Source: [Zimmermannella] faecalis ATCC 13722 (GTDB lineage Bacteria; Actinomycetota; Actinomycetes; Actinomycetales; Microbacteriaceae). From it: a DNA stretch of 64,000 nucleotides. Position numbers and translations under genes: made by a program. Below are positions 1 to 64,000 of the stretch, in pieces (position 1 is the first letter of the stretch; each line of letters begins with the position of its first letter). The notes under the pieces are model-generated. The model had not been told where the DNA came from and did not search any database. It saw only the letters and a list, made by a program, of their open reading frames with translations. The DNA lies in the NCBI RefSeq assembly GCF_000381765.1, contig NZ_KB907074.1:62001-126000 (forward strand), given 5' to 3'.

Positions 1-2
1 CC

Positions 3-272
3 GGCTGGGTGCTGCTCGAGAGCCTGCTCCAGCACCCCGAGGCGCGCTCGTGGGCGATCGACGCGGTCGAGTCGAACATCGACAACGGCGTGAAGGAAGA
101 ACTCGCGACCTACGCGGTCATCGCCCGCGCCCTCGGCGGCTACCAAATTGACCCTGAGCGCGCGGACTCGCTGCGCGCCGAGGTGCTCAGCATCGCGAGC
201 GAGCTCGACGCCCGCAACGGCAACACGTACCAGAGCACGATGCTGCGCGGCCGCTGGCTCGGCAACGCCTAG
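3..272 (+). CDS. C-terminal fragment of an unrecognised protein
   Basis: An open frame enters from the left edge and stops at a TAG at 270-272, leaving about 89 residues. The fragment is soluble and helix-rich in composition, with no membrane segment, signal peptide or metal motif, and it ends in the residues RGRWLGNA. Codon use matches the neighbours, with G or C at most third positions, so it is probably a genuine C-terminus. I do not recognise the family, and the catalytic or defining part would lie outside the window. A long hairpin follows 12 bases after the stop. Confidence 0.6.
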   Translation, partial: GWVLLESLLQHPEARSWAIDAVESNIDNGVKEELATYAVIARALGGYQIDPERADSLRAEVLSIASELDARNGNTYQSTMLRGRWLGNA

Positions 273-284
273 CGACGCTGCGAC

Positions 285-330
285 GACGCGAAGCTGCGTA
301 TCCGGCCCACCGGATACGCAGCTTCGCGTC
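285..330. terminator. 21-bp perfect hairpin after the first gene
   Basis: Bases 285-305 and 310-330 are perfect inverted complements around a 4-base loop. No T-run follows on either strand, so it is not a canonical intrinsic terminator. Hairpins without a U-tract are often proposed as terminators in actinobacteria. It lies between the end of the partial gene and the CNNM transporter pair and probably insulates them. The remaining bases to 429 show nothing else clear. Confidence 0.5.
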
Positions 331-429
331 AATTGCGTATTCGTAAGATATGCGCATGGAAGATTCTCCCGGGCATAGTCCGAAGCTCACCCCACCACCG
401 TCACAGCGGACGAATCAGCGGGGTGAGCG

Positions 430-1842
430 ATGAACACCGAACTCTGGGGCATCCTCGCCGGCGTGCTCCTCACCCTCGGAACCGGCGTCTTCGTCGCATC
501 CGAGTTCTCCCTCGTCAACCTTGACCGGCCCGACCTCGAGCGCCGCCGCAGCCGCGGCGAGAAGCGCCTGACGCCGACCATCAACGCGCTGCGCGTCACG
601 TCGACCCACCTCTCATCGGCGCAGCTCGGCATCACGCTCACGACCCTGCTCGCCGGGTACACGTTCGAGCCCGCGATCAGCTCGCTGCTGCGCGACCCGC
701 TCGCCTCGCTCGGCGTCACGGGCGGCGGCGCGGCGGCGGTCGGCGCGATTGTCGCGATCGTCATCGCGACACTGTTCTCGATGATCTTCGGCGAGCTGAT
801 CCCGAAGAACTTCGCCCTCGCCGTGCCGCTCGCGACCGCGAAGATCGTCGCGCCGCTGCAGATCGGCTTCACCTGGTTCTTCAAACCCGTCGTGCTGCTG
901 TTCAACGGCACGGCGAACGCGGTGATCCGCGCGGTCGGCATCGAGCCGAAAGAAGAACTCTCGGGCGCCCGCAGTGCCGAAGAGCTGAGCTTTCTCATTC
1001 GCCGCTCGGCGCTCCAGGGCACGCTCGACCACGATGACGCCGCCATGCTCCACCGCACGCTGACGTTCTCGGAGCGCACCGCCGAGTCGGTCATGACCCC
1101 GCGCGTGCGCATGCTCGCGCTCGCGGGCGACGCGACGGCGGCGGATGTGGTGGCCGAGGCCGAGCGCACGGGCCACTCGCGCTTCCCGCTCGCCGGCCGC
1201 GACAGTGACGACATCCTCGGCATCGTGCACGTGAAGGCCGCGTACGGCGTGCCCTTCGAAGACCGCGACACGACCGCCGCCGCGAGCATCGCGACGCCGC
1301 CCCTGCTCGTGCCCGAGTCGGCCGGCGTCGGCCAGCTGCTCGGCACCCTCCGCGGCCGCGGCTATCAGATCGCGGTCGTCGTCGACGAGCACGGCGGCAC
1401 CGCCGGCATCGTCACGCTCGAAGACCTCGTCGAAGAGCTCGTCGGCGAACTCCGCGACGAGCACGACGCCCCGGCCCCCGCGCACGACGGCGTAAGCCGC
1501 GGCACCGAGACGATTCTCTTCAGCGCGGCCCTCCGCCCCGACGAGCTCTGGGAGCGCGCCGGCGTGCGCGTGCCCGAGAGCGACGACTACGAGACCGTCG
1601 CGGGCTTCGTGCTCGAGACACTCGGGCGCATCCCTTCGGTCGGTGATGACGTCGAGACCGAACACGGGCGCCTGCGCGTCGAGCGCATGGTCGGCCCGCG
1701 CATCGACCGCCTGCGCTACCTGCCGCGCGACCGCGACACCGACCCCGCCTTCGCCGGCGGCACCCGCGAACGCCTGCTCGACGACTTCGGCGAGCACGCC
1801 ACGAGAGCCGACCGCCACGAACACGAGGAGGAAACCCGATGA
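430..1842 (+). CDS. CNNM/CorC-family transporter (DUF21-CBS-CorC_HlyC), first of a pair
   Basis: The 470-residue protein has the order of HlyC/CorC (CNNM) membrane proteins. An N-terminal DUF21 domain covers about residues 1-180, with VASEFSLV near 22, SAQLGITLTTLLAGY near 62 and GELIPKN near 121. A CBS pair spans about 215-340, ending in VVDEHGGTAGIVTLEDLVEE, and a C-terminal CorC_HlyC domain lies near 360-440. Family members are implicated in magnesium or cobalt export or homeostasis; the substrate here is inferred. The ATG at 430 puts the first membrane helix at residue 7. The stop overlaps the next start by 4 bases, so the two are co-translated and may form a heteromer. Confidence 0.9.
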   Translation: MNTELWGILAGVLLTLGTGVFVASEFSLVNLDRPDLERRRSRGEKRLTPTINALRVTSTHLSSAQLGITLTTLLAGYTFEPAISSLLRDPLASLGVTGGGAAAVGAIVAIVIATLFSMIFGELIPKNFALAVPLATAKIVAPLQIGFTWFFKPVVLLFNGTANAVIRAVGIEPKEELSGARSAEELSFLIRRSALQGTLDHDDAAMLHRTLTFSERTAESVMTPRVRMLALAGDATAADVVAEAERTGHSRFPLAGRDSDDILGIVHVKAAYGVPFEDRDTTAAASIATPPLLVPESAGVGQLLGTLRGRGYQIAVVVDEHGGTAGIVTLEDLVEELVGELRDEHDAPAPAHDGVSRGTETILFSAALRPDELWERAGVRVPESDDYETVAGFVLETLGRIPSVGDDVETEHGRLRVERMVGPRIDRLRYLPRDRDTDPAFAGGTRERLLDDFGEHATRADRHEHEEETR

Positions 1843-2882
1843 GCGAGTACCTCCCCGGCATCATCTGGCTGTTCGTGCTGTTGATCGTCAACGCGTTCTT
1901 CGTGGGCGCCGAGTTCGCGGTGATCTCAGCCCGCCGCTCGCAGATCGAGCCCCGCGCCGCGCAGGGCAACCGCGCGGCGAAAACCACGCTCTGGGCGATG
2001 GAACACGCGACGCTCATGCTCGCGACGAGCCAGCTCGGCATCACCGTGTGCTCGCTCGTGATTCTCAACGTCTCGGAGCCCGCGATTCACCACCTGCTCG
2101 AGGGCGCCCTCGGCTGGACCGGGCTCACCGCCGACGTCGTCACGATCGTCGCGTTCGTCGTCGCGCTGCTGCTCGTCACGTTCCTCCACGTCGTGTTCGG
2201 CGAGATGGTGCCGAAGAACATCGCGTTCTCGGTGCCCGACCGCGCCGCGCTCATCCTGGCGCCGCCGCTCGTGCTCGTGAGCCGCATCGTGCGCCCGCTC
2301 ATCACGCTGCTCAACTGGATCGCCAACGGCTTTCTGCGGCTGTGCCGCGTCGAGCCGAAGGACGAGGCGACGAGCGCGTACACGATCGACCAGGTCGCGA
2401 CGATCGTCGAAGAGTCGACCCGCGAGGGCACCCTCGTCGACGACTCGGGCACCGTCGTCGCCGCGTTCGAGTTCACCGAGAAGCGCGTCGCCGACGTCGA
2501 GGTTCCGCTCGCCGCCCTCGTGCTGCTGCCCGTCGGGGCGACGCCCCGTAACGTGCAGCGCGCCGTCGCCGAGCGCGGCTACTCGCGCTACGTGCTCGCC
2601 GACACGGCCGGGGTGCCGACCTCGTACGTGCACCTCAAAGACGTGCTCGACCTCACCGCGCCCGAGGCGGTCGATGCGCCGATCCCGGCCGACCGCATCC
2701 GCCCCCTCGTCACCGTGCGCGCCGACGCCGAGCTCGAGCAGGCGCTCGGCGAGATCCGCGCCCGCGGCACGCACATCGCGCGCGTCGCCGACGCGCAGGG
2801 CCGGTTGACGGGTGCGCTGTTCCTCGAAGACATCGTCGAGGAGCTCATCGGCGAGGTGCAGGACGCCACGCGGCGCGGCTAA
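1839..2882 (+). CDS. CNNM/CorC-family transporter, second of a pair
   Basis: This 347-residue protein is a paralogue of the preceding gene. A DUF21 domain carries VGAEFAVI near residue 22, TSQLGITVCSLVI near 62 and GEMVPKNIAFS near 122, and a CBS-type region ends in LFLEDIVEELIGEV. It is shorter than its partner and lacks the C-terminal CorC_HlyC domain. The start is an ATG inside an ATGA overlap with the upstream stop, with a strong GAGGAGG ribosome site at 1825-1831 inside the upstream gene. Tandem full-length and tail-less CNNM pairs are common in actinobacteria. The role in divalent cation transport is inferred from the family. Confidence 0.9.
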   Translation: MSEYLPGIIWLFVLLIVNAFFVGAEFAVISARRSQIEPRAAQGNRAAKTTLWAMEHATLMLATSQLGITVCSLVILNVSEPAIHHLLEGALGWTGLTADVVTIVAFVVALLLVTFLHVVFGEMVPKNIAFSVPDRAALILAPPLVLVSRIVRPLITLLNWIANGFLRLCRVEPKDEATSAYTIDQVATIVEESTREGTLVDDSGTVVAAFEFTEKRVADVEVPLAALVLLPVGATPRNVQRAVAERGYSRYVLADTAGVPTSYVHLKDVLDLTAPEAVDAPIPADRIRPLVTVRADAELEQALGEIRARGTHIARVADAQGRLTGALFLEDIVEELIGEVQDATRRG

Positions 2883-3025
2883 CCGGGGCCCGGGGCGGGG
2901 CGTCGATGTGGCGCCGCCGCCCCGAACCCGGCTAAGTTTGGTTGGTATGCGTTTTGCGGGCCCGCTCGGGCGCGCGGCACACCCACGAGACGATTCCCGG
3001 CGGCCCCGGGAGAAGGAGCAGGTTG

Positions 3026-3802
3026 ATGGTTGCGAAGCACGTTCGCTGGAACGGTGAGGTTCAGCCCGAGGCGGTCGAGATCCTCGAGGCCGGCGGCGGC
3101 ATGGTGGTGAGCCCGACGAAGGTTGGCTACATCGTCGCGACGACCGACCTCGCGGGCCTCGAGCGCAAGTTTGCGGCGAAGAACCGCAAGCGCAACAAGC
3201 CCGCGGTCGTGCTCTGCGGCTCGCTCGACGAGCTGCGCACGCTCGCGCAGCTCAACCCCGAGATCGACGCGTTCTACGAAGCGCACTGGAACGGCGACAT
3301 TCTGCTCGGCTGCATTCTGCCGTGGTCGGAAGAGGGCAAGAAGTACATCCCCGAGGGCGCCGAAGAGCTCGTCATGGACGCGCGCGGCACGAGCTGCTTC
3401 GTCGTGAAGTTCGGCGTGCCCGGCGAGAACCTCGCCCGCTACATGTGGGAGACCCACAAGCAGCTCATCTTCGCGAGCTCGGCGAACCCGTCGGGCAAGG
3501 GCAATCGAGGCCTCGTCGAGGGCATCGGCGAGCAGATCGACGGCGAAGCCGACCTCGTGATCGAGGCCGACGACTACGTCGCCTCGATTCAGCCGAACGA
3601 GACCGTTGAGACCCGCTACGAGCAGGGCGTCATGGTGTCGATGGTCGACGCCGACGGCACCCTCGTGCCCGAGCAGAAGGGCGAGCGTCTCGTGTCGCCC
3701 GCGCCCGTACTCATTCGCCGCGGCCTCTACAACACCGAGATCATGGAGCTCCTCGCCGAGCACTTCCTCAGCTGGGACTACCGCCAGGGCATGTACTACT
3801 AG
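3026..3802 (+). CDS. YrdC/Sua5-domain protein (L-threonylcarbamoyladenylate synthase family)
   Basis: The 258-residue protein begins at an ATG preceded by AGAAGGAG at 3011-3018. A longer frame from a TTG at 2942 has no ribosome site and an unconserved N-terminus. The N-terminal half has YrdC features: VVSPTKVGYIVAT near 27, KNRKRNKPAVVLC near 52 and FASSANPSGKGN near 152, which includes the SxN motif that contacts nucleotide. Family enzymes make threonylcarbamoyl-AMP from threonine, bicarbonate and ATP for tRNA t6A. This subtype, with an extended C-terminal part, could instead be a YciO-like paralogue, so the exact reaction is uncertain. It stands alone, followed by hairpins at 3815 and 3837. 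Confidence 0.8.
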   Translation: MVAKHVRWNGEVQPEAVEILEAGGGMVVSPTKVGYIVATTDLAGLERKFAAKNRKRNKPAVVLCGSLDELRTLAQLNPEIDAFYEAHWNGDILLGCILPWSEEGKKYIPEGAEELVMDARGTSCFVVKFGVPGENLARYMWETHKQLIFASSANPSGKGNRGLVEGIGEQIDGEADLVIEADDYVASIQPNETVETRYEQGVMVSMVDADGTLVPEQKGERLVSPAPVLIRRGLYNTEIMELLAEHFLSWDYRQGMYY

Positions 3803-3814
3803 GCGCAGGGCCTT

Positions 3815-3831
3815 CTAGGCCGACGGCCTAG
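3815..3831. terminator. Short perfect palindrome after the YrdC gene
   Basis: Seven bases, CTAGGCC, at 3815-3821 are repeated inverted at 3825-3831 around a 3-base loop, 12 bases after the stop codon. No T-run follows. It may contribute to termination together with the longer hairpin just downstream. On its own the evidence is weak. Confidence 0.3.
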
Positions 3832-3836
3832 CTCGC

Positions 3837-3900
3837 GTCCCGGGTTTCGGGGCGGATACGCGTGGATGCGTACCGCTCCGAGCCCGGGACGTCGTCGTTT
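3837..3900. terminator. Long imperfect hairpin with trailing T-run
   Basis: GTCCCGGG at 3837-3844 pairs with CCCGGGAC at 3883-3890. The intervening bases also pair imperfectly (GCGGATACGC against GCGTACCGC), giving a stem of about 24 pairs with a short loop. A TTTT run sits at 3898-3901. Its position between the YrdC stop and the riboswitch leader suggests a terminator that isolates the manganese operon from upstream transcription. Confidence 0.5.
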
Positions 3901-3988
3901 TCCGGCGGCCGTCATCGGTGATTTCGTGCGCACGAACATTCGCTTTTCGATGTACGCCCGGCGCACGGCTTGGAAGGGTAGGGGGCAT

Positions 3989-4114
3989 CGAAGGGGAGTA
4001 GTTCCCGCCCGCGTCCGCGGGTTTGCGACGTCGTCGACACACTGGTGCCTCGGGCACCCGGCGCGCCACCCCGCCACGGGGCGAGCGAGACCTTCGGCCA
4101 TTCCCTGGCCGAAG
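3989..4114 (+). promoter_or_regulatory. yybP-ykoY manganese riboswitch
   Basis: The leader carries the hallmark bases of the yybP-ykoY class. GGGGAGTAG is at 3993-4001, GTCGACACACTGG is at 4033-4045 and GCGAGACCTTCG is at 4085-4096. CGAAGG at 3989-3994 pairs with CCTTCG at 4091-4096 to form the closing helix. The 3-prime strand of that helix is reused in a hairpin, CTTCGGCCA at 4092-4100 with TGGCCGAAG at 4106-4114, so the two folds are mutually exclusive. No U-run follows, which suggests Rho-dependent or translational control rather than an intrinsic terminator. Known members bind Mn2+ and turn on Mn2+ efflux genes. The regulated start codon is at 4164, with GAGGAG at 4152-4157. The 361-base gap 3803-4163 holds this element plus two hairpins and no gene. 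Confidence 0.88.
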
Positions 4115-4163
4115 TGCATCCGCATCGCGTGTGCGTCGGCCGTGACCGACCGAGGAGCCCCGC

Positions 4164-5531
4164 ATGTCCACCACGCGAACCGCGCCCACGCCCGCCACAC
4201 CCACGTCCGCGCGCCGTGGCCTGCCGATGGGGCTCGTCGGCCGGCTCGCGGTGTGCCTCGCGATCGCGCTGCCCGCGATCGTCTTCCGCCTCGCCGGTCT
4301 GTCGGTGCATCCCGTCGTTGACGCGCTCGTGTTTGGCGCGGCCGTCGTCGCCGCATCGTTCGTGCTCGCCTGGGCAGCCGAGGCGGCGCAGAAGGACATT
4401 TCGGGTGGGCTCGCGATCGCGATCCTCGCGCTCATCGCGGTGCTTCCCGAATATGCGGTCGACCTGTTCTACGCGTTCCGGTCGGGGTCTGACCCGGAGT
4501 TCCTCCACTACGCCGCCGCGAACATGACCGGCTCAAACCGGTTGCTGCTCGGGTTCGGCTGGCCGCTCGTCGTGCTCATCGCGATCTGGGTCGCGAATCG
4601 CGCGCTCCGGGCCCGCCGTGCCGCGAAGACGCACACGCTCAACCTGCCCGAGACGGCGCGCTTCGACGTCGGGTTCCTCGCGCTGCTCGCGGTGCTCGCG
4701 TTCGCGATTCCGTTGCTCGGCGAGATTCCGATCTGGTTCGGGCTCGTGCTCATTGGCGCGTTTGTCGTGTACCTCTGGCGGTCGGGCCAGCAAGACGACG
4801 AGCGCGAAGAAGAGTTTGTCGGCACCGCGAAGCGAATCGCAGACCTGCCGCAGCGGGCGCGCCGCATCACGTTCACGTCGCTGTTCGTGGGTGCGGCCGC
4901 GATCATCCTGCTGTCGGCCGAGCCGTTCGCGACGAGCCTCGTCGAGTCTGGTACCGCGCTCGGGTTCGACCCGTACTTCCTCGTGCAGTGGCTCGCGCCG
5001 CTCGCCTCGGAGGCGCCGGAGTTCATCGTCGCGGTGCTGTTCGCGCTGCGCGGCATGGGTGCGGCCGCGATCGGTACGCTCATCGCTTCAAAGATCAACC
5101 AGTGGAGCCTGCTCGTCGGCTCGCTGCCGGTCGCGCACTGGCTCGGCGGTGGCGGCGGCGCGCTCGAACTCGACGCTCGGCAGATCGAAGAGTTCGTGCT
5201 CACCGGCGCGCAGACCGTCATGGGCGTCGCGATCATCGTCGGGCTGCGGTTCCACCGGTGGTCGGCGATCGCGCTCGCCGCGATCTTTGCGCTGCAGTTC
5301 TTCATCACCGACACCGAGGGGCGCTACGTGCTCTCGCTCGTGCAGCTGGCGGTCGCCGCACTGCTGCTCGTCGTGCACCGACGCGACATCGTGGCGACGC
5401 TGCGGGCACCGTTCGCGCGTGGTGGTGCGGGGGTCGCGGATGCGGGAGGGCCGCTGCCCGTTGCCGGTACCAGCCCAGGCTCTGAAGATTCGGGCCGTGC
5501 GTCGCGGGCGTCGGCCAGAATGGATGCGTGA
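4164..5531 (+). CDS. CaCA-superfamily cation exchanger, probable Mn2+ exporter
   Basis: The 455-residue protein has about ten hydrophobic segments in two halves. Each half has an alpha-repeat typical of Na+/Ca2+-type exchangers: LIAVLPEYAVDLFYAF with AANMTGSN near 90-120, and SEAPEFIVAVLFAL with IGTLIASKINQWSLLVG near 285-325. The acidic residues after the prolines are the expected cation ligands. A hydrophilic loop around residues 210-230 separates the halves. Such proteins are usually annotated as sodium:calcium or sodium:proton exchangers. The Mn2+ riboswitch upstream and the MntR-type regulator overlapping its stop codon argue that Mn2+ efflux is the real job; that is inference. Confidence 0.8.
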   Translation: MSTTRTAPTPATPTSARRGLPMGLVGRLAVCLAIALPAIVFRLAGLSVHPVVDALVFGAAVVAASFVLAWAAEAAQKDISGGLAIAILALIAVLPEYAVDLFYAFRSGSDPEFLHYAAANMTGSNRLLLGFGWPLVVLIAIWVANRALRARRAAKTHTLNLPETARFDVGFLALLAVLAFAIPLLGEIPIWFGLVLIGAFVVYLWRSGQQDDEREEEFVGTAKRIADLPQRARRITFTSLFVGAAAIILLSAEPFATSLVESGTALGFDPYFLVQWLAPLASEAPEFIVAVLFALRGMGAAAIGTLIASKINQWSLLVGSLPVAHWLGGGGGALELDARQIEEFVLTGAQTVMGVAIIVGLRFHRWSAIALAAIFALQFFITDTEGRYVLSLVQLAVAALLLVVHRRDIVATLRAPFARGGAGVADAGGPLPVAGTSPGSEDSGRASRASARMDA

Positions 5532-6196
5532 AAGCGGTGCAGACGGGCAGCAGTCGGGTTGAAGAGGACTACCTGCGGCTGATTTGGAAGGCCGAGGAAT
5601 GGGATGGGCGGGGCGCGACCCCGGCCGAGCTCGTCGCCGCGACGGGCACGGTGCCGTCGTCGGTGTCGGGCGCGCTCAACCGCCTCGCGCGGCGCGGGCT
5701 CATTCTGCACGAGCCGTACGGCTCGGCGACGCTCACCGACGACGGCCGGGTTATTGCGCTGCAGATGGTGCGGCGCCACCGGCTCATCGAGACGCTGCTC
5801 GTCGAACAGTTCGGGTTCGGGTGGGACGAAGTGCACGACGAGGCCGAGCACCTCGAGCACGCGGTGTCGGAGCGGCTGCTCGACCGCATCGATGACCTGC
5901 TCGGGTTCCCCGACCACGATCCGCACGGCGACCCGATCCCCGATAAGGCGGGGCGGCTCGATCGTCCCCGTGCCGACCGGTTGAGCGAGTTCGCGCAGGG
6001 GAGCGACGTGACCATCGTGCGCGTCTCCGACCACGAGCCTGCCCTGCTGCGGTATCTCGAGGAGCTTGGCATCGTGCCCGGCGCGCGCGTGCACGTGGTT
6101 GCACGCAACGAGTTCGCCGGGGCGCTACGGTTGCGAGTGCAAGACGACGAGGTGCAGCTCGCGATCGTCGCGGCGAATGCCGTGTGGGGGTCGTGA
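5528..6196 (+). CDS. mntR: Manganese-dependent DtxR/MntR-family regulator
   Basis: The 222-residue protein has a winged helix-turn-helix at about 10-75, a metal-binding dimerisation domain at about 75-150 (WDEVHDEAEHLEHAVSERL) and an SH3-like FeoA domain at the C-terminus. The EDYLRLIW segment has Asp where DtxR/IdeR has Met, as in Mn-selective MntR. Wording such as DPHGDPIP closely recalls M. tuberculosis MntR (Rv2788). The GTG start overlaps the exchanger stop (GTGA). CAGAAT lies 6 bases before the GTG and could be an internal leaderless promoter. With the riboswitch, the operon would sense Mn2+ both at RNA and protein level. Confidence 0.82.
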   Translation: MKAVQTGSSRVEEDYLRLIWKAEEWDGRGATPAELVAATGTVPSSVSGALNRLARRGLILHEPYGSATLTDDGRVIALQMVRRHRLIETLLVEQFGFGWDEVHDEAEHLEHAVSERLLDRIDDLLGFPDHDPHGDPIPDKAGRLDRPRADRLSEFAQGSDVTIVRVSDHEPALLRYLEELGIVPGARVHVVARNEFAGALRLRVQDDEVQLAIVAANAVWGS

Positions 6197-6222
6197 GCCC
6201 GCGAAAAGCGAAAGGGAGACGC

Positions 6223-7527
6223 GTGGCTGGGTTCGGAGTGGCTGGGTCGGATGTGGTTAGCACGGTCGAGGTCGCGCGGCAGCTCGCGGCGGGTGAGGTG
6301 ACCTCGGTCGAGCTCGTGACCGAGGCGCTGCGCCGGGCGCACGCGGCCGACGGCGCGTTCATCACGATCGACGATGCCGGGGCCCTGGGCGCCGCAGCTG
6401 AGGCCGACGCCCGCCGGGCCGCGGGCACGCCCCGGAGCGCGATCGACGGCGTGCCGACCGCGGTGAAAGACGTCATTGCGACGGCCGGGCTGCGCACGAC
6501 GATGGCGTCGGAGTTCTTCCGCGACGACGTGCCCACGACCGACGCCGATATCGTGCGGCGCCTGCGCGAGGCGGGCACCGTGCTCATTGGCAAGACGAAC
6601 GCGCAGGAGTTCTCGTACGGCATCCGCGGCGACGTCGGCGCGTTCGGTGCCGTGCCCAACCCGCACGACCCCGAGCGCGTACCGGGCGGCTCCAGCTCGG
6701 GCTCGGCGGCCGCGGTCGTCCTCGGCATCGTGCCGTTCGCGGTGGGGTCAGATACGGCCGGTTCGGTTCGCCTGCCGGCGGCACTCTGCGGCGTGGTCGG
6801 GTTCAAACCGACGCTCGGGCTCATCGATGCTGCCGGTGCGTTCCCCCTTTCGGAATCGTTCGACACGCTCGGGCTGCTGACGGCCGGCATTGACGATTCA
6901 CGCCTCGTGCTTGACGCGATTGGCGTGCTCGGTGCCGCAGGCGGCGCCGACGAGGCGGCACCGACGTTTCTCGCCCTCGGCGACCTGCGCGCGACCGTGG
7001 TCGACGCGCCCGCGGGCGTGCCCCACGACACGGCGGTCAGGATGCTCGGGGCAACCCCGGCGCGGCTGCCGCAAGTCGACGGCCGTGATGTTGACTTTGC
7101 CGAGCTCTACCGCATCGTGCGCTCGCGCGAGGCCTACGACCTGCACGAGGAGCGGGTCCGTACGGCCCCTGAGCGGTTCCAGCCCGAGATTCTCGACAAG
7201 GTGCGCTCGGGTGCCGACATCACCGACGCCGAGTACGCGGCCGGGCAGGCCGAGATCGCACGCGTGCGCGAGGCATTTGAGGCCGAGTTCGCCGATACCG
7301 ACGTGCTCATCGCCCCGACCTCACCCGTGCTCGCGCCGCGGTTCACCGACCCGGGCCCGAGCCGAGAGCTCTCGTCGGTCACGGTCATCTGGAACGTGCT
7401 CGGCTGGCCGGGCATCGCCTTGCCGATGTGGGTCGACGGCTGCGACCTGCCGCAGTCGGTACATCTCGCCGCACGGCCCGGCCGCGACGCGTTCCTGCTG
7501 CGCGCCGCGGCGGCGCTCGGCGGCTAG
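6223..7527 (+). CDS. Amidase signature family enzyme
   Basis: The 434-residue protein shows the Ser-cisSer-Lys triad of the amidase signature family: Lys in GVPTAVKDVI near residue 82, GGSSSGSAAAV near 157 and the nucleophile in GSDTAGSVRLPAALCG near 180. It hydrolyses an amide bond, but the substrate cannot be told from sequence. It is not GatA by context, since gatB and gatC are absent. GTG at 6223 is chosen because AAGGGAG lies at 6212-6218. A GTG at 6193 inside a GTGA overlap with mntR is the alternative. It is probably the third gene of the manganese operon. Its stop overlaps the convergent gene by 4 bases. Confidence 0.85.
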   Translation: MAGFGVAGSDVVSTVEVARQLAAGEVTSVELVTEALRRAHAADGAFITIDDAGALGAAAEADARRAAGTPRSAIDGVPTAVKDVIATAGLRTTMASEFFRDDVPTTDADIVRRLREAGTVLIGKTNAQEFSYGIRGDVGAFGAVPNPHDPERVPGGSSSGSAAAVVLGIVPFAVGSDTAGSVRLPAALCGVVGFKPTLGLIDAAGAFPLSESFDTLGLLTAGIDDSRLVLDAIGVLGAAGGADEAAPTFLALGDLRATVVDAPAGVPHDTAVRMLGATPARLPQVDGRDVDFAELYRIVRSREAYDLHEERVRTAPERFQPEILDKVRSGADITDAEYAAGQAEIARVREAFEAEFADTDVLIAPTSPVLAPRFTDPGPSRELSSVTVIWNVLGWPGIALPMWVDGCDLPQSVHLAARPGRDAFLLRAAAALGG

Positions 7528-8819
7528 AACACCGGGTCGGTCGATGCCGTCGCCCGTTGTCGACGCGAGTAGTCCGAGTTTTCTGCGCGCGCCCGGTCTT
7601 TGTCGGCCAGGTAGTCGGCGACGTGACTCAGGAGTTGCTTCGCCCTTGTCACGCCCCTCGACTTCAGCGCGGCGAGTGCTGAATCAACCGCCCAGCTCGG
7701 CCTCAAACTGGCGCGAAGCTCGTCACTCACCTCGTGCGGCCAGAGGAGCAGTGCCGTTCGGGAGGCATAGTCGTTCGGCTCATCCCAGTAGGGTTCGTGC
7801 TTTGGTCGCGTCTTCAGCGCTTCGTAGTCGGCCTCGATGAGACGCTGCGGGTCCAAAAGGCGGTTGCGCCTCAGCGTCAGGTCGACAGGACCGGGGCACT
7901 CGGCGTCGTTCCACCAATTGACGCGGAACGTGTTCGGCACCGGTTCCGGGGAGTAGTAGTAGCCGCTGTCTGTGGCTCGCAACCGGCCGCCGGCGTAGGC
8001 CCACGCGTATCCCGCCTTGGACGCGGCGGCGCACACCGTTCGGACGAGCGTCTCGTCGGTCGCACGAAGAGTTCCGTCGAGGAGCTCCAAGTCGGAGTAG
8101 TCGTCGCTCAGGAGTAGCGCGACTGGTTCTGGAGACGAGGTGCGGGCGCCCCAGTGCTGCTGCGGGCGCTTCGCAGGGATGTTGCGCGTGAGGAGTGCGG
8201 CGAGGTCATCGATTCGGTCGGCGGCACCATAGACCGGTTCGTTCGACGTGAGCACGAAGCTGAGGTGCAGAAGATGGCCATGGGTCACATCGGAGACGCC
8301 CAGCTCATCGTCGAGTCGATGGGCGCAGGCTTGCCAGGGCCGGTCATAGGTCTTGTCGAGCTCAACCTCGAAATAGCCACCGACGTGGGAGGAATCGAGC
8401 TGCACCAGCAGCCGTCCGACCGCGTCAGGACGATTGATGTGGTCGGTGGCGAGCGTGACCGGCCCCGGCCCGTGCACGAGCAGACCGTCGAGGTGCGCAT
8501 CCAGATGCGCGGTCGATGGCATTCCGAGCAGCATGCGGGCGTCGGGCAACACATCGGCGACGCGCGGCTGCCACTGTTTGATGAGCTCGATTCGTTCGGG
8601 TGGCACACGCCACGTGTGCCCGGTGTCTCCCAGCGGATCAGCGAGTTCCAAAAGGCGCCGGACGCGCGACGGGCCGACAGTTCTCGTGAGGGTCGGCTGG
8701 TCGGCAAACTTAATGCCGACCCGGCCTCCTGGGAGCGTGAGGTGCGCGGCGTCGGGGCGAGTGTTCGTGCAGAGGTTGGTGAGCAGGGTTTCGAGGTGTT
8801 CGACGGGATTCATGGGCAT
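7524..8819 (-). CDS. Divergent 2-oxoglutarate/Fe(II)-oxygenase-like protein, likely without metal site
   Basis: The 431-residue soluble protein starts at an ATG with AAGGA seven bases upstream on the minus strand; a GTG-initiated frame from 8882 has no ribosome site. Stretches resemble the layout of stand-alone 2OG-Fe(II) dioxygenases: TWRVPPERIELI, then a core segment RLLVQLDSSHVGGYFEVE, then SDVTHGHLLHLSFVL, and a later lid-like segment. Where the family has H-x-D, the distal H and the oxoglutarate-binding R, this protein reads TLATDHINR, DDELGV and GHLLHL, so the ligands seem lost. The assignment rests on a remembered pattern and is tentative; otherwise call it a hypothetical protein. It is a single gene, divergent from the lipoprotein. 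Confidence 0.4.
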   Translation of the reverse strand: MPMNPVEHLETLLTNLCTNTRPDAAHLTLPGGRVGIKFADQPTLTRTVGPSRVRRLLELADPLGDTGHTWRVPPERIELIKQWQPRVADVLPDARMLLGMPSTAHLDAHLDGLLVHGPGPVTLATDHINRPDAVGRLLVQLDSSHVGGYFEVELDKTYDRPWQACAHRLDDELGVSDVTHGHLLHLSFVLTSNEPVYGAADRIDDLAALLTRNIPAKRPQQHWGARTSSPEPVALLLSDDYSDLELLDGTLRATDETLVRTVCAAASKAGYAWAYAGGRLRATDSGYYYSPEPVPNTFRVNWWNDAECPGPVDLTLRRNRLLDPQRLIEADYEALKTRPKHEPYWDEPNDYASRTALLLWPHEVSDELRASLRPSWAVDSALAALKSRGVTRAKQLLSHVADYLADKDRARAENSDYSRRQRATASTDPVF

Positions 8820-8990
8820 GGTCGCATCCTTCCCAAGGCTGCTTACGTGGGTGCGGCGAACGCTAGCGCGAGCCTGCGACATGGCTCTCGTCGCGCGAAC
8901 TGGATCGTTATGCGCTGTGCCTGTTGTCGGCGAACAACGAGTCGTAGGGTCGAGCGCAGGTCGTTCATGCCGCAGAGGGGGAGCTCAGTC

Positions 8991-9506
8991 ATGACGAATC
9001 ACCACCGCATCCGAATTCTTGCCATCGCCGCCGCCGTCGCGCTGGTCCTCACTGGGTGCCAAGCCGAATCAGAAGACCCGATCGTTGACGGCACGCAGCC
9101 GGCGGTCGAAACCGAGCAGCCCGAGCAGACGCCGGCGCAGACTGCGGAGCCCGCGCCAGACGCGACGCCGACCGAGACGGAAACGGGTGACGCCGGCGAA
9201 GTCACGCCCGCCGACGTGAACGGCCGTTGGTGCGCGGCGCCCGACAGCCCCGTCGCCATCGGCTGCGTCACGATCGAGTGGCCGTCGTCGACCTACGACA
9301 ACGGCGATCCGTCGGTGAATCTCGAACTCCTGGAGCCGACGAGCGAGGGGTGCGTACCGATCTCGCAGGGCGACGCGCCATTCGGGTCGTACTGCGCGGC
9401 CGGCATCGAACTCGACATTCCCGATGAGAACTTCCCGGAGAGTGACTACCCGGACGAAGACCGCATCTGGAACTCGCAGACCGGCATCATGCTGCTTCGC
9501 GAGTAG
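8991..9506 (+). CDS. Secreted lipoprotein of unknown function
   Basis: The 171-residue protein begins at the ATG at 8991, preceded by GAGGGGGAG at 8975-8983. The first residues are a lipoprotein signal: a basic start, an Ala/Leu core and the lipobox LTGC with Cys at 23. A low-complexity Pro/Thr/Glu linker covers about 27-75, typical of cell-wall-spanning lipoproteins. The C-terminal domain has Cys residues in GRWCAAPD, AIGCVTIEW, EGCVPI and GSYCAAG, which could form two disulfides outside the cell. No family recognised. It is divergent from the gene at 7524-8819. Confidence 0.75.
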   Translation: MTNHHRIRILAIAAAVALVLTGCQAESEDPIVDGTQPAVETEQPEQTPAQTAEPAPDATPTETETGDAGEVTPADVNGRWCAAPDSPVAIGCVTIEWPSSTYDNGDPSVNLELLEPTSEGCVPISQGDAPFGSYCAAGIELDIPDENFPESDYPDEDRIWNSQTGIMLLRE

Positions 9507-9569
9507 CCGGGCACGCACACGTGCTCGGGCGCGCATCCGGCTGTCGGAGACGTCTGTTCTACTTGCGCC

Positions 9570-9968
9570 ATGTCACCAGACGCACGACGCATCTCCCAGA
9601 CCATTCGCGCCATGCCGGGCGCAGTTGCCGCATTCGCGGGCGATCCGGCGAACCTGCCGAAGTGGGCGGCAGGGTTGAGCTTAGGCATCCGGAACGAGGA
9701 CGGCCGCTGGCTCACAGACTCGCCAACGGGCGAGGTCGAGGTGCGCTTCGTGGGCGACGTCGCCGACGGCGTGCTCGACCACGACGTCGTGTTTCCCGAC
9801 GGCAGCGTCACCCGCAACCCGCTGCGAGTGACCGCGCGCGACGGCGGCAGCGAGATCGTATTCACGGTCGCTCGAGAGGCGGGCGTCACCGATGAGGCCT
9901 ACGCGCGTGACTGCGCCGCAGTTGCGGCCGACCTCGCGCGGCTGCGCGATTTACTCGAGAGCGCGTGA
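9570..9968 (+). CDS. SRPBCC (START-like) family protein
   Basis: The 132-residue protein has the spacing of a polyketide cyclase or START-like fold: an N-terminal strand, AFAGDPANLPKWAAGL near 22-37, a central GEVEVRFVGD sheet and a long C-terminal helix with DLARLRDLLES. These folds bind hydrophobic ligands, but no ligand can be proposed. It starts at ATG 9570 without a clear ribosome site. It lies 63 bases after the lipoprotein gene and 51 bases before the DUF3052 gene, all on the same strand. Confidence 0.7.
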   Translation: MSPDARRISQTIRAMPGAVAAFAGDPANLPKWAAGLSLGIRNEDGRWLTDSPTGEVEVRFVGDVADGVLDHDVVFPDGSVTRNPLRVTARDGGSEIVFTVAREAGVTDEAYARDCAAVAADLARLRDLLESA

Positions 9969-10019
9969 TCCGCCCTGCGTAGACTCAACCGCACGAGGCC
10001 GTTGACAGGGAGGTCACCC

Positions 10020-10397
10020 ATGCCACGCACCGTCGCCGAGAAACTGCAGGTCAAACCACACAGCGAACTCGTGTTCGGGCCGTCGACGCCCGAGCAGCGC
10101 GCCCTGCTCGATCCACTGCCGGAGGGTGTGACGCAACTCGTTGGCATCGAGGGAGACACCGACGGGGTCGTCGTCATGTTCGCCCGCGACCGCGAAGAAC
10201 TCGACGGGCTGCTGCGCGACGAGTTTCCAAAGCTCCACATGCCGCGCGCGATCTGGGTCGGGTATCCGAAGGGCAATCGTTCCGACATCAACCGCGACCG
10301 CATCTGGGAGCGCGCGCAGGAGGTCGGGTGGACCCTCAACGGGAACATCTCGCTCGACGACACCTGGTCGAGCGTGCGCTTCAAACGCCTCGACTAG
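10020..10397 (+). CDS. DUF3052-like small protein
   Basis: The 125-residue protein starts at ATG 10020 with CAGGGAGG at 10006-10013; a TTG further up is less likely. The segment RAIWVGYPKGNRSDINRDRIW near 80-100, followed by GWTLNGNISLDDTWSSVRF at the end, resembles the DUF3052 family, whose function is unknown. It is soluble with no signal peptide. The gene sits 8 bases before the DHFR-like gene and is likely co-transcribed with it. Confidence 0.65.
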   Translation: MPRTVAEKLQVKPHSELVFGPSTPEQRALLDPLPEGVTQLVGIEGDTDGVVVMFARDREELDGLLRDEFPKLHMPRAIWVGYPKGNRSDINRDRIWERAQEVGWTLNGNISLDDTWSSVRFKRLD

Positions 10398-10405
10398 GTC
10401 GCACC

Positions 10406-10927
10406 ATGACGACGCACTATTACACAGCGACGAGCCTCGACGGTTTCATCGCGACGCCCGAGCACTCGCTCGACTGGCTACTCAAACAAGACTTCGACGA
10501 CGAGGGGCCGATGGCGTACCCGGGGTTCGTGGCCGACATCGGCGCGCTCGCGATGGGTGCGACGACGTACGAGTGGGTGCGCGCGCACGACCCCGTCTGG
10601 TCATACGCGCAGCCGACGTGGGTGTTCACCCACCGCGACCTTGCGCCTCCCGCCGGCGCCGACGTACGTTTCACCTCGGGCGACGTGCGCGAGGTGTACG
10701 CAGACATGACCGCGGCGGCGTCGGGACGCGACCTCTGGATCGTCGGTGGCGGAGACCTTGCGGGGCAGTTCGCCGACGCGGGTCTGCTCGACGAGGTGTG
10801 GCTGCAGTACGCGCCCGTTACGCTCGGCGCTGGGTCGCCGGTGCTGCCGCGCGAACTTGAACTCGAGCTCGTCGATGTTGCACGTAACCGGGCATTTCTC
10901 TGTGGTCGGTATCGCGTTATTCGCTGA
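10406..10927 (+). CDS. Dihydrofolate reductase-family (RibD C-terminal-like) protein
   Basis: The 173-residue protein starts at ATG 10406. It carries the family opening HYYTATSLDGFIATPEHSLDWL, a middle ALAMGATTYEW and the nucleotide-binding segment LWIVGGGDLAGQF near 110-125, as in YyaP/RibD-C proteins that use NADPH. Members of this branch are rarely true folate enzymes, so the substrate is unknown. It follows the DUF3052 gene by 8 bases. The downstream 200-base gap before the HNH gene contains direct repeats. Confidence 0.85.
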   Translation: MTTHYYTATSLDGFIATPEHSLDWLLKQDFDDEGPMAYPGFVADIGALAMGATTYEWVRAHDPVWSYAQPTWVFTHRDLAPPAGADVRFTSGDVREVYADMTAAASGRDLWIVGGGDLAGQFADAGLLDEVWLQYAPVTLGAGSPVLPRELELELVDVARNRAFLCGRYRVIR

Positions 10928-10959
10928 CGGGTTTGCGCGTCTGCAGTGATGTCGGTCGC

Positions 10960-11056
10960 GATGTCGGAGGCTCGTGGCGCACTTCTCTGAGGCGCCCGAA
11001 GGGGTGTCGCGACCGCTGGCCGAAGGCGTGCACGAATCGATGTCGGAGGCTCGTGG
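10960..11056. repeat. Direct repeat pair upstream of the DUF222-HNH gene
   Basis: The 19-mer CGATGTCGGAGGCTCGTGG occurs at 10960-10978 and again at 11038-11056, 78 bases apart. A partial copy, GATGTCGG, lies at 10949-10956. Each full copy is followed some bases later by GAGGC, so the similarity may extend to about 37 bases. The pair lies in the non-coding gap directly before the endonuclease gene, and that gap shows no other feature. Confidence 0.7.
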
Positions 11057-11127
11057 TCAACTGAATTCACGAGGCCAATCGCGCAGCCACACCGGATGCG
11101 CGAGGCGATTCGGCGAGGAGGTGACCG

Positions 11128-12540
11128 ATGCACGACCACGACGACCACGAACACGACCACGAAACCGACCCGAGGCTCATCGGCGAGACCCCCGAGCCGC
11201 CTCGCGACGAACTGCAGGCGCAGCTCGTGGCCGTGCACGGCGCCTGGCAGGATGCGGGGCCCACACTCGCGCGACTCCAGGCCGCCGAGGTACGCACGTT
11301 CGCATTCCTCTATGCGGCCGCCCAGCGCCGCACGGAGCTCGAAGCCGAGTCGCGCCCGCCGCACACGAGCCGAGAACAGACGTTCCGGCTTAACCTGCGC
11401 GCCCTCGCCGCCGACTTCGCGGTGTCGCGCCGGCTCACCGAGGCGTCGGTGCTGCGAAAGATCGATGATGCATACACGGTGTGCACGAAGTTCCCGTACT
11501 GGTATGAGGCGCTCGAGGCGGGCGAGATATTCGCCGAGCAGCTGCGACCCCTCGTGCAACACCACGGTGCGCTGCCCGAGGAACGGCTCGACGAGTACGG
11601 CCGCACGCTGTTCGACTACGCGAAGACGCACACCGTGCCGCAGACCCATCGCAAGGCCGAACAGCTCGCGGCGAAGCTGACCCGCGACGAGTTCGAACGG
11701 GCCCACGAGCGAGAGTTCGCACGGCGGCACGTCACGGTGCAACCGGGCGAGCACGGCATGGCCTGGCTAACGGCGTACCTTCCCGCGGGGCAGGCGGCGG
11801 CGATCGACGACCTCATGCGGCAACAGGCAAAGGCACTCCGCGCCGACCACCTGGCCGAGGCTCGCGAGCGGCGCGACGATCCGGACTTCGAGGCCGACCC
11901 ACGCACTGTCGACCAAATTACGGCCGACGTGTTTGTCGAAACGCTCCTCACGGCCACGCCCGAGTCGATCCTCAACTCGCCGAGCGAGGGAGCGCGGCGC
12001 GTGCGCGCATCCGTGCAGGTCGTCGTGCCGATCCTGCAGCTGCTCGACCCCGGGCTCGCGACCGCGTGCCGCAACAGCAACGCGTTCCAGCGCGGCGACG
12101 TCGCGATGCTCAACGGGCTCTCGCCAATGAGCGCCCGCGAGGCACGCGAGTTCGCAGCCGACGCGCAGCTGCAGCGCATCCTCACCCACCCGATCTCGGG
12201 CCACGTCATCACCGCCGACATCTACGAACCGCCCGCGTCGCTGCGGCGCATGATCCGCGCCCGCGACATGACGTGCGTGTTCCCGGGATGCTCGCGCCCC
12301 GCGCGAATCTGCGAGCTCGACCACACGGAGCCCCGCGCGGCGGGTGGGAAAACCGACCCCGACAACCTCGGGCCACTCTGTAAACGCCACCATCTCGGGA
12401 AACACGCGACGCCGTGGCGACTGCGCAACCTCGGCGGAGGCAGATTCGCGTGGATATCGCCGTTCGGCCAGGTGATCGAGATGGTGCCCGGGCCACCGGG
12501 CCCGAGATTCGTGGGGCGTGATGATCCGCCGCCGTTCTAG
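11128..12540 (+). CDS. DUF222 domain HNH endonuclease (13E12-repeat family)
   Basis: The 470-residue protein starts at ATG 11128 after GAGGAGGTG at 11115-11123. The N-terminus is His/Asp-rich, a long helical DUF222 region follows, and the C-terminal HNH domain reads CVFPGCSRPARICELDHTEP followed by NLGPLCKRHHLGKH, with the Cys pair and His residues of an intact HNH fold. Related genes occur in many copies in actinobacteria and mycobacteria and are suspected to be mobile or homing-like; their biology is little known. It stands alone and faces the lipase maturation factor gene 35 bases downstream. The upstream direct repeats may be its target. Confidence 0.9.
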   Translation: MHDHDDHEHDHETDPRLIGETPEPPRDELQAQLVAVHGAWQDAGPTLARLQAAEVRTFAFLYAAAQRRTELEAESRPPHTSREQTFRLNLRALAADFAVSRRLTEASVLRKIDDAYTVCTKFPYWYEALEAGEIFAEQLRPLVQHHGALPEERLDEYGRTLFDYAKTHTVPQTHRKAEQLAAKLTRDEFERAHEREFARRHVTVQPGEHGMAWLTAYLPAGQAAAIDDLMRQQAKALRADHLAEARERRDDPDFEADPRTVDQITADVFVETLLTATPESILNSPSEGARRVRASVQVVVPILQLLDPGLATACRNSNAFQRGDVAMLNGLSPMSAREAREFAADAQLQRILTHPISGHVITADIYEPPASLRRMIRARDMTCVFPGCSRPARICELDHTEPRAAGGKTDPDNLGPLCKRHHLGKHATPWRLRNLGGGRFAWISPFGQVIEMVPGPPGPRFVGRDDPPPF

Positions 12541-12575
12541 CGACCCATCCGCATGTCGCCGGGTAGCCTGGCGGC

Positions 12576-14048
12576 ATGGAGGGGCTGTCGGCGATCGACT
12601 ACGTCATCGCCCGCGAGGTGCTGCAACGGGGCATCGCGGCGCTCTACTTCGTCGCGTTCTGGTCGACCTTGCGGCAATTTCCCGCGCTACTCGGCGAGCG
12701 CGGCCTGCAGCCCGCGCCGAAACTCCTCGACTGGGCGGCAAGCTCACCGAGCCGACGACGGCGACTGCGCTTCACGATCTTCCGCTACGTGCGCTACACC
12801 GACCGCCGCCTGCGCATCCTCTGCGTCGGCATGCTCGTCATCGCGGCGCTGCTCGTCGCAGGTGTCCCACAACTCGGTCCGCCGCCCGTCGCGATGGCGG
12901 CGTTCCTCGCCCTGTGGGCGGGATACCGATCGATCACCTCGCTCGGGCAGGCCTTCTACGGATTCGGCTGGGAGCTGCTGCTGCTCGAGGTCGGCTTTCT
13001 CGCGGCGTTCCTCGGCTCGGCGCACGAACCACCCACCGTGTTCGTGATCGTGCTGTTCTGGTGGCTGCTGTTCCGGCTCGAGTTCGGGGCCGGCATGATC
13101 AAGCTCCGCGGTGGTCGCGAATGGCGCGACCTCACCGCCCTGACGTACCACCACGAGACGCAGCCGCTGCCCGGCCCGCTGAGTCGCCAGGCGCACCTGT
13201 TGCCGCGCTGGTTTCACAAGCTCGAGGTGCTCGGCAATCACTTCGCGCAGCTCATCGTGCCGTGGCTGCTCGCCGTGCCCCTGCTCGGGTACTGGGTGCC
13301 GGGGCCGGTACCGGCCATGATCGGCACCGCGGCCGCGGCGATCATGATCGCGACGCAACTCTGGCTCGTGCTCACGGGCAACTTCGCCTGGCTCAACTGG
13401 GCCACGATCGTCATCGCCGCGTCGGGCCTCGCCGTGCCGTGGGCCTCGGCGCCGGCAACCGTTGCGTCGCCCGAGATTCCCCTCTACTGGCTGATCATCA
13501 CGGGCATCGTGTTCGCGGGCTACGTCTGGCTCAGCTGGCCGGCCGTTCGCAATCTCTTCTTCCCGAGCGGACGGCAGGTGATGAACGGCTCGTTCAACCG
13601 GCTGCAGCTCGCGAACGCATACGGCGCGTTCGGCACGGTCACGAAGCGGCGCGTCGAGTACGTCATCGAGGGCACGCGCGACGACGACCCGGCGAGCGCG
13701 ACCTGGCACGAGTACGAGTTCTCCGGCAAGCCGGGCGACACCCGCCGCCGGCCGCCACAGGTCGCGCCGAGGCATCTGCGGCTCGACTGGCTCATGTGGT
13801 TCCTCCCGCTCGGCCGGCCGCTCGAGGGCTGGTTCACGACGTTCCTCGGGCGCCTCCTCGAAGCCGACCCGCAGACGCTCCAGCTCCTGCGCCACGACCC
13901 GTTCGGGGGTGAGCGGCCAACCTGGATTCGCGTCGTCGCCTACCGCTACCGGTTCACGACGCGCGCCGAACGGCGCGAGACCGGCGCGGTGTGGCTGCGC
14001 GACGAGCGACGCATCCGCAAGGCGCCAATGCGCATCAAGCGTCGCTAG
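12576..14048 (+). CDS. Lipase maturation factor (LMF) family membrane protein
   Basis: The 490-residue protein has about eight membrane helices in its first 330 residues, then a soluble C-terminal domain. Family signatures are GFGWELLLLEVGFLAAFL near 128, WWLLFRLEFGAGMIKLRGG near 160, WRDLTALTYHHETQPLPGPL and LPRWFHKLEVLGNHFAQLIVP. In animals LMF1 folds lipases; the bacterial role is unknown. The start has no Shine-Dalgarno, but TAGCCT lies exactly 6 bases before the ATG, which fits a leaderless mRNA. Confidence 0.87.
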   Translation: MEGLSAIDYVIAREVLQRGIAALYFVAFWSTLRQFPALLGERGLQPAPKLLDWAASSPSRRRRLRFTIFRYVRYTDRRLRILCVGMLVIAALLVAGVPQLGPPPVAMAAFLALWAGYRSITSLGQAFYGFGWELLLLEVGFLAAFLGSAHEPPTVFVIVLFWWLLFRLEFGAGMIKLRGGREWRDLTALTYHHETQPLPGPLSRQAHLLPRWFHKLEVLGNHFAQLIVPWLLAVPLLGYWVPGPVPAMIGTAAAAIMIATQLWLVLTGNFAWLNWATIVIAASGLAVPWASAPATVASPEIPLYWLIITGIVFAGYVWLSWPAVRNLFFPSGRQVMNGSFNRLQLANAYGAFGTVTKRRVEYVIEGTRDDDPASATWHEYEFSGKPGDTRRRPPQVAPRHLRLDWLMWFLPLGRPLEGWFTTFLGRLLEADPQTLQLLRHDPFGGERPTWIRVVAYRYRFTTRAERRETGAVWLRDERRIRKAPMRIKRR

Positions 14049-14121
14049 ACCGCGACCATCGGCGATCCGCAACCTGCGCGTGGGATGCTGTGCGTATCCG
14101 CCCCACAGCATTGGAGTACTC

Positions 14122-14502
14122 GTGAGTACCGACCAGCCGCAGAACACCACCACCCAGGAACGCACCGCCGCGATGCTGGCCCACCTCGCGGCGCCGATTG
14201 CCGCCCTCATCTCGGCGGGATGGCTGTCGATTCTCGGCCCGCTCATCGTGTGGCTGATCTACCGCAACAACTCGCGCTTCGTGCGCTCGGCCGCGGCTGG
14301 CGCGTTCAACTTCCAGATTTCGGCGTGGATCATGTCGGTGCTCGGCTGGATTCTCTGCTTCACGATCATCCTGCTGCCGATCGGCATCCTGCTCATCATC
14401 GCGGCGAGCGCGCTCACGTTCATCTTCGGTATCTGGGGTGCGGTGCGCACCTCCGGCGGTCGTCCGTTCCGCTACCCGCTGCAGCTCCCGATCCTGAGTT
14501 AA
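14122..14502 (+). CDS. Small membrane protein, DUF4870-like
   Basis: The 126-residue protein starts at GTG 14122 with a weak TTGGAG at 14111-14116. After a polar Thr/Gln start come about three hydrophobic segments, with ILGPLIVWLIYRNNSRFVRS near 40-60, AGAFNFQISAWI and a C-terminal FRYPLQLPIL. This pattern matches DUF4870 proteins, sometimes called Tic20-like, with no established bacterial role. It lies 73 bases after the LMF gene on the same strand. Confidence 0.7.
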   Translation: MSTDQPQNTTTQERTAAMLAHLAAPIAALISAGWLSILGPLIVWLIYRNNSRFVRSAAAGAFNFQISAWIMSVLGWILCFTIILLPIGILLIIAASALTFIFGIWGAVRTSGGRPFRYPLQLPILS

Positions 14503-14564
14503 CACACAGCATTCGGTAACCTCCGCGTCGGCTGCGTGCCATTCGCGGGCGGTACCTTCGCGGC

Positions 14565-15200
14565 ATGTCACTTGAGCGCAATCTACTGGACTCGACGCCC
14601 GCTATCGCCGGATTCGGCGACGACGTAGAGGCGTACTGGTTTCTCGACGATCTCTATCTGCGGGTGCTGACGGGGGAGATCCTTGACCCGGACGATGCGC
14701 AGGAACTGCTCGTCGAATACCTTGACGACGAGGACGACGACGAGCTGCCCGAGGCGTTCGTCGCCGCGCTCGAAGCCGACGCTGACGCCGCGACGCTCGA
14801 ACTTGTGCGCGTGATCTGGGAGTCGGCCGCCGAGGCCGCTGACGAGTGGGTCGACGAGGCCACCGACACCGACCGCTTCTTCACTGCCCTCGACGAGCTC
14901 GAAGACGAGGACATCGATGCGGGCGTGTTCACCGACCACGCCGATGTGCCCCAACGTGAGGGCCAGCGCGGCGCCGTCGTGCTCTGGGTGAACGCATGGG
15001 AGGAGTTCGACGAGCAGGCGCCCGTTGACGTGCTGTTGACGGTTCGCGGTGGCGAGCTCGAAGACGAGGTCGCCGCCGCATTCCGCACGGCAGGCATCGA
15101 GGTGGCCGATGTCGCCGAGGGCGCCGTGACGGTGCGCCTGCAGTGGCGCCATCACGTCGAGCCGTGGGCCGACGTGATGGGCGCAGACGCTGCCGCCTAG
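14565..15200 (+). CDS. Acidic hypothetical protein
   Basis: The 211-residue protein is very acidic, with runs such as DDEDDDELPE near 52 and DELEDEDIDAG near 105. It has no signal peptide or membrane segment. The C-terminal half has FTDHADVPQREGQRGAVVLW near 120 and ends with VTVRLQWRHHVEPW. I do not recognise a family with confidence. TACCTT lies 6 bases before the ATG with no ribosome site, consistent with leaderless expression. Its stop codon overlaps that of the convergent dehydrogenase gene in a shared CTAG. Confidence 0.7.
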   Translation: MSLERNLLDSTPAIAGFGDDVEAYWFLDDLYLRVLTGEILDPDDAQELLVEYLDDEDDDELPEAFVAALEADADAATLELVRVIWESAAEAADEWVDEATDTDRFFTALDELEDEDIDAGVFTDHADVPQREGQRGAVVLWVNAWEEFDEQAPVDVLLTVRGGELEDEVAAAFRTAGIEVADVAEGAVTVRLQWRHHVEPWADVMGADAAA

Positions 15201-16258
15201 CTTGCTGAGGCGCGCACCTTCGCGATGACGGCGTCGGTGAACGACTGGGTCGTCGCGTCGCCGCCGAGGTCGGGGGTGCGCACGCCGTCGGCGAGCACCG
15301 ACTCGAACGCCGTCGTGAGCGAGGCGGCCGCCTCGGTTTCGCCGAGGTGCTCGAGCATCATGGCGCTCGCCCAGATCGCGCCGACCGGGTTCGCGATGCC
15401 CTTGCCGGCAATGTCGGGGGCCGAGCCGTGCACGGGCTCGAACATCGACGGGTAGCGGTGTTCGGGGTCGAGGTTGCCGCTCGGGGCGATGCCGATCGAA
15501 CCCGCGATGCCCGCGACGAGGTCGGAGAGGATGTCGCCGAACAGATTCGAGGCGACGATCGTGCGGATGCTCGTCGGCTTCATGACGAGGCGGGCCGCGA
15601 GGGCATCGATGAGCACCTTGTCGATCTCGACGCCGGTGCCGGCCGCCGTCTCGGCGACGACCTCGTCCCAGAACGGCATCGTGTGAATGATGCCGTTCGA
15701 CTTCGTCGCCGACACGAGCGCGCCGCCGCGCTTCGCCGCGAGGTCGGTCGCGAACTTCGCGACGCGGGCCACACCGGCGCGCGTGAACACGGCCTCCTGC
15801 ACCGCGGTCTCCGCATCGCCGCGCCCGAACCGGCCGCCGATCGAGCTGTACTCGCCCTCGACGTTCTCGCGCACGACGACGATATCGAGATCGTCGGCGC
15901 CCTGCACGGCGCTCGTGAGGCCCGGCAGCAGACGCATCGGGCGTAGGTTGACGTACTGGTCGAACTCGCGACGAATCGGAATCAGCAGCCCCCACAGCGT
16001 CACGTCGTCGGGCACGTCGGGCGTGCCGACCGCGCCGAGGAACGTCGCGTCGCCATCCCGCAGCTGCTCGATGCCGTCGACCGGCATCATGCGACCCGTG
16101 TTGCGATAGCGATCGGTGCCCCAATCGCGCTCGCGCCACTCGACAGCGAAGTCGTGGCGTTCGGCGATCGCGTCGACGCAGGCGACCGCCGAGGCGGTTA
16201 CGTCGACGCCAATGCCGTCGCCCGGAATCGTGTCGATGCGGTAGGTGGTGCGGGTCAT
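15197..16258 (-). CDS. Tartrate/D-malate-type dehydrogenase (isopropylmalate dehydrogenase family)
   Basis: The 353-residue enzyme belongs to the NAD-dependent beta-decarboxylating dehydrogenases. The opening IDTIPGDGIGVDV, NLRPMRLLPG near 103, the phosphate/substrate region VVVRENVEGEYSSIGGRF near 127 and the metal-binding SNLFGDILSDLVAGIAGSIG near 235 are all visible. The wording is closer to tartrate dehydrogenase or D-malate dehydrogenase than to LeuB, and no leu genes are near. It oxidatively decarboxylates a 2-hydroxy diacid using NAD and a divalent metal. It starts at an ATG with GAGGAG upstream. An inverted repeat at 16275-16293 is a candidate operator. Confidence 0.85.
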   Translation of the reverse strand: MTRTTYRIDTIPGDGIGVDVTASAVACVDAIAERHDFAVEWRERDWGTDRYRNTGRMMPVDGIEQLRDGDATFLGAVGTPDVPDDVTLWGLLIPIRREFDQYVNLRPMRLLPGLTSAVQGADDLDIVVVRENVEGEYSSIGGRFGRGDAETAVQEAVFTRAGVARVAKFATDLAAKRGGALVSATKSNGIIHTMPFWDEVVAETAAGTGVEIDKVLIDALAARLVMKPTSIRTIVASNLFGDILSDLVAGIAGSIGIAPSGNLDPEHRYPSMFEPVHGSAPDIAGKGIANPVGAIWASAMMLEHLGETEAAASLTTAFESVLADGVRTPDLGGDATTQSFTDAVIAKVRASAS

Positions 16259-16274
16259 CGGTGCTCCTCGCGTC

Positions 16275-16293
16275 TAGTCAGTTTGTACTGACA
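16275..16293 (-). promoter_or_regulatory. Candidate operator upstream of the dehydrogenase gene
   Basis: GTCAG at 16277-16281 and CTGAC at 16288-16292 are inverted repeats with a 6-base spacer. Read on the minus strand they lie about 17-35 bases before the ATG of the dehydrogenase gene, within a 46-base gap after the rarD-like gene. Small palindromes like this are often sites for GntR- or TetR-type repressors. The regulator is unknown, and none sits next to it except the LysR gene 1.2 kb away. Confidence 0.4.
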
Positions 16294-16304
16294 ATAGAGG
16301 CGAA

Positions 16305-17366
16305 TCAGCGTTTGCGCGAGGCCAGCACGCGCTTCGACCGGGAGTCTGACACGGCCGAGCGACGGGCGCGACGGCGCGCTCGGGCCTCGCGGCGCGCATC
16401 CCGGCGCAGCCGCTTCGGGAGGCCGTCAAGGCCGAGCAGCACAATAGCGATGCCGATCGCGCCGTAGGTGAGGGCGTCGGCGAGGCCGAGGGGTTCGGCG
16501 AGGATCGCAACCGATACGACGACGAGCAGCACGGGCTCGAGGTAGCTGAGCATGCCGAACAGGCTCATCGGCAGGCCCTTCTGAGCGAGTGAGTAGGTCG
16601 AGAACCCGATCGCGGTGAGCAGGCCGAGAAGCGCCACGCCCACCCAGTTGGCGGGCGAGGCGACCATGGCGCCGGCATCGGCGGGCTGCAGCACGAACAC
16701 GAGGGCGATCGGCGCGAGCACGGTCATTTCGAGGGCGAGTGCGGCGGGGGAGTCGAGGTCGAAGCGGCGACGCAGCACAAAGTAGGCGGGATAGCCGAGC
16801 GCGACGGCGAAGGTCGCCCAGCCGACGCTTGCGCCGGTCGTCAGCGCGATGATGACGCCGCCGAGCGCGAACGCGACCGCGGCGATGCCGAACCCGCTCA
16901 GGCGCTCACGGTAGAGCACCACGCCAAGCGCGACGAGCACGAGCGGGAGCAAGAAATAGCCCATCGAGACGGCGAGCGCGTTGCCGGTCATCGGCCCCCA
17001 CGCGAACAGAAAGGTCTGCAGGCCAAAGAGCAGCGCATCGGCGACGAGAACGAGCGCGAGCGTCGGGCGACGGCGGATGCGCGCGAAGGTCGCGCGAACC
17101 TCGGGCCACACGCGCATGAGCGTGAGAATGAGCGCCATGAAGGGCAGGGCGGCGAGGATGCGCCAGCCGAACGTCGCGAACGGGCCGAGCCCGTCGATCA
17201 TGCTCGGGACGCCGAAGAGTGCCGCAAACGAGACCGAGGCAATGACCGACGTCGCGATGCCGACCGGCGTCGCGCGGCGCGGTGCGGTCGCCGCCGAGAC
17301 GGCCTGCCGCTGCTGCTGCGGGAGCACCTGAATAGCGCCGGTGGTGGGCATTACGAGATCGGTCAC
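16305..17366 (-). CDS. EamA/RarD-family membrane transporter
   Basis: The 353-residue protein has ten predicted membrane helices in two EamA halves, bracketed by a Gln-rich N-terminus and an Arg-rich C-terminal tail after about residue 310. FATFGWRILAALPFMAL near 68, FLFAWGPMTGNALAVSMGYFL near 120 and MSLFGMLSYLEPVLLVVVS near 270 are RarD-like, notably the conserved SMGYFLLPL segment. These proteins export or import small metabolites; the substrate is not known. The start is a GTG at 17366. It is divergent from a LysR regulator with a 91-base shared region, and it may be transcribed together with the downstream dehydrogenase gene. Confidence 0.82.
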   Translation of the reverse strand: MTDLVMPTTGAIQVLPQQQRQAVSAATAPRRATPVGIATSVIASVSFAALFGVPSMIDGLGPFATFGWRILAALPFMALILTLMRVWPEVRATFARIRRRPTLALVLVADALLFGLQTFLFAWGPMTGNALAVSMGYFLLPLVLVALGVVLYRERLSGFGIAAVAFALGGVIIALTTGASVGWATFAVALGYPAYFVLRRRFDLDSPAALALEMTVLAPIALVFVLQPADAGAMVASPANWVGVALLGLLTAIGFSTYSLAQKGLPMSLFGMLSYLEPVLLVVVSVAILAEPLGLADALTYGAIGIAIVLLGLDGLPKRLRRDARREARARRRARRSAVSDSRSKRVLASRKR

Positions 17367-17393
17367 ATGGCCAACGTTAGGGCTCGCGACCTC

Positions 17394-17439
17394 TAAGTAA
17401 AAGCTGCAATACTAAGACAATAATGTTGCGTATTACTTA
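17394..17439. promoter_or_regulatory. AT-rich divergent operator-promoter with LysR-type palindrome
   Basis: TAAGTAA at 17394-17400 and TTACTTA at 17433-17439 are perfect inverted repeats 32 bases apart. Between them is a less perfect pair, TGCAA at 17405-17409 with TTGCG at 17426-17430. This is the most AT-rich stretch of the neighbourhood and lies between the divergent rarD-like and lysR genes. The geometry suits binding by the adjacent LysR protein to control both. Confidence 0.55.
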
Positions 17440-17457
17440 ACGAACGGAGTGGGTGGC

Positions 17458-18351
17458 ATGAGTGAGATGAAACGGCTCCGAATGCTCATCGAACTCGATC
17501 GGCTCGGCACGGTCTCGGCGGTCGCGAAGCGGCTGCAATACAGCACGTCGGCGGTGTCGCAGCAGCTCGCCCAGCTCGAGCGCGACTTCGAGGCGCCGCT
17601 GCTCGAACCTGACGGGCGGCGAGTGCGTCTCACGCCGCAAGGGCTCGTGCTGCTCGAACGAGCGCAGGCCGTGCTGCGCGAGTGGGAGGGCGCGCGCAGC
17701 GCGGTGTCGGCGTCGCACGATGAGGTGCGCGGCACGCTCGCGGTCGCGGCGTATGAGAGCGCGTGCCTCGCGATGGTGCCGGAACTCGTGCGCGGGCTGC
17801 GGGACGCGCACCCCGAGGCGCACGTGACGCTCGTGCAGGCCGACGCCGACGTCGCCCGCGAGCGCGTCATCTCACGCGACTCCGACCTCGGCATTGTCGA
17901 GCGCTACCGGGGGCAAACGTTCCCGCACCACCCGGACCTCGTCGAGACCGTGCTGTTCACCGACCCCATGCTCCTAGTTGTGCCAAACGACCTCGACTTC
18001 GAGGTGACGGGTCCGCGCGACGTCGCCGACCTCGACTGGGTCGTCGAGATGCCCGGAACCCCGACGCGCGACTGGGCGGTCGCGCTCTGTCGACGCCTGG
18101 GCTTCGAGCCGCGCATCCGCTACGAGTCGTCGGACGTGCTCGTGCACCACAACCTCGCGCGCTCGGGCGTCGCGGTCGGGTTCCTCCCGGCGCTCACGCC
18201 CGCCCACCTGCTCGAGGGCACGCGCCTCATCGAGCTCGGCGCGGCCGAGGCCCGCACCGTCTACACGGTCGCGCGCCGCAGCCAGCACGAGACGCCGCTC
18301 ATGGCCGCCGTGCTCGAGCTGCTCGCGCACCGGCCCGAGGCCGCGACGTAG
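17458..18351 (+). CDS. LysR-family transcriptional regulator
   Basis: The 297-residue protein has a winged helix-turn-helix at about 3-60 (RLGTVSAVAKRLQYSTSAVSQQLAQLERDF) and a periplasmic-binding-protein-like effector domain at about 88-290. ATG 17458 is chosen because GGAG lies at 17445-17448; a GTG at 17449 abuts the ribosome site and is unlikely. The divergent neighbour, a RarD-like transporter, is the most likely target. The effector is unknown. The Old Yellow Enzyme gene follows 77 bases downstream. Confidence 0.9.
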   Translation: MSEMKRLRMLIELDRLGTVSAVAKRLQYSTSAVSQQLAQLERDFEAPLLEPDGRRVRLTPQGLVLLERAQAVLREWEGARSAVSASHDEVRGTLAVAAYESACLAMVPELVRGLRDAHPEAHVTLVQADADVARERVISRDSDLGIVERYRGQTFPHHPDLVETVLFTDPMLLVVPNDLDFEVTGPRDVADLDWVVEMPGTPTRDWAVALCRRLGFEPRIRYESSDVLVHHNLARSGVAVGFLPALTPAHLLEGTRLIELGAAEARTVYTVARRSQHETPLMAAVLELLAHRPEAAT

Positions 18352-18428
18352 ACGACGGGAATACCGGGCCGGGCCCGTTGGTTGCCGTACGAGTCCATCC
18401 GTACTGTGCGACCCACAAGGAGCCAGCC

Positions 18429-19508
18429 ATGTCCCACAAGCTGTTCGAGCCACTCACGCTGCGCGGAGTCGAATTCCGCAACCGCATCTGGGTGCCGCCG
18501 ATGTGTCAGTACCAGGTGGAATCACACGACGGCGTCGCGACGGCCTGGCACTTCGCGCACCTCGGCCAGTTCGCGATCGGCGGCGCCGGCGCGATCATCG
18601 TCGAGGCGACCGGGGTCGTGCCAGAAGGGCGCATCGCCCGCGAGGACCTCGGGCTCTGGAACGACGAGCAGCGCGATGCCCTGCGCCCCATCGTCGACTT
18701 CGCGCACTCACAAGGCGCGGCGATCGGCGTGCAGCTCGCGCACGCGGGCCGCAAGGCGAGCACGTACCGCGAGTACGACACTGGCGGGAAGTCGGGCTCG
18801 GTGCCGATCGAAGACGGTGGCTGGGAGACCGTCGCCCCGTCGGCGATCGCGTTCGACGGCCTTGCAACGCCCCGCGCCCTCGACGCCGACGGCATCGCCG
18901 CCGTGCGACAGGGGTTCGTGGATGCGGCACGTCGGGCGGTCGAGGCAGGCTTCGACTTCGTCGAGATCCACGCCGCCCACGGCTACCTGCTCCACGAGTT
19001 CTTCTCGCCGCTGTCGAACGAGCGCACCGACGACTACGGCGGCTCGCTCGAGAACCGCGCGCGCTTGCACCTCGAGATCGTCGACGCCGTGCGCGCCGAG
19101 GTCCCCGAAACGATGCCGGTGTTCGTGCGCGTCTCGGCGACCGACTGGACCGCCGGCGGCGTCACGGTCGAGGACACGGTGCAGCTAGCCACGTGGCTGC
19201 GTGGGCACGGCGTCGACCTGCTCGACGTGTCGACGGGCGGCAACGTGCTCGCCGAGATTCCGGTCGGGCCCGGCTACCAGACCGAGTTCGCGGAGCGCGT
19301 GCGGGCCGAGGCGGGCATGCCGACGGCCGCAGTCGGCATGATCAACCACCCGCTGCAGGCCGAGCACGTGCTGCTCACGGGTCAGGCCGACGCCGTGCTC
19401 GTCGGGCGCGAGATGCTCCGCAACCCGCGCTTCGCGATCGAGGCGCAGCGCGAGCTGCGCTACGACGCGGGCCTCGTGCCTGGGCCTTACCTGCGCGCCC
19501 ACCGCTAG
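18429..19508 (+). CDS. Old Yellow Enzyme-family NADH:flavin oxidoreductase
   Basis: The 359-residue enzyme is an FMN-dependent TIM barrel of the YqjM subclass. It has NRIWVPPMCQYQ near 18-29, with the Cys typical of YqjM, the catalytic pair in EIHAAHGYLLHEFFSPLSN near 178, YGGSLENRARLHLEIVDAVR near 202 and the FMN phosphate site in ADAVLVGREMLRNPRF near 320. Such enzymes reduce activated C=C bonds with NAD(P)H. ATG 18429 follows AAGGAGC at 18417-18423. It is unclear whether the LysR gene upstream controls it. Confidence 0.92.
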   Translation: MSHKLFEPLTLRGVEFRNRIWVPPMCQYQVESHDGVATAWHFAHLGQFAIGGAGAIIVEATGVVPEGRIAREDLGLWNDEQRDALRPIVDFAHSQGAAIGVQLAHAGRKASTYREYDTGGKSGSVPIEDGGWETVAPSAIAFDGLATPRALDADGIAAVRQGFVDAARRAVEAGFDFVEIHAAHGYLLHEFFSPLSNERTDDYGGSLENRARLHLEIVDAVRAEVPETMPVFVRVSATDWTAGGVTVEDTVQLATWLRGHGVDLLDVSTGGNVLAEIPVGPGYQTEFAERVRAEAGMPTAAVGMINHPLQAEHVLLTGQADAVLVGREMLRNPRFAIEAQRELRYDAGLVPGPYLRAHR

Positions 19509-19552
19509 GGCACCGGTAGGCTCGGGCGAGCACCCCGGCGATTGGCGGCCCA

Positions 19553-20368
19553 ATGATCGAGTTCCGAAACGTCACGAAGCGCTACGGCGCCGAGGCCGCC
19601 GCGGTCGACGACTTCAGCCTCACGATCCCGTCGGGCAAAACAACCGTGTTCGTCGGGTCGTCGGGCTGCGGCAAGACGACGCTGCTGCGCATGATCAACC
19701 GCATGGTCGAACCGACCTCGGGCGTCATCGAGATCGATGGCGAACCGGTGTCGCAGCTCAACCCTGTCGAGCTGCGCCGCGGCATCGGCTACGTCATGCA
19801 GAACTCGGGGCTCATGCCGCACTTCACGGTCGCCGACAACATCGCGACCGTGCCGCGGTTGCGGGGTGTCGCGAGGCGCGAGGCGCGCGCCCGCGTGCCC
19901 GAACTCATGGCGACCGTCGGGCTCGACCCCGAGCTCGCCGACCGGTATCCGAGCGAGCTCTCGGGCGGGCAGCAGCAGCGCGTTGGCGTCGCCCGAGGGC
20001 TCGCGGCGGAGCCGAACATCCTGCTCATGGATGAGCCCTTCGGCGCCGTCGACCCCATCGTGCGCGCCGAGCTCCAGCAGGAGCTCATTCGGCTCCAGCG
20101 GGAGCTCGACAAGACGGTCGTGTTCGTGACGCACGACATCGACGAGGCGTTCCTGCTTGGCGATCAGGTCGTCATTCTCGCGAAGGGCGCCGAGCGCCTG
20201 CAGGTCGGCAGCCCGAGCGAGATCATCGAGGCGCCCGCGACCGACTTTGTCGCGAAGATCATCGGCGCCGAGCGCGGCAAACGCGCGCTGCACCTGCGCC
20301 GCACGCGCCACGGCACCGTCGTGGTCGATGCGCAGGGGCGCACGCAGGGCGTGCTCGACGAAGGCTGA
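19553..20368 (+). CDS. OpuC/ProV-type ABC importer, ATP-binding subunit
   Basis: The 271-residue ATPase shows Walker A GSSGCGKTT near 38, signature LSGGQQQR near 138 and Walker B ILLMDEPFGAVD near 158, with HDIDEAFLLGDQV following. The sequence is of the glycine-betaine/carnitine/choline (OpuCA, ProV) class. It ends soon after ILAKGAERLQVGSPSEIIEAP and a short tail, and lacks the tandem CBS domains that sense ionic strength in OpuCA. It leads a four-gene operon with two permeases and a binding lipoprotein. TAGGCT at 19517-19522 is a possible -10 element. Confidence 0.9.
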   Translation: MIEFRNVTKRYGAEAAAVDDFSLTIPSGKTTVFVGSSGCGKTTLLRMINRMVEPTSGVIEIDGEPVSQLNPVELRRGIGYVMQNSGLMPHFTVADNIATVPRLRGVARREARARVPELMATVGLDPELADRYPSELSGGQQQRVGVARGLAAEPNILLMDEPFGAVDPIVRAELQQELIRLQRELDKTVVFVTHDIDEAFLLGDQVVILAKGAERLQVGSPSEIIEAPATDFVAKIIGAERGKRALHLRRTRHGTVVVDAQGRTQGVLDEG

Positions 20369-20369
20369 C

Positions 20370-21002
20370 GTGAACTGGGTCATTGACAACCTCGACCTCA
20401 TCGGCCGGCTCACGCTCGTGCACGCACGGCAGAGCGCCGTCGCGCTCGCCGTCGCGCTCATCCTGTCGATCCCAATCGGCTGGGCGGCGTGGCGGTATCG
20501 GCCGCTGCGCGGGCTCCTCACCGGCATCACGGGCCTGCTCTACACCGTGCCCTCGCTCGCGCTGCTCGTGATTCTGCCGCTCATCGCCGGGTATCCCGCG
20601 TCGAGCGAGACGAACCTCGTCGTCGCCCTCACGCTCTACGGCCTCGCGATTCTCGTCCGCTCGGTCGTCGACGCTCTCGACTCGGTCGACCCCGACGTGC
20701 GCCAGGCCGCGCGGGCGGTGGGATACGCGGGCGTGCGCAGGTTCTTCGAAGTTGACCTCCGCCTCGCGGTGCCGGTGCTCGTCGCGGGCCTGCGCGTCGC
20801 CTCGGTGAGCACCGTCGCGCTCGCGACCGTCGGCATCCTCGTCGGCGTCGAGAACCTCGGCTACCTCTTCACGAACGGACTGCAGCGACGCATCATCGCG
20901 GAGGTGCTCGCGGGCGTCGGTGCGGTCGTCGTGATCGCACTCGTGCTCGACCTCGTGCTCATGCTCGCGGGGCGGATGCTCACCCCCTGGCGGCGCGCAT
21001 GA
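20370..21002 (+). CDS. OpuC-type ABC importer permease 1
   Basis: The 210-residue membrane protein has about five or six helices and the ABC permease loop, here DPDVRQAARAVGYAGVRRFFEV near 108-130. YTVPSLALLVILPLI near 58 is typical of OpuCB/OpuCD. The GTG start at 20370 follows the ATPase stop by one base, so translation is coupled. The stop overlaps the second permease gene by 4 bases. The pair forms the membrane channel for a compatible solute. Confidence 0.9.
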   Translation: MNWVIDNLDLIGRLTLVHARQSAVALAVALILSIPIGWAAWRYRPLRGLLTGITGLLYTVPSLALLVILPLIAGYPASSETNLVVALTLYGLAILVRSVVDALDSVDPDVRQAARAVGYAGVRRFFEVDLRLAVPVLVAGLRVASVSTVALATVGILVGVENLGYLFTNGLQRRIIAEVLAGVGAVVVIALVLDLVLMLAGRMLTPWRRA

Positions 21003-21667
21003 ACTTCTTCCTCGAGGCCTTCGCGTGGCTCCTCGCCCCCGAGCAGTGGCAGGGGGCCGGGTCGCTTCTCGCGCTGCTCGGCCAGCACCTCGGCACGACG
21101 GCGGTCGCGGTCGCGGTGGCGGCACTGCTCGCCGTACCGCTCGGCTGGTACATCGGGCACACGGGCCGCGGCCGCGAGATCGCCGTCGCCGTGACTGGCG
21201 CGGCCCGCGCGATTCCGTCGTTTGGCCTGCTCGTGCTCCTCGTGCTGCTGCTTGGCGTGACGCAGCGCAGCGAGGCGGCGCTCATCACGTTCGTGATCCT
21301 CGCGATTCCGTCGCTCCTCGCGGGCGCCTACAGCGGCATCGAGGCGATCGATCCGCGCGTCGTCGACGCAGCGCGCAGCGTCGGCATGACCGAGTGGCAG
21401 GTGTTCGCCCGCGTGGAGGTGCCGCTCGGGCTGCCGCTCCTCGTCGGCGGCCTGCGCACCGCAACGCTCCAGGTCGTCGCGACCGTCACGATCGCCGCAT
21501 ACCTCGGACTCGGCGGGCTCGGGCTCCCGATCATCTCGGGCCTCGCACTGCGCGATTATCCGCAGGTGCTCGGCGGTGCCGTGCTCGTCGTGGCGCTCGC
21601 CCTCGCGCTCGACCTGCTGCTCGCGGTCGCGCAGCGCGCCGCCGTCGCGCGCGGCACCCGCGAGTAG
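20999..21667 (+). CDS. OpuC-type ABC importer permease 2
   Basis: The 222-residue membrane protein resembles its upstream partner, with ARAIPSFGLLVLLVLLLG near 65 and the permease loop IDPRVVDAARSVGMTEWQVFARVEV near 117. The ATG at 20999 lies in an ATGA overlap with permease 1. Two distinct permeases, one ATPase and one binding protein is the OpuC arrangement for betaine, carnitine or choline uptake. The substrate itself is inferred. Confidence 0.9.
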   Translation: MNFFLEAFAWLLAPEQWQGAGSLLALLGQHLGTTAVAVAVAALLAVPLGWYIGHTGRGREIAVAVTGAARAIPSFGLLVLLVLLLGVTQRSEAALITFVILAIPSLLAGAYSGIEAIDPRVVDAARSVGMTEWQVFARVEVPLGLPLLVGGLRTATLQVVATVTIAAYLGLGGLGLPIISGLALRDYPQVLGGAVLVVALALALDLLLAVAQRAAVARGTRE

Positions 21668-21701
21668 CCTTGACCACATCCGAAGCCAACCGGAGGACCC
21701 C

Positions 21702-22616
21702 ATGATCAACCGCACACTCCGCTCCACGCTGGGCCTGGGCGCCGCCGTGCTCTTCGCCGCCTCGCTCGCCGGCTGCGCGAGCGCCGACCCCCTCGGCGAA
21801 ACCGACGCCACCGAGGGCGCCGCCTCGGGCGACACGATCGTCATCGGCTCGCAGACCTACTACTCGAACGAGATCGTCGCCGAAATCTACGCGCAGGCGC
21901 TTGAGGGAGCAGGGTTCACCGTCGACCGCAGCTTCAACAGCGGCCAGCGGGAGAACTACCTGCCCGAGCTCGAGCAGGGCTCGATCACGCTGTTCCCCGA
22001 GTACACCGGCAACCTGCTGCAGTACTTCGACCCCGAAGCCGACGAGCGCGAGAGCGAGGCCGTCTACGAGGCGCTCGCCGACGCACTGCCCGAGGGCCTG
22101 CAGGCGCTCGACCAGGCCGAGGCGAGCGACCAGGACTCCTACACCGTCACCGCCGAGTTTGCCGAGGCGAACGGGCTGAGTTCAATCTCCGACCTCGCGG
22201 ACGTCGACGGCACGCTCACGCTCGGCGGCCCGCCCGAGCTCGCAGAGCGCCCATACGGGCCCAGCGGGCTCGCCGACGTGTACGGCGTCGAGGTCGAGTT
22301 CCAGGCGACGGGCGACACGACGGTCGAAGACCTCCTCGCCGGCACGGTCGACGTCGCGAACGTGTACACGGCCGACCCGCGCATTGAGACCGAGGGGCTC
22401 GTCGTGCTCGACGACCCCGAATCGCTCTTCCTCGCGTCACAGGTCGTGCCGATCGCGAGCGCCGACCTCGACCCCGCGGCCGCCGACGTGATCAACCAAG
22501 TGAGCGCGCAGCTGTCGGCCGATGACCTCGTTTCGATGAACGTCGAGAGCACGCAGGAGCAGCGGTCGACGCCCGACATCGCTGCCGACTGGCTGGCCGA
22601 GGCGGGGCTGAGTTAG
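21702..22616 (+). CDS. OpuC-type substrate-binding lipoprotein
   Basis: The 304-residue protein starts at ATG 21702 after CGGAGGA at 21691-21697. A lipoprotein signal with lipobox LAGC puts the lipidated Cys at 25. The mature part is an OpuAC/ProX-type binding domain: IVIGSQTYYSNEIVAEIYAQ near 46, FPEYTGNLLQYF near 98 and LGGPPELAERPYGPSGLADVYG near 172. It captures the osmolyte outside the membrane and delivers it to the permeases. It is the last gene of the operon and ends 6 bases before a convergent gene. Confidence 0.9.
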   Translation: MINRTLRSTLGLGAAVLFAASLAGCASADPLGETDATEGAASGDTIVIGSQTYYSNEIVAEIYAQALEGAGFTVDRSFNSGQRENYLPELEQGSITLFPEYTGNLLQYFDPEADERESEAVYEALADALPEGLQALDQAEASDQDSYTVTAEFAEANGLSSISDLADVDGTLTLGGPPELAERPYGPSGLADVYGVEVEFQATGDTTVEDLLAGTVDVANVYTADPRIETEGLVVLDDPESLFLASQVVPIASADLDPAAADVINQVSAQLSADDLVSMNVESTQEQRSTPDIAADWLAEAGLS

Positions 22617-22622
22617 GCCCCG

Positions 22623-23045
22623 CTAGCGCTCGGAGATGCCGAGCTGCGCATCCCACCCGATCTGCACGAGCTCGCGCAGTGCGTCGGCGTCGACGTCGCG
22701 TAGTCCGTTCACGTAGAGGCACGACACTCCGAGGGTGTGCTTGCCGAGTCGCGTGTCGATGATCTCGCGCTGGCCGGGGAACTCGTTCAGTCCGTAGAGC
22801 GATAGCTTCGCCCTACGGGGGCTGAAGCCGATCTTGAACCACGTGTTCGTGCCGAGCGTGTTCGTGTAGTCGATCTCACCGAAGCCGATCATCGTGGGGC
22901 CCCACATGCGCCCGGGCTCGCCCGACACCTCGGCGAACAGCTCGAGCAGCACGATGCCCTCATCGCGGCGCCGCTGCGTTGGCAGCTCCGCAATGAACTC
23001 GCGCGGGTCGCGGTCGGTGGGCCGGGTCTTGATCTCGCTCGCCAT
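22623..23045 (-). CDS. DUF1801 family protein
   Basis: The 140-residue protein begins at the ATG at 23045. Its text matches the DUF1801 (YdhG-like) fold: RRDEGIVLLELFAEVSGEPGRMWGPTMIGFG near 24-55, the central WFKIGFSPRRAKLSLYG and the C-terminal GVSCLYVNGLRDVD with LRELVQIGWD. The function is unknown. It is divergent from the ArsR gene with 42 bases between them, which makes joint control likely. Confidence 0.82.
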   Translation of the reverse strand: MASEIKTRPTDRDPREFIAELPTQRRRDEGIVLLELFAEVSGEPGRMWGPTMIGFGEIDYTNTLGTNTWFKIGFSPRRAKLSLYGLNEFPGQREIIDTRLGKHTLGVSCLYVNGLRDVDADALRELVQIGWDAQLGISER

Positions 23046-23087
23046 GACCCGAGTGTAGGCGCGCATGTGCGCCAGTAGTCTTGAACA

Positions 23088-23381
23088 ATGCACCCCGATC
23101 TCGCCGTGACGAAAGCCGCCCGGCTGTTCAAAGTGCTCGGCAGCGAGTCGCGCCTGCGGCTCCTGCGCCGCATTCGCGAGGAGCCGGCTACCGTGACGGC
23201 ACTCGTCGAGGCCACCTCGATGTCGCAGCCGCTCGTGTCGCAGCACCTGCGCATGCTCCGCGAAGCAGAGCTCGTGCGCGCCGTGCGACACGGTCGCGAG
23301 TCGGTGTACGAGCTCGCCGACCTTCACGTGAGCCACCTCATCGAGGATGCGCTCGAGCACGTGGCCGAAGACGTAGGCTAG
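23088..23381 (+). CDS. ArsR-family transcriptional regulator
   Basis: The 97-residue protein is a minimal winged helix-turn-helix: AARLFKVLGSESRLRLLRRI near 10-30 and the recognition segment ATSMSQPLVSQHLRMLREAELV near 44-65. The classical ELCVC metal motif is missing, so the inducer is unclear. TAGTCT at 23076-23081 lies 6 bases before the ATG without a ribosome site, which fits a leaderless mRNA. A palindrome, GCGCATGTGCGC, at 23061-23072 overlaps the promoter and could be its own operator. Confidence 0.85.
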   Translation: MHPDLAVTKAARLFKVLGSESRLRLLRRIREEPATVTALVEATSMSQPLVSQHLRMLREAELVRAVRHGRESVYELADLHVSHLIEDALEHVAEDVG

Positions 23382-23419
23382 GCGCCGCAACGCACACACC
23401 ACGCTGACGAGAGGCGAAC

Positions 23420-23968
23420 ATGGCGAACATCAACTGGGGTCGCGTGGGGCGACAGCTCCTCGGCGCGGTCGTGCGGGCGGTCTCGACGAAATCGTCGCCG
23501 AAGCCTGCTGGCAAGACGCAGTCTCGGCCACAGTCGCAGCAGCAGGATGCGAGCCCCGGCCAATACGGCAGCGGCGCCACCCGCGAGATTCGTGCCGATG
23601 CCGTGCGCGGCGTCACGACGAGCTACGCGCCCGACCGTGACGGCGCACCCGACCCCGGCGAGGTCGTGTGGACCTGGGTGCCGTACGTCGAGAACGACGG
23701 CCGCGGCAAAGACCGGCCCGTGCTAATCCTCGCCCGCCTCGACGCCACGTCGGTGCTCGGCTGCTACCTCTCGACGAAGCAGCACCGCGGGTACGTCTCG
23801 ATCGGCACGGGCGGCTGGGACTCAAGCGGCCGCGAGAGCTTCATGAACCCCGACCGGCTGCTCCGCGTCACCGACGACGGCATGCGCCGCGAGGGCGCCG
23901 TCACGAACCGGGCCGCGTTCGACCGTGCCGTCGCCGCGCTCCACGACGCGTATCCGGGACTGTTCTAG
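23420..23968 (+). CDS. PemK/MazF-like protein without visible antitoxin
   Basis: The 182-residue protein has a Lys/Gln-rich, flexible N-terminal third (residues 20-60) and a C-terminal PemK-like domain with GEVVWTWVPYVENDGRGKDRPV near 78-100 and MNPDRLLRVTDDGMRREGAV near 138. The GKDRPV segment is where MazF-type RNases carry a catalytic Arg. Actinobacterial proteins of this type are often annotated as PemK/MazF toxins, yet no antitoxin gene adjoins it. It may have a non-toxic role. It is followed 4 bases later by a membrane protein gene. Confidence 0.7.
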   Translation: MANINWGRVGRQLLGAVVRAVSTKSSPKPAGKTQSRPQSQQQDASPGQYGSGATREIRADAVRGVTTSYAPDRDGAPDPGEVVWTWVPYVENDGRGKDRPVLILARLDATSVLGCYLSTKQHRGYVSIGTGGWDSSGRESFMNPDRLLRVTDDGMRREGAVTNRAAFDRAVAALHDAYPGLF

Positions 23969-23972
23969 CGAC

Positions 23973-25040
23973 ATGACCTCGCGCGACCTGCCACCCCGCC
24001 CCGTGCGCATCCACGGCCTCGACTACGCGCGGGCGCTCGCGATCATCGGCATGATCGGCGCGCACGCCGGCGACGTGCCCGAGTTCTGGCTCACCGAGCC
24101 CTCGACGTGGCTCGGCGTGATTCACGGCAACCCGTCGATCCTGTTCGGACTGCTCGCGGGCGTCTCGATCGCGATCATGACGGGCCGAACGCGCATCCCC
24201 GAACCGCACGAGATGCCGACGCTGCGATTGCGCCTCGTCGGGCGGGGCGCCGTCATCTTCGGGGTCGGCCTCGTGCTTGAGGCCCTCGGCACCGTCGTCG
24301 CGATCATCCTCACCTTCTACGGACTGCTGTATCTGCTCGTGTTGCCGTTCCTGCGGCTGCGGCCCCGAACCCTGGTGATCATCGCAGCGGGCATCGGGCT
24401 CGCCGGGCCGTCGCTCGGCATGTGCCTCATGTATCTCGGCGGGCTCACCTACGCGCCGGGGCTCAACTTCCTGATCGGCGGGATGTATCCGCTCACGACG
24501 TGGCTGCCACTGCTGCTGCTCGGCCTCGCGATTGGGCGCGGCGACATCACACGCATCACGAACGCGCTCGCAATGGCGGTGCTTGGATTCGGGGTGTGGC
24601 TGCTCGCGCAGGGCGTCGGCGTGCTCGCCTTCGACCTCATTTACGATCTCGAATCCGCCGGCGACCCGGACTCGGCGTCGGCGATCGTCGTACGCGCGCT
24701 GCTCGACATCACGGCCCACAGCGGGAGCACGATCGAACTCATCGCCTCGGCCGGCTTCGCGTTTGGGGTGCTCGGCGTCTGCCTCTGCCTACCCGCCGCG
24801 CTCGCGCCCGTGCTCCGGCCGCTGGGCGCGCTCGGCGCGATGCCGCTCACGAGCTACTCGGCGCACATCCTTTCCCTCGCGCTGCTCTGGCCCGGTGCGC
24901 AGCTGCCACTGAGCAACCTCGCCTGGTTCGTCACGGTCGTCGTGCTGCTCATCGCCTGCCCGCTGTACCTGCGCCGCTTCGACCGCGGCCCGCTCGAGGC
25001 GCTCGCGGGCCGCGTCGGGCGGCTCGCCGCAGCTGGTTAG
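23973..25040 (+). CDS. DUF1624/DUF418-like membrane acyltransferase-related protein
   Basis: The 355-residue protein has about ten membrane helices. The opening RIHGLDYARALAIIGMIGAHAG near 10-31 matches the heparan-alpha-glucosaminide N-acetyltransferase-like (DUF1624) and DUF418 families. GNPSILFGLLAGVSIAIMTGR near 51 and ALGAMPLTSYSAHILSLAL near 288 support it. A transmembrane acyl transfer to a surface glycan or lipid is the likely role, inferred from the superfamily. ATG 23973 lies 4 bases after the PemK-like stop. Its own stop overlaps that of the convergent monooxygenase. Confidence 0.72.
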   Translation: MTSRDLPPRPVRIHGLDYARALAIIGMIGAHAGDVPEFWLTEPSTWLGVIHGNPSILFGLLAGVSIAIMTGRTRIPEPHEMPTLRLRLVGRGAVIFGVGLVLEALGTVVAIILTFYGLLYLLVLPFLRLRPRTLVIIAAGIGLAGPSLGMCLMYLGGLTYAPGLNFLIGGMYPLTTWLPLLLLGLAIGRGDITRITNALAMAVLGFGVWLLAQGVGVLAFDLIYDLESAGDPDSASAIVVRALLDITAHSGSTIELIASAGFAFGVLGVCLCLPAALAPVLRPLGALGAMPLTSYSAHILSLALLWPGAQLPLSNLAWFVTVVVLLIACPLYLRRFDRGPLEALAGRVGRLAAAG

Positions 25041-26269
25041 CTATACCAGGTCGGCTCGGGAATCTGACCGAGCAGTGCGTAGTCGCCGACCTCGCGCTTC
25101 TTGTACGCGATGGGGTCGTGGAGGCTGTGCGTACGGAGATTGCGCCAATAGATATCGAGTCCGACCGAACTCGCGGATGCTCGGGCACCGGTGAGCTCGA
25201 AGATGCGGTTCGCGACCTCGAGGCCGTCATCAACGAGGCGCAGCTTTGCGGCAGCCACGCGCACGGCGAGCTCGCCGCGACGGCGCTCGGTGAGCTGCTC
25301 GCGCGGCGCGTGGAGGATCTCGCTCGCCTCGGTGTTGACGGCATCGAGGAGGGCTTCGTCCGCCCAGAGGCGCGACTGCAGCACTCCGTAGCCCTCGAGC
25401 AGATACCACTCCTCGGTCGCGCTCGCCTTGTTGTCGCCGCCGTAGGGCCAGGCCCGGGTCGTCGTGCGCGTGTACTCTGCGGCGGCGGCGAGCGCGCCCT
25501 CGGCAATTCCGAGGTAGAGGTTGGCGAACACGAGCTGAATGGCCGGGACGTTCAACGTGTTGTAGACGAGCGGCTGAAACTCGCCGTCGACGAAGCCTGC
25601 CGCGGCTGACCAGGGCACGCGAACGTCGCGGATCTCAACCGAACCGGACTCGGTGAGGCGCTGGCCGAGCGCATCCCAGTCGCCGGCGAACACGATGCCC
25701 TCTTGCGCGGTAGGCACGATCGCGAAGATGTGCGTGTCGGTGCCCTCGAGCACGCCCTCAAGCACCGTGAGGTCGGCGACGCGGCCACCGGTCGAGAATG
25801 ACTTGCGCCCTGAGAACACGAGCTCGTCGCCGTCTTCGCGAATCGTGAGGTCGCCGTCGCGCGGGTTCACGGCGCCGCCATACAGGGCGTTGGTCGAGGT
25901 CGCGAGTTCTTCGACCGCGGCGATCTGCTCGTCGGTGGCGACGAGGCGCGCCGCCCACGCCCAAAGGTAGTGGTAGCCGAGCAACTGCCCGATCGAGCCG
26001 TCGGCACGCGAAACGATGCGGATCACTCGGTAGGCCGTTGCCCAGGTCTCCCCACCGCCACCGAACTCGCGAGGGCCGAGCAGGGTCACGAGACCCGAGG
26101 CCTTCAGCAGCTCGACCTCGGCGTACGGGGCCGCGTTCGCCCGGTCGCGCTCGAGGGCATCGACGGCGAGCACATCGGCGACCTCCTGGGCACGAGCAAG
26201 CCAATCGGCCGCGCTTGTTGGAGTGGCCGCGTCCTGCCAGCGGTCGGTTTGTGGAGTGGTGATGGTCAT
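25037..26269 (-). CDS. Acyl-CoA dehydrogenase-fold flavin monooxygenase (DszC/SfnC-like)
   Basis: The 410-residue protein has the acyl-CoA dehydrogenase fold, but with features of FMNH2-dependent monooxygenases: GPREFGGGGETWATAYRVIRIV near 66, SIGQLLGYHYLW near 93, FSGRKSFSTGGRVAD near 152 and the C-terminal RNLRTHSLHDPIAYKKREVGDYAL with the HDP-YK signature of DszC. The substrate may be a sulfur heterocycle, sulfone or unrelated aromatic; it is not readable. A separate flavin reductase is needed. The FMN reductase at 31664 is a candidate but is not adjacent. Confidence 0.82.
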   Translation of the reverse strand: MTITTPQTDRWQDAATPTSAADWLARAQEVADVLAVDALERDRANAAPYAEVELLKASGLVTLLGPREFGGGGETWATAYRVIRIVSRADGSIGQLLGYHYLWAWAARLVATDEQIAAVEELATSTNALYGGAVNPRDGDLTIREDGDELVFSGRKSFSTGGRVADLTVLEGVLEGTDTHIFAIVPTAQEGIVFAGDWDALGQRLTESGSVEIRDVRVPWSAAAGFVDGEFQPLVYNTLNVPAIQLVFANLYLGIAEGALAAAAEYTRTTTRAWPYGGDNKASATEEWYLLEGYGVLQSRLWADEALLDAVNTEASEILHAPREQLTERRRGELAVRVAAAKLRLVDDGLEVANRIFELTGARASASSVGLDIYWRNLRTHSLHDPIAYKKREVGDYALLGQIPEPTWYS

Positions 26270-26422
26270 GGTGCTGCCCTTCGTCGTGGTGTTGGTTGAC
26301 CGACACGCTAGGCAGGGGCGTTCGTCACGCGCACGAGATCGCGTACCACGTTGCGGAGCATGACCGTGCGTGACTGCGCGCCGTCACGCACGCGCCATAT
26401 CGCGTCACATTCGTTCGATTCC

Positions 26423-28369
26423 CTAGAACCGAACGATCATCCAGGCAAGCAGTGCGCTGAGTGCGGTGACGCCGCCCAGCACGAGGTGGGTCCACTTCTC
26501 GAGTACGAGCACGGCAATGTATTCGCGCAGCACAGCCGAGGGAAAGTAGTCCCTCGCGGTCTTTGCGCCGACGACCTGCGCGTCGATGCGGAGCCTGCGC
26601 GAGAGCATCGCCGCGCGGAACGCGTGGTAGTCGTTCGTCGCGACGAGCAACTGCTCTCCTCGGCCCTCGCGACGCAAGAGGTCGAGGCTGAACCGCAGGT
26701 TTTCGTCGGTGTTCGTCGAGGCGGCCTCGGCGCGCACGAGCGAGCGCTCGGCGCCGTGTTCGATCGCGTAGCGGGCCATCGCCTCGCCCTCGGCGACCTG
26801 TTCGTCGTCACCCTTGCCGCCCGAGCAGATGAGCACGGGGCGGCGACCTTCGGCGAGTTCCTGCCGCTGCGCCTCGAGTCCGCGGTCGATACGGGCAGCG
26901 AGCAGCGGCGGCACGCGATCGCCGAACACCTTCGAACCGAGCACGACGACCGCGTCGAACCCCGCTCGAGGCCGCAGACGTGCGAAGACCTGGCCGTACC
27001 CGAGGAACGCGAAGAACACGAACGCGAGGTACGCGGTGAGGCCGAGGGCAGCAACCGTTACGACGATGAGCCAGCCGACCTGCAGTAGCACCGCGACGAC
27101 GAAGACCGCGGCAACACCGATCACTCCCACGACCGCCGCGATGCCGAGCAGGTTCGACACGGTGCGGCCCTCGCGGCGCAGCGTCGTCATGCCGGCGACG
27201 AGCAGATAGCCCGCAAACCACAGGGTCGCGCCGAGCAGGGCGATCGCGCCCAGCAGGCCGAGCCCCAGCCCAGCCACCGGCAGGAGTGACGCGAGCCCGA
27301 GCAACAACGCGAACCCGAGATACACGATGCCACCGAGCGCGAGCACCGCGGCGCTCATGCGTCGCGGCTCACCGTCGCGGGCACCTGCGGCGCGCGCGGT
27401 GTCGGGGTCGCGGGCATCGATTAGGCGGAGGTCTGCTGCCCAGCCGCTCACGCCACGCGAGCTGAAAATGAGGATCGCGAGGATGGCGACGACCGCCCAC
27501 GTGTGCGCGAGCCACGCGGTGACGGGAACCTCGAGAGTGGAGAGCGCGATGAGCACGAAGTAGGTGCCGCCGCCAGCGATGAAGCGGATGAGCGTGCGAG
27601 CGACCCCGGGCGATGCGCCGTCGGTCTGCACGACCCGAAGGTAGGCGAGCCGCTGGCCGAACGTCGCGCCGATTGCGGCGGGCACGACGAAGTACGCGAG
27701 TGTGGCAGACACGACAACGGTGCCCGCATACACCCAGTCGATGTGTGCGTGGAGCGGCATGGTTTCAAACGTCGCCGGGTACGCGAGGGCGAGAGCGAGA
27801 TCGAACGATAGCGGAAGACCGAAGCCGACCCCGAACACCGTCACGGCATCGACTGCGCCCGCGACCAGCCGCCGACCGGCCGTGACCCTGGCGGGTTCGT
27901 GCGGATCGTGGCGGTGCTGTCCCGGCACCCGCGCGAGTAGCGGGGCAAGCGCGCAACCAATGAGCGCCCCGACCGTGTTCGCGAGCAGATCGACGACGTC
28001 GAAGGGCCCGGAAGCGCTCGGGTTGAGGCCGAAGACGCCCGTGACCTGCGTCGTCTCGATCGCGAGCGACACCGCGACGCCGATGGCGACCGTGGTGACG
28101 ACGCGCGCTCCGAAGAGATAGCGGACGAGCGCCCCGAACGGTATGAAGGCGGCGACGCCGATGGCGACGTGCTCGAGGAGGTCGGAGTCAGGCGGCGGGA
28201 AGATCGTGAGCACCCGCAGCGCCGCGAAGTACACGACCCCGGCCGCGCTGATGAGCGCGTGGCCGGGGCCGGTTACCCCTCGTCGATTACTCCAGCCCAC
28301 ATAGGGGATGAGTACGACGGGGAGGAGCAACGCGCCGAAGAACAGCGCGAGCAGCGCGGGTGCCTCCAC
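26423..28369 (-). CDS. Fused VanZ-RDD-YdcF (DUF218) membrane protein
   Basis: The 648-residue single frame joins three parts. Residues 1-150 are VanZ-like, with LTIFPPPDSDLLEHVAIGV and DVVDLLANTVGALIG. Residues about 165-320 are RDD-like: RRLVAGAVDAVTVFG, then FGQRLAYLRVVQTDG. After four more helices, residues about 455-620 form a YdcF/DUF218 domain: FDAVVVLGSKVFGDRVPPLLAARI, then VLICSGGKGDDEQVAEGEAM and ANDYHAFRA-type text. No stop or frame change separates them. It starts with GTG sharing one base with the helicase stop (TAGTG), so the two are coupled. A cell-envelope role is inferred. Confidence 0.8.
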   Translation of the reverse strand: MEAPALLALFFGALLLPVVLIPYVGWSNRRGVTGPGHALISAAGVVYFAALRVLTIFPPPDSDLLEHVAIGVAAFIPFGALVRYLFGARVVTTVAIGVAVSLAIETTQVTGVFGLNPSASGPFDVVDLLANTVGALIGCALAPLLARVPGQHRHDPHEPARVTAGRRLVAGAVDAVTVFGVGFGLPLSFDLALALAYPATFETMPLHAHIDWVYAGTVVVSATLAYFVVPAAIGATFGQRLAYLRVVQTDGASPGVARTLIRFIAGGGTYFVLIALSTLEVPVTAWLAHTWAVVAILAILIFSSRGVSGWAADLRLIDARDPDTARAAGARDGEPRRMSAAVLALGGIVYLGFALLLGLASLLPVAGLGLGLLGAIALLGATLWFAGYLLVAGMTTLRREGRTVSNLLGIAAVVGVIGVAAVFVVAVLLQVGWLIVVTVAALGLTAYLAFVFFAFLGYGQVFARLRPRAGFDAVVVLGSKVFGDRVPPLLAARIDRGLEAQRQELAEGRRPVLICSGGKGDDEQVAEGEAMARYAIEHGAERSLVRAEAASTNTDENLRFSLDLLRREGRGEQLLVATNDYHAFRAAMLSRRLRIDAQVVGAKTARDYFPSAVLREYIAVLVLEKWTHLVLGGVTALSALLAWMIVRF

Positions 28370-30234
28370 TAGTAGCGGTCGCGGCCCCCGCCACCGCCTC
28401 GGCCACCGCGGTAGCCGCCACGGCCGCCGCTGTTGCGACCGCCGTATCCGCCGCCGCCGTACCCGCCACCGCCGCCGCGTCCGCCGCGGAAGTCGTCGTC
28501 ACGCTTGCGGCTCTTGCGAGGCCCGTTGTCGGGGCGAATGTCGATCGTCTGACCGGCGACGCGAATCGCGCCCAGTCGGTCGAGGTCGTCGCGCGAAAGG
28601 CCGCGGGGCAGCTCGACGATCGTGAACGCCGGGAAGATGTTGATCGCGCCGATGTCGTCGCGCCCGAGCCCGCCCTCGTTCGCGAGCGCGCCGACGATCT
28701 GACGCGGCTCGACACGGTGGCGTTTGCCGACCTCGATGCGGTACGCGGTGAGGTTCTGGTTCGACTCGCGGCGCTCGCGGCGGCCTGAGTCGCGGCGGTC
28801 GCCCCGGTCACCACGGTCGCGCTCGCCGCGGCCGCCGAACTCGGGGAGGTTCTGCATGGGGTCGTCGTTCGGGTCGAGCAGCAGCGGGTCGTCGCCCTGC
28901 GAGACGACCGCGAGTGCGGCGGCGACGTCGGCCTCGGGCACGTCGTGGTGGCGCACGTAGTGGTCGATGATGTCGCGGAAGGCGGCGATACGGTCGGTCT
29001 CTTCGAGGGCGTTCGTGATCGCCTCGTCGAAGCGGCTCAGGCGTGTCTCGTTGATGTCGGCGACCGAGGGGAGACGCATCTGCTCCATCGGCTGGCGCGT
29101 GACGCGCTCGATGTGGTTGAGCAGGCGGCGCTCGCGCGGCGTGACGAAGCTGATCGCGGCGCCCGTGCGGCCTGCGCGGCCGGTGCGGCCGATGCGGTGC
29201 ACGTACGACTCGGGGTCGGTCGGAATGTCGAAGTTCACGACGTGGGTGATGCGGTCGACGTCGAGGCCGCGCGCGGCGACGTCGGTCGCGACGAGCACGT
29301 CGAGCTTGCCCGACTTCAGATCGCTCACGAGGCGCTCGCGCTGGTTCTGCGCGATGTCGCCGTTGATCGCGCTCGCCGAAATACCGCGGGCACGGAGCTT
29401 GTCGGCGAGCTGTTCGGTCTCGCTCTTCGTGCGCACGAACGCGATGAGGCCCTCGTACTCCTCCACCTCGAGGATGCGCGTGAGCGCGTCGACCTTCTGG
29501 TGGTAGGGCACGACGAGGTAGCGCTGCGAGATGTTCTTCGACGTCTGCGTCGTCGACTTCACCGTGATCTCGGCGGCGTCGTTGAGGTACTGCTGCGAGA
29601 TGCGGCGAATCTGCGGCGGCATCGTCGCCGAGAAGAGGGCGACCTGCTTTTCGGCGGGCGTGTCGGCGAGGATCGTCTCGACGTCCTCCGCGAAGCCCAT
29701 CTTCAGCATCTCGTCGGCCTCGTCGAGCACGAGGAACTTGATCTCAGAGAGGTCGAGGCTGCCGCGCTTGAGGTGATCCATGATGCGGCCGGGCGTGCCG
29801 ACGACGACATCGACGCCGCGGCGCAGCGAGCTGAGCTGGGCGCCGTACGGCGCGCCGCCGTAGATCGGCACCATGCGCACGTCGGGCACCTTCGTCGCAT
29901 AGCTCTCGAAGGCCTCGGCGACCTGCAGTGCGAGTTCACGGGTGGGGGAGAGCACGAGCGCCTGCGGCTTGTGGGCGCCGCCGTGGATGCGCGAGAGCAC
30001 GGGGAGCGCGAATGCCGCGGTCTTGCCCGTTCCGGTCTGCGCGAGCCCGACGACGTCGCGCCCCTCGAGCAGCACGGGGATCGTCGCCGCCTGGATCGGG
30101 GAGGGGGTCTCGTACCCGATCTCGCGGATTGCTTCGAGGACGGGCTCCGAGAGGCCGAGCTCGGCGAAGGTGGGCTGGTCGGTCTCGGGGGCGTCGTGCG
30201 CCTCAGGGTTCTGGCTATCTACGCGAGGCGTCAT
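28369..30234 (-). CDS. deaD: DEAD-box RNA helicase with DbpA-type domain and RGG tail
   Basis: The 621-residue protein has a Q-motif near residue 23, AQTGTGKT near 50, PTRELALQ, the DEAD box in FLVLDEADEML near 150, SAT, and the helicase C motifs with HRIGRTGRAGRTG near 330. A DbpA-type RNA-binding domain lies at about 480-565. The last 50 residues are Gly/Arg-rich. CsdA/DeaD-type helicases remodel structured RNA in ribosome assembly, especially in the cold. ATG 30234 is preferred because the conserved part starts there. It shares a base with the fusion gene downstream and is divergent from the luciferase-like gene. Confidence 0.93.
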   Translation of the reverse strand: MTPRVDSQNPEAHDAPETDQPTFAELGLSEPVLEAIREIGYETPSPIQAATIPVLLEGRDVVGLAQTGTGKTAAFALPVLSRIHGGAHKPQALVLSPTRELALQVAEAFESYATKVPDVRMVPIYGGAPYGAQLSSLRRGVDVVVGTPGRIMDHLKRGSLDLSEIKFLVLDEADEMLKMGFAEDVETILADTPAEKQVALFSATMPPQIRRISQQYLNDAAEITVKSTTQTSKNISQRYLVVPYHQKVDALTRILEVEEYEGLIAFVRTKSETEQLADKLRARGISASAINGDIAQNQRERLVSDLKSGKLDVLVATDVAARGLDVDRITHVVNFDIPTDPESYVHRIGRTGRAGRTGAAISFVTPRERRLLNHIERVTRQPMEQMRLPSVADINETRLSRFDEAITNALEETDRIAAFRDIIDHYVRHHDVPEADVAAALAVVSQGDDPLLLDPNDDPMQNLPEFGGRGERDRGDRGDRRDSGRRERRESNQNLTAYRIEVGKRHRVEPRQIVGALANEGGLGRDDIGAINIFPAFTIVELPRGLSRDDLDRLGAIRVAGQTIDIRPDNGPRKSRKRDDDFRGGRGGGGGYGGGGYGGRNSGGRGGYRGGRGGGGGRDRY

Positions 30235-30389
30235 GGGGTAAAGCCTACCGTGGAGCGGCCCTCCGCCCGGCGTGTGGGGCCGATCTGCGACGAGTTCGAG
30301 GCAACCTTCGGTTTTTCGGAATAGCTTCGGGCGAAGCCGCGTTCCAACTCCATGTAAACGCATACATCAATCCAATTGAGGAGAACGCC

Positions 30390-31574
30390 ATGCAGTTCGG
30401 CATCATGTCCGTGAGCGACGTCACCCGCAATCCGGTCACCGGCGAGACGCCGAGCGAGGCCGAGCGCATCCGTGCCGCGATCGAGATCGCGAAGAAGACC
30501 GAAGAGGTCGGGCTCGACGTCTTCGCGATCGGCGAGCACCACAACCCGCCCTTCTTCTCCTCCTCACCGACGACGCTGCTCGCGGCGATCGCAGCGCAGA
30601 CTGAGAAGCTCATCCTCACCACCTCGACGACGCTCATCACGACAAACGACCCGGTGCGCATCGCCGAGGAGTACGCCATGCTGCAGCACGTCGCCGACGG
30701 CCGGATGGACCTCATGCTCGGCCGCGGGAACACCGCACCCGTGTACCCGTGGTTCGGGCAGGACATCCGCCAGGGGCTGCCGCTCGCGCTCGAGAACTAC
30801 AACCTCCTGCACCGCCTCTGGCGCGAAGACGTCGTGAACTGGTCGGGGAAGTTCCGCGGGCCGCTCAACGGCTTCACGTCGACGCCGCGCCCCCTCGACG
30901 ACGTGCCTCCGTTCGTGTGGCATGGCTCGATTCGTACGCCCGAAGTCGCCGAGCAGGCCGCGTTCTATGGCAACGGCTACTTCGCGAACTTCATCTTCTG
31001 GCCGCCCGAGCACTCGCTGCGCCTCGCGAACTTCTACCGCGAGCGCTTCGAGCACTACGGTCACGGCACGAAGAAGGACGCCATCGTCGGCCTCGGCGGG
31101 CAGGCGTTCATCGCGAAGAAGTCGCAGGACGCGTACCGCGAGTTCCGCCCCTACTTCGACGAGGCGCCGGTCTACGGCAACGGGCCGTCGCTCGAGCAGT
31201 TCTCGCAGGCGACCCCGCTCGCCGTCGGCAGCGTGCAGGAGGTCATCGACAAGATCCTCGGCTTCCACGACCTCTTCGGCGACTACCAGCGCCAGCTGTT
31301 CCTGCAAGACCACGCGGGGCTTCCGCTCGGCATGGTGCTCGACCAGCTCGAACTGCTCGGTGGCGAGGTGATCCCGGTCGTGCGCAAGGAGCTCGAGGGC
31401 CGGCGTGACCCCGAGTCGGCCCCGGCGCCGACGCACGAGCTGCTCGTGCAGAAGAAGTACGGTGACGGCCCGGTTCGCCAGCCCCGGCCGCAGGCGAACC
31501 GCGGCGACAACGTCACGGGCGGCTCGCCCTACCTCGACACCGATGAGGTCACGGCCGCCCGCGAGGCCGAATAG
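30390..31574 (+). CDS. Luciferase-like (LLM) flavin-dependent monooxygenase, CE1758 type
   Basis: The 394-residue protein is a TIM-barrel luciferase-like monooxygenase. It opens with MQFGIMSVSDVTRNPVTG and has GLDVFAIGEHHNPPFFSSSP near 46, RMDLMLGRGNTAPVYPWFGQ near 104 and HGSIRTPEVAEQAAFYGNGYF near 178. This matches the CE1758 group, which travels with a dedicated FMN reductase, and that reductase gene follows here 89 bases downstream. FMNH2 and oxygen are used on an unknown substrate. ATG 30390 follows TGAGGAG at 30378-30384; a longer upstream frame is an artefact of overlap with the helicase. Confidence 0.88.
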   Translation: MQFGIMSVSDVTRNPVTGETPSEAERIRAAIEIAKKTEEVGLDVFAIGEHHNPPFFSSSPTTLLAAIAAQTEKLILTTSTTLITTNDPVRIAEEYAMLQHVADGRMDLMLGRGNTAPVYPWFGQDIRQGLPLALENYNLLHRLWREDVVNWSGKFRGPLNGFTSTPRPLDDVPPFVWHGSIRTPEVAEQAAFYGNGYFANFIFWPPEHSLRLANFYRERFEHYGHGTKKDAIVGLGGQAFIAKKSQDAYREFRPYFDEAPVYGNGPSLEQFSQATPLAVGSVQEVIDKILGFHDLFGDYQRQLFLQDHAGLPLGMVLDQLELLGGEVIPVVRKELEGRRDPESAPAPTHELLVQKKYGDGPVRQPRPQANRGDNVTGGSPYLDTDEVTAAREAE

Positions 31575-31663
31575 CGCGACCGGCGCGGGAAGGTTCCTCC
31601 CGGAATCTTCGCGCGCCGATTCGCGTTGCACGTTGCAGAAGAGTTGAGAGGACTATTTCCGTC

Positions 31664-32356
31664 ATGACCGAAACCCCGAGCCCCAGCACCGAGCGCTTCC
31701 GCGTCGTCGTCGTGAACGCGGGCACATCGAACCCGTCGTCGACCGCGATGCTCGCCGACCGCGTGGTCGAAGAGCTCACGCGCCTCGCCGATTCGTCGGG
31801 GGCCGAACTCGAGGTTGCGGCGATCGGGCTGCGCGACCTCGCGCAGGAGATCGGCAACGGGCTGGTGACGGGCCTTCGGGGTGAGGGCCTCGAGCGCGCG
31901 AGTGAGCTGCTTGCCGAAGCCGACGCGGTCATCGCCGCGACGCCGGTCTATAAGGCCGAGGCCTCGGGCCTGTTCAGCGGGTTCTTTCAGGTGCTCGACC
32001 GCGACCTGCTCATCGGCACGCCCGTCGTGCTCGGCGCGACCGCCGGTACGAGCCGGCACGCCCTCGTAATCGACGGACAGATGCGCTCGCAGTTCGCGTA
32101 CCTGCGCGCACTCGTGACTCCGACGTCGCTATTCGCCGCGACGGAAGACTGGAACGATCCGGCCTTCGCGAGCCGCTTCCGCCGCGCCGCGGGCGAGCTG
32201 TGGCTGCTCATGGAATCGCGCTTCGCGAAGCGCCTGCGCGAAACGAACTGGGACACGTACCAGCACGACTTCGGCAGTGCGAAGAGCTCCGGGAACGACG
32301 AGATCGATCTTTCGAGCGACCTCATGCGCCTCGCCGCTGGCGGCACGCTGAGCTAG
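31664..32356 (+). CDS. NAD(P)H-dependent FMN reductase, CE1759 type, partner of the LLM enzyme
   Basis: The 230-residue protein has the flavodoxin-like fold of NADPH-dependent FMN reductases: VVVVNAGTSNPSSTAMLADRV near 14 binds the FMN phosphate, and ADAVIAATPVYKAEASGLFSGFFQVLDR near 87 and GATAGTSRHALVIDGQMR near 127 follow. The pattern is that of the CE1759 family, which is always paired with a CE1758 monooxygenase. It should supply reduced FMN to the enzyme encoded just upstream. Its TAG overlaps the stop of the convergent hrpB gene in a CTAG. Confidence 0.88.
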   Translation: MTETPSPSTERFRVVVVNAGTSNPSSTAMLADRVVEELTRLADSSGAELEVAAIGLRDLAQEIGNGLVTGLRGEGLERASELLAEADAVIAATPVYKAEASGLFSGFFQVLDRDLLIGTPVVLGATAGTSRHALVIDGQMRSQFAYLRALVTPTSLFAATEDWNDPAFASRFRRAAGELWLLMESRFAKRLRETNWDTYQHDFGSAKSSGNDEIDLSSDLMRLAAGGTLS

Positions 32357-34878
32357 CGACCCGAGCGCTTCGTGCCCCGCATCGGCAGGGCGGTCAGCGG
32401 ATCATCGGGCCAGGGATGCTTCGGGTAGCGTCCGCGCATCTCGGCCCGAACCTGCGCATACGGACCCGCCCAGAACGAGGCGAGGTCGTCGGTCACGGCG
32501 AGCGGCCGCCGGGCCGGACTGAGCAGGTGTAGCAGCACCGGCACCCGGCCCTCGGCGATGCGCGGCGTTTCGACAAGGCCGAAGCACTCCTGCAGCTTCA
32601 CCGCGAGCACCGGCGGGCCGTCGTCGCCCACCTCCGGATACTGCAGTTGCACGCGCGACCCCGTCGGTACCTCGAGCGATTCGGGCGCGAGCTCATCGAG
32701 TCGGCCCGCCTCGGGCCAGGGGAGGAGCCGCCGCAGCGGGTCGAGCAGGTCGATCGCACTCGCCGCGGTGCCGCCCGCGAGCCGATCGAGTTCGGGCACG
32801 AACCACTCGTCGAGCCGCGCGAGGAGCGCCCGGTCGTCAACGTCGGGCCAGGGGGCTCCGAGCACGCGGTGCAGCAGCGCGAGCCGACGCCGGAGCCTGG
32901 CGGCCGCATCGCGCCACGTGAGCATCCCGAGCCCGGTGCGCGCGATTTCGCGGGCGACGCAGTCGCGTGCCGCGGCCTCGTCGGGCCGCTGCGGTGACTC
33001 GCGCAGCACAATCGCGCCGAGCAGCTCCCGGTGGCTCGCCCGCACACGACCGCCCTCCCACCGGGTGTCGACCTCCTCGTGCAGGAGCGTCTCGGCGGCC
33101 GCCAGCGCGGTTGCCTCATCGATCGGAATCGCCTGGCGGATCACCGCCCCCGACCCGTCGCGCGTCGTCGCGCGGGCAACCTCGGCAACCGCGAGCCACG
33201 GCTGGCCCGCGAGCGGACTCCCGGGCGGGATCGTCGCGCCGGTGCCCGAGGCGAGCTGATACCCGCCGCCGCGGGCTCGCGCGAGGCGTTCGGGATACGC
33301 GAGGGCGACAAACTGTGCGAGCCCCGCGTCGTCGCTCATCCGGTCGCCCGCGCCCGCGCCGGTGCGCTCGGGCACGAGCGACGCGAGCCGCTTCGCGTCG
33401 GCCCGCCAGCGGGCGCCGGCACCACCGTGTTCGGCGCGCAGGTCGCGCAGCAGCTTCGCGAGGTCGGCGCCCGGGGCGCGGCGGTCAGATTCGAGCGCGG
33501 CCGCGTACTCGGCGGCCCGGCGCGGCCCGAGGTCGCGCGCCGAATCGACGAGCGCGCGGGCAATGCGGGGATGCGCGGGGATCGTCGCGAGCCGGCGGCC
33601 GAGTGGGGTGATGCCCCGGTCGTCGAGCGCGCCGAGGCTTCGCAGCGTCGTCTGCGCTCGCCGCAGGGCCGCCGCGGGTGGTGCCTCGGGCAGGGGGAGG
33701 TCGGCCCTGTCGGGGGTGCCCCACGCCGCGAGCGTGAGGGCCATGGGCGCGAGGTCGGCGGTCTCGATCTCGGGTGTCGCCTCGCGCGGCAGGCGCGCCC
33801 AGTCGAGTTCGGCGAGGCAGCGGATGGCCGTGCCCGGTCCCACGCGCGCCGCGCGCCCCGCGCGCTGGGTCGCGGCCGCGCGCGAGACCGACACCGTCAC
33901 GAGCTGCGGCATGTCGCGGGCAAGGTCGACGCGGGGCTCGCGCGCGAGCCCGGAGTCGACGACCAGCCGCACGTCGGGCACCGTGAGCGAGGTCTCGGCG
34001 ATCGAGGTCGCGACGATCACGCGGCCCCGTCCGGTCGGGCGCAGCACCCGCTGCTGCTCCGCGAGCGAAAGCGATCCCGTGAGCGGCGCCGCATCCATGC
34101 CGCGAGCGCGCAGGCCCGTCACCACCGCATCCACCTCGCGGCCGCCCGGCACGAACACGAGCGCGCTCGCGGCCGGGTCGGTCAGGGCCGAGAACGCGTC
34201 GGCGGTCACCCGAGTGACGTGGTCGAGGAACCCGCGCGTGACGCCGCGCGCGTCGAGCGCGGGCGCGTCGCGGGGCGGCGGCGCCCAGCGCACCTCGAGC
34301 GGATGCGGCGCGACCTCCACCTCGCACACCTCGGCGTCGAGCAACGTCGCCCACCGCTCCGCATCGAGGGTCGCCGACATCGCGACGAGACGCAGGTCGT
34401 CGCGCAGCTGGGCAACCTCGCCGAGGAGCCCAACCGCGAGGTCGCCGTCGAGCGAGCGCTCGTGCACCTCGTCGAGCACGACCGCGGCGACGCCCGGAAG
34501 TTCCGGGTCGGCGAGCAGTCGGCGCACGAGCAGCCCCGCCGTCACGAACTCGATGCGGGCGCCGCGCTCGAGCTTGCGCTCGCCACGCACCGAGTAGCCG
34601 ACGAGCTCGCCGAGCGGCGTGCCCGTGAGCTCGGCGAGCCGAGCGGCTGCCGCGCGCGTCGCGACCCGGCGCGGCTGCGTCACGACCACACGCGAGCCGG
34701 CGCCCACGAGCTCCGCGACGGCGGGAGGAACGACGGTCGTCTTGCCCGAACCGGGCGGGGCCGCGACCACGGCGCGCGAGCCCGGTTCCGCGAGCGAGGC
34801 GCCGAGCTGCCCGACGAGCCCGGCCGCGGGAAGGCCACGGCCGATGCGAACGAGATCGAAAGGCGTGTCCTGCGGCAT
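32353..34878 (-). CDS. hrpB: ATP-dependent helicase HrpB
   Basis: The 841-residue protein is a DEAH-type helicase. Walker A is AAPPGSGKTT near 42, the Walker B variant DEVH is in VVLDEVHERSLDGD near 132, SAT is near 165, and the helicase C region has ATSIAETSLTVPDV and QRAGRAARVGPG. An HrpB-specific C-terminal domain ends in FWAGPYAQVRAEMRGRYPKH near 815, the usual HrpB finish. Its cell role in bacteria is poorly defined. The ATG at 34878 has no ribosome site, but TACGAT lies 7 bases upstream, fitting a leaderless start. Confidence 0.9.
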   Translation of the reverse strand: MPQDTPFDLVRIGRGLPAAGLVGQLGASLAEPGSRAVVAAPPGSGKTTVVPPAVAELVGAGSRVVVTQPRRVATRAAAARLAELTGTPLGELVGYSVRGERKLERGARIEFVTAGLLVRRLLADPELPGVAAVVLDEVHERSLDGDLAVGLLGEVAQLRDDLRLVAMSATLDAERWATLLDAEVCEVEVAPHPLEVRWAPPPRDAPALDARGVTRGFLDHVTRVTADAFSALTDPAASALVFVPGGREVDAVVTGLRARGMDAAPLTGSLSLAEQQRVLRPTGRGRVIVATSIAETSLTVPDVRLVVDSGLAREPRVDLARDMPQLVTVSVSRAAATQRAGRAARVGPGTAIRCLAELDWARLPREATPEIETADLAPMALTLAAWGTPDRADLPLPEAPPAAALRRAQTTLRSLGALDDRGITPLGRRLATIPAHPRIARALVDSARDLGPRRAAEYAAALESDRRAPGADLAKLLRDLRAEHGGAGARWRADAKRLASLVPERTGAGAGDRMSDDAGLAQFVALAYPERLARARGGGYQLASGTGATIPPGSPLAGQPWLAVAEVARATTRDGSGAVIRQAIPIDEATALAAAETLLHEEVDTRWEGGRVRASHRELLGAIVLRESPQRPDEAAARDCVAREIARTGLGMLTWRDAAARLRRRLALLHRVLGAPWPDVDDRALLARLDEWFVPELDRLAGGTAASAIDLLDPLRRLLPWPEAGRLDELAPESLEVPTGSRVQLQYPEVGDDGPPVLAVKLQECFGLVETPRIAEGRVPVLLHLLSPARRPLAVTDDLASFWAGPYAQVRAEMRGRYPKHPWPDDPLTALPMRGTKRSGR

Positions 34879-35027
34879 CCGCCCGATCGTAACAACGCGC
34901 ATCCGCCTCGCGGGTGATGTCGATACATCTCGCGCCACTCGATCGCGGCGGATGCGCGTGCCACAGTTGAGGAGCGACGCCTCACGCCGCAGCGGGGCGC
35001 GCGTTCCTCGTTGTGAAAGGACCCCCT

Positions 35028-36527
35028 GTGGACATCTTTGCTGGCGCGCTCGGCGTCATCATCCTCGTCGTGGTGATCGCCGTCGCGATCATCGCGCTCA
35101 TCGTCTTCATCATTATTTCCCGCACCTGGTATCGCACGGCCGCCGCCGACGAGGCCCTCGTGATCACCGGCAAGGCGAAACGGGGCCAAGAGCACTCGAA
35201 GATCGAGGTGATCTCGGGTGGTGGCCTCTTCGTGAACCCGTTCACGCAGCGCTCGTCGAAGCTCTCGCTGCGCTCGCGGTCGATCGAGATCAAGCCGACC
35301 GCGCAGGCGGCGAACGGTGTCACGGTTGACGTTGAGGGCATCGCGCTCGTCAAGGTCGGTTCGGCGCCCGAGGCGATCCGTCGCGCCGCCGAGCGCTTCC
35401 TTTCGCAGGACCGCGCGATCGAGGCCTTCACGACTGAGGTGCTCGAGGGTGCGCTGCGCGGCGTCGTCGCGACGCTCACCGTTGAGACGCTCATGAAAGA
35501 CCGCAAGGCGCTCGCCGAGCAGATCGCCGAGGGTATTGAGGCCGACCTCGAGCGCCAGGGCCTCGTGCTCGACTCGTTCCAGATTCTCGGCATCACCGAT
35601 CAGGGCGGCTACATCGAGGCGCTCGGTGCACAGGAGCTCCAGCGCGTGCACCGCGAGGCCGACACCGCGAAGATCGACGCCGAGCGTGCCGTCGCGAAGC
35701 GCCAGATCGAGACGAACACCGAAACCCTCTACGAGCGCACCGCGTTCCAGGAGTCCGAGGCTGCCGCGAAGGCGAAGGTTGGCCGCGCGAACGCGGAGGC
35801 TGAGCAGGCCGAGGCGCTGCGCCGTGCCGAGCTCCAGCAGGCCGTGCTCGAGCAGGAGGCGCAGAACAAGCAGTCGCAGCTCGACGCCGAGGTGAAGAAG
35901 GTCGCCGACGCGACCCTCTACGAGCAGGAACGCCGTGCCGACGCCACCGCGTACCAGCAGAGCAAGGAGGCCGAGACCCGCAAGCTCGTCTCGGAGGCCG
36001 ACGCGGCCGCCCGCACGACCGCGGCCCGCGGTGAGGCCGTTGCCCGCACGACGGCCGCCGAGGCCGAGGCGACCGCTCGCCGCGCGAAGGCGGACGCCGA
36101 CGCGCACGCCCGCCGGGTCGAAGCCGAGGCGGAGGCCGAAGCGATCCGCAAGGCCGGTGAGGCTGAGGCGGCCTCGCAGCTCGCCCTCGGTGAGGCGGTA
36201 GAGAAGCACGAGCAGGCGCTCATCACGCAGCGCCTCATCGACCAGCTCGTGCCGATGGTTGCCGAGTTCGCGAAGGCGCAGCAGGCGATCGACGGCTACA
36301 CCGTCATCACGACCGACGGTGGCGCTCAGCACCAGGTCGCCGAGTCGGCCGCGACGATGCGCGCGCCGTTCGACGCGATTAAGAACGCGACGGGCATCGA
36401 CCTTGGCGCGCTCATTCAGTCGAGCGTTGAGGGCGAGCGCACGGGCGACGCACTCGCGCGGGGCATGCGCGGCGCGGCGCCGGCGGCTCCGGCAGCTCCG
36501 AAACAGGGCGGCGAAACCGCCGAGTAG
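35028..36527 (+). CDS. SPFH/flotillin-like membrane scaffold protein
   Basis: The 499-residue protein has one N-terminal membrane helix (residues 4-33), an SPFH/band-7 domain at about 40-200 and a long Ala/Glu/Arg coiled coil at about 205-390, as in flotillins such as FloT/YqiK. The C-terminus is Ala/Pro-rich. Such proteins oligomerise on the inner face of the membrane. GTG 35028 is preferred over GTG 35013 because AAAGGA at 35016-35021 lies 6 bases before it and the membrane helix then starts immediately. An intrinsic terminator follows 14 bases after the stop. Confidence 0.88.
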   Translation: MDIFAGALGVIILVVVIAVAIIALIVFIIISRTWYRTAAADEALVITGKAKRGQEHSKIEVISGGGLFVNPFTQRSSKLSLRSRSIEIKPTAQAANGVTVDVEGIALVKVGSAPEAIRRAAERFLSQDRAIEAFTTEVLEGALRGVVATLTVETLMKDRKALAEQIAEGIEADLERQGLVLDSFQILGITDQGGYIEALGAQELQRVHREADTAKIDAERAVAKRQIETNTETLYERTAFQESEAAAKAKVGRANAEAEQAEALRRAELQQAVLEQEAQNKQSQLDAEVKKVADATLYEQERRADATAYQQSKEAETRKLVSEADAAARTTAARGEAVARTTAAEAEATARRAKADADAHARRVEAEAEAEAIRKAGEAEAASQLALGEAVEKHEQALITQRLIDQLVPMVAEFAKAQQAIDGYTVITTDGGAQHQVAESAATMRAPFDAIKNATGIDLGALIQSSVEGERTGDALARGMRGAAPAAPAAPKQGGETAE

Positions 36528-36541
36528 TCCAACGAACTGAT

Positions 36542-36577
36542 AACGGCCCGCGCCAATTTGTGGTGCGGGCCGTTTTC
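36542..36577 (+). terminator. Intrinsic terminator after the flotillin-like gene
   Basis: Bases 36542-36555 pair with 36561-36574 over 14 positions, including one G-T, around a 5-base loop. TTTTC follows the stem. It lies 14 bases after the stop codon of the flotillin-like gene and 40 bases before the esterase gene. This is the canonical Rho-independent form. Confidence 0.9.
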
Positions 36578-36616
36578 TTCAGACGAAGCGCAAGCAGGCG
36601 GTGCTTGAATCGCGCT

Positions 36617-37278
36617 ATGACCACTTTGCACACGATTTCACCGACCGGATTGCGTGGCGGGCCGACGCTGCTGTTGCTGCACGGGTTCGGCGCGAATGAG
36701 CAGGATCTGTTCGGGCTCATCAGCCCCCTCGACGTGCCGCCGAACTGGGACATTCTTTCGATTCGCGCCCCGCTGCCGGTGCCGCAGATGACGGGCGCCG
36801 CGTGGTTCCCGTTCGACGCGAAAACGAAGCGTGGCCACATCAGCGAGGAGCTCGACGCGCTCGACGACGAGGCGATCGCGAAGTCGCTCGAGCTGCTGCT
36901 CGCGACGCTCGATGAGAAGCTGCCGAAGGGCAAGATCGTACCGATCGGGTTCTCGCAGGGCGCGGTCATGGCCGCCGAACTCATGCGCGCGCGACCCGAG
37001 CGGGTACCCGCGGCAGTGCTGCTGTCGGGCTTCGTGCTGCCGACCGAGAAGAGCTCCGTAGAGTCCGATCAGCGCCTCACCGAGCTTGACTGCCCCGTGT
37101 TCTTCGGCTGGGGCGAGCAGGACGACTCGTCGATCTCACGCGCCGCGTTCAAGCTCACCGAGGAGTGGCTGCGCACGCACACGCGCGCGACGATCCACCG
37201 GTACCCGGAGCTCGGCCACGAGGTGTCGATGGAAGAGCTTCGTGACGTGCGCGGCTTCCTCGAAGGAATCCACGTGCG

Positions 37279-37282
<4 letters not shown>
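36617..37282 (+). CDS. Phospholipase/carboxylesterase-family alpha/beta hydrolase
   Basis: The 221-residue protein is a small alpha/beta hydrolase. LLLLHGFGANEQDLFGL near 17 gives the oxyanion region, GFSQGAVMA near 115 holds the nucleophilic Ser, GEQDD near 170 the Asp, and the His is in ELGHEVSMEEL near 200. It resembles the YpfH/carboxylesterase group of the phospholipase/carboxylesterase family. The natural ester is unknown. ATG 36617 begins just after the terminator of the previous gene. Its stop overlaps the sbcC stop by 4 bases. Confidence 0.88.
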
Positions 37283-40259
<2,977 letters not shown>

Positions 40260-40263
<4 letters not shown>

Positions 40264-41429
40264 CGCTGCGCCTCCTTCGAGCGTGCCTCGGTGAGCAGGT
40301 CGTCGAGTTCGCGCAGTTCGGCCGGGGTCGCCGCCTCGCCGCGCACGAACTCGATGAATCCGCGCAGACGCTGCTCGTCGCTCGTGTGCTCGGCGAGCAG
40401 CTCGAGGTGCGCGGTCGCGTTCGCGCTGACATTCGGTGGGTCGTATTCGAGATGCACCGCGTGGGGGAACCTCGTGCGAAGGCGGCGCATCGCGTCGATC
40501 GGCCGCGCCGCGTCGGTCAGCTGCGCTTGCACCCAATCGCCCTCGGCGGCGGCCGCGTCGTCGTCGTGCAGCAGGGCTTCGAGTTCACCGCGCAGCCGGG
40601 CGAGCGCCCTCGGTACGGGGAGATCGAGCCACCGTGCTCCGGCAAAACCGTCGCCGTCGAGGTCGACGAGCCACACGCCGCGCGGGGCACCCGCCTCGCT
40701 AAAGGAGTAGTGCAGCGGCGCGCCCGAGTACCGCACGCGCTCGGTCAACTCGACGTGCGAGTGAATGTGCCCGAGCGCGACGTAGTCGAAGCCGTCGAAG
40801 AGCGACGTGGGCACGACGTCGATGCCGCCGGCCGTGAGGTCGCGCTCGATGTCGTCGCCGGGGGTCGTCTCGGGCACCCCGGCGGCGAAGCAGTGTGCGA
40901 GCACGAGCGTGCGGTCGCCGTCGGCGCCGTTCGCCTCGACGTCGGCGCGGACGGCGTCGGTCGCCCAGCGCAGCGCGTCTTCTTGGGTGCGCACCGCCTC
41001 GGCGCCTGGGAGATGACGAACGAGCGCCGGCTCGAGGTAGGGGATGGGGTAGCAGCGCACCGTGCCGTGCGAATCGTGGAGCTCGACCGGTGCCACGGGC
41101 TGCGCCGGGTCGGCCGAGATATGGATGCCCGCGAGTCGCGCCCACGCGGCCGGGAAGCGCAGGCGTGCGGCGGAGTCGTGGTTGCCGCTCGACACGACGA
41201 CCACGGCGCCCGTCGCACGCAGCCGCTGCAGGGCGTCGGAAAGGAAGTCGAAGGCACCGGCCGCCGGCGCCGCGGAGTCGAAGATGTCGCCAGCGACGAC
41301 GACGACATCGACCCCGTGCTCGGGCACGAAGTCGGTCAGGGCGCGGAGCACCGTGTCGAGGTGCTCGAGAGTCGACTCACCGTGAAAGGTGCGGCCGATG
41401 TGCCAGTCAGAGGTGTGCAGGATGCGCAT
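40260..41429 (-). CDS. sbcD: Exonuclease SbcD (Mre11-like nuclease)
   Basis: The 389-residue nuclease has the calcineurin-like phosphoesterase motifs: ILHTSDWHIGR near 3, VVVAGDIFDSAAP near 41, VSSGNHDSAARL near 81 and LGHIHSHVEL near 214. These hold the two Mn ions. It provides the nuclease activity of the SbcCD complex. The upstream membrane-protein gene ends 9 bases before its ATG, and it overlaps sbcC by 4 bases. Confidence 0.95.
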
Positions 41430-41438
41430 GCTCGCAGG

Positions 41439-41906
41439 CTAGCGCGAGCCTACGACACGCTCCTCGCGCACGCCGACGAGCCGCCGGGCCTGGGTGACGA
41501 GGAACCACACGAGCAGCACGAACAACACGGCATCGGCGCCGATATAGAAGTAGTGGGTGAGCGAGCCTCCCTCGCCACCTGCCAGCACTTCGTTCGTGTG
41601 TCGGGCGAGCAAAGGGCGAATAATTGTGAACTTCACGGCGAACACCGCGACAACACTGATCGCGAGCCACCATGAGCGGCGATCCGCCCGGCCACGCCAG
41701 AGTGCAATGACGAGCACGAGCGCAATGACGAGTTCGGTGAAGTTCATCGCGAGGAACACGAGCCGGCCGATCCCGAGCCCGAGCGGAATCGTGATGCCGG
41801 GCGCCTGAAACTTCAGCGGCGCCTCGATGAGGTCAATGGCGATGATGAGGCCGAGCCACACGGCCGGAAGGATGAGTCGCAGGGCCTGCCACACTCGAAT
41901 CGACAT
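41439..41906 (-). CDS. Four-helix membrane protein of unknown function
   Basis: The 155-residue protein has four hydrophobic segments. The first has AVWLGLIIAIDLIEAPLKFQ near 15, followed by PLGLGIGRLVFLAMNFTELV, and a third with FAVKFTIIRPLLARHTNEVL. It resembles small DUF4149-like membrane proteins, but I am not certain. It is the second gene in a minus-strand run, after DUF3097 and before sbcD, and the 9-base spacing to sbcD suggests one transcript. A link to DNA repair is not evident. Confidence 0.65.
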   Translation of the reverse strand: MSIRVWQALRLILPAVWLGLIIAIDLIEAPLKFQAPGITIPLGLGIGRLVFLAMNFTELVIALVLVIALWRGRADRRSWWLAISVVAVFAVKFTIIRPLLARHTNEVLAGGEGGSLTHYFYIGADAVLFVLLVWFLVTQARRLVGVREERVVGSR

Positions 41907-41947
41907 GGCATAACTCTACGCCTTGTCGAGATCTGGAGCCGGTCGCG

Positions 41948-42787
41948 TTACGCGCCCGGCGCCGTTACAAAGTCGATGAGTTCCTCGACGCGGCCGATCA
42001 CCGACGGCTCGAGGTCGTTCCAGTTGCGTACCTGGCCGAGGATGCGCTGCCAGGCGCGCGCGATGTCGGCCTGCTCCTCGTGCGGCCAGCCAAGGTGCGC
42101 GCAGATGCCGTGCTTCCACGACTGCCCGCGCGGGATGTACGGCCACTCGCGCATCCCGAGCCGCTCGGGTCGCACCGCTTGCCACACGTCGATATAGGGA
42201 TGCCCGAGCACGAGCACGCAGTCGCTCCCGAACTGGCGCATGATGCCATCGGCGATGCGGGTCTCTTTCGAACCTGCGACGAGGTGGTCGAGCAGGATGC
42301 CCGCGCGGCGCTCGCCGCCTGGGGCGAACTCGCGCAGTACCTCCTCGAGGTGGTCGGCACCCTCGAGATACTCGACCGCGACGCCCTCGATGCGCAGGTC
42401 GTGCCCCCACACCTTCTCGACGAGCTCGGCGTCGTGGCGGCCCTCGACGAAGATGCGCCCGGCTCGAGCGACGCGGGCTCGCGCCCCCTCGACGTACACC
42501 GAGCCCGAGGCGCTCCGGGAAGGTGTCTTGGATCGCGGCGCGCCGAACTTCAGGGTGACGGCGCCGTCGTCGTCGAAGAACAGGCCGTGCCGAGGGAACT
42601 TGCGCTGCGCGCCGTCGGCGTCACGCAGGGTCACCGTCTCGCGGTCGGCGCCGACGAGTTGACCGAAGAACTCGGTGCCGGGATCTTCGAGCCACATCCC
42701 CTTGCGAGCGGCGACCGGCCGCGGTCCCTTCGGGCGGCGCGATTCGCGCATCCGGGCAATCGGGTCGTTGTCGTACCGGTCGTCCAT
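41948..42787 (-). CDS. DUF3097 family protein with Toprim-like core
   Basis: The 279-residue protein matches the actinobacterial DUF3097 family. The N-terminal part has a barrel-like segment (GMWLEDPGTEFFGQLVGADRE near 30). The core at about 105-200 reads RIFVEGRHDAELVEKVWG, then GILLDHLVAGSKE, which looks like a Toprim fold with the Glu and one acidic strand. The C-terminal part has GLGMREW-like and HGICAHLGW text. The function is unknown. It heads the DUF3097-membrane-sbcD-sbcC run. Confidence 0.8.
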   Translation of the reverse strand: MDDRYDNDPIARMRESRRPKGPRPVAARKGMWLEDPGTEFFGQLVGADRETVTLRDADGAQRKFPRHGLFFDDDGAVTLKFGAPRSKTPSRSASGSVYVEGARARVARAGRIFVEGRHDAELVEKVWGHDLRIEGVAVEYLEGADHLEEVLREFAPGGERRAGILLDHLVAGSKETRIADGIMRQFGSDCVLVLGHPYIDVWQAVRPERLGMREWPYIPRGQSWKHGICAHLGWPHEEQADIARAWQRILGQVRNWNDLEPSVIGRVEELIDFVTAPGA

Positions 42788-42873
42788 AATGACCGTGAGT
42801 TTACTGGCCCGCGCCCACCTTCCTTGTTTCGGCGTGCGCTAAGCTGATTGCTCTCATCGAGCAGGAGGAATAC

Positions 42874-43368
42874 ATGTCGCAGAACGACGAGCGCGACCTG
42901 AATCAGGCCCGCGGCAACGCCGACGCGTCAGCAGAGCAGTCGTCGACGATGTCGTTCACGGGAGACTTCAGCGCCCAGCTCGCCGCACTCATTGCGGGTG
43001 GCGTCTCGAAGGAGGAGATGGACTCGATCGGCGCGCTGCCGTCGGGTTCGGCCCTGCTCATCGTTCGCCGGGGGAGCAATGTCGGTGCGCGGTTCCTGCT
43101 CGACACAGACCTGCAGATCGCCGGGCGTCACCCGAACGCCGAGATCTTCCTCGACGACGTGACCGTCTCGCGCCGTCACGCCGAGTTCACGCGCACGGGT
43201 CGCACGTTCCAGGTGCGCGACCTCGGCTCGCTCAACGGCACGTACTACAACGGCGAGAGCATCAACCAGGCCCAGCTTTCGAATGGCGGCGAAGTACAGA
43301 TCGGCAAGTACCGACTCACCTTCTACGCCTCGCCCCTCGACGTTCCCACCGCACAGTCGGCGCAGTAG
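42874..43368 (+). CDS. garA: GarA/OdhI-like FHA-domain protein
   Basis: The 164-residue protein has an N-terminal polar tail with SSTMSFTGDFSAQL near 23-36, then an FHA domain at about 64-155 with IAGRHPNAEIFLDDVTVSRRHAEF near 86 and DLGSLNGTYYNGE near 116. GarA/OdhI inhibits oxoglutarate dehydrogenase and activates glutamate dehydrogenase until Ser/Thr kinases phosphorylate a Thr in the tail. The exact ETT motif of GarA is not present here; Thr near 25 is the candidate site. AGGAGG at 42861-42866 marks the start. A merR-type gene follows 3 bases after the stop. Confidence 0.88.
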   Translation: MSQNDERDLNQARGNADASAEQSSTMSFTGDFSAQLAALIAGGVSKEEMDSIGALPSGSALLIVRRGSNVGARFLLDTDLQIAGRHPNAEIFLDDVTVSRRHAEFTRTGRTFQVRDLGSLNGTYYNGESINQAQLSNGGEVQIGKYRLTFYASPLDVPTAQSAQ

Positions 43369-43371
43369 CCC

Positions 43372-44103
43372 GTGGCCGCCTCAACCGCGGCTGCCGGGCC
43401 AGCTGGCTCGACACCGAAACTCTCGATTGGGCAGGTGCTGCAGCGCCTCGGCGCTGAGCATCCCGAGCTCACGCCTTCGAAGATTCGGTTTCTCGAGGAA
43501 CAGGGGCTCGTGCATCCCGCGCGCACCGAGAAGGGCTACCGCAAGTACTCCGACCAAGACGTGCAGCGCATCCGCGTTGTGCTCTCGCTGCAGCGCGATC
43601 ACTACCTCCCGCTCAAGGTGATCGGCGAGTACCTCGAGGCGGTCGACCGCGGCGAGTCGCCGAAGCTTCCGGGCGCTACCGCGGCGTCGCGCCAGCCCGC
43701 CGAATCGAATCCCGCGGCCGCCCTCGGGATTCTCGAGACGGGGCTCGAGCTGCGGCGCGACGAGCTGCTGCAGCGCTCGGGCGCCTCACGCGATCTGCTC
43801 GAGGCGGCGCACACCGCTGGCCTCATCGCGCGCGCCATGCGCTATGGCGAAGACGAGCTCGTCCTCCTCTCAACCCTCGTCGAGCTCGAGCAGTCGGGCA
43901 TCCAGCCGCGCCACCTGCGCCCGTACCGCTCGGCGGCGCAGCACGATCTCGGCCTCGTCGAGCGCGCGATCACGCCGCTCAAGCGTGGCCGCGATGCGTC
44001 GGCGAAGGCCCGGGCCGACGCGAAGGCCGACGAGCTCGCCACCGCGCTCGAGCGAGTGCGCACGTCGCTGCTGCGGCAGGGTCTGCGCGACCGCCGCGGG
44101 TAA
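43372..44103 (+). CDS. ftsR: MerR-family regulator, FtsR-like
   Basis: The 243-residue protein has a MerR winged helix-turn-helix at about 16-90 with LTPSKIRFLEEQGLVHPARTEKGYRKYSDQDV near 34. The spacer PALSIGQVLQRL-type start and the C-terminal helical domain match FtsR/Rv1828, which lies next to garA in other actinobacteria. In Corynebacterium FtsR activates ftsZ. It starts at GTG 43372, 3 bases after garA. A palindrome just downstream is a candidate MerR operator. Confidence 0.85.
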   Translation: MAASTAAAGPAGSTPKLSIGQVLQRLGAEHPELTPSKIRFLEEQGLVHPARTEKGYRKYSDQDVQRIRVVLSLQRDHYLPLKVIGEYLEAVDRGESPKLPGATAASRQPAESNPAAALGILETGLELRRDELLQRSGASRDLLEAAHTAGLIARAMRYGEDELVLLSTLVELEQSGIQPRHLRPYRSAAQHDLGLVERAITPLKRGRDASAKARADAKADELATALERVRTSLLRQGLRDRRG

Positions 44104-44134
44104 CCGACGCGGCCGCAGATCACGGTTTGGTCTC

Positions 44135-44157
44135 ACCCTCAACTTGAACTTGAGGGT
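44135..44157. promoter_or_regulatory. Palindromic MerR-type operator between the two merR genes
   Basis: ACCCTCAA at 44135-44142 and TTGAGGGT at 44150-44157 are perfect inverted repeats with a 7-base spacer, CTTGAAC. The layout resembles MerR-family sites such as the SoxR box (CCTCAAGT-type arms). It lies 31 bases after the ftsR stop in a 301-base gap, 44104-44404, that otherwise has no gene. TACACT at 44243-44248 could be a -10 element for the downstream merR gene. Confidence 0.6.
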
Positions 44158-44404
44158 TGCGGCGAGTCACCGCGCTAGTGCGCCGATCAATGACACGATT
44201 TCATCGTTGTAATTCGACCTCGATGAACGACGCGGGCTCGCCTACACTGGGATGAGCCGACCTTCATCTTGGATGTGCAATGCGCGACTTGCTCGGCGAG
44301 CCGCGCCCGCGCGTCTGAGGCGAAGCGTAAGACTGACTGCAACGCACTTGCGCGACATCGCGCACACAGCAGACCGGCACGGCTCGGTTGGAAAGGGACA
44401 CGCC

Positions 44405-44950
44405 ATGGGCGCACGCGAAGATGCAGACGGGCAGCCGTTGCACGGAGAGCTGCTGTTCACCGACGGGCTTCCCGACCTCGACCCGAACCTCGGGTACCGC
44501 GGCGCCGTTGCCGCACGGGTCGCGGGCATCACGTATCGACAGCTCGACTACTGGGCACGCACGCAGCTCGTCGAGCCGACCATCAAGAATGCGTCGGGCT
44601 CGGGGTCGCAGCGGCTGTACTCGTTCCGCGACATCCTCGTACTGAAGCTCGTGAAGCGCCTGCTTGAGACGGGCATTTCGCTGCAGCAGATTCGCGTCGC
44701 CGTCGAGCAGCTCCACGACGCCGGCATTACCGACCTCGCGCAGACGACCCTCATGTCCGATGGCGCGAGCGTCTACCTCTGCACCTCAAACGACCAGGTC
44801 ATCGACCTCGTGCAGCGCGGCCAGGGCGTCTTCGGCATCTTCGTCGGCCAGGTGCTCCGCGAGGTTGAGACGAACCTCGTCGACATCGAGACCGAGCAGG
44901 CCGAGCCCGAAGACGAGCTCGCGGCGCGTCGCCGGAAGCGCGTCAGCTAA
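44405..44950 (+). CDS. MerR-family transcriptional regulator, second of the garA cluster
   Basis: The 181-residue protein starts at ATG 44405 with AAAGGGA at 44392-44398. The helix-turn-helix includes GITYRQLDYWARTQLVEPTIK near 41 and SQRLYSFRDILVLKLVKRLL near 66. A C-terminal effector-like domain contains GVFGIFVGQVLREVETNLVDI near 140. This is the second MerR of the actinobacterial garA cluster, like Rv1830, whose product affects growth and drug tolerance in mycobacteria. The DUF151 nuclease gene that normally lies between the two merR genes is absent. Confidence 0.85.
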   Translation: MGAREDADGQPLHGELLFTDGLPDLDPNLGYRGAVAARVAGITYRQLDYWARTQLVEPTIKNASGSGSQRLYSFRDILVLKLVKRLLETGISLQQIRVAVEQLHDAGITDLAQTTLMSDGASVYLCTSNDQVIDLVQRGQGVFGIFVGQVLREVETNLVDIETEQAEPEDELAARRRKRVS

Positions 44951-44962
44951 CCAATTTCTTTC

Positions 44963-45007
44963 CCGAGATCGCGAACTTGTATGAATCGTTCGCGATCTCG
45001 GCGTTTT
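44963..45007 (+). terminator. Intrinsic terminator after the second merR gene
   Basis: Bases 44963-44976 pair perfectly with 44988-45001 over 14 positions around an 11-base loop. GCGTTTT follows. It lies 13 bases after the stop of the second merR gene and isolates it from pyc. The remaining sequence to 45151 holds the pyc promoter region. Confidence 0.8.
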
Positions 45008-45063
45008 CCCTGGGGGCCGACACAACGCTGTGACGGCGCGTTCCAATTCGTGTGTACAGCTTG

Positions 45064-45092
45064 TTAACTCCGGGCCTTCAGCGGGTTACTGT
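45064..45092 (+). promoter_or_regulatory. Candidate pyc promoter
   Basis: TACTGT at 45087-45092 fits the actinobacterial -10 consensus TANNNT and lies in an AT-richer stretch. TTAACT at 45064-45069, 17 bases upstream, is a weak -35. Transcription would start near 45100, leaving a leader of about 52 bases with GAGGGGAAG at 45142-45150. This is judged by eye only. Confidence 0.35.
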
Positions 45093-45151
45093 GATTCCAC
45101 CCAGACAACGAAGTACAGCCACTTCCGAGACCCGGAAGAGTGAGGGGAAGC

Positions 45152-48100
45152 GTGTTCAAGAAGGTACTCGTCGCGAACCGCGGTGAAATTGCAATTCGCG
45201 GATTCCGTGCCGCCGTCGAACTCGGAGCGAAGACGGTTGCCGTCTACCCGTTCGAAGACCGGAATTCGCTCCACCGCCTCAAGGCCGACGAGGCCTACGA
45301 GATTGGCTCAGAGGGGTCGCCCGTTCAGGCGTACCTCAACATCGATGAGATTATTCGCGTCGCGAAGCTCTCGGGGGCCGACGCGATTTACCCGGGCTAC
45401 GGGTTCCTGTCAGAGAACGCCGACTTCGCGAAGGCCTGCGCCGACAACGGCATCAAGTTCATTGGTCCGTCGCAGACCGTACTCGCCTCGGCGGGCAACA
45501 AGGTGCACGCGAAGGAGCAAGCAATCGCCGCGGGCGTGCCCGTGCTCGCCTCGAGCGAGCCCTCGACCGACATCGAGGCGCTCATCGCGGCGGCCGACGA
45601 GATCGGCTACCCCGTGTTCGCAAAGGCGGTCGCGGGCGGTGGCGGTCGCGGCATGCGCCGCGTCGAGCGCAAGGAAGACCTCCGCGACGCGCTCGAGTCG
45701 GCAATGAACGAGGCGAAGAGCGCGTTCGGCGACGCCACGATGTTCATCGAGCAGGCCGTGCTGCGCCCGCGCCACATCGAGGTGCAAGTGCTCGCCGACG
45801 AGTCGGGTTCGACCGTGCACCTGTTCGAGCGTGACTGCTCGGTGCAGCGACGCCACCAGAAGGTCATCGAGATCGCCCCCGCCCCGAACCTCGACCAGGG
45901 CATCCGCGACGCGATCTACCGCGACGCCGTGAAGTTCGCCGAGTCGATCGACTACGTCAATGCCGGCACCGTCGAGTTCCTCGTCGACACCGAGGGTGAC
46001 CGCGCGGGCCAGCACGTGTTCATCGAGATGAACCCGCGCATTCAGGTCGAGCACACCGTCACCGAAGAAATCACCGACGTCGACCTCGTGCAGTCGCAGA
46101 TGCGCATCGCGTCGGGCGAGACCCTCGAAGAGCTCGGGCTCACGCAGCCGACGATTCAGCGGCGCGGATACGCGATCCAGGCGCGCATCACGACCGAAGA
46201 CCCCTCGCAGGGATTCCGCCCCGACTCAGGCACGATCACCGCCTACCGGTCGGCGGGTGGCTCGGGCATCCGCATCGACGGCGGCACGGTCGCGACGGGT
46301 GCCGAGGTGCTGCCCTACTTCGACTCGCTGCTGCTCAAGCTCATCGCGCACGGAAGCGACTTCCAGACCGCGGTGCGCCGCGCGCTGCGCGCCCTGCGAG
46401 AATTCCGCATCCGCGGCATCGCGACGAACATCCCCTTCATCGAGAAGGTGCTCGCCGACCCCACCTTCATCGCGGGGGAGGTCTCGACCGACTTCATCGA
46501 GAAGCGACCCGAGCTGCTGCAGTACCGCAAGTCGGCGAACCGCGGCACGAAGATTCTCAACTGGCTCGCCGACGTCACCGTCAACAAGCCGAACGGTGAG
46601 CGCCCCGGCGACCTGCAGCCGAAGGTGAAGCTTCCCGCCCTCGGCGAGGCCGAGGCGCCCGCGGGGGAGCGGCAGCTCCTGCGCGAACTCGGCCCCGAGG
46701 CCTGGGCGAAGCGCCTGCGCGACGACACGCAGTTGCGCGTCACCGACACGACGTTCCGCGACGCGCACCAGTCGCTGCTCGCGACTCGCGTGCGAACCGC
46801 CGACCTGCTCGAAGCAGCCCCGTTCGTGTCGCGCCAGCTGCCGCAGCTGCTCTCGGTCGAGGCGTGGGGCGGCGCGACCTACGACGTGGCGCTGCGGTTC
46901 CTCGGGGAAGACCCGTGGGCCCGTCTCGCGCAGCTCAGCGAGGCGATGCCGAACCTCCCGATCCAGATGCTGCTGCGCGGGCGCAACACCGTTGGGTACA
47001 CGCCGTACCCGACGAAGCTCACCGACGCGTTCGTGCGCGAGGCGGCCGAGACGGGCGTCGACATTTTCCGCATCTTCGACGCGCTCAATGACGTCGAGCA
47101 GATGCGCCCCGCGATCGAGGCCGTGCGCGCGACCGGCACGACCGTCGCCGAGGTTGCGATGTGCTACACCGGCAACCTGCTCGACCCGAACGAGTCGCTC
47201 TACACGCTCGACTACTACCTCGAGCTCGCCGACCGTATCGTCGACGCCGGGGCGCACGTGCTCGCGATCAAGGACATGGCCGGCCTGCTGCGGCCCGCAG
47301 CAGCGGCGAAGCTCGTCACGGCGCTGCGCGAACGCTTCGACCTGCCCGTGCACCTCCACACGCACGACACGGCGGGCGGCCAGCTTGCGACGCTCGTCGC
47401 CGCGGCGAGCGCCGGGGTCGACGCCGTCGACGTCGCGGCCGCGCCCATGTCGGGCACGACGAGCCAGGTGTCGATGAGCGCGCTCGTCGCCGCCCTCGCG
47501 AACACCGAGCGCGACACCGGCATCGACCTCGAGGCCGTCACCGACCTCGAGCCGTACTGGGAGGCCGTGCGCGCGATCTACCGCCCGTTCGAGTCGGGCC
47601 TGCCGTCGCCCACGGGTCGCGTCTACCGCCACGAGATTCCCGGCGGGCAGCTGTCGAACCTGCGCCAGCAGGCGATCGCCCTCGGCCTCGCGAACGACTT
47701 CGAGCGCATCGAAGACATGTACGAGGCCGCCGACCGGATCCTCGGCCGACTGCCGAAGGTGACGCCGTCGTCGAAGGTCGTGGGTGACCTCGCCCTCCAC
47801 CTTGTCGCGGTGAACGCCGACCCGAAGGACTTCGAGGAACACCCCGAGAACTACGACGTGCCCGCGTCGGTCATCGGGTTCCTCGCGGGCGAGCTCGGCG
47901 ACCTGCCCGGCGGCTGGCCGGAACCGTTCCGCACGAAGGCGCTGCGCGGCCAGAACCCCAACGTCGACGTGAAGCCACTCACGGCGGCCGACGAGGCCGC
48001 CCTCGATGCCGACTCGGCGACGCGTCGCGCGGCACTGAACCGGCTGCTCTTCCCACAGCCCACGGCGATCTTCGATGACATTCGCGACCTGTTCGGCGAC

Positions 48101-48568
48101 CTCTCGATGGTCGACACGCTCGACTACCTCTACGGCCTCGAGCCGGGCGAGGAGTACCGGGTGCAGCTCGAGCGCGGCGTCGACCTGTTCATCACGCTCG
48201 AGGCGATCGGCGAGCCCGACGAGTCGGGTACCCGCACCGTCATGGCGACCCTGAACGGCCAGCTGCGCCCCGTGCTCGTGCGCGATCGGAGCATCAAGGT
48301 CGAGGAGGTCGAGCGCGAGAAGGCCGACCCATCGAACGCCGGCCACGTTGCCGCGCCGTTCTCGGGCACCGTCACGGTGCGCATTGAGGAGGGCCAGCAC
48401 GTCGAGCAGGGCGATCAGATCGCAACGATCGAGGCCATGAAGATGGAGGCGGCGATCACCGCCGGGTGCGCGGGTACGATTGACCGGGTGGTGCTCCAGG
48501 CACCGCAGTCGGTTGACAACGGCGACCTCGTTGCCGTCATCCGACCCGACGACTCCACCGGGGTGTGA
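45152..48568 (+). CDS. pyc: Pyruvate carboxylase
   Basis: The 1138-residue enzyme contains all parts in one chain. Biotin carboxylase occupies about 1-450 (VLVANRGEIAIRGFRAAVEL, ATP-grasp AVAGGGGRGMRRV). The carboxyltransferase is at about 525-800 (VTDTTFRDAHQSLLATRVRT with the metal-binding HLHTHDTAGGQLAT). The C-terminal biotinyl domain carries EAMKMEAA with biotin-Lys near 1097. It makes oxaloacetate from pyruvate, ATP and bicarbonate to refill the TCA cycle. GTG 45152 follows GAGGGG at 45142-45147; GTG 45140 lies upstream of the ribosome site and is rejected. The mtr gene follows. Confidence 0.96.
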   Translation: MFKKVLVANRGEIAIRGFRAAVELGAKTVAVYPFEDRNSLHRLKADEAYEIGSEGSPVQAYLNIDEIIRVAKLSGADAIYPGYGFLSENADFAKACADNGIKFIGPSQTVLASAGNKVHAKEQAIAAGVPVLASSEPSTDIEALIAAADEIGYPVFAKAVAGGGGRGMRRVERKEDLRDALESAMNEAKSAFGDATMFIEQAVLRPRHIEVQVLADESGSTVHLFERDCSVQRRHQKVIEIAPAPNLDQGIRDAIYRDAVKFAESIDYVNAGTVEFLVDTEGDRAGQHVFIEMNPRIQVEHTVTEEITDVDLVQSQMRIASGETLEELGLTQPTIQRRGYAIQARITTEDPSQGFRPDSGTITAYRSAGGSGIRIDGGTVATGAEVLPYFDSLLLKLIAHGSDFQTAVRRALRALREFRIRGIATNIPFIEKVLADPTFIAGEVSTDFIEKRPELLQYRKSANRGTKILNWLADVTVNKPNGERPGDLQPKVKLPALGEAEAPAGERQLLRELGPEAWAKRLRDDTQLRVTDTTFRDAHQSLLATRVRTADLLEAAPFVSRQLPQLLSVEAWGGATYDVALRFLGEDPWARLAQLSEAMPNLPIQMLLRGRNTVGYTPYPTKLTDAFVREAAETGVDIFRIFDALNDVEQMRPAIEAVRATGTTVAEVAMCYTGNLLDPNESLYTLDYYLELADRIVDAGAHVLAIKDMAGLLRPAAAAKLVTALRERFDLPVHLHTHDTAGGQLATLVAAASAGVDAVDVAAAPMSGTTSQVSMSALVAALANTERDTGIDLEAVTDLEPYWEAVRAIYRPFESGLPSPTGRVYRHEIPGGQLSNLRQQAIALGLANDFERIEDMYEAADRILGRLPKVTPSSKVVGDLALHLVAVNADPKDFEEHPENYDVPASVIGFLAGELGDLPGGWPEPFRTKALRGQNPNVDVKPLTAADEAALDADSATRRAALNRLLFPQPTAIFDDIRDLFGDLSMVDTLDYLYGLEPGEEYRVQLERGVDLFITLEAIGEPDESGTRTVMATLNGQLRPVLVRDRSIKVEEVEREKADPSNAGHVAAPFSGTVTVRIEEGQHVEQGDQIATIEAMKMEAAITAGCAGTIDRVVLQAPQSVDNGDLVAVIRPDDSTGV

Positions 48569-48588
48569 CGAGCGACTCGTAGGCGCGC

Positions 48589-48621
48589 ACGGGCATCCCC
48601 GGCACGAAAGGGGATGCCCGT
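48589..48621 (+). promoter_or_regulatory. 12-bp perfect hairpin overlapping the mtr ribosome site and start
   Basis: ACGGGCATCCCC at 48589-48600 and GGGGATGCCCGT at 48610-48621 are perfect inverted repeats with a 9-base loop. The right arm contains the GGGG of the ribosome site, an ATG at 48614 and the first two bases of the GTG at 48620. No T-run follows. In the mRNA this fold would bury the mtr start, so it could limit translation or act as an attenuator between pyc and mtr. Confidence 0.6.
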
Positions 48622-50029
48622 GGCGACTGCCAGCGCGACCGAATCGTTCGACCTCATCATCATTGGGGCGGGATCGGGAAACACGATCGCGTCGCCCGAG
48701 TTCGCCAACTGGCGCATCGCGATCGTCGACGATGGCCGCTGGTTCGGCGGCACGTGCCTCAACGCCGGCTGCATCCCGACGAAGATGTTCGTGCACCCCG
48801 CCGACGTCGCCCGCGACGTGCGCACTGGCGAACACCTCGGCGTTAGCGGCACGGCCACGCTCGACTGGCCGTCCGTGCGCGACCGCGTGTTCGGCCGCAT
48901 CGACGCGATCTCGCACAGCGGCGAGGAGTACCGCGATCACGGCGAACCGAATATCTCGCTCGTGCGCGAAACCGTTGTCTTCACGGGGGAGCGTGAGCTG
49001 CGCACGACGTCGGGCCGTCGACTTCATGGCGACCGGATCGTCGTGGCCGCCGGTTCGCGACCACGCGAGCTCGCGTCCATCCCGTTCGGCGACCGCGTGA
49101 TCTCGAGCGACGACGCACTGCGCCTCGACGCGCTCCCAGACCGCGTCGTCGTCATCGGCGGTGGCGCCGTCGCGTGCGAGTTCGCGGCCGTGTACTCGTC
49201 ATTCGGTGCCGAGGTGACCCAGCTCGTCCGCTCGGCGCCGCTGCGCTCGGGCGATGCCGACGTCTCCGAGACGTTCACGAAGCTCGCGGGCGAGCAGTGG
49301 GACCTGCGCTGCGGCGTCGAGGTCGCCTCGTCGCGCACGACCGAGGCGGGCGTGCACCTCGAGCTCTCCGACGGAACCGAGCTCGACACCTCGCTCGTGC
49401 TCGTCGCCGCCGGCCGGGTTCCGAACACCGACCGGGTCGCCGCGGCCGCGGCCGGTTTCGACGTTGCGTCCGACGGCCTACTCGAGGTCGACGAGTTTCA
49501 GCGGGTCGTGCGCGACGGCGCTGCCGTCGAAGGAATCTATGCCCTGGGCGACGTGAGCTCGCCGCACCAGCTCAAGCACGTCGCGAACCAGGATGCGCGC
49601 ATCGTCGCGACCAACCTGCTGCGCGAGCGCGCGGGGGAGCCGCTCGTCGCGAATACCCTCGGGCCGGTGCCGTACGCCGTGTTCACCGCCCCCGAAGTCG
49701 CCCACTTCGGGCAAACGCTCGATACCGCTCGCGAGGCTGGCCTCGACGCCTTCGAGGTGCGGCACGACTACGGCTGGACCGCGTGGGGCTGGGCCCTCGA
49801 CGACACGACGAGCTTCGCGAAGCTCGTCGTCGAGCGCGAGAGCGGAAAGCTCCTCGGCGCGCACATCATCGGCCCCGACGCGCCGATTCTGCTGCAACCG
49901 CTCGTGCAGGCCGCGAGCTTCGTGCAATCCGTGCGCGGACTCGCGCGCGGGCAGTACTGGCCGCACCCGGCCGCAACCGAAATCATCGAAAACGCCCTGT
50001 TGAAGGCGGAGGAGGAACTGAGCGCGTGA
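48620..50029 (+). CDS. mtr: Mycothione reductase
   Basis: The 469-residue flavoenzyme belongs to the disulfide reductase family. The FAD motif is [12 protein letters not shown] near 13. The redox disulfide is in [13 protein letters not shown] with Cys at 46 and 51, where the usual wording is GGTCLNVGC. The NADPH site is [20 protein letters not shown] near 174. The C-terminal catalytic HPA-TE appears in [15 protein letters not shown]. It keeps mycothiol reduced, a thiol specific to actinobacteria. GTG 48620 is preferred over ATG 48614 because AGGGG then sits 6 bases upstream. It overlaps def in a GTGA. Confidence 0.93.
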
Positions 50030-50517
50030 CCATCCGCGAAATCCGGTACTACGGCGACCCCGTACTGCGCACGAAGGCCGACCCGATCACGACGATTGAC
50101 GACCGCATCCGCGGGCTCGTCGCCGACCTCGTCGAGACGACCGACATGGATGGCCGCGCCGGCGTCGCCGCGCCGCAGATCGGCGTCTCGCTGCGCGCCT
50201 TTAGCTACAACGTTGAGGGCAAGGTCGGGTACATCCTCAACCCGGTCGTCGAGGAGCTCTCGGGCGAGCCCGAGGAGATCGACGAGGGCTGCCTCTCAGT
50301 GCCTGGACTCTGGTTCAAGACGAAGCGATACCCGCACGCTCGCGTGCGCGGCACCGATCTCGACGGTAACGAGATCGTGCTCGAGGGCGACGGCCTCATG
50401 GCGCAGATGCTGCAGCACGAGTGTGACCACCTCGACGGGACGGTGTACGTCGACACGCTCTCGAAGGATGAGCGCCGCCGCGCCCTGCGGGAAATCCGCG
50501 AGAGCGACTGGTTCTAA
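50026..50517 (+). CDS. def: Peptide deformylase
   Basis: The 163-residue metalloenzyme has the three signature motifs: [12 protein letters not shown] near 42 (GxGxAAPQ-type), EGCLSVPG near 87 and QHECDHLDG near 129, which supply the Cys and two His ligands and the catalytic Glu. It removes the formyl group from new N-termini on the ribosome. The GTG at 50026 overlaps the mtr stop by 4 bases, so it is coupled to mtr. A hairpin spans the stop codon. Confidence 0.95.
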
Positions 50518-50532
50518 GAACCAGCCGCTCTC
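50500..50532. terminator. Bidirectional hairpin with the def stop codon as its loop
   Basis: Bases 50500-50514 pair with 50518-50532 with a single mismatch around a 3-base loop, and that loop is the TAA stop of def. The convergent fadD15-like gene ends at 50546. The hairpin can be read on both strands and so could terminate both genes, though no T-run follows. Confidence 0.6.
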
Positions 50533-50545
50533 GGCGAGGGGTGCG

Positions 50546-52408
50546 CTACAGCGTCGGGACCGAACTCGTCTTCGAGTAGATCTCAGCGATCACGGGCGCG
50601 ACGCGCTCGAGCACGACCTTGCGCTTGATCGAGAGCTTCGGCGTAAGCGTGCCGTCTTCGATCGAGAATACGTAGTCGAGCACGCGGAACTCGCGGATCG
50701 ACTCGGCGCGCGATACCTGCGTGTTCGCGCGGTCGATGACCGACTGCAGGTGCGATCGCACGCGGTCGTGCGTCGACGCCTCGGCGAGCGACATGTTCGG
50801 GTTCAGCCCCTGCGTCTCGAGCCACTTCGGCAGCATCTCGGGGTCGAGGGTGATGATCGCCGCGATGAACGGCTTCTGATCGCCCACGAGCACGCACTCG
50901 CCCACGATGGCGTCGGAACGGATCGGATCCTCGAACGTCGCGGGCGACACGTTCTTGCCACCGGCGGTCACGATGATGTCCTTCGTGCGTCCCGTGATCG
51001 TGAGGTACCCGTCGTCGTCGAGCGAACCGACGTCACCCGTGCGGAACCAGCCGTCCTCGGTGAACGCCTCGGTCGTGGCCTCGGGGTTGTTGAGGTACTC
51101 GCGGAACACATCGACCCCCTTCACGAGCACCTCGCCGTCGTCGGCGATGCGCACGCTGACGCCCGGCAGGGGCGGGCCGACGGTGCCGATCTTGAACGCG
51201 CCCGGCAGGTTCACTGAAACCGGCGCGGTCGTCTCGGTGAGCCCGTAGCCCTCGAGCACCTGCACGCCAAGCGCGCGGTAGAAGTGCCCCAAGAACAGGC
51301 CGAGCGGGGCCGAACCCGATACGGCGTGCTCGACGCGACCGCCAAGGGTCTCCCGCAGCTTCGCGAACACGAGCTTGTCGAAGAGCTTGAACTGAAGGCG
51401 GATGCCGAGCGGCACCTTGCCCTCGTCGAGCGCACGAGAGTACGCGACACCAACCTTGACGGCCCGCTCGAAGATCTTCCGCTTGCCGCCCTCGGTCGCC
51501 TTCTGCAGCGCCGAGTTGTAGACCTTCTCGAACACGCGGGGAACCGCGAGCAGGAACGTCGGGTGGAAGGTTCCGAGCGACTGCACGAGCTGCGTCGTGT
51601 CGTGCTGGTGCCCCACCTTGACACCGGTCGAGACACAGAGGATCGAGATGAACCGGGCAAACACGTGCGCGAGCGTGACGAACAGCAGCGTCGACGCCTC
51701 GGGCTTGCGCACGAGCGCGCCAAGCGGCGACTCCACGTTCCGCACGAGCTCGACGAAATTGCTGTGGGTGAGCACGGTGCCCTTCGGGCGGCCGGTCGAG
51801 CCCGACGTATAGATGATCGTCGCAACGTCGTCAGCCTTCGCCGCGCTGCGCGCCTGCTCGAGCTGCGCATCCGTCACCTCGGTGCCGGCGGAGCGCAGCT
51901 CGTCGAGCGCGCCGTTCGCGAGGTTCCATCGCCACGTGAGTTTGGGGGCGTCGGCGGAGATGCTGTCGTAGAGCGAGCCGAGCGCGTCATCCTCCACCAT
52001 GAGGCCCTTCGCCCCGGAGTCGGTGAGCATCCACTGCAGCTGCGCGGGCGAGCTCGTCTCGTAGACGGGCACCATGACGGCGCCCGCGGTGAGCAGCGCG
52101 TAGTCCACGAGCGTCCACTCGTAGCTCGTGACGCAGAGAAACGCGATGCGGTCTCCCGGCTGCACACCGGCGGCGATGAGTCCCTTCGCGATGGCGTTCA
52201 CGTCGGACGCGAACTCGGCAGTCGAAATGTTGCGCCAGCCGTCGCCCTCCGGCACCGCGAAGAGCGGCGCGTTCGGGCGCAGGTCGACCTGTCGCAGCAG
52301 GAGGTCGGTGATGTTGAGTTCGGGGTCCGCCGGCACGATCGGGGGAGAGACGCGTTCGATGACCCGATTCCCATCTCGTGTGATCTCGGCCTTTGGGCTC
52401 TCGGACAT
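50546..52408 (-). CDS. fadD15: Long-chain fatty-acid-CoA ligase (FadD15-like)
   Basis: The 620-residue AMP-forming enzyme has the P-loop IIYTSGSTGRPKGTVLTH near 195, the A5 segment GYGLTETTAP near 390, the A7 TGDVGSLDDDGYLTITGR near 455 and the A10 Lys in TPKLSIKRKVVLE near the end. The opening PADPELNITDLLLRQVDLRPNAPL and length match the FadD15/AMP-binding family. It makes acyl-CoA for lipid use. It is divergent from the plsC gene, in line with a phospholipid role. Confidence 0.9.
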   Translation of the reverse strand: MSESPKAEITRDGNRVIERVSPPIVPADPELNITDLLLRQVDLRPNAPLFAVPEGDGWRNISTAEFASDVNAIAKGLIAAGVQPGDRIAFLCVTSYEWTLVDYALLTAGAVMVPVYETSSPAQLQWMLTDSGAKGLMVEDDALGSLYDSISADAPKLTWRWNLANGALDELRSAGTEVTDAQLEQARSAAKADDVATIIYTSGSTGRPKGTVLTHSNFVELVRNVESPLGALVRKPEASTLLFVTLAHVFARFISILCVSTGVKVGHQHDTTQLVQSLGTFHPTFLLAVPRVFEKVYNSALQKATEGGKRKIFERAVKVGVAYSRALDEGKVPLGIRLQFKLFDKLVFAKLRETLGGRVEHAVSGSAPLGLFLGHFYRALGVQVLEGYGLTETTAPVSVNLPGAFKIGTVGPPLPGVSVRIADDGEVLVKGVDVFREYLNNPEATTEAFTEDGWFRTGDVGSLDDDGYLTITGRTKDIIVTAGGKNVSPATFEDPIRSDAIVGECVLVGDQKPFIAAIITLDPEMLPKWLETQGLNPNMSLAEASTHDRVRSHLQSVIDRANTQVSRAESIREFRVLDYVFSIEDGTLTPKLSIKRKVVLERVAPVIAEIYSKTSSVPTL

Positions 52409-52531
52409 CCGGGGTGCCTCCTCGTTGAGTGTTCACGGTGCGCTTGCGTTCGCATCATTCTAGGCGGCGGCGCCGTGAGGGTATGCCAGGCGGGTATGAT
52501 TGCAGTCGCGCAATTGGAGGTATGGTCCCGC

Positions 52532-53221
52532 ATGATTTATTGGCTGCTCAAGCACATTGTGGCTGGCCCCATCCTCCGCAGCCTTTTTGGCCCGGATATT
52601 GTGGGAGCCGAGCATCTGCCGAAGAAGAAGGGCGCCGTGATTTTCGCGTCGAACCACCTCTCGGTGATCGACTCGTTTTTGCTCCCGCTCGTGTTGCGCC
52701 GCCGCATTTACTTCCTTGCAAAGTCGGAGTACTTCACGGGGAAAGGCATCAAGGGCACGTTCGTGCGCTGGTTCTTTAAGTCGACGGGGATGCTCTCGAT
52801 TGACCGCTCCGGCGGCAAGGCTTCTGAGGCCTCGCTGCGCACTGGCCTCGAGGTGCTCAACCGCGGCGAATGGCTCGGCATCTACCCCGAGGGCACGCGC
52901 AGCCCCGACGCCCGGCTCTACCGCGGCCGCACCGGCATCGCCCGCATGATTCTCGAGTGCGAGCGGCCCGTGCAGGTCGTTCCGGTCGTCATGGTCGACG
53001 CCGAGAAGATCATGCCGATCGGCGCGAAGCGACCAAAGCCGGGCAAGGTCACGATTCGCTTCGGCGAGCCCCTCGACTTCTCGCGCTACCACGGCATGTC
53101 GGGCAACCGGTTCGTGCTGCGCGCCATCACCGACGAAGTCATGAGCGAGATCGCAATCCTCAGCGAGCAGGAGTACGTCGACGGCTACGCCTCGTCGTAT
53201 AAGCGTGCGGCTGCGGCCTAG
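52532..53221 (+). CDS. 1-acyl-sn-glycerol-3-phosphate acyltransferase (PlsC-like)
   Basis: The 229-residue protein has the acyltransferase motif NHLSVIDS near 41, with the H-x4-D catalytic pair, and the phosphate-binding YPEGTRSPD near 117. VVPVVMVDAEKIMPIG near 150 is the third block. It adds the second acyl chain to make phosphatidic acid at the membrane. TTGGAGG at 52514-52520 lies 11 bases before the ATG. Upstream and divergent is the fadD15-like ligase. Confidence 0.88.
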   Translation: MIYWLLKHIVAGPILRSLFGPDIVGAEHLPKKKGAVIFASNHLSVIDSFLLPLVLRRRIYFLAKSEYFTGKGIKGTFVRWFFKSTGMLSIDRSGGKASEASLRTGLEVLNRGEWLGIYPEGTRSPDARLYRGRTGIARMILECERPVQVVPVVMVDAEKIMPIGAKRPKPGKVTIRFGEPLDFSRYHGMSGNRFVLRAITDEVMSEIAILSEQEYVDGYASSYKRAAAA

Positions 53222-53331
53222 GCCACAGTCGCACCGGCTCGGCGCGGGAATGCCCCCGCGATCCGGCGCGTTCGCCCGAGCGAGCGCCGACCCAATACTT
53301 TGATCGAGCAATCTCCAGAAAGACACCGAAC

Positions 53332-54699
53332 ATGACGCATCCCGTGCCACTTCAGACGTCCCCCATCGACCTTTCCGGTCTCGAGGCCTGGCGTGACAAG
53401 CCCATCAAGCAGCAGCCCGCGTGGCCCGACAAGGCCGCGGCGCAGCGCGTCGTGACGGAGCTCTCGAAGCGCCCGCCGCTCGTGTTTGCGGGCGAGGTCG
53501 ACCGCCTCCGCACCCGTCTCGCCGACGCGGCCGCGGGCGGGGCCTTCGTGCTGCAGGGCGGCGACTGCGCCGAGACGTTCTCGGGCGCTACGGCCGACAA
53601 GATCCGTGCCCGCGTTTCGACGATCCTGCAGATGGCGCTCGTGCTCACCTACGGCGCCTCGATGCCGGTCGTGAAGATGGGCCGCATGGCCGGCCAGTTC
53701 GCAAAGCCGCGCTCGAGCGACACCGAAACCCGCGAGGGCGTGACCCTGCCCGCGTACCGCGGCGACATTGTGAATGACTTCGCGTTCACGCCCGAGTCGC
53801 GCACGCCCAACCCTGAGCGCATGCTCGAGGGCTACCACGTCTCGGCATCGACGCTCAACCTGATCCGCGCGTTCACGACCGGTGGCTTCGCAGACATGCG
53901 TGAGGTGCACTCGTGGAACACGGGCTTCGCGAAGAACCCCGCGAACTCGCGCTACGACGCGATGGCCCGCGACATCGATCGCGCCCTCGGCTTCATGGCG
54001 GCTACCGGCGCCGACTTCGAGGCGATGAAGGAGGTCGAGTTCTACGTCGGCCACGAGGGACTGCTGCTCGAGTACGAGCGGGCGCTCACCCGCATCGACT
54101 CGCGCACGGGGCACCCGTACGACACGTCGGCGCACTTCATCTGGATCGGCGAGCGCACCCGCGACCTCGACGAGGCGCACATGGACTACTTCGCGCGCGT
54201 GCGGAACCCGCTCGGCGTGAAGCTTGGCCCGTCGACGACGCCCGAGACGATGCACCGCATCATTGAGAAGCTCGACCCGAACCGCGAGCCGGGCCGCCTG
54301 ACGTTCATCACGCGCATGGGCGCCGGGAAGATTCGCGACGTGCTGCCGGGCCTGCTCGAGGCCTCGAAGGCCGAGGAGTCGACGCCGCTGTGGGTCACCG
54401 ACCCGATGCACGGCAACGGCTTCACGAGCGAGCGCGGCTTCAAGACCCGCAACTTCGACGACATCGTCGACGAGGTGAAGGGCTTCTTCGAATCGCACCA
54501 GCAGGCCGGTACGCATCCCGGCGGCATTCACGTCGAGCTCACCGGCGACGACGTCACCGAGTGCCTCGGCGGCTCCGAGCACATCGACGAGGACGCCCTC
54601 GCGACGCGCTACGAGTCGCTCTGCGACCCTCGCCTCAACCACATGCAGTCGCTCGAGCTCGCGTTCCTCGTCGCCGAGCTGCTGCAGCAGCGCGGCTAG
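53332..54699 (+). CDS. aroG: 3-deoxy-7-phosphoheptulonate synthase, class II
   Basis: The 455-residue enzyme is a class II (plant-type) DAHP synthase: VLQGGDCAETFSG near 68, VVKMGRMAGQFAKPRS near 111, YHVSASTLNLIRAFTTGGFAD near 167 and DPMHGNGFTSERGFKTRNFDD near 357. It condenses phosphoenolpyruvate and erythrose 4-phosphate to open the shikimate pathway. Class II enzymes are the rule in actinobacteria. It starts at ATG 53332. Its stop overlaps that of the convergent kinase gene in a CTAG. Confidence 0.95.
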   Translation: MTHPVPLQTSPIDLSGLEAWRDKPIKQQPAWPDKAAAQRVVTELSKRPPLVFAGEVDRLRTRLADAAAGGAFVLQGGDCAETFSGATADKIRARVSTILQMALVLTYGASMPVVKMGRMAGQFAKPRSSDTETREGVTLPAYRGDIVNDFAFTPESRTPNPERMLEGYHVSASTLNLIRAFTTGGFADMREVHSWNTGFAKNPANSRYDAMARDIDRALGFMAATGADFEAMKEVEFYVGHEGLLLEYERALTRIDSRTGHPYDTSAHFIWIGERTRDLDEAHMDYFARVRNPLGVKLGPSTTPETMHRIIEKLDPNREPGRLTFITRMGAGKIRDVLPGLLEASKAEESTPLWVTDPMHGNGFTSERGFKTRNFDDIVDEVKGFFESHQQAGTHPGGIHVELTGDDVTECLGGSEHIDEDALATRYESLCDPRLNHMQSLELAFLVAELLQQRG

Positions 54700-56669
54700 A
54701 ACTCGTAGGTGGCGGAGATCTTGATGGTCGAGCCTCGCTCGACCTCTTCTCCGCCGCCCGGCGACTGCGCCGACACCTTCGCGTCGTCGAGCAGCACGCT
54801 CGGGATGCTGTGATCGACCTCGAAGCCTGCGGCCTCGAGCTCGGCGATCGCCTCCTTCGCGCCCTTGCCCGTGACGTCGGGTACCTCGACGAGGTCGGGC
54901 CCGAGCGACACCACGAGGTTCACGGTCGACCCCGGCACCATGGGGTCGGCCGTGTTCTCTTGCGAGATCACGACCCCCGCGGGCACTGACGAGCTGTACT
55001 GCTCGCTCACGACGGCGCCGCTGAGGCCGACGTTGTCGAGCGCGGCCTGCGCCTCGTTCTGTCCCATGCCCGTCACCTCGGGCACCGAGCCGGCCGACAC
55101 GACGAGACGAATCGCCTGCTGCTCGGCCATCTCTTGGGGGAGCGCCTCGCCGGTCTCGGTCGTGCCGCGTATGACGTGGTCGGCCTCGAGTGATGAATTG
55201 AACTCAAGCGTGTGGGTCTCGGCGTCGACCGTGAAGCCGGCGTCGACGATCGCCTGCTCGGCCTCGGCCGTCGTGAGACCCTCGAGCGCGGGCACGGTGA
55301 GGATGCGCGGCCCGGCCGAGACCGTGAGGTTGACGGGGGTGTCGGGTGCGAGGCGAGTGTCGGGCGCCGGGTCCATCTCGATGACGGTGCCCTCGGGCAC
55401 CTCGAGCGAATTCTCTTGCACGACTTCGCCGACGGTGAAGCCGGCGTCGACGATGCGCTGTTCGGCGTCGGCCTGCGCGAGTGAGGTGACGTCGGGCGTC
55501 GCGTCGTAAGAACCCGGGCCAACTCCCTGGTACCAGCCGAGCGCACCAGCAAAGAGTGCGAGCACGAGCACGACGATGGTCGCGACGACGCCCGAGCGGC
55601 GCTTTTGCCCGTTGAGCCGCTGTAGGCGTCGGGCCGCGGGTGCTCCCTCGGCGGCGGCCGGTACGACGGCGTAGTCGGGTTCATCGGCGAGCCTGTCGAC
55701 GGGCCCGGTCGGCTGCAGGAGTGTGTTCGGGAGCGAGTCATTGTCCGACTCGGCGAGCAGGTGCATCCCGGTGTCGGTGAAGCGCTCGGTCGCGGCCGCG
55801 AACGACGTCGTCGCGCCGCCGCCCGAGATGATGTCGCGTTCGGCCTGCCGCAGCGCGGCGAGCATCGCGCCGGCGTCGGCCGGGCGGTCTTCGGGATCGC
55901 GCTCGGTCGCCCACACGACGAGGTCGTCGAGTTCGCCGGGCACGCCCGACTGGGCCTCGCTTGGGGGCGGAACGTTGTCGTTTGCGTGCCGGTAGGCGAT
56001 GTTCACGGGTTCGTCGCCGCGGTACGGCTGCTCGCCGACGAGCATCTCGTACATCATGATGCCGGCTGAGTAGATGTCGCTGCGCACGTCGGCGAGGCCC
56101 TTGGTGACCAGCTCGGGCGCGAGGTACGCGATCGTGCCGAGCAGCACCGAACCGCTCGCCGTGTTGTTCGTCACGGCGCGCGAGAGGCCGAAGTCGGAGA
56201 GCTTGATGCGGCCGTCGTCGGCGAGCAGCACGTTCTCGGGCTTGATGTCGCGGTGGATGATGCCCTGACGGTGGGCGACCTGCAGGCCCGCGAGCACCGC
56301 ATCCATGATGTCGATCGTCTGCTCGACCGTGAGCCGGTGGTGATCGTGCAGCAGGTCGCGCAGGGTGATACCCGGCACGTACTCCATGACGATGTACGCG
56401 AGCCCCTCGTCGTCGCCCTGGTCGTAGACATTTACGAGGTTCGGATGCGCGAGTCGCGCCGCCGACTGGGCCTCACGAATGAAGCGGTCGCGGAACGAGT
56501 CGTCGGCCGCGAGGTGCTCGTGCATGATCTTGATCGCGACGCGGCGGTCGAGTCGAAGGTCGGTCGCAACGAACACGGTCGCCATGCCGCCACGCGCGAT
56601 GAGTGAGCGCACCTGGTACCGACCGTCGACGAGACGGCCAATGATGGCGTCGGAATTCACATGGCTCAC
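54696..56669 (-). CDS. pknL: PASTA-domain Ser/Thr protein kinase, PknL-like
   Basis: The 657-residue protein has a cytoplasmic kinase domain at about 17-275: GGMATVFVA loop, VAIKIM Lys, HRDIKPENVLL catalytic loop near 137 and SDFGLSR near 158. A membrane helix lies at about 363-382 (GVVATIVVLVLALFAGALGW). Four extracellular PASTA repeats follow to the end. PASTA domains bind peptidoglycan or muropeptides and link wall status to phosphorylation. The position next to aroG and the Rv2175c-like gene matches PknL. GarA is a likely target in the same cell. Confidence 0.9.
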   Translation of the reverse strand: MSHVNSDAIIGRLVDGRYQVRSLIARGGMATVFVATDLRLDRRVAIKIMHEHLAADDSFRDRFIREAQSAARLAHPNLVNVYDQGDDEGLAYIVMEYVPGITLRDLLHDHHRLTVEQTIDIMDAVLAGLQVAHRQGIIHRDIKPENVLLADDGRIKLSDFGLSRAVTNNTASGSVLLGTIAYLAPELVTKGLADVRSDIYSAGIMMYEMLVGEQPYRGDEPVNIAYRHANDNVPPPSEAQSGVPGELDDLVVWATERDPEDRPADAGAMLAALRQAERDIISGGGATTSFAAATERFTDTGMHLLAESDNDSLPNTLLQPTGPVDRLADEPDYAVVPAAAEGAPAARRLQRLNGQKRRSGVVATIVVLVLALFAGALGWYQGVGPGSYDATPDVTSLAQADAEQRIVDAGFTVGEVVQENSLEVPEGTVIEMDPAPDTRLAPDTPVNLTVSAGPRILTVPALEGLTTAEAEQAIVDAGFTVDAETHTLEFNSSLEADHVIRGTTETGEALPQEMAEQQAIRLVVSAGSVPEVTGMGQNEAQAALDNVGLSGAVVSEQYSSSVPAGVVISQENTADPMVPGSTVNLVVSLGPDLVEVPDVTGKGAKEAIAELEAAGFEVDHSIPSVLLDDAKVSAQSPGGGEEVERGSTIKISATYEF

Positions 56670-56776
56670 GCTGGCAGGGTAGTCCGCCGCGCCAAATGAC
56701 GGCGTGTGAAACTCCGCAACGCGTCGATCTCGCGGCGTGGTGGCAGGCGGGCGCCAGAATCTGCGACGATTACGGG

Positions 56777-57136
56777 GTGACCGAAGATAACGCCACGAAC
56801 GTGTACGCCGACCACGACTGGATCACGCTGAAGGAGGCGGCCACCCAGCTCGGGGTGTCGTCGGGTCGACTCCACCGACTCATGGAGGAGCGCTACCTGT
56901 GCTCCGTGAAATACGACGGCGACAAGAAGATGCCGCAGGCGTTCGTCATCGACGGTGAGCCGCTCGCCGGCCTCCGCGGAACGCTCACGCTGCTCGCCGA
57001 CCATGGCATCGAGGGCGACGAGGCGATGACCTGGCTGCTCACCGAAGACGACGGGCTCGGCGCGACGCCCGTGCGCGCGCTGCAGCAGGGGCGCAAGGCG
57101 CCCGTGCGCAAGCTCGTGCAGCTCTTCGCGGGCTAG
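56777..57136 (+). CDS. Rv2175c-like DNA-binding protein
   Basis: The 119-residue protein has a helix-turn-helix near residues 15-40 (DWITLKEAATQLGVSSGRLHRLMEE) and a C-terminal part with MPQAFVIDGEPLAGLRGTLTLL near 55. This is the actinobacterial Rv2175c family, whose M. tuberculosis member is phosphorylated by PknL, which weakens DNA binding. The kinase gene is divergent next door. GTG 56777 leaves 107 bases for the shared promoter; ATG 56696 would leave only 26 and adds an unconserved N-terminus. It ends 6 bases before the convergent polyprenyl synthase gene. Confidence 0.8.
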   Translation: MTEDNATNVYADHDWITLKEAATQLGVSSGRLHRLMEERYLCSVKYDGDKKMPQAFVIDGEPLAGLRGTLTLLADHGIEGDEAMTWLLTEDDGLGATPVRALQQGRKAPVRKLVQLFAG

Positions 57137-57142
57137 CGAACG

Positions 57143-58231
57143 CTACGCGCGGCGGCGGGCCGTTCGCTCGGCGAGATCGACGAAGACGTCGCGGGTCGCG
57201 GGCGCGAGCTCGGCGGCGTCGATCGCCGCGACGGCCTCGTCGAGCCACGCCTGGATGCGCGCCTCGACGGCATCGAGCGCGCCCGTCGCGATGAGCTCGC
57301 GCTGCATTTCGGCGATCTCGTCGGCCCGCAGGTCGGGCTGCCCGAGGCGGGTCGCGAACAGCTCGCGCTCCCGCTCGTCGCCACGCGCCGCGAGCTCGGC
57401 GACGAGCAGCGTGCGCTTGCCCTCGCGGAGGTCGTCTCCGGTCGGCTTGCCGGTTTCGCGGGAATCGCCGAACACCCCGAGCACGTCGTCGCGGAGCTGA
57501 AACGCGAGGCCGAGGGGGAGTCCGATCGCGCTCGCGCGGTCAAGCTCGTCGGCGGTCGCGCCCGCGAGGCTCGCGCCGAGACGAAGCGGCGCCTCAACCG
57601 AGTAGCGGGCCGACTTCGAGGTCGCGATTGTGATCGCGCGGTCGACCCAGTCGGCGACGGGAATCACCGGCCACGCGAGCTCTTCGACCACGTCGAGGTA
57701 CTGCCCGGCCGTCACCTCGGTGCGCATCCGGCTGAACTCGGCTGCCGCGCGGTCACTGCGTTCGGCGCGGACGCGCCCGCGCGCCGCCGTGAGCGCATCG
57801 TCGCTCCACATGAGCAGCAGGTCGCCCGCGAGGATGGCGGCCGAGGTGCCAAAGTGCTCGGCGTCTCCGGTCCAGCCTCGGTCGCCGTGCAGTGCCTCGA
57901 AGGCGCGATGCGTCGAGGGCATGCCTCGGCGCGTATCCGATCGGTCGAGCAGGTCGTCGTGGGCGAGGGCTGCAGCGTGAAAGAGCTCCACCGCGACCCC
58001 CGCATGCACGAGGGCGTCGGCGAGGTCCGGGTCGGTCTGTGCTGACGCGAGGCTCGCGCCGGCGGCGATGAACTGGGCCCGAGTGCGCTTGCCGCCGCTC
58101 GTAAAGCGCACGAGGTGATCGAGAAGCGGGCCGAGGTCGTTGCTGAGGCGCACGAGGCCGGGGCGATGCCGGTCGATGACCCGGGCGATCTCGTCGTTGA
58201 CCTGGTCGATGATCGGGAAGCTTTCAGTCAC
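57143..58231 (-). CDS. Polyprenyl (probably geranylgeranyl) diphosphate synthase
   Basis: The 362-residue enzyme has the first Asp-rich motif in AALAHDDLLDRSDTRRG near 91 and the second in QLRDDVLGVFGDSRETGKPTGDDL near 245. The second motif reads DDVLG in place of DDxxD, as is common in actinobacterial members. GGKRTRAQF near 47 binds the substrate. It extends isoprenoid diphosphates for menaquinone, carotenoid or polyprenyl carriers. The position matches idsA2 in the M. tuberculosis block; the exact chain length is not readable. Confidence 0.88.
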   Translation of the reverse strand: MTESFPIIDQVNDEIARVIDRHRPGLVRLSNDLGPLLDHLVRFTSGGKRTRAQFIAAGASLASAQTDPDLADALVHAGVAVELFHAAALAHDDLLDRSDTRRGMPSTHRAFEALHGDRGWTGDAEHFGTSAAILAGDLLLMWSDDALTAARGRVRAERSDRAAAEFSRMRTEVTAGQYLDVVEELAWPVIPVADWVDRAITIATSKSARYSVEAPLRLGASLAGATADELDRASAIGLPLGLAFQLRDDVLGVFGDSRETGKPTGDDLREGKRTLLVAELAARGDERERELFATRLGQPDLRADEIAEMQRELIATGALDAVEARIQAWLDEAVAAIDAAELAPATRDVFVDLAERTARRRA

Positions 58232-58330
58232 GCGTTCATTCTATTCAGCGGTGAACGTCGTAGAATAAAGGTTCACCTTTCGACGGTGAGTTTTGACCGT
58301 GGGCAAGCGCCCGCAGACTGCGAGGTAATC

Positions 58331-58729
58331 ATGGCACTCTCTGAGCAGGAGCAGCGGCTGCTTGACGAGATGGAACGCAGCCTCTACCAGCACGATGCCG
58401 ACGTCGTTTCGACCGGCGCTTCGGGCGGGCTCGTCGTCACTGCCCGGTCGATCACCATCTCGGTGCTCGCCCTCGCAGCGGGCCTTGCGATCATTGTCGG
58501 CGCCATGGCCATCTCGCAGCCCTGGGCCGGGCTGCTCGGCTTCGTCGTGATGATCGGTGGCATCTACTGGGCGTTCTCGTCGGCCGGGCGCGCGGGCGGT
58601 AACGCTGCCAGCGACGCGGTCCCTGAGATGCCGAAGACCGGCGCGAGCGCGAAGCCGGGCGCCGGTGGCCGCGGCTTCATGGATCGCATGGAAGACCGCT
58701 GGGACCGTCGACAGGACGACCGGAGCTAG
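58331..58729 (+). CDS. DUF3040 family small membrane protein
   Basis: The 132-residue protein starts at ATG 58331. It begins MALSEQEQRLLDEMERSLYQHDAD, the signature opening of DUF3040, then two hydrophobic segments near 38-58 and 62-82. A polar C-terminal tail with GRGFMDRMEDRWDRRQDD follows. It precedes the division cluster, as Rv2169c does in mycobacteria. Its function is unknown. A terminator follows 41 bases after the stop. Confidence 0.88.
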   Translation: MALSEQEQRLLDEMERSLYQHDADVVSTGASGGLVVTARSITISVLALAAGLAIIVGAMAISQPWAGLLGFVVMIGGIYWAFSSAGRAGGNAASDAVPEMPKTGASAKPGAGGRGFMDRMEDRWDRRQDDRS

Positions 58730-58770
58730 CGCTCCACCCCCAACCCCCACTTCGCTCCCCGAGCGAACGA

Positions 58771-58806
58771 AACGGGGCCGACCCTCACGGGTCGGCCCCG
58801 TTTTTT
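58771..58806 (+). terminator. Intrinsic terminator before the division cluster
   Basis: Bases 58771-58784 pair perfectly with 58789-58802 over 14 positions around a 4-base loop, followed by TTTT. It ends the DUF3040 transcript and isolates the dcw cluster that starts at mraZ. This is the textbook form. Confidence 0.93.
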
Positions 58807-58956
58807 GGGTTTCCGAACCAAATTGGTGCCGCATTGGGGCAGATTCGCGGGTTTTCCCTCCACCGTCCTCCACCCGCCTCAAGCCCAGGAGTTTCCACGG
58901 TTCTCTCAGGAAAAACCTCGCGAAAATCGCCCCATATGAGCAAGTGGTGGGGTGTT

Positions 58957-59001
58957 GTGGAGTAAAGTGGTGGTCAATGGAACGAGGTGGGCGAACGGTG
59001 G
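58957..59001 (+). promoter_or_regulatory. Phased MraZ-type repeats and dcw promoter
   Basis: GTGG or ATGG recurs at 58957, 58967, 58977 and 58987, exactly 10 bases apart, with a further GTGG at 58998 one base out of phase. MraZ proteins bind direct G-rich repeats (TGGG-N5 or AAAGTGG-N3) with this same 10-base period. TAAAGT at 58963-58968 is a good -10 element inside the array, so MraZ binding would repress its own operon. The mraZ start is at 59036. The 58807-58956 stretch shows nothing clear. Confidence 0.72.
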
Positions 59002-59035
59002 CGAGGCCACCACGAGCTGAGGGGAGGCCGTGCCG

Positions 59036-59467
59036 ATGTTTCTTGGTACGTACTCGCCCAAGCTCGACGAGAAGGGCCGACTGATCCTCCCCGCGAAGTT
59101 CCGTGAGCAGCTCGCCGAGGGCGTGGTGCTCACGCGTGGGCAGGAACGGTGCATCTACGTGTTCTCGAACGCCGAGTTCGAGGGGTTTCACGACCGCATC
59201 CGTCAGGCACCCGTGACGAGCAAGCAGGCGCGCGACTACCTGCGCCTGCTGCTGTCGGGAGCCCACGCCGAAGTTCCCGACAAGCAGGGCCGCGTCACCC
59301 TGCCGCAGCAGCTGCGGCAGTACGCGGGCCTCGACCGTGAGCTCGCGGTGATCGGTGCGGGAAGCCGCGCCGAGATCTGGGATGCCGAGGCCTGGAACAA
59401 CTACGTAACCGCAAACGAAGCCGCGTTCTCCGAGACCGCAGAGGAGGTGATCCCGGGACTGTTCTAA
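59036..59467 (+). CDS. mraZ: Transcriptional regulator MraZ
   Basis: The 143-residue protein has the two SpoVT-AbrB-like repeats: [24 protein letters not shown] at the start and [22 protein letters not shown] near 78. It binds the repeats upstream of its own operon and represses the division cluster. ATG 59036 is used because AGGGGAGG at 59020-59027 lies 8 bases before it; GTG 59030 is too close. The rsmH gene follows. Confidence 0.95.
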
Positions 59468-59569
59468 CCCTGTCGTGTGGCCCAGAGTCGGTCACCCTGA
59501 CGCACCTTCCCCGGCGCCAGGTTGAGTGACTCGGGACCACGCGGCAGGGCGAGAACTCAGCGGAATGCG

Positions 59570-60532
59570 ATGACCCGAGATCTCTCTTCGATTCACCTTC
59601 CCGTCATGCGCGAGCGCGTCGTCGAGATGCTTTCGCCGACCCTGTCGTCGCCGGGCGCGATCTACGTCGACTGCACCCTCGGCATGGGTGGCCACGCCGA
59701 GGCAGTACTCACCGCGAACCCGAACGCCCGCCTCGTCGGCATCGACCGCGACGAGGCCGCGCTCGAAATCGCCGGGGAGCGGCTCGCCCCGTTCTCCGAG
59801 CGCGTGACGCTCGCGCACGCCGTCTACGACGAGTTCGACGCGGTGCTCGACGATGCCGGCATCGACGAGGTCGACGCTGTCTTCTTCGACCTCGGCGTCT
59901 CATCGCTGCAGCTCGACGAGGCCGAGCGCGGCTTCTCGTACATGCGGGATGCGGCGCTCGACATGCGCATGGACCGCTCGCGCGGCGTCACGGCGGCGGA
60001 GCTCGTCGCCGAACTTTCCGAGGCCGAGCTGCGCGAGCTCTTTTACCGCTACGGCGATGAGAAGCTCGCGCCCCGCTACGCCGCTGCGATCGTGCGGGTC
60101 CGCGCCGAGCAGCCGATCGAGACGACCGGCCAGCTCGTCGACCTGCTGCAGGCGGCAACCCCGGCCGCGAAAAAGCACGCTGGTCACCCCGCGAAGCGCG
60201 TGTTTCAGGCGCTGCGGGTCGAGGTGAACGGCGAGCTCGACGCGCTCGAATCCGCGCTGCCGCAGGCGCTCGGGCGCGTGCGTGTCGGCGGACGCGTCGC
60301 CGTCGAGTCGTATCAGTCGCTCGAAGACCGCCTCGTCAAGCGCGTCTTTCAGGTCGCGAGCACCTCCGACGTGCCACGAGGCCTGCCCCTCACTCCCGAC
60401 CAGCTCGAAGCCGAGTTCCGCTCCCTCACGAGGGGTGCCGAGCAGGCCACCGAGACCGAAGCCACCGAGAACCCGAGAGCAAAGCCCGTGCGCCTGCGCG
60501 CGGTCGAACGAATTCGGAGCCGAACCTCATGA
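59570..60532 (+). CDS. rsmH: 16S rRNA (cytosine-N4) methyltransferase RsmH
   Basis: The 320-residue protein begins MTRDLSSIHLPVMRERVVEML and shows the SAM-binding VDCTLGMGGHAEAVL near 34, FFDLGVSSLQLDEAERGFSY near 105 and the C-terminal VESYQSLEDRLVKRVF near 258. It methylates C1402 of 16S rRNA. ATG 59570 is chosen; a TTG 48 bases upstream is less likely. It follows mraZ and overlaps the next gene by 4 bases. Confidence 0.95.
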   Translation: MTRDLSSIHLPVMRERVVEMLSPTLSSPGAIYVDCTLGMGGHAEAVLTANPNARLVGIDRDEAALEIAGERLAPFSERVTLAHAVYDEFDAVLDDAGIDEVDAVFFDLGVSSLQLDEAERGFSYMRDAALDMRMDRSRGVTAAELVAELSEAELRELFYRYGDEKLAPRYAAAIVRVRAEQPIETTGQLVDLLQAATPAAKKHAGHPAKRVFQALRVEVNGELDALESALPQALGRVRVGGRVAVESYQSLEDRLVKRVFQVASTSDVPRGLPLTPDQLEAEFRSLTRGAEQATETEATENPRAKPVRLRAVERIRSRTS

Positions 60533-61107
60533 CCAGCGCACTACCCACACGTCGCCAGCAGCCGGCACCGGGCACGCAGCCGACGACGCAGTCGCGCCCG
60601 CGCCTGCGCGCCATCCCGGGCCTCGGAGGTCGGCCGAAGTTCTCGGGCCGGATGCTCGTGGTCGCGCTCGTAGCGCTCCTCATTGCCTTCTTTGTGCAGC
60701 TCGCGCTCTCGACGGTCATCATTCAGGACGCCTATCGCGCCGACGACCTCGAGAGCCAGCAGCTCGAGCTCGAGCGCGAACACACGGCGGCACTTGAAGC
60801 CTCCGACGCCGCCGCGTCGCCGCAGCATCTCGCTGAGCGCGCGACCGAACTCGGCATGGTGCCGAGCACCGGCAACTCCTACCTCGACCTGAACACGAAC
60901 TCGCTCGTCGACGCCGTCGAGGGCAGCGTCGTCGCGGGCGGCGGCTCGGCAATCGACCCCTCGCTCGTGCCGAACGGCGTGCTCGACAGCAAGGACGACG
61001 AGGCCGCAGAAGCTGAGAAGGACTCCGAGGGCGGAGCGTCGAGCAAGGAAGAGGCGGAACCTGCCGTACCTTCTGAGTTCGAGCTTTCGTCGCCCTCCAC
61101 GCACTAG
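60529..61107 (+). CDS. ftsL: FtsL-like division protein
   Basis: The 192-residue protein has a basic Pro-rich cytoplasmic tail, one membrane helix at about 43-65 (MLVVALVALLIAFFVQLALST) and an extracellular coiled coil with DLESQQLELEREHTAALEAS near 73. The C-terminal 70 residues are acidic and low in complexity. The topology and position between rsmH and ftsI match FtsL, although the sequence itself is poorly conserved in the family. It would join FtsB and FtsQ at the septum. It overlaps rsmH in an ATGA. Confidence 0.8.
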   Translation: MTSALPTRRQQPAPGTQPTTQSRPRLRAIPGLGGRPKFSGRMLVVALVALLIAFFVQLALSTVIIQDAYRADDLESQQLELEREHTAALEASDAAASPQHLAERATELGMVPSTGNSYLDLNTNSLVDAVEGSVVAGGGSAIDPSLVPNGVLDSKDDEAAEAEKDSEGGASSKEEAEPAVPSEFELSSPSTH

Positions 61108-61156
61108 CCCCGTGCGGCGGGGCGACCGGCCGCGAACGAACGGGAAGGAGCGTGGA

Positions 61157-62938
61157 ATGGCCAAGACGCGCCGACGCAGCAGCCGGGCGACCCCCGTGCT
61201 CCTCGTCATCGTGTTCGTCATCGTGCTGTTCGCCGGACGCCTGCTGACCCTGCAGGTGTTCGACGCGAGCGCAATCAACGCGGAGGCTGATGGCCGCCGT
61301 GGGCAGACCTCGACCCTGTGGGGCACGCGCGGATCGATCACCGACGCGAACGGTGCCGTCCTGGCGTCGAGCGTCGACCGCTTTGACATCACGCTCGCAC
61401 CGGTGAACATGAAGGACTTCAAGCGGCTCAACCCCGAGACGAACAAGTACGAGGAAATCTCGGTGCAGCAATCGCTCGAGCAGATCGCCGATGCCATCGA
61501 TAAGGACGCCGACGATCTCAAGGCGTCGGTCGACGCGGTGCTCGCGGCCGACCCCGATGCGCAGTTCGGCTACCTCGCGCAGGGCGTGACGCTCGAGCAA
61601 TACCAGGCCGTTCGCGACCTGCGCATCCCGTGGGTGTACTTCGAGCGGCACCCCGAACGCACGTATCCGAGCGGCGCCGTCGCGGGCAACCTCTCGGGAT
61701 TCGTCGGCAGCGACGGCACGCCGCTTGCCGGGCTCGAGCTGCAGTACGACGCCTGTCTCGCCGGGCAGAACGGCGAGGAGACGTTCGAGCGCTCGCAAGA
61801 CGGCGTCGCGATTCCCGGTTCGGTTGTCACGGTTTCGGATCCGGTGCAGGGCGGCACGCTGCAGCTCACGATTGACACCGACACGCAGTGGCGCGCCGAC
61901 CAGATCATCGCCGAGCAGGTGCAGAAGACGAACGCGCTCTACGGCACCATCACCGTCGTCGACGTGAAGTCGGGCGCGCTCGTGGCCGCCTCCGAGTATC
62001 CGATCGTCGACCCCAACGACCCCGGCGAAAGCGATGCTGACGACCGCGGTTCGCGGACCTTCACCGCGCCGTATGAGCCCGGCTCGATCATGAAGCCGAT
62101 CACGGCATCGATGCTCTACGACCAGGGCGTGCTCGACCCCTCCGAGGTCATCACGGTGCCCGACACGTGGGACAAGAACGGCGCGAAATTCGGCGACGAC
62201 GCGCCCCACGACCCCGTCAAGATGAACATGAACGGCGTGCTCACGGAGTCGTCGAACGTCGGCACGGCGACCTTCGCCGATCGCCTCTCGGCACAGACCC
62301 GGCACGACTACCTGCTCAGCTACGGCCTCAACGAGACCACCGGGGTGAACTTCCTGGGCGAAGAACCGGGCATCGTGCGACCGGCCGAAGACTGGGATGC
62401 GCAGACGAACTACGCGTCGACGTTCGGCCACGGCGTCACCGCGACCGTTGCCCAGATGGCGAGCGCCTACCAGGCCCTCGCGAACGGCGGTTCGCACATC
62501 CCGCTGCAGCTCATCTCAGGCTGCACGCTCGAGGACGGCACCGTCACCGACCAGCCCGACACGACCCCGAGCCAGGTCGTCTCGCCAGAGGCTGCCGAGC
62601 TCGCGCTCGAGGGCATGGAATCCGTCGCACGAGAGGGCTGGCTCGCCGACCAGGTGCAGGTGCCCGGCTACCGCGTCGGCATCAAGACCGGTACCTCGGA
62701 GCGCGTCGACGCCGAGTCCGGCACGTACATTCACGGTTCGAACAACGTGTCGATGGTCGGAGTCGCCCCTATCGACGATCCGCAATACGTTGTGCTCGTG
62801 ACGTTGGCCGACCCGACTACCATCACTACGAGCGCGGCCACCGCGCCGGCGTGGCAGCAGACGATGTCCTATGTGCTCTCCGCCAACAACGTCGCGCCCT
62901 CGCCGCAGCCGTATCCAGAAATCGACATCGTTCACTAG
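61157..62938 (+). CDS. ftsI: Penicillin-binding protein FtsI/PbpB (septal transpeptidase)
   Basis: The 593-residue class B penicillin-binding protein has one N-terminal membrane helix (about 16-34), a dimerisation domain with WGTRGSITDANGAVLASSVD near 55 and the transpeptidase domain. The catalytic motifs are PGSIMKPI (SxxK), ESSNVGT (SxN) and IKTGTSE (KTG). It crosslinks peptidoglycan at the division site. ATG 61157 follows AAGGAG at 61144-61149. It lies 49 bases after the ftsL-like gene. Confidence 0.95.
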   Translation: MAKTRRRSSRATPVLLVIVFVIVLFAGRLLTLQVFDASAINAEADGRRGQTSTLWGTRGSITDANGAVLASSVDRFDITLAPVNMKDFKRLNPETNKYEEISVQQSLEQIADAIDKDADDLKASVDAVLAADPDAQFGYLAQGVTLEQYQAVRDLRIPWVYFERHPERTYPSGAVAGNLSGFVGSDGTPLAGLELQYDACLAGQNGEETFERSQDGVAIPGSVVTVSDPVQGGTLQLTIDTDTQWRADQIIAEQVQKTNALYGTITVVDVKSGALVAASEYPIVDPNDPGESDADDRGSRTFTAPYEPGSIMKPITASMLYDQGVLDPSEVITVPDTWDKNGAKFGDDAPHDPVKMNMNGVLTESSNVGTATFADRLSAQTRHDYLLSYGLNETTGVNFLGEEPGIVRPAEDWDAQTNYASTFGHGVTATVAQMASAYQALANGGSHIPLQLISGCTLEDGTVTDQPDTTPSQVVSPEAAELALEGMESVAREGWLADQVQVPGYRVGIKTGTSERVDAESGTYIHGSNNVSMVGVAPIDDPQYVVLVTLADPTTITTSAATAPAWQQTMSYVLSANNVAPSPQPYPEIDIVH

Positions 62939-62951
62939 CACCAGGAAGACA

Positions 62952-64000
62952 TTGCCCACAGACAGTATTCGCCCCCACCATGCCGCGGCGCGCATCCTTT
63001 CCGAGATGTGCGCCGAGTTCGGGCTCGAGGAGCCCGAAGGAGACGATCTCGAGTCGATCGAGGTCACGGGGGTCAGCAGCGACCACCAGCACGTCGAGTC
63101 GGGCGACATCTTCGTCGCGATTCCGGGGGAGCGTACGCACGGGGCGAACTTCGTCGCCGACGCGGTCGAGTCGGGCGCCGTCGCGGTGCTCACCGACCCG
63201 GCGGGGCGTGTGGTCGCCGCCGAAGCCAGCGTGCCCGTGCTCGTCGTCGACGACCCGCGGCTTGCGCTCGGGCACGTCGCGCGCTGGGTCTACCGCACCG
63301 ACCCGGAGGCGCCGCGCCTATTCGGGGTCGCGGGGTCGGTAGGGAAGACGAGCGTTACATTCCTCATCGCCGACCTGTTCGAGCGCCTCGGCGTTGCGGC
63401 CGGGCTCTCGTCGTCGGCGGGCCGCAGAACGGGAGAGTCGCGCGTCGCCTCGACCCTGACGACCCCCGAGGCCGACGACCTGCACGCGCTGATCGCACGG
63501 ATGCGCGAGGTCGGGGAGCGGGTCGCTGCGATTGAGATCTCGAGCCACGCCCTTGGCGGCGAGCGGCTTGCCGGCCTCGAGTTCGAGGTTGTTGGTCCGC
63601 TGAACTTCGCCGCCGACCGGCACGACGCCGAAGCGTTCGTTGAGGCAGAGCGCGACCTCGTCGACCCCGAGCTCGCGCGCCGCGCCGTGATTAACGTCGA
63701 CAGCGAAGCGGGTCGCAGGCTTGTCGAGGCGGCTCGCATCCCCGTTGCGACGCTGAGCTCGCAGCCCGACTCCGACGCAGACTGGATCGTGGAGTGGCAC
63801 AGCGACGACCAGGGCACCCGGTTCGAGGTCCGCGGACACGACGACCGGGTCGTTCGCAGCCACACGACGAAGCCCGGTGCACTCGCCGCCCTCAACGCGG
63901 CCTCGGCGATCGTCATGGTCGTCGAGGGCGGCTGGGCGACCGAGCAGATTCAGGATGCGCTCGACCGCACCGACGGGTTCGACGTTCGAATTCCCGGGCG
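62952..64000 (+). CDS. murE: MurE-like Mur ligase (N-terminal part; runs off the window)
   Basis: About 349 residues are visible from a TTG at 62952, with AGGAAG at 62943-62948. The order is that of MurE: VTGVSSDHQHVESGDIFVAI near 39, the P-loop region FGVAGSVGKTSVTFLI near 123, TLTTPEADDLHALIARM near 160 and EISSHALGGERLAGLEFEVV near 192. The P-loop reads GSVGKTS where MurE normally has GTNGKTT, and the FTNLxxDHLDFH segment is replaced by PLNFAADRHD. It would add the third peptide residue to UDP-MurNAc-dipeptide, but the substrate-specifying DNPR region lies beyond the edge. It could be a divergent paralogue with a canonical murE further on. Confidence 0.75.
   Translation, partial: MPTDSIRPHHAAARILSEMCAEFGLEEPEGDDLESIEVTGVSSDHQHVESGDIFVAIPGERTHGANFVADAVESGAVAVLTDPAGRVVAAEASVPVLVVDDPRLALGHVARWVYRTDPEAPRLFGVAGSVGKTSVTFLIADLFERLGVAAGLSSSAGRRTGESRVASTLTTPEADDLHALIARMREVGERVAAIEISSHALGGERLAGLEFEVVGPLNFAADRHDAEAFVEAERDLVDPELARRAVINVDSEAGRRLVEAARIPVATLSSQPDSDADWIVEWHSDDQGTRFEVRGHDDRVVRSHTTKPGALAALNAASAIVMVVEGGWATEQIQDALDRTDGFDVRIPG

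Follow-up and report, generated by a model that had tools for sequence, protein, structure and literature searches.

The leader and the first genes of a probable operon in [Zimmermannella] faecalis ATCC 13722 are best explained, and we hold this with good confidence, by an ON switch of the yybP-ykoY type that responds to Mn2+ (positions 3989-4114), a Mn2+-exporting antiporter of the CAX_Af type and a second MntR associated with the exporter. The window analyzed is a stretch of 64,000 nt (GCF_000381765.1, NZ_KB907074.1, 62,001-126,000 of the forward strand), and all genes and RNA elements below lie on its forward strand and follow its numbering. In the mechanism we propose, Mn2+ bound between the loops L1 and L3 would hold the helix P1.1 (3989-3994/4091-4096), which would block a hairpin at 4092-4114 and let the exchanger gene be expressed; when Mn2+ is missing, the 3' strand of P1.1 would join this hairpin and expression would stop. 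The antiporter would export Mn2+, and the product of the overlapping mntR, distinct from the MntR of the importer side, would probably act on a dyad near the promoter. The exporter would thereby pass two checkpoints: the protein at initiation and the RNA afterwards. The sequences themselves establish the conservation, the structure, the ligand core, the gene neighborhood, the competing hairpin and the kinship of the regulator with MntR; from these we deduce Mn2+ as ligand and as substrate, the direction of the switch, the way transcription ends and the action of MntR on the dyad.

The hallmark yybP-ykoY bases of the original prediction are present: CGAAGG-GGAGUAG at 3989-4001, GUCG-ACACACU at 4033-4043 and CGAGACCUUCG, the last base of which is 4096. 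The aptamer (3989-4096) comprises P1.1, L1, the P2 region, P3 with L3, and P4. The 5' strand of P1.1 (CGAAGG, 3989-3994) pairs with its 3' strand (CCUUCG, 4091-4096), L1 (GGAGUAG) occupies 3995-4001, the 5' strand of P3 (4030-4036) faces 4059-4065, and L3 (ACACACU) lies at 4037-4043. The model R1, built from 42 leaders of related exchangers among which the window leader is one training row, matches 3989-4096 with 79 bits (E 2.4e-18), and it also matches the leader of E. coli mntP, on which it was not trained, with 25.1 bits (E 9e-4). The covariation score of the A1 alignment was 0.333 versus 0.136 (sd 0.009) in shuffles, and none of 500 shuffles scored as high. Covariation analysis recovered P1.1, P3 and P4 and left P2 outside the consensus; helix 3 is paired in 94.7% of cells with two-sided changes at 4 pairs, and P1.1, paired in 100% of cells, hardly varies and was therefore itself not tested by covariation. 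The columns of L1 are invariant, GGGGAGUA having served to pick the rows, and A4039 in L3, aligned to the Mn-sensing A48 of X. oryzae and A41 of L. lactis, is invariant in 42 of 42 leaders, whose rows were picked by the L1 block and not by L3. L1 and L3 with this adenosine form the conserved core of yybP-ykoY RNAs. We had entertained a G in place of the Mn-sensing adenosine in the actinobacterial clade and rejected it: the X. oryzae loop, in the accessible part of PMC6754395, puts the adenosine at A4039, and the A-to-G change of the clade concerns the base pair beside L3 (G-C in the window, A-U in E. coli mntP).

The Rfam scan by which the original prediction was to be checked gave a negative outcome: RF00080 matched the window RNA only locally, with 20.3 bits, below the gathering score of 45, and had no match above that score in the window or in the genome. 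Of the genomes sampled, none of 296 from the class and 2 of 14 controls passed this cut-off, which is a strict one. Folding the window leader alone gave no advantage over shuffles (z -0.86), and the aptamer was absent from the MFE. Although the RF00080 test fails, comparison between related leaders settles that the window RNA is real.

The predicted contest between the closing helix and a downstream hairpin was also found, the 3' strand of P1.1 being common to 3989-3994/4091-4096 and to the hairpin CUUCGGCCA-UUCCC-UGGCCGAAG at 4092-4114 (stem 9, loop 5; the window is locus L152), the probable OFF state. In 113 of 121 R1 loci (120 of the 140 examined plus L137 for the duplicate L248, 19 loci without the full core being left out), this strand has an alternative downstream pairing of 7 bp or more; the mean is 8.9 bp versus 5.7 bp for mononucleotide shuffles, among which 22% attain the 7-bp mark. 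No intrinsic terminator with a U tract was found in the window, and no U tract follows the hairpin; the OFF state would most likely mean premature termination that needs no U tract, or termination by Rho; a yybP element of S. coelicolor serves as an example of attenuation in an excerpt of PMC4681348. A translational switch, in which the Shine-Dalgarno site (GAGGAG, 4152-4157) would be masked by the hairpin and by helices further downstream whenever P1.1 is open, appears to us rather unlikely. It would agree with the missing U tract, with CUUCGG/CCGAAG-like segments found repeatedly close to the start codon across several leaders, and with E. coli mntP, described as a translational riboswitch in the available text of PMC11647493. 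However, folding of 34 leaders did not support it: the predicted openness of the Shine-Dalgarno site hardly changes (on average 0.30 when P1.1 is free and 0.32 when it is held, with a rise in 21 of the 34) in a calculation that omits aptamer and ligand.

The CaCA-type exchanger gene is found at 4164-5531 and encodes 455 aa. PF01699 matches the protein in two stretches with 78.2 bits for a cut-off of 24.9, in line with the two repeats of CaCA/CAX proteins, and the acidic site residues E96, E283 and E286 are invariant (81/81), whereas the cut-off of the calcium/sodium antiporter family TIGR00367 was not reached (27.7 of 179.65 bits). The only PDB match at E up to 1 is 4kpp (E 6.6e-73, residues 33-415), which we take to be CAX_Af, a H+/Ca2+ exchanger, and the counterparts of its E78, E255 and E258 are conserved. 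Unlike 4kpp, presumed to carry H+/Ca2+, the window exchanger is linked to a Mn-type riboswitch and to MntR, and this association supports the predicted role in Mn2+ export. No residue separated riboswitch-linked from unlinked exchangers at a threshold of 80% in each group.

The regulator gene (5528-6196, 222 aa) overlaps the exchanger stop by GTGA, as had been noted. Its product has the DNA-binding, dimerization and FeoA domains of the DtxR family (matches to PF01325, PF02742 and PF04023) and is closer to 5zr4 (E 1.1e-59, full-length) than to the iron regulator IdeR (1fx7, 2.4e-21); 5zr4 and 5zr6, whose entry title is metal-dependent transcriptional regulator, we take to be MntR of M. tuberculosis. 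Besides being nearer to Mn2+ than to iron regulators, it carries ligand residues of the MntR type. No NCBIfam MntR equivalog cut-off was reached, the best being NF047407 with 164.9 of 350 bits. The genome has two MntR types, the second of which adjoins an ABC importer operon, and in a quick tree MntR of M. tuberculosis groups with this importer-side protein and not with the window MntR.

Upstream of the aptamer, a perfect 14-bp dyad (TTCGTGCGCACGAA, 3923-3936) is a candidate operator, near the promoter, at which the regulator probably acts. Similar dyads, the pattern having been picked after looking at the leaders, occur in 17 of 36 exchanger leaders, where mononucleotide shuffles predict 2.0, and 13 of them lie between -56 and -76 relative to the aptamer. 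Would the MntR gene rather be an unrelated neighbor which does not regulate the operon, with the dyad serving another factor? We find this doubtful, even with 60 of 80 named exchanger loci lacking an MntR homologue in the flanks that were fetched, with dyads in leaders that have no MntR nearby (e.g., L056, L058 and L061), and with the dyads in the promoters of the genome's own ABC importer and Nramp genes, which differ from that at 3923-3936. An MntR homologue is present in the flanks of the other 20, in both orientations, and the dyad type tracks the neighbor: all six leaders with a GTGTG-CACAC dyad have a same-strand MntR downstream, and the window and Granulicoccus share both an MntR clade (SH-aLRT 99) and a dyad.

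The amidase (6184-7527, PF01425) ends where predicted, and GTG 6223 behind AAAGGGAG is, by inspection, its likely start. It is probably co-transcribed with the exchanger and mntR, yet the unit including it is not conserved: among the 80 named relatives the amidase query matched only at L080 and L091, neither of them beside MntR. Synteny of a Sua5-like neighbor within the genus was not supported either, this neighbor being present in 2 other species of 11, both without an exchanger, MntR or amidase match in the 1.5-kb flanks. Overall, the observation underlying the original prediction is confirmed and its interpretation partly supported.

Of the alternatives, the least probable by a distance is that the leader senses Ca2+ (or Ca2+ and Mn2+), that the exchanger has retained the Ca2+/H+ exchange of CAX_Af and that MntR reflects metal cross-talk: 4kpp is the nearest solved homologue with its acidic residues conserved, the pneumococcal mgtA aptamer is said to bind Ca2+ (excerpt of PMC9495176) and certain yybP variants may be tuned to different metals (excerpt of PMC7266159), but the RNA clade also precedes MntP, GDT1, TerC and VIT1 genes, the Mn-specific adenosine never varies, MntR recurs nearby, and expression of BP3410 of Bordetella pertussis was unaffected by calcium, given as data not shown in the available part of PMC8546581.

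BP3410 is itself a CaCA protein, reported to export Mn, whose gene follows a yybP-ykoY leader that responds to Mn2+, and it resembles the window in this arrangement. Its closest crystallized homologue is given there as NCX_Mj, whereas the window exchanger matched 4kpp only, and the accessible text of PMC8546581 does not mention a linked mntR, present in the window. In E. coli, the Mn exporter gene mntP is controlled by MntR and a yybP-ykoY riboswitch (partial text of PMC11647493); the exporter belongs to another family (MntP), and mntR is absent from the fetched 2.5 kb around it, whereas that of the window overlaps the exchanger gene. The L. lactis yoaB and X. oryzae yybP-ykoY RNAs share with the window the L1/L3 metal core and the opposition of P1.1 to a downstream hairpin, but they use a transcription terminator (excerpts of PMC9190785 and PMC6754395), and a U tract is missing behind the hairpin of the window. 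Since a riboswitch-run CaCA Mn exporter and control by MntR plus riboswitch are both published, neither idea is new, and the earlier description of an RNA and a protein Mn sensor in one operon as uncharacterized was too broad; what stands of it is that no mntR gene inside a riboswitch-controlled operon was found in the literature searched. What is new is the linkage of an exporter-specific mntR, the subfamily of the exchanger (CAX_Af), how far the clade extends among actinobacteria, and VIT1 genes as targets. An operon in which one metal is sensed by both an RNA and a protein would allow a direct test of how they divide the work.

R1 matches 138 of the 296 sampled genomes of the class. Among the 80 named exchanger relatives, a match above 50 bits lies upstream of 42, 37 of which are training rows, and is missing at 38, three of which hold less than 420 bases upstream, one of these with the match cut by the contig end. 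Against the preferred explanation of a Mn2+ switch, exporter and second MntR we counted these 38 loci, the 60 without MntR, the RF00080 score, the fold of the lone leader, the missing U tract, the unsupported Shine-Dalgarno switch, the presumed Ca2+ exchanger as nearest solved homologue, the lack of a residue difference between linked and unlinked exchangers, and the yybP RNAs said or suspected to respond to other metals. Nearly all examined R1 matches (137/140) precede metal transporter genes, namely GDT1 (55), VIT1 (39), MntP (15), TerC (14) and CaCA (14), and together with the competing P1.1 this is the setting of yybP-ykoY RNAs. The chances seem to us even that a separate clade of the Mn2+ riboswitch, overlooked by Rfam scoring, is present in close to half of the sampled Actinomycetes and commands, in addition to MntP, GDT1 and TerC, both CAX_Af-type exchangers and VIT1 proteins, the latter with a ferritin-like stretch at the N-terminus, and that in some lineages exchanger, own MntR paralogue and matching operator form a self-contained two-checkpoint Mn overflow module. 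If the clade is Mn2+-responsive, RF00080 at its present cut-off appears to leave most members in one class of bacteria undetected, and the substrate of several transporter classes would be indicated at once, including CAX_Af-type exchangers (calcium by sequence) and VIT1 proteins (named for iron), both absent from a 2022 list of Mn exporters. Two matches, L247 and L283, were taken as false because they lie inside coding sequence, and at L286 the core blocks are present with the gene not assigned. Low-scoring matches mainly belong to a second subtype before TerC, which accounts for 14 of the 19 loci that lack the complete core.

Comparative sequence evidence places the leader RNA (3989-4096) as a homologue within the Mn2+ riboswitch class despite its failure at the Rfam cut-off. 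The finding is ordinary in kind, with real extensions: a CAX_Af-type exchanger as riboswitch target, and an exporter-linked second MntR within the same operon. The original prediction of a yybP-ykoY element would fail by the Rfam scan proposed with it: the model RF00080 at its gathering cut-off (45 bits) found no match across the window or its genome of 2,847,348 bases. With a relaxed threshold, RF00080 gave a single local match at 4032-4063 (20.3 bits; E 0.0013 in a search of 501 bases), which covers the P3/L3 core. Folded alone, the leader is no better than shuffles (z -0.86), which tells little.

Relatives of the exchanger were taken from the best 80 of 227 named loci and from loci of sampled genomes, and just 5' of many of them lie the conserved blocks CGAAGGGGAGUAG, GUCGACAYACUGG, CCCGGC and CGAGACCUUCG. 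The window leader, 37 named and 4 unnamed leaders form the alignment A1 (n=42), whose consensus structure of 20 pairs shows two-sided changes at 8. Its covariation score is 0.333; shuffles give 0.136 (sd 0.009) and sliding no more than 0.097. The count of two-sided changes is less telling alone, being equalled by 45 of 500 shuffles. Conservation of GGGGAGUA and GAGACC in A1 is partly a selection effect because rows were found through those blocks; loop L3 and helices P3 and P4 played no part in the choice. PMC6754395 identifies the Mn-specific ligand as the N7 atom of X. oryzae A48 (loop ACA48U49ACU52), a base equivalent to L. lactis A41 (loop UCA41AU43UC). In the window, L3 reads ACACACU, and in E. 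coli mntP ACAUACU; the counterpart of the Mn-sensing A, at 4039, is invariant in all 42 rows. What differs consistently is the base pair of P3 that adjoins L3, G-C in the window clade and A-U in E. coli mntP.

R1, the covariance model built from A1, exceeded 50 bits in the window and in 42 of the named loci (best 80 of 227), 37 of these being training rows. It also matched the E. coli mntP leader, outside training, at 25.1 bits (E 9e-4), the next-best match outside exchanger leaders scoring 20.7 bits. In the class sample, where both models ran under stricter filters, R1 was found in 138 of 296 genomes at E 0.001 and RF00080 in 11 at E 0.01, with the cut-off passed in none; in the family sample, R1 was found in 86 of 299. 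The present RF00080 cut-off under-reports the extent of the class in actinobacteria. The accessible parts of older articles report three annotated copies in C. glutamicum (Rfam scores 43.7-49.9, one at terC; PMC3890552), one in C. pseudotuberculosis (40.9; PMC3917459) and a yybP element at S. coelicolor SCO2347, cited as an attenuation example (PMC4681348); the class is therefore not unknown there.

Over the class and family samples R1 gave 238 matches, the window's own counted twice, and 140 were examined, namely the 60 best-scoring loci and 80 hand-picked across genera and scores. Directly 5' of six transporter classes lie 137 of them: GDT1/UPF0016 (55), VIT1 (39), MntP (15), TerC (14), window-type exchangers (12, including the window) and another NCX-like exchanger (2), with Pfam confirmation for one member per class. 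The other three are unassigned, and two of these fall within coding sequence. The search is blind to gene identity, although exchanger leaders served as the training set of R1 and some of them reappear in the group of 12. CAX_Af-type and VIT1 proteins are absent from the accessible part of a 2022 list of Mn exporters, and the literature searched, mostly without subscription papers (including two class-founding ones of 2015), yielded no description of an operon joining riboswitch, CAX_Af-type exchanger and linked MntR. VIT1-domain proteins of about 360-390 aa with a ferritin-like N-terminal stretch stand 3' of R1-clade riboswitches at L190, L198, L230, L232 and 35 more of the fetched loci L189-L237, with PF01988 confirmed for L190 alone, and form a candidate class of Mn exporters in Microbacteriaceae. 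A second leader subtype, with L1 GGAGUA[U/C], often GUCAAUACGG around L3 and R1 scores of only 34-50 bits, precedes TerC-family genes (L238-L246, L260, L269, L277, L279, L282). L286:2001-2105 holds a leader that has the core blocks and precedes a gene not explained by Pfam.

A PDB search to E 1 matched the exchanger (4164-5531) to a single entry, 4kpp (E 6.6e-73), which we take to be the H+/Ca2+ exchanger CAX_Af; the window protein's substrate is not readable from its sequence. Its E96, E283 and E286, which align with 4kpp E78, E255 and E258, show no variation across all 81 actinobacterial rows, among which no residue splits riboswitch-linked from unlinked exchangers (80% in each group). B. 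pertussis exports Mn2+ through a CaCA protein whose gene stands behind a yybP-ykoY leader and whose expression is unaffected by calcium (PMC8546581). In the family sample the exchanger occurs at E <1e-30 in 22 of 299 genomes (one a fragment), with R1 directly 5' in 14; an R1 re-search at E 0.1 of seven of the other eight loci (G035 left out) gave no match. L079 is a 6.3-kb contig bearing the label Stenotrophomonas maltophilia; its exchanger shares 66% identity with that of the window and has an R1 match cut off at the contig edge, which may reflect either contamination or transfer.

The regulator (5528-6196) best matches 5zr4 in the PDB (E 1.1e-59; IdeR 1fx7, E 2.4e-21) and is one of three DtxR-family genes in its genome. 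The second, convergent with a ZnuA/MntA-type ABC operon, is 43% identical to it, and the third, of DtxR/IdeR type, 33%; the genome also holds two Nramp-family matches, and a search of it for GDT1 gave no match. A quick tree, from a short search and with long branches for the ABC-operon and IdeR rows, joins the M. tuberculosis protein to the ABC-operon regulator (SH-aLRT 97). In it the window regulator pairs with its Granulicoccus counterpart (Propionibacteriaceae; SH-aLRT 99), near convergent exporter-linked regulators. With this nearest MntR, and the exchanger present in only one of 11 species of the genus, the window's, 4164-6196 could stem from transfer or from scattered loss. MntR homologues stand, in both orientations, in the fetched flanks of 20 of the named loci (best 80 of 227), 16 of 42 with R1 vs 4 of 38 without. 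Among the shorter R1 loci (L136-L287), MntR matches occur in four exchanger loci only (L136 and L150, from the same genome; L152, the window; L183).

Concerning the expression platform, the 3' strand of helix P1.1 can re-pair downstream over at least 7 bp in 113 of 121 loci (mean 8.9 vs 5.7 in shuffles, 22% of which reach 7), the same arrangement as described, in the accessible source, for the L. lactis anti-terminator. We prefer termination, either without a U tract, none being found in the window, or Rho-dependent, of the kind demonstrated for E. coli mntP (PMC11647493). Action on translation is a rival in its own right, which we consider rather unlikely; Shine-Dalgarno openness in folding showed no switch (0.30 vs 0.32, higher in 21 of 34 leaders).

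Upstream of the leader lies a perfect dyad (3923-3936). When at most 3 mismatches of 12 are allowed, TTCGGGNNCCCGAA-like sites turn up in 17 of 36 exchanger leaders vs 2.0 expected from mononucleotide shuffles, 6 of 51 GDT1 leaders (2.6), 5 of 41 in the VIT1 set (2.2), which includes two distant GDT1 loci, 1 of 15 MntP leaders (0.95) and neither of the two other-exchanger leaders. For GGTGTGNGTNGACACACC-like sites (at most 4 mismatches) the counts are 6 of 36 exchanger leaders vs 0.18 expected, and 2 of 51 GDT1 leaders vs 0.21. The six exchanger sites all sit at -44 or -45, and each of these leaders has a same-strand MntR gene 3' of it. This enrichment is a lead only, because patterns were chosen after looking and rows are related. 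The same-strand set has an elevated general dyad score (6.88 vs 6.07, sd 0.22), the convergent set a less elevated one (6.71 vs 6.21, sd 0.27), and the VIT1 set shows no rise. Further 5' of the operon lie two overlapping CNNM-type membrane protein genes (430-2882), followed by a Sua5/YciO-type gene (2942-3802); elsewhere in the window, an mraW RNA (RF01746) is found at 59462-59559 (58.3 bits).
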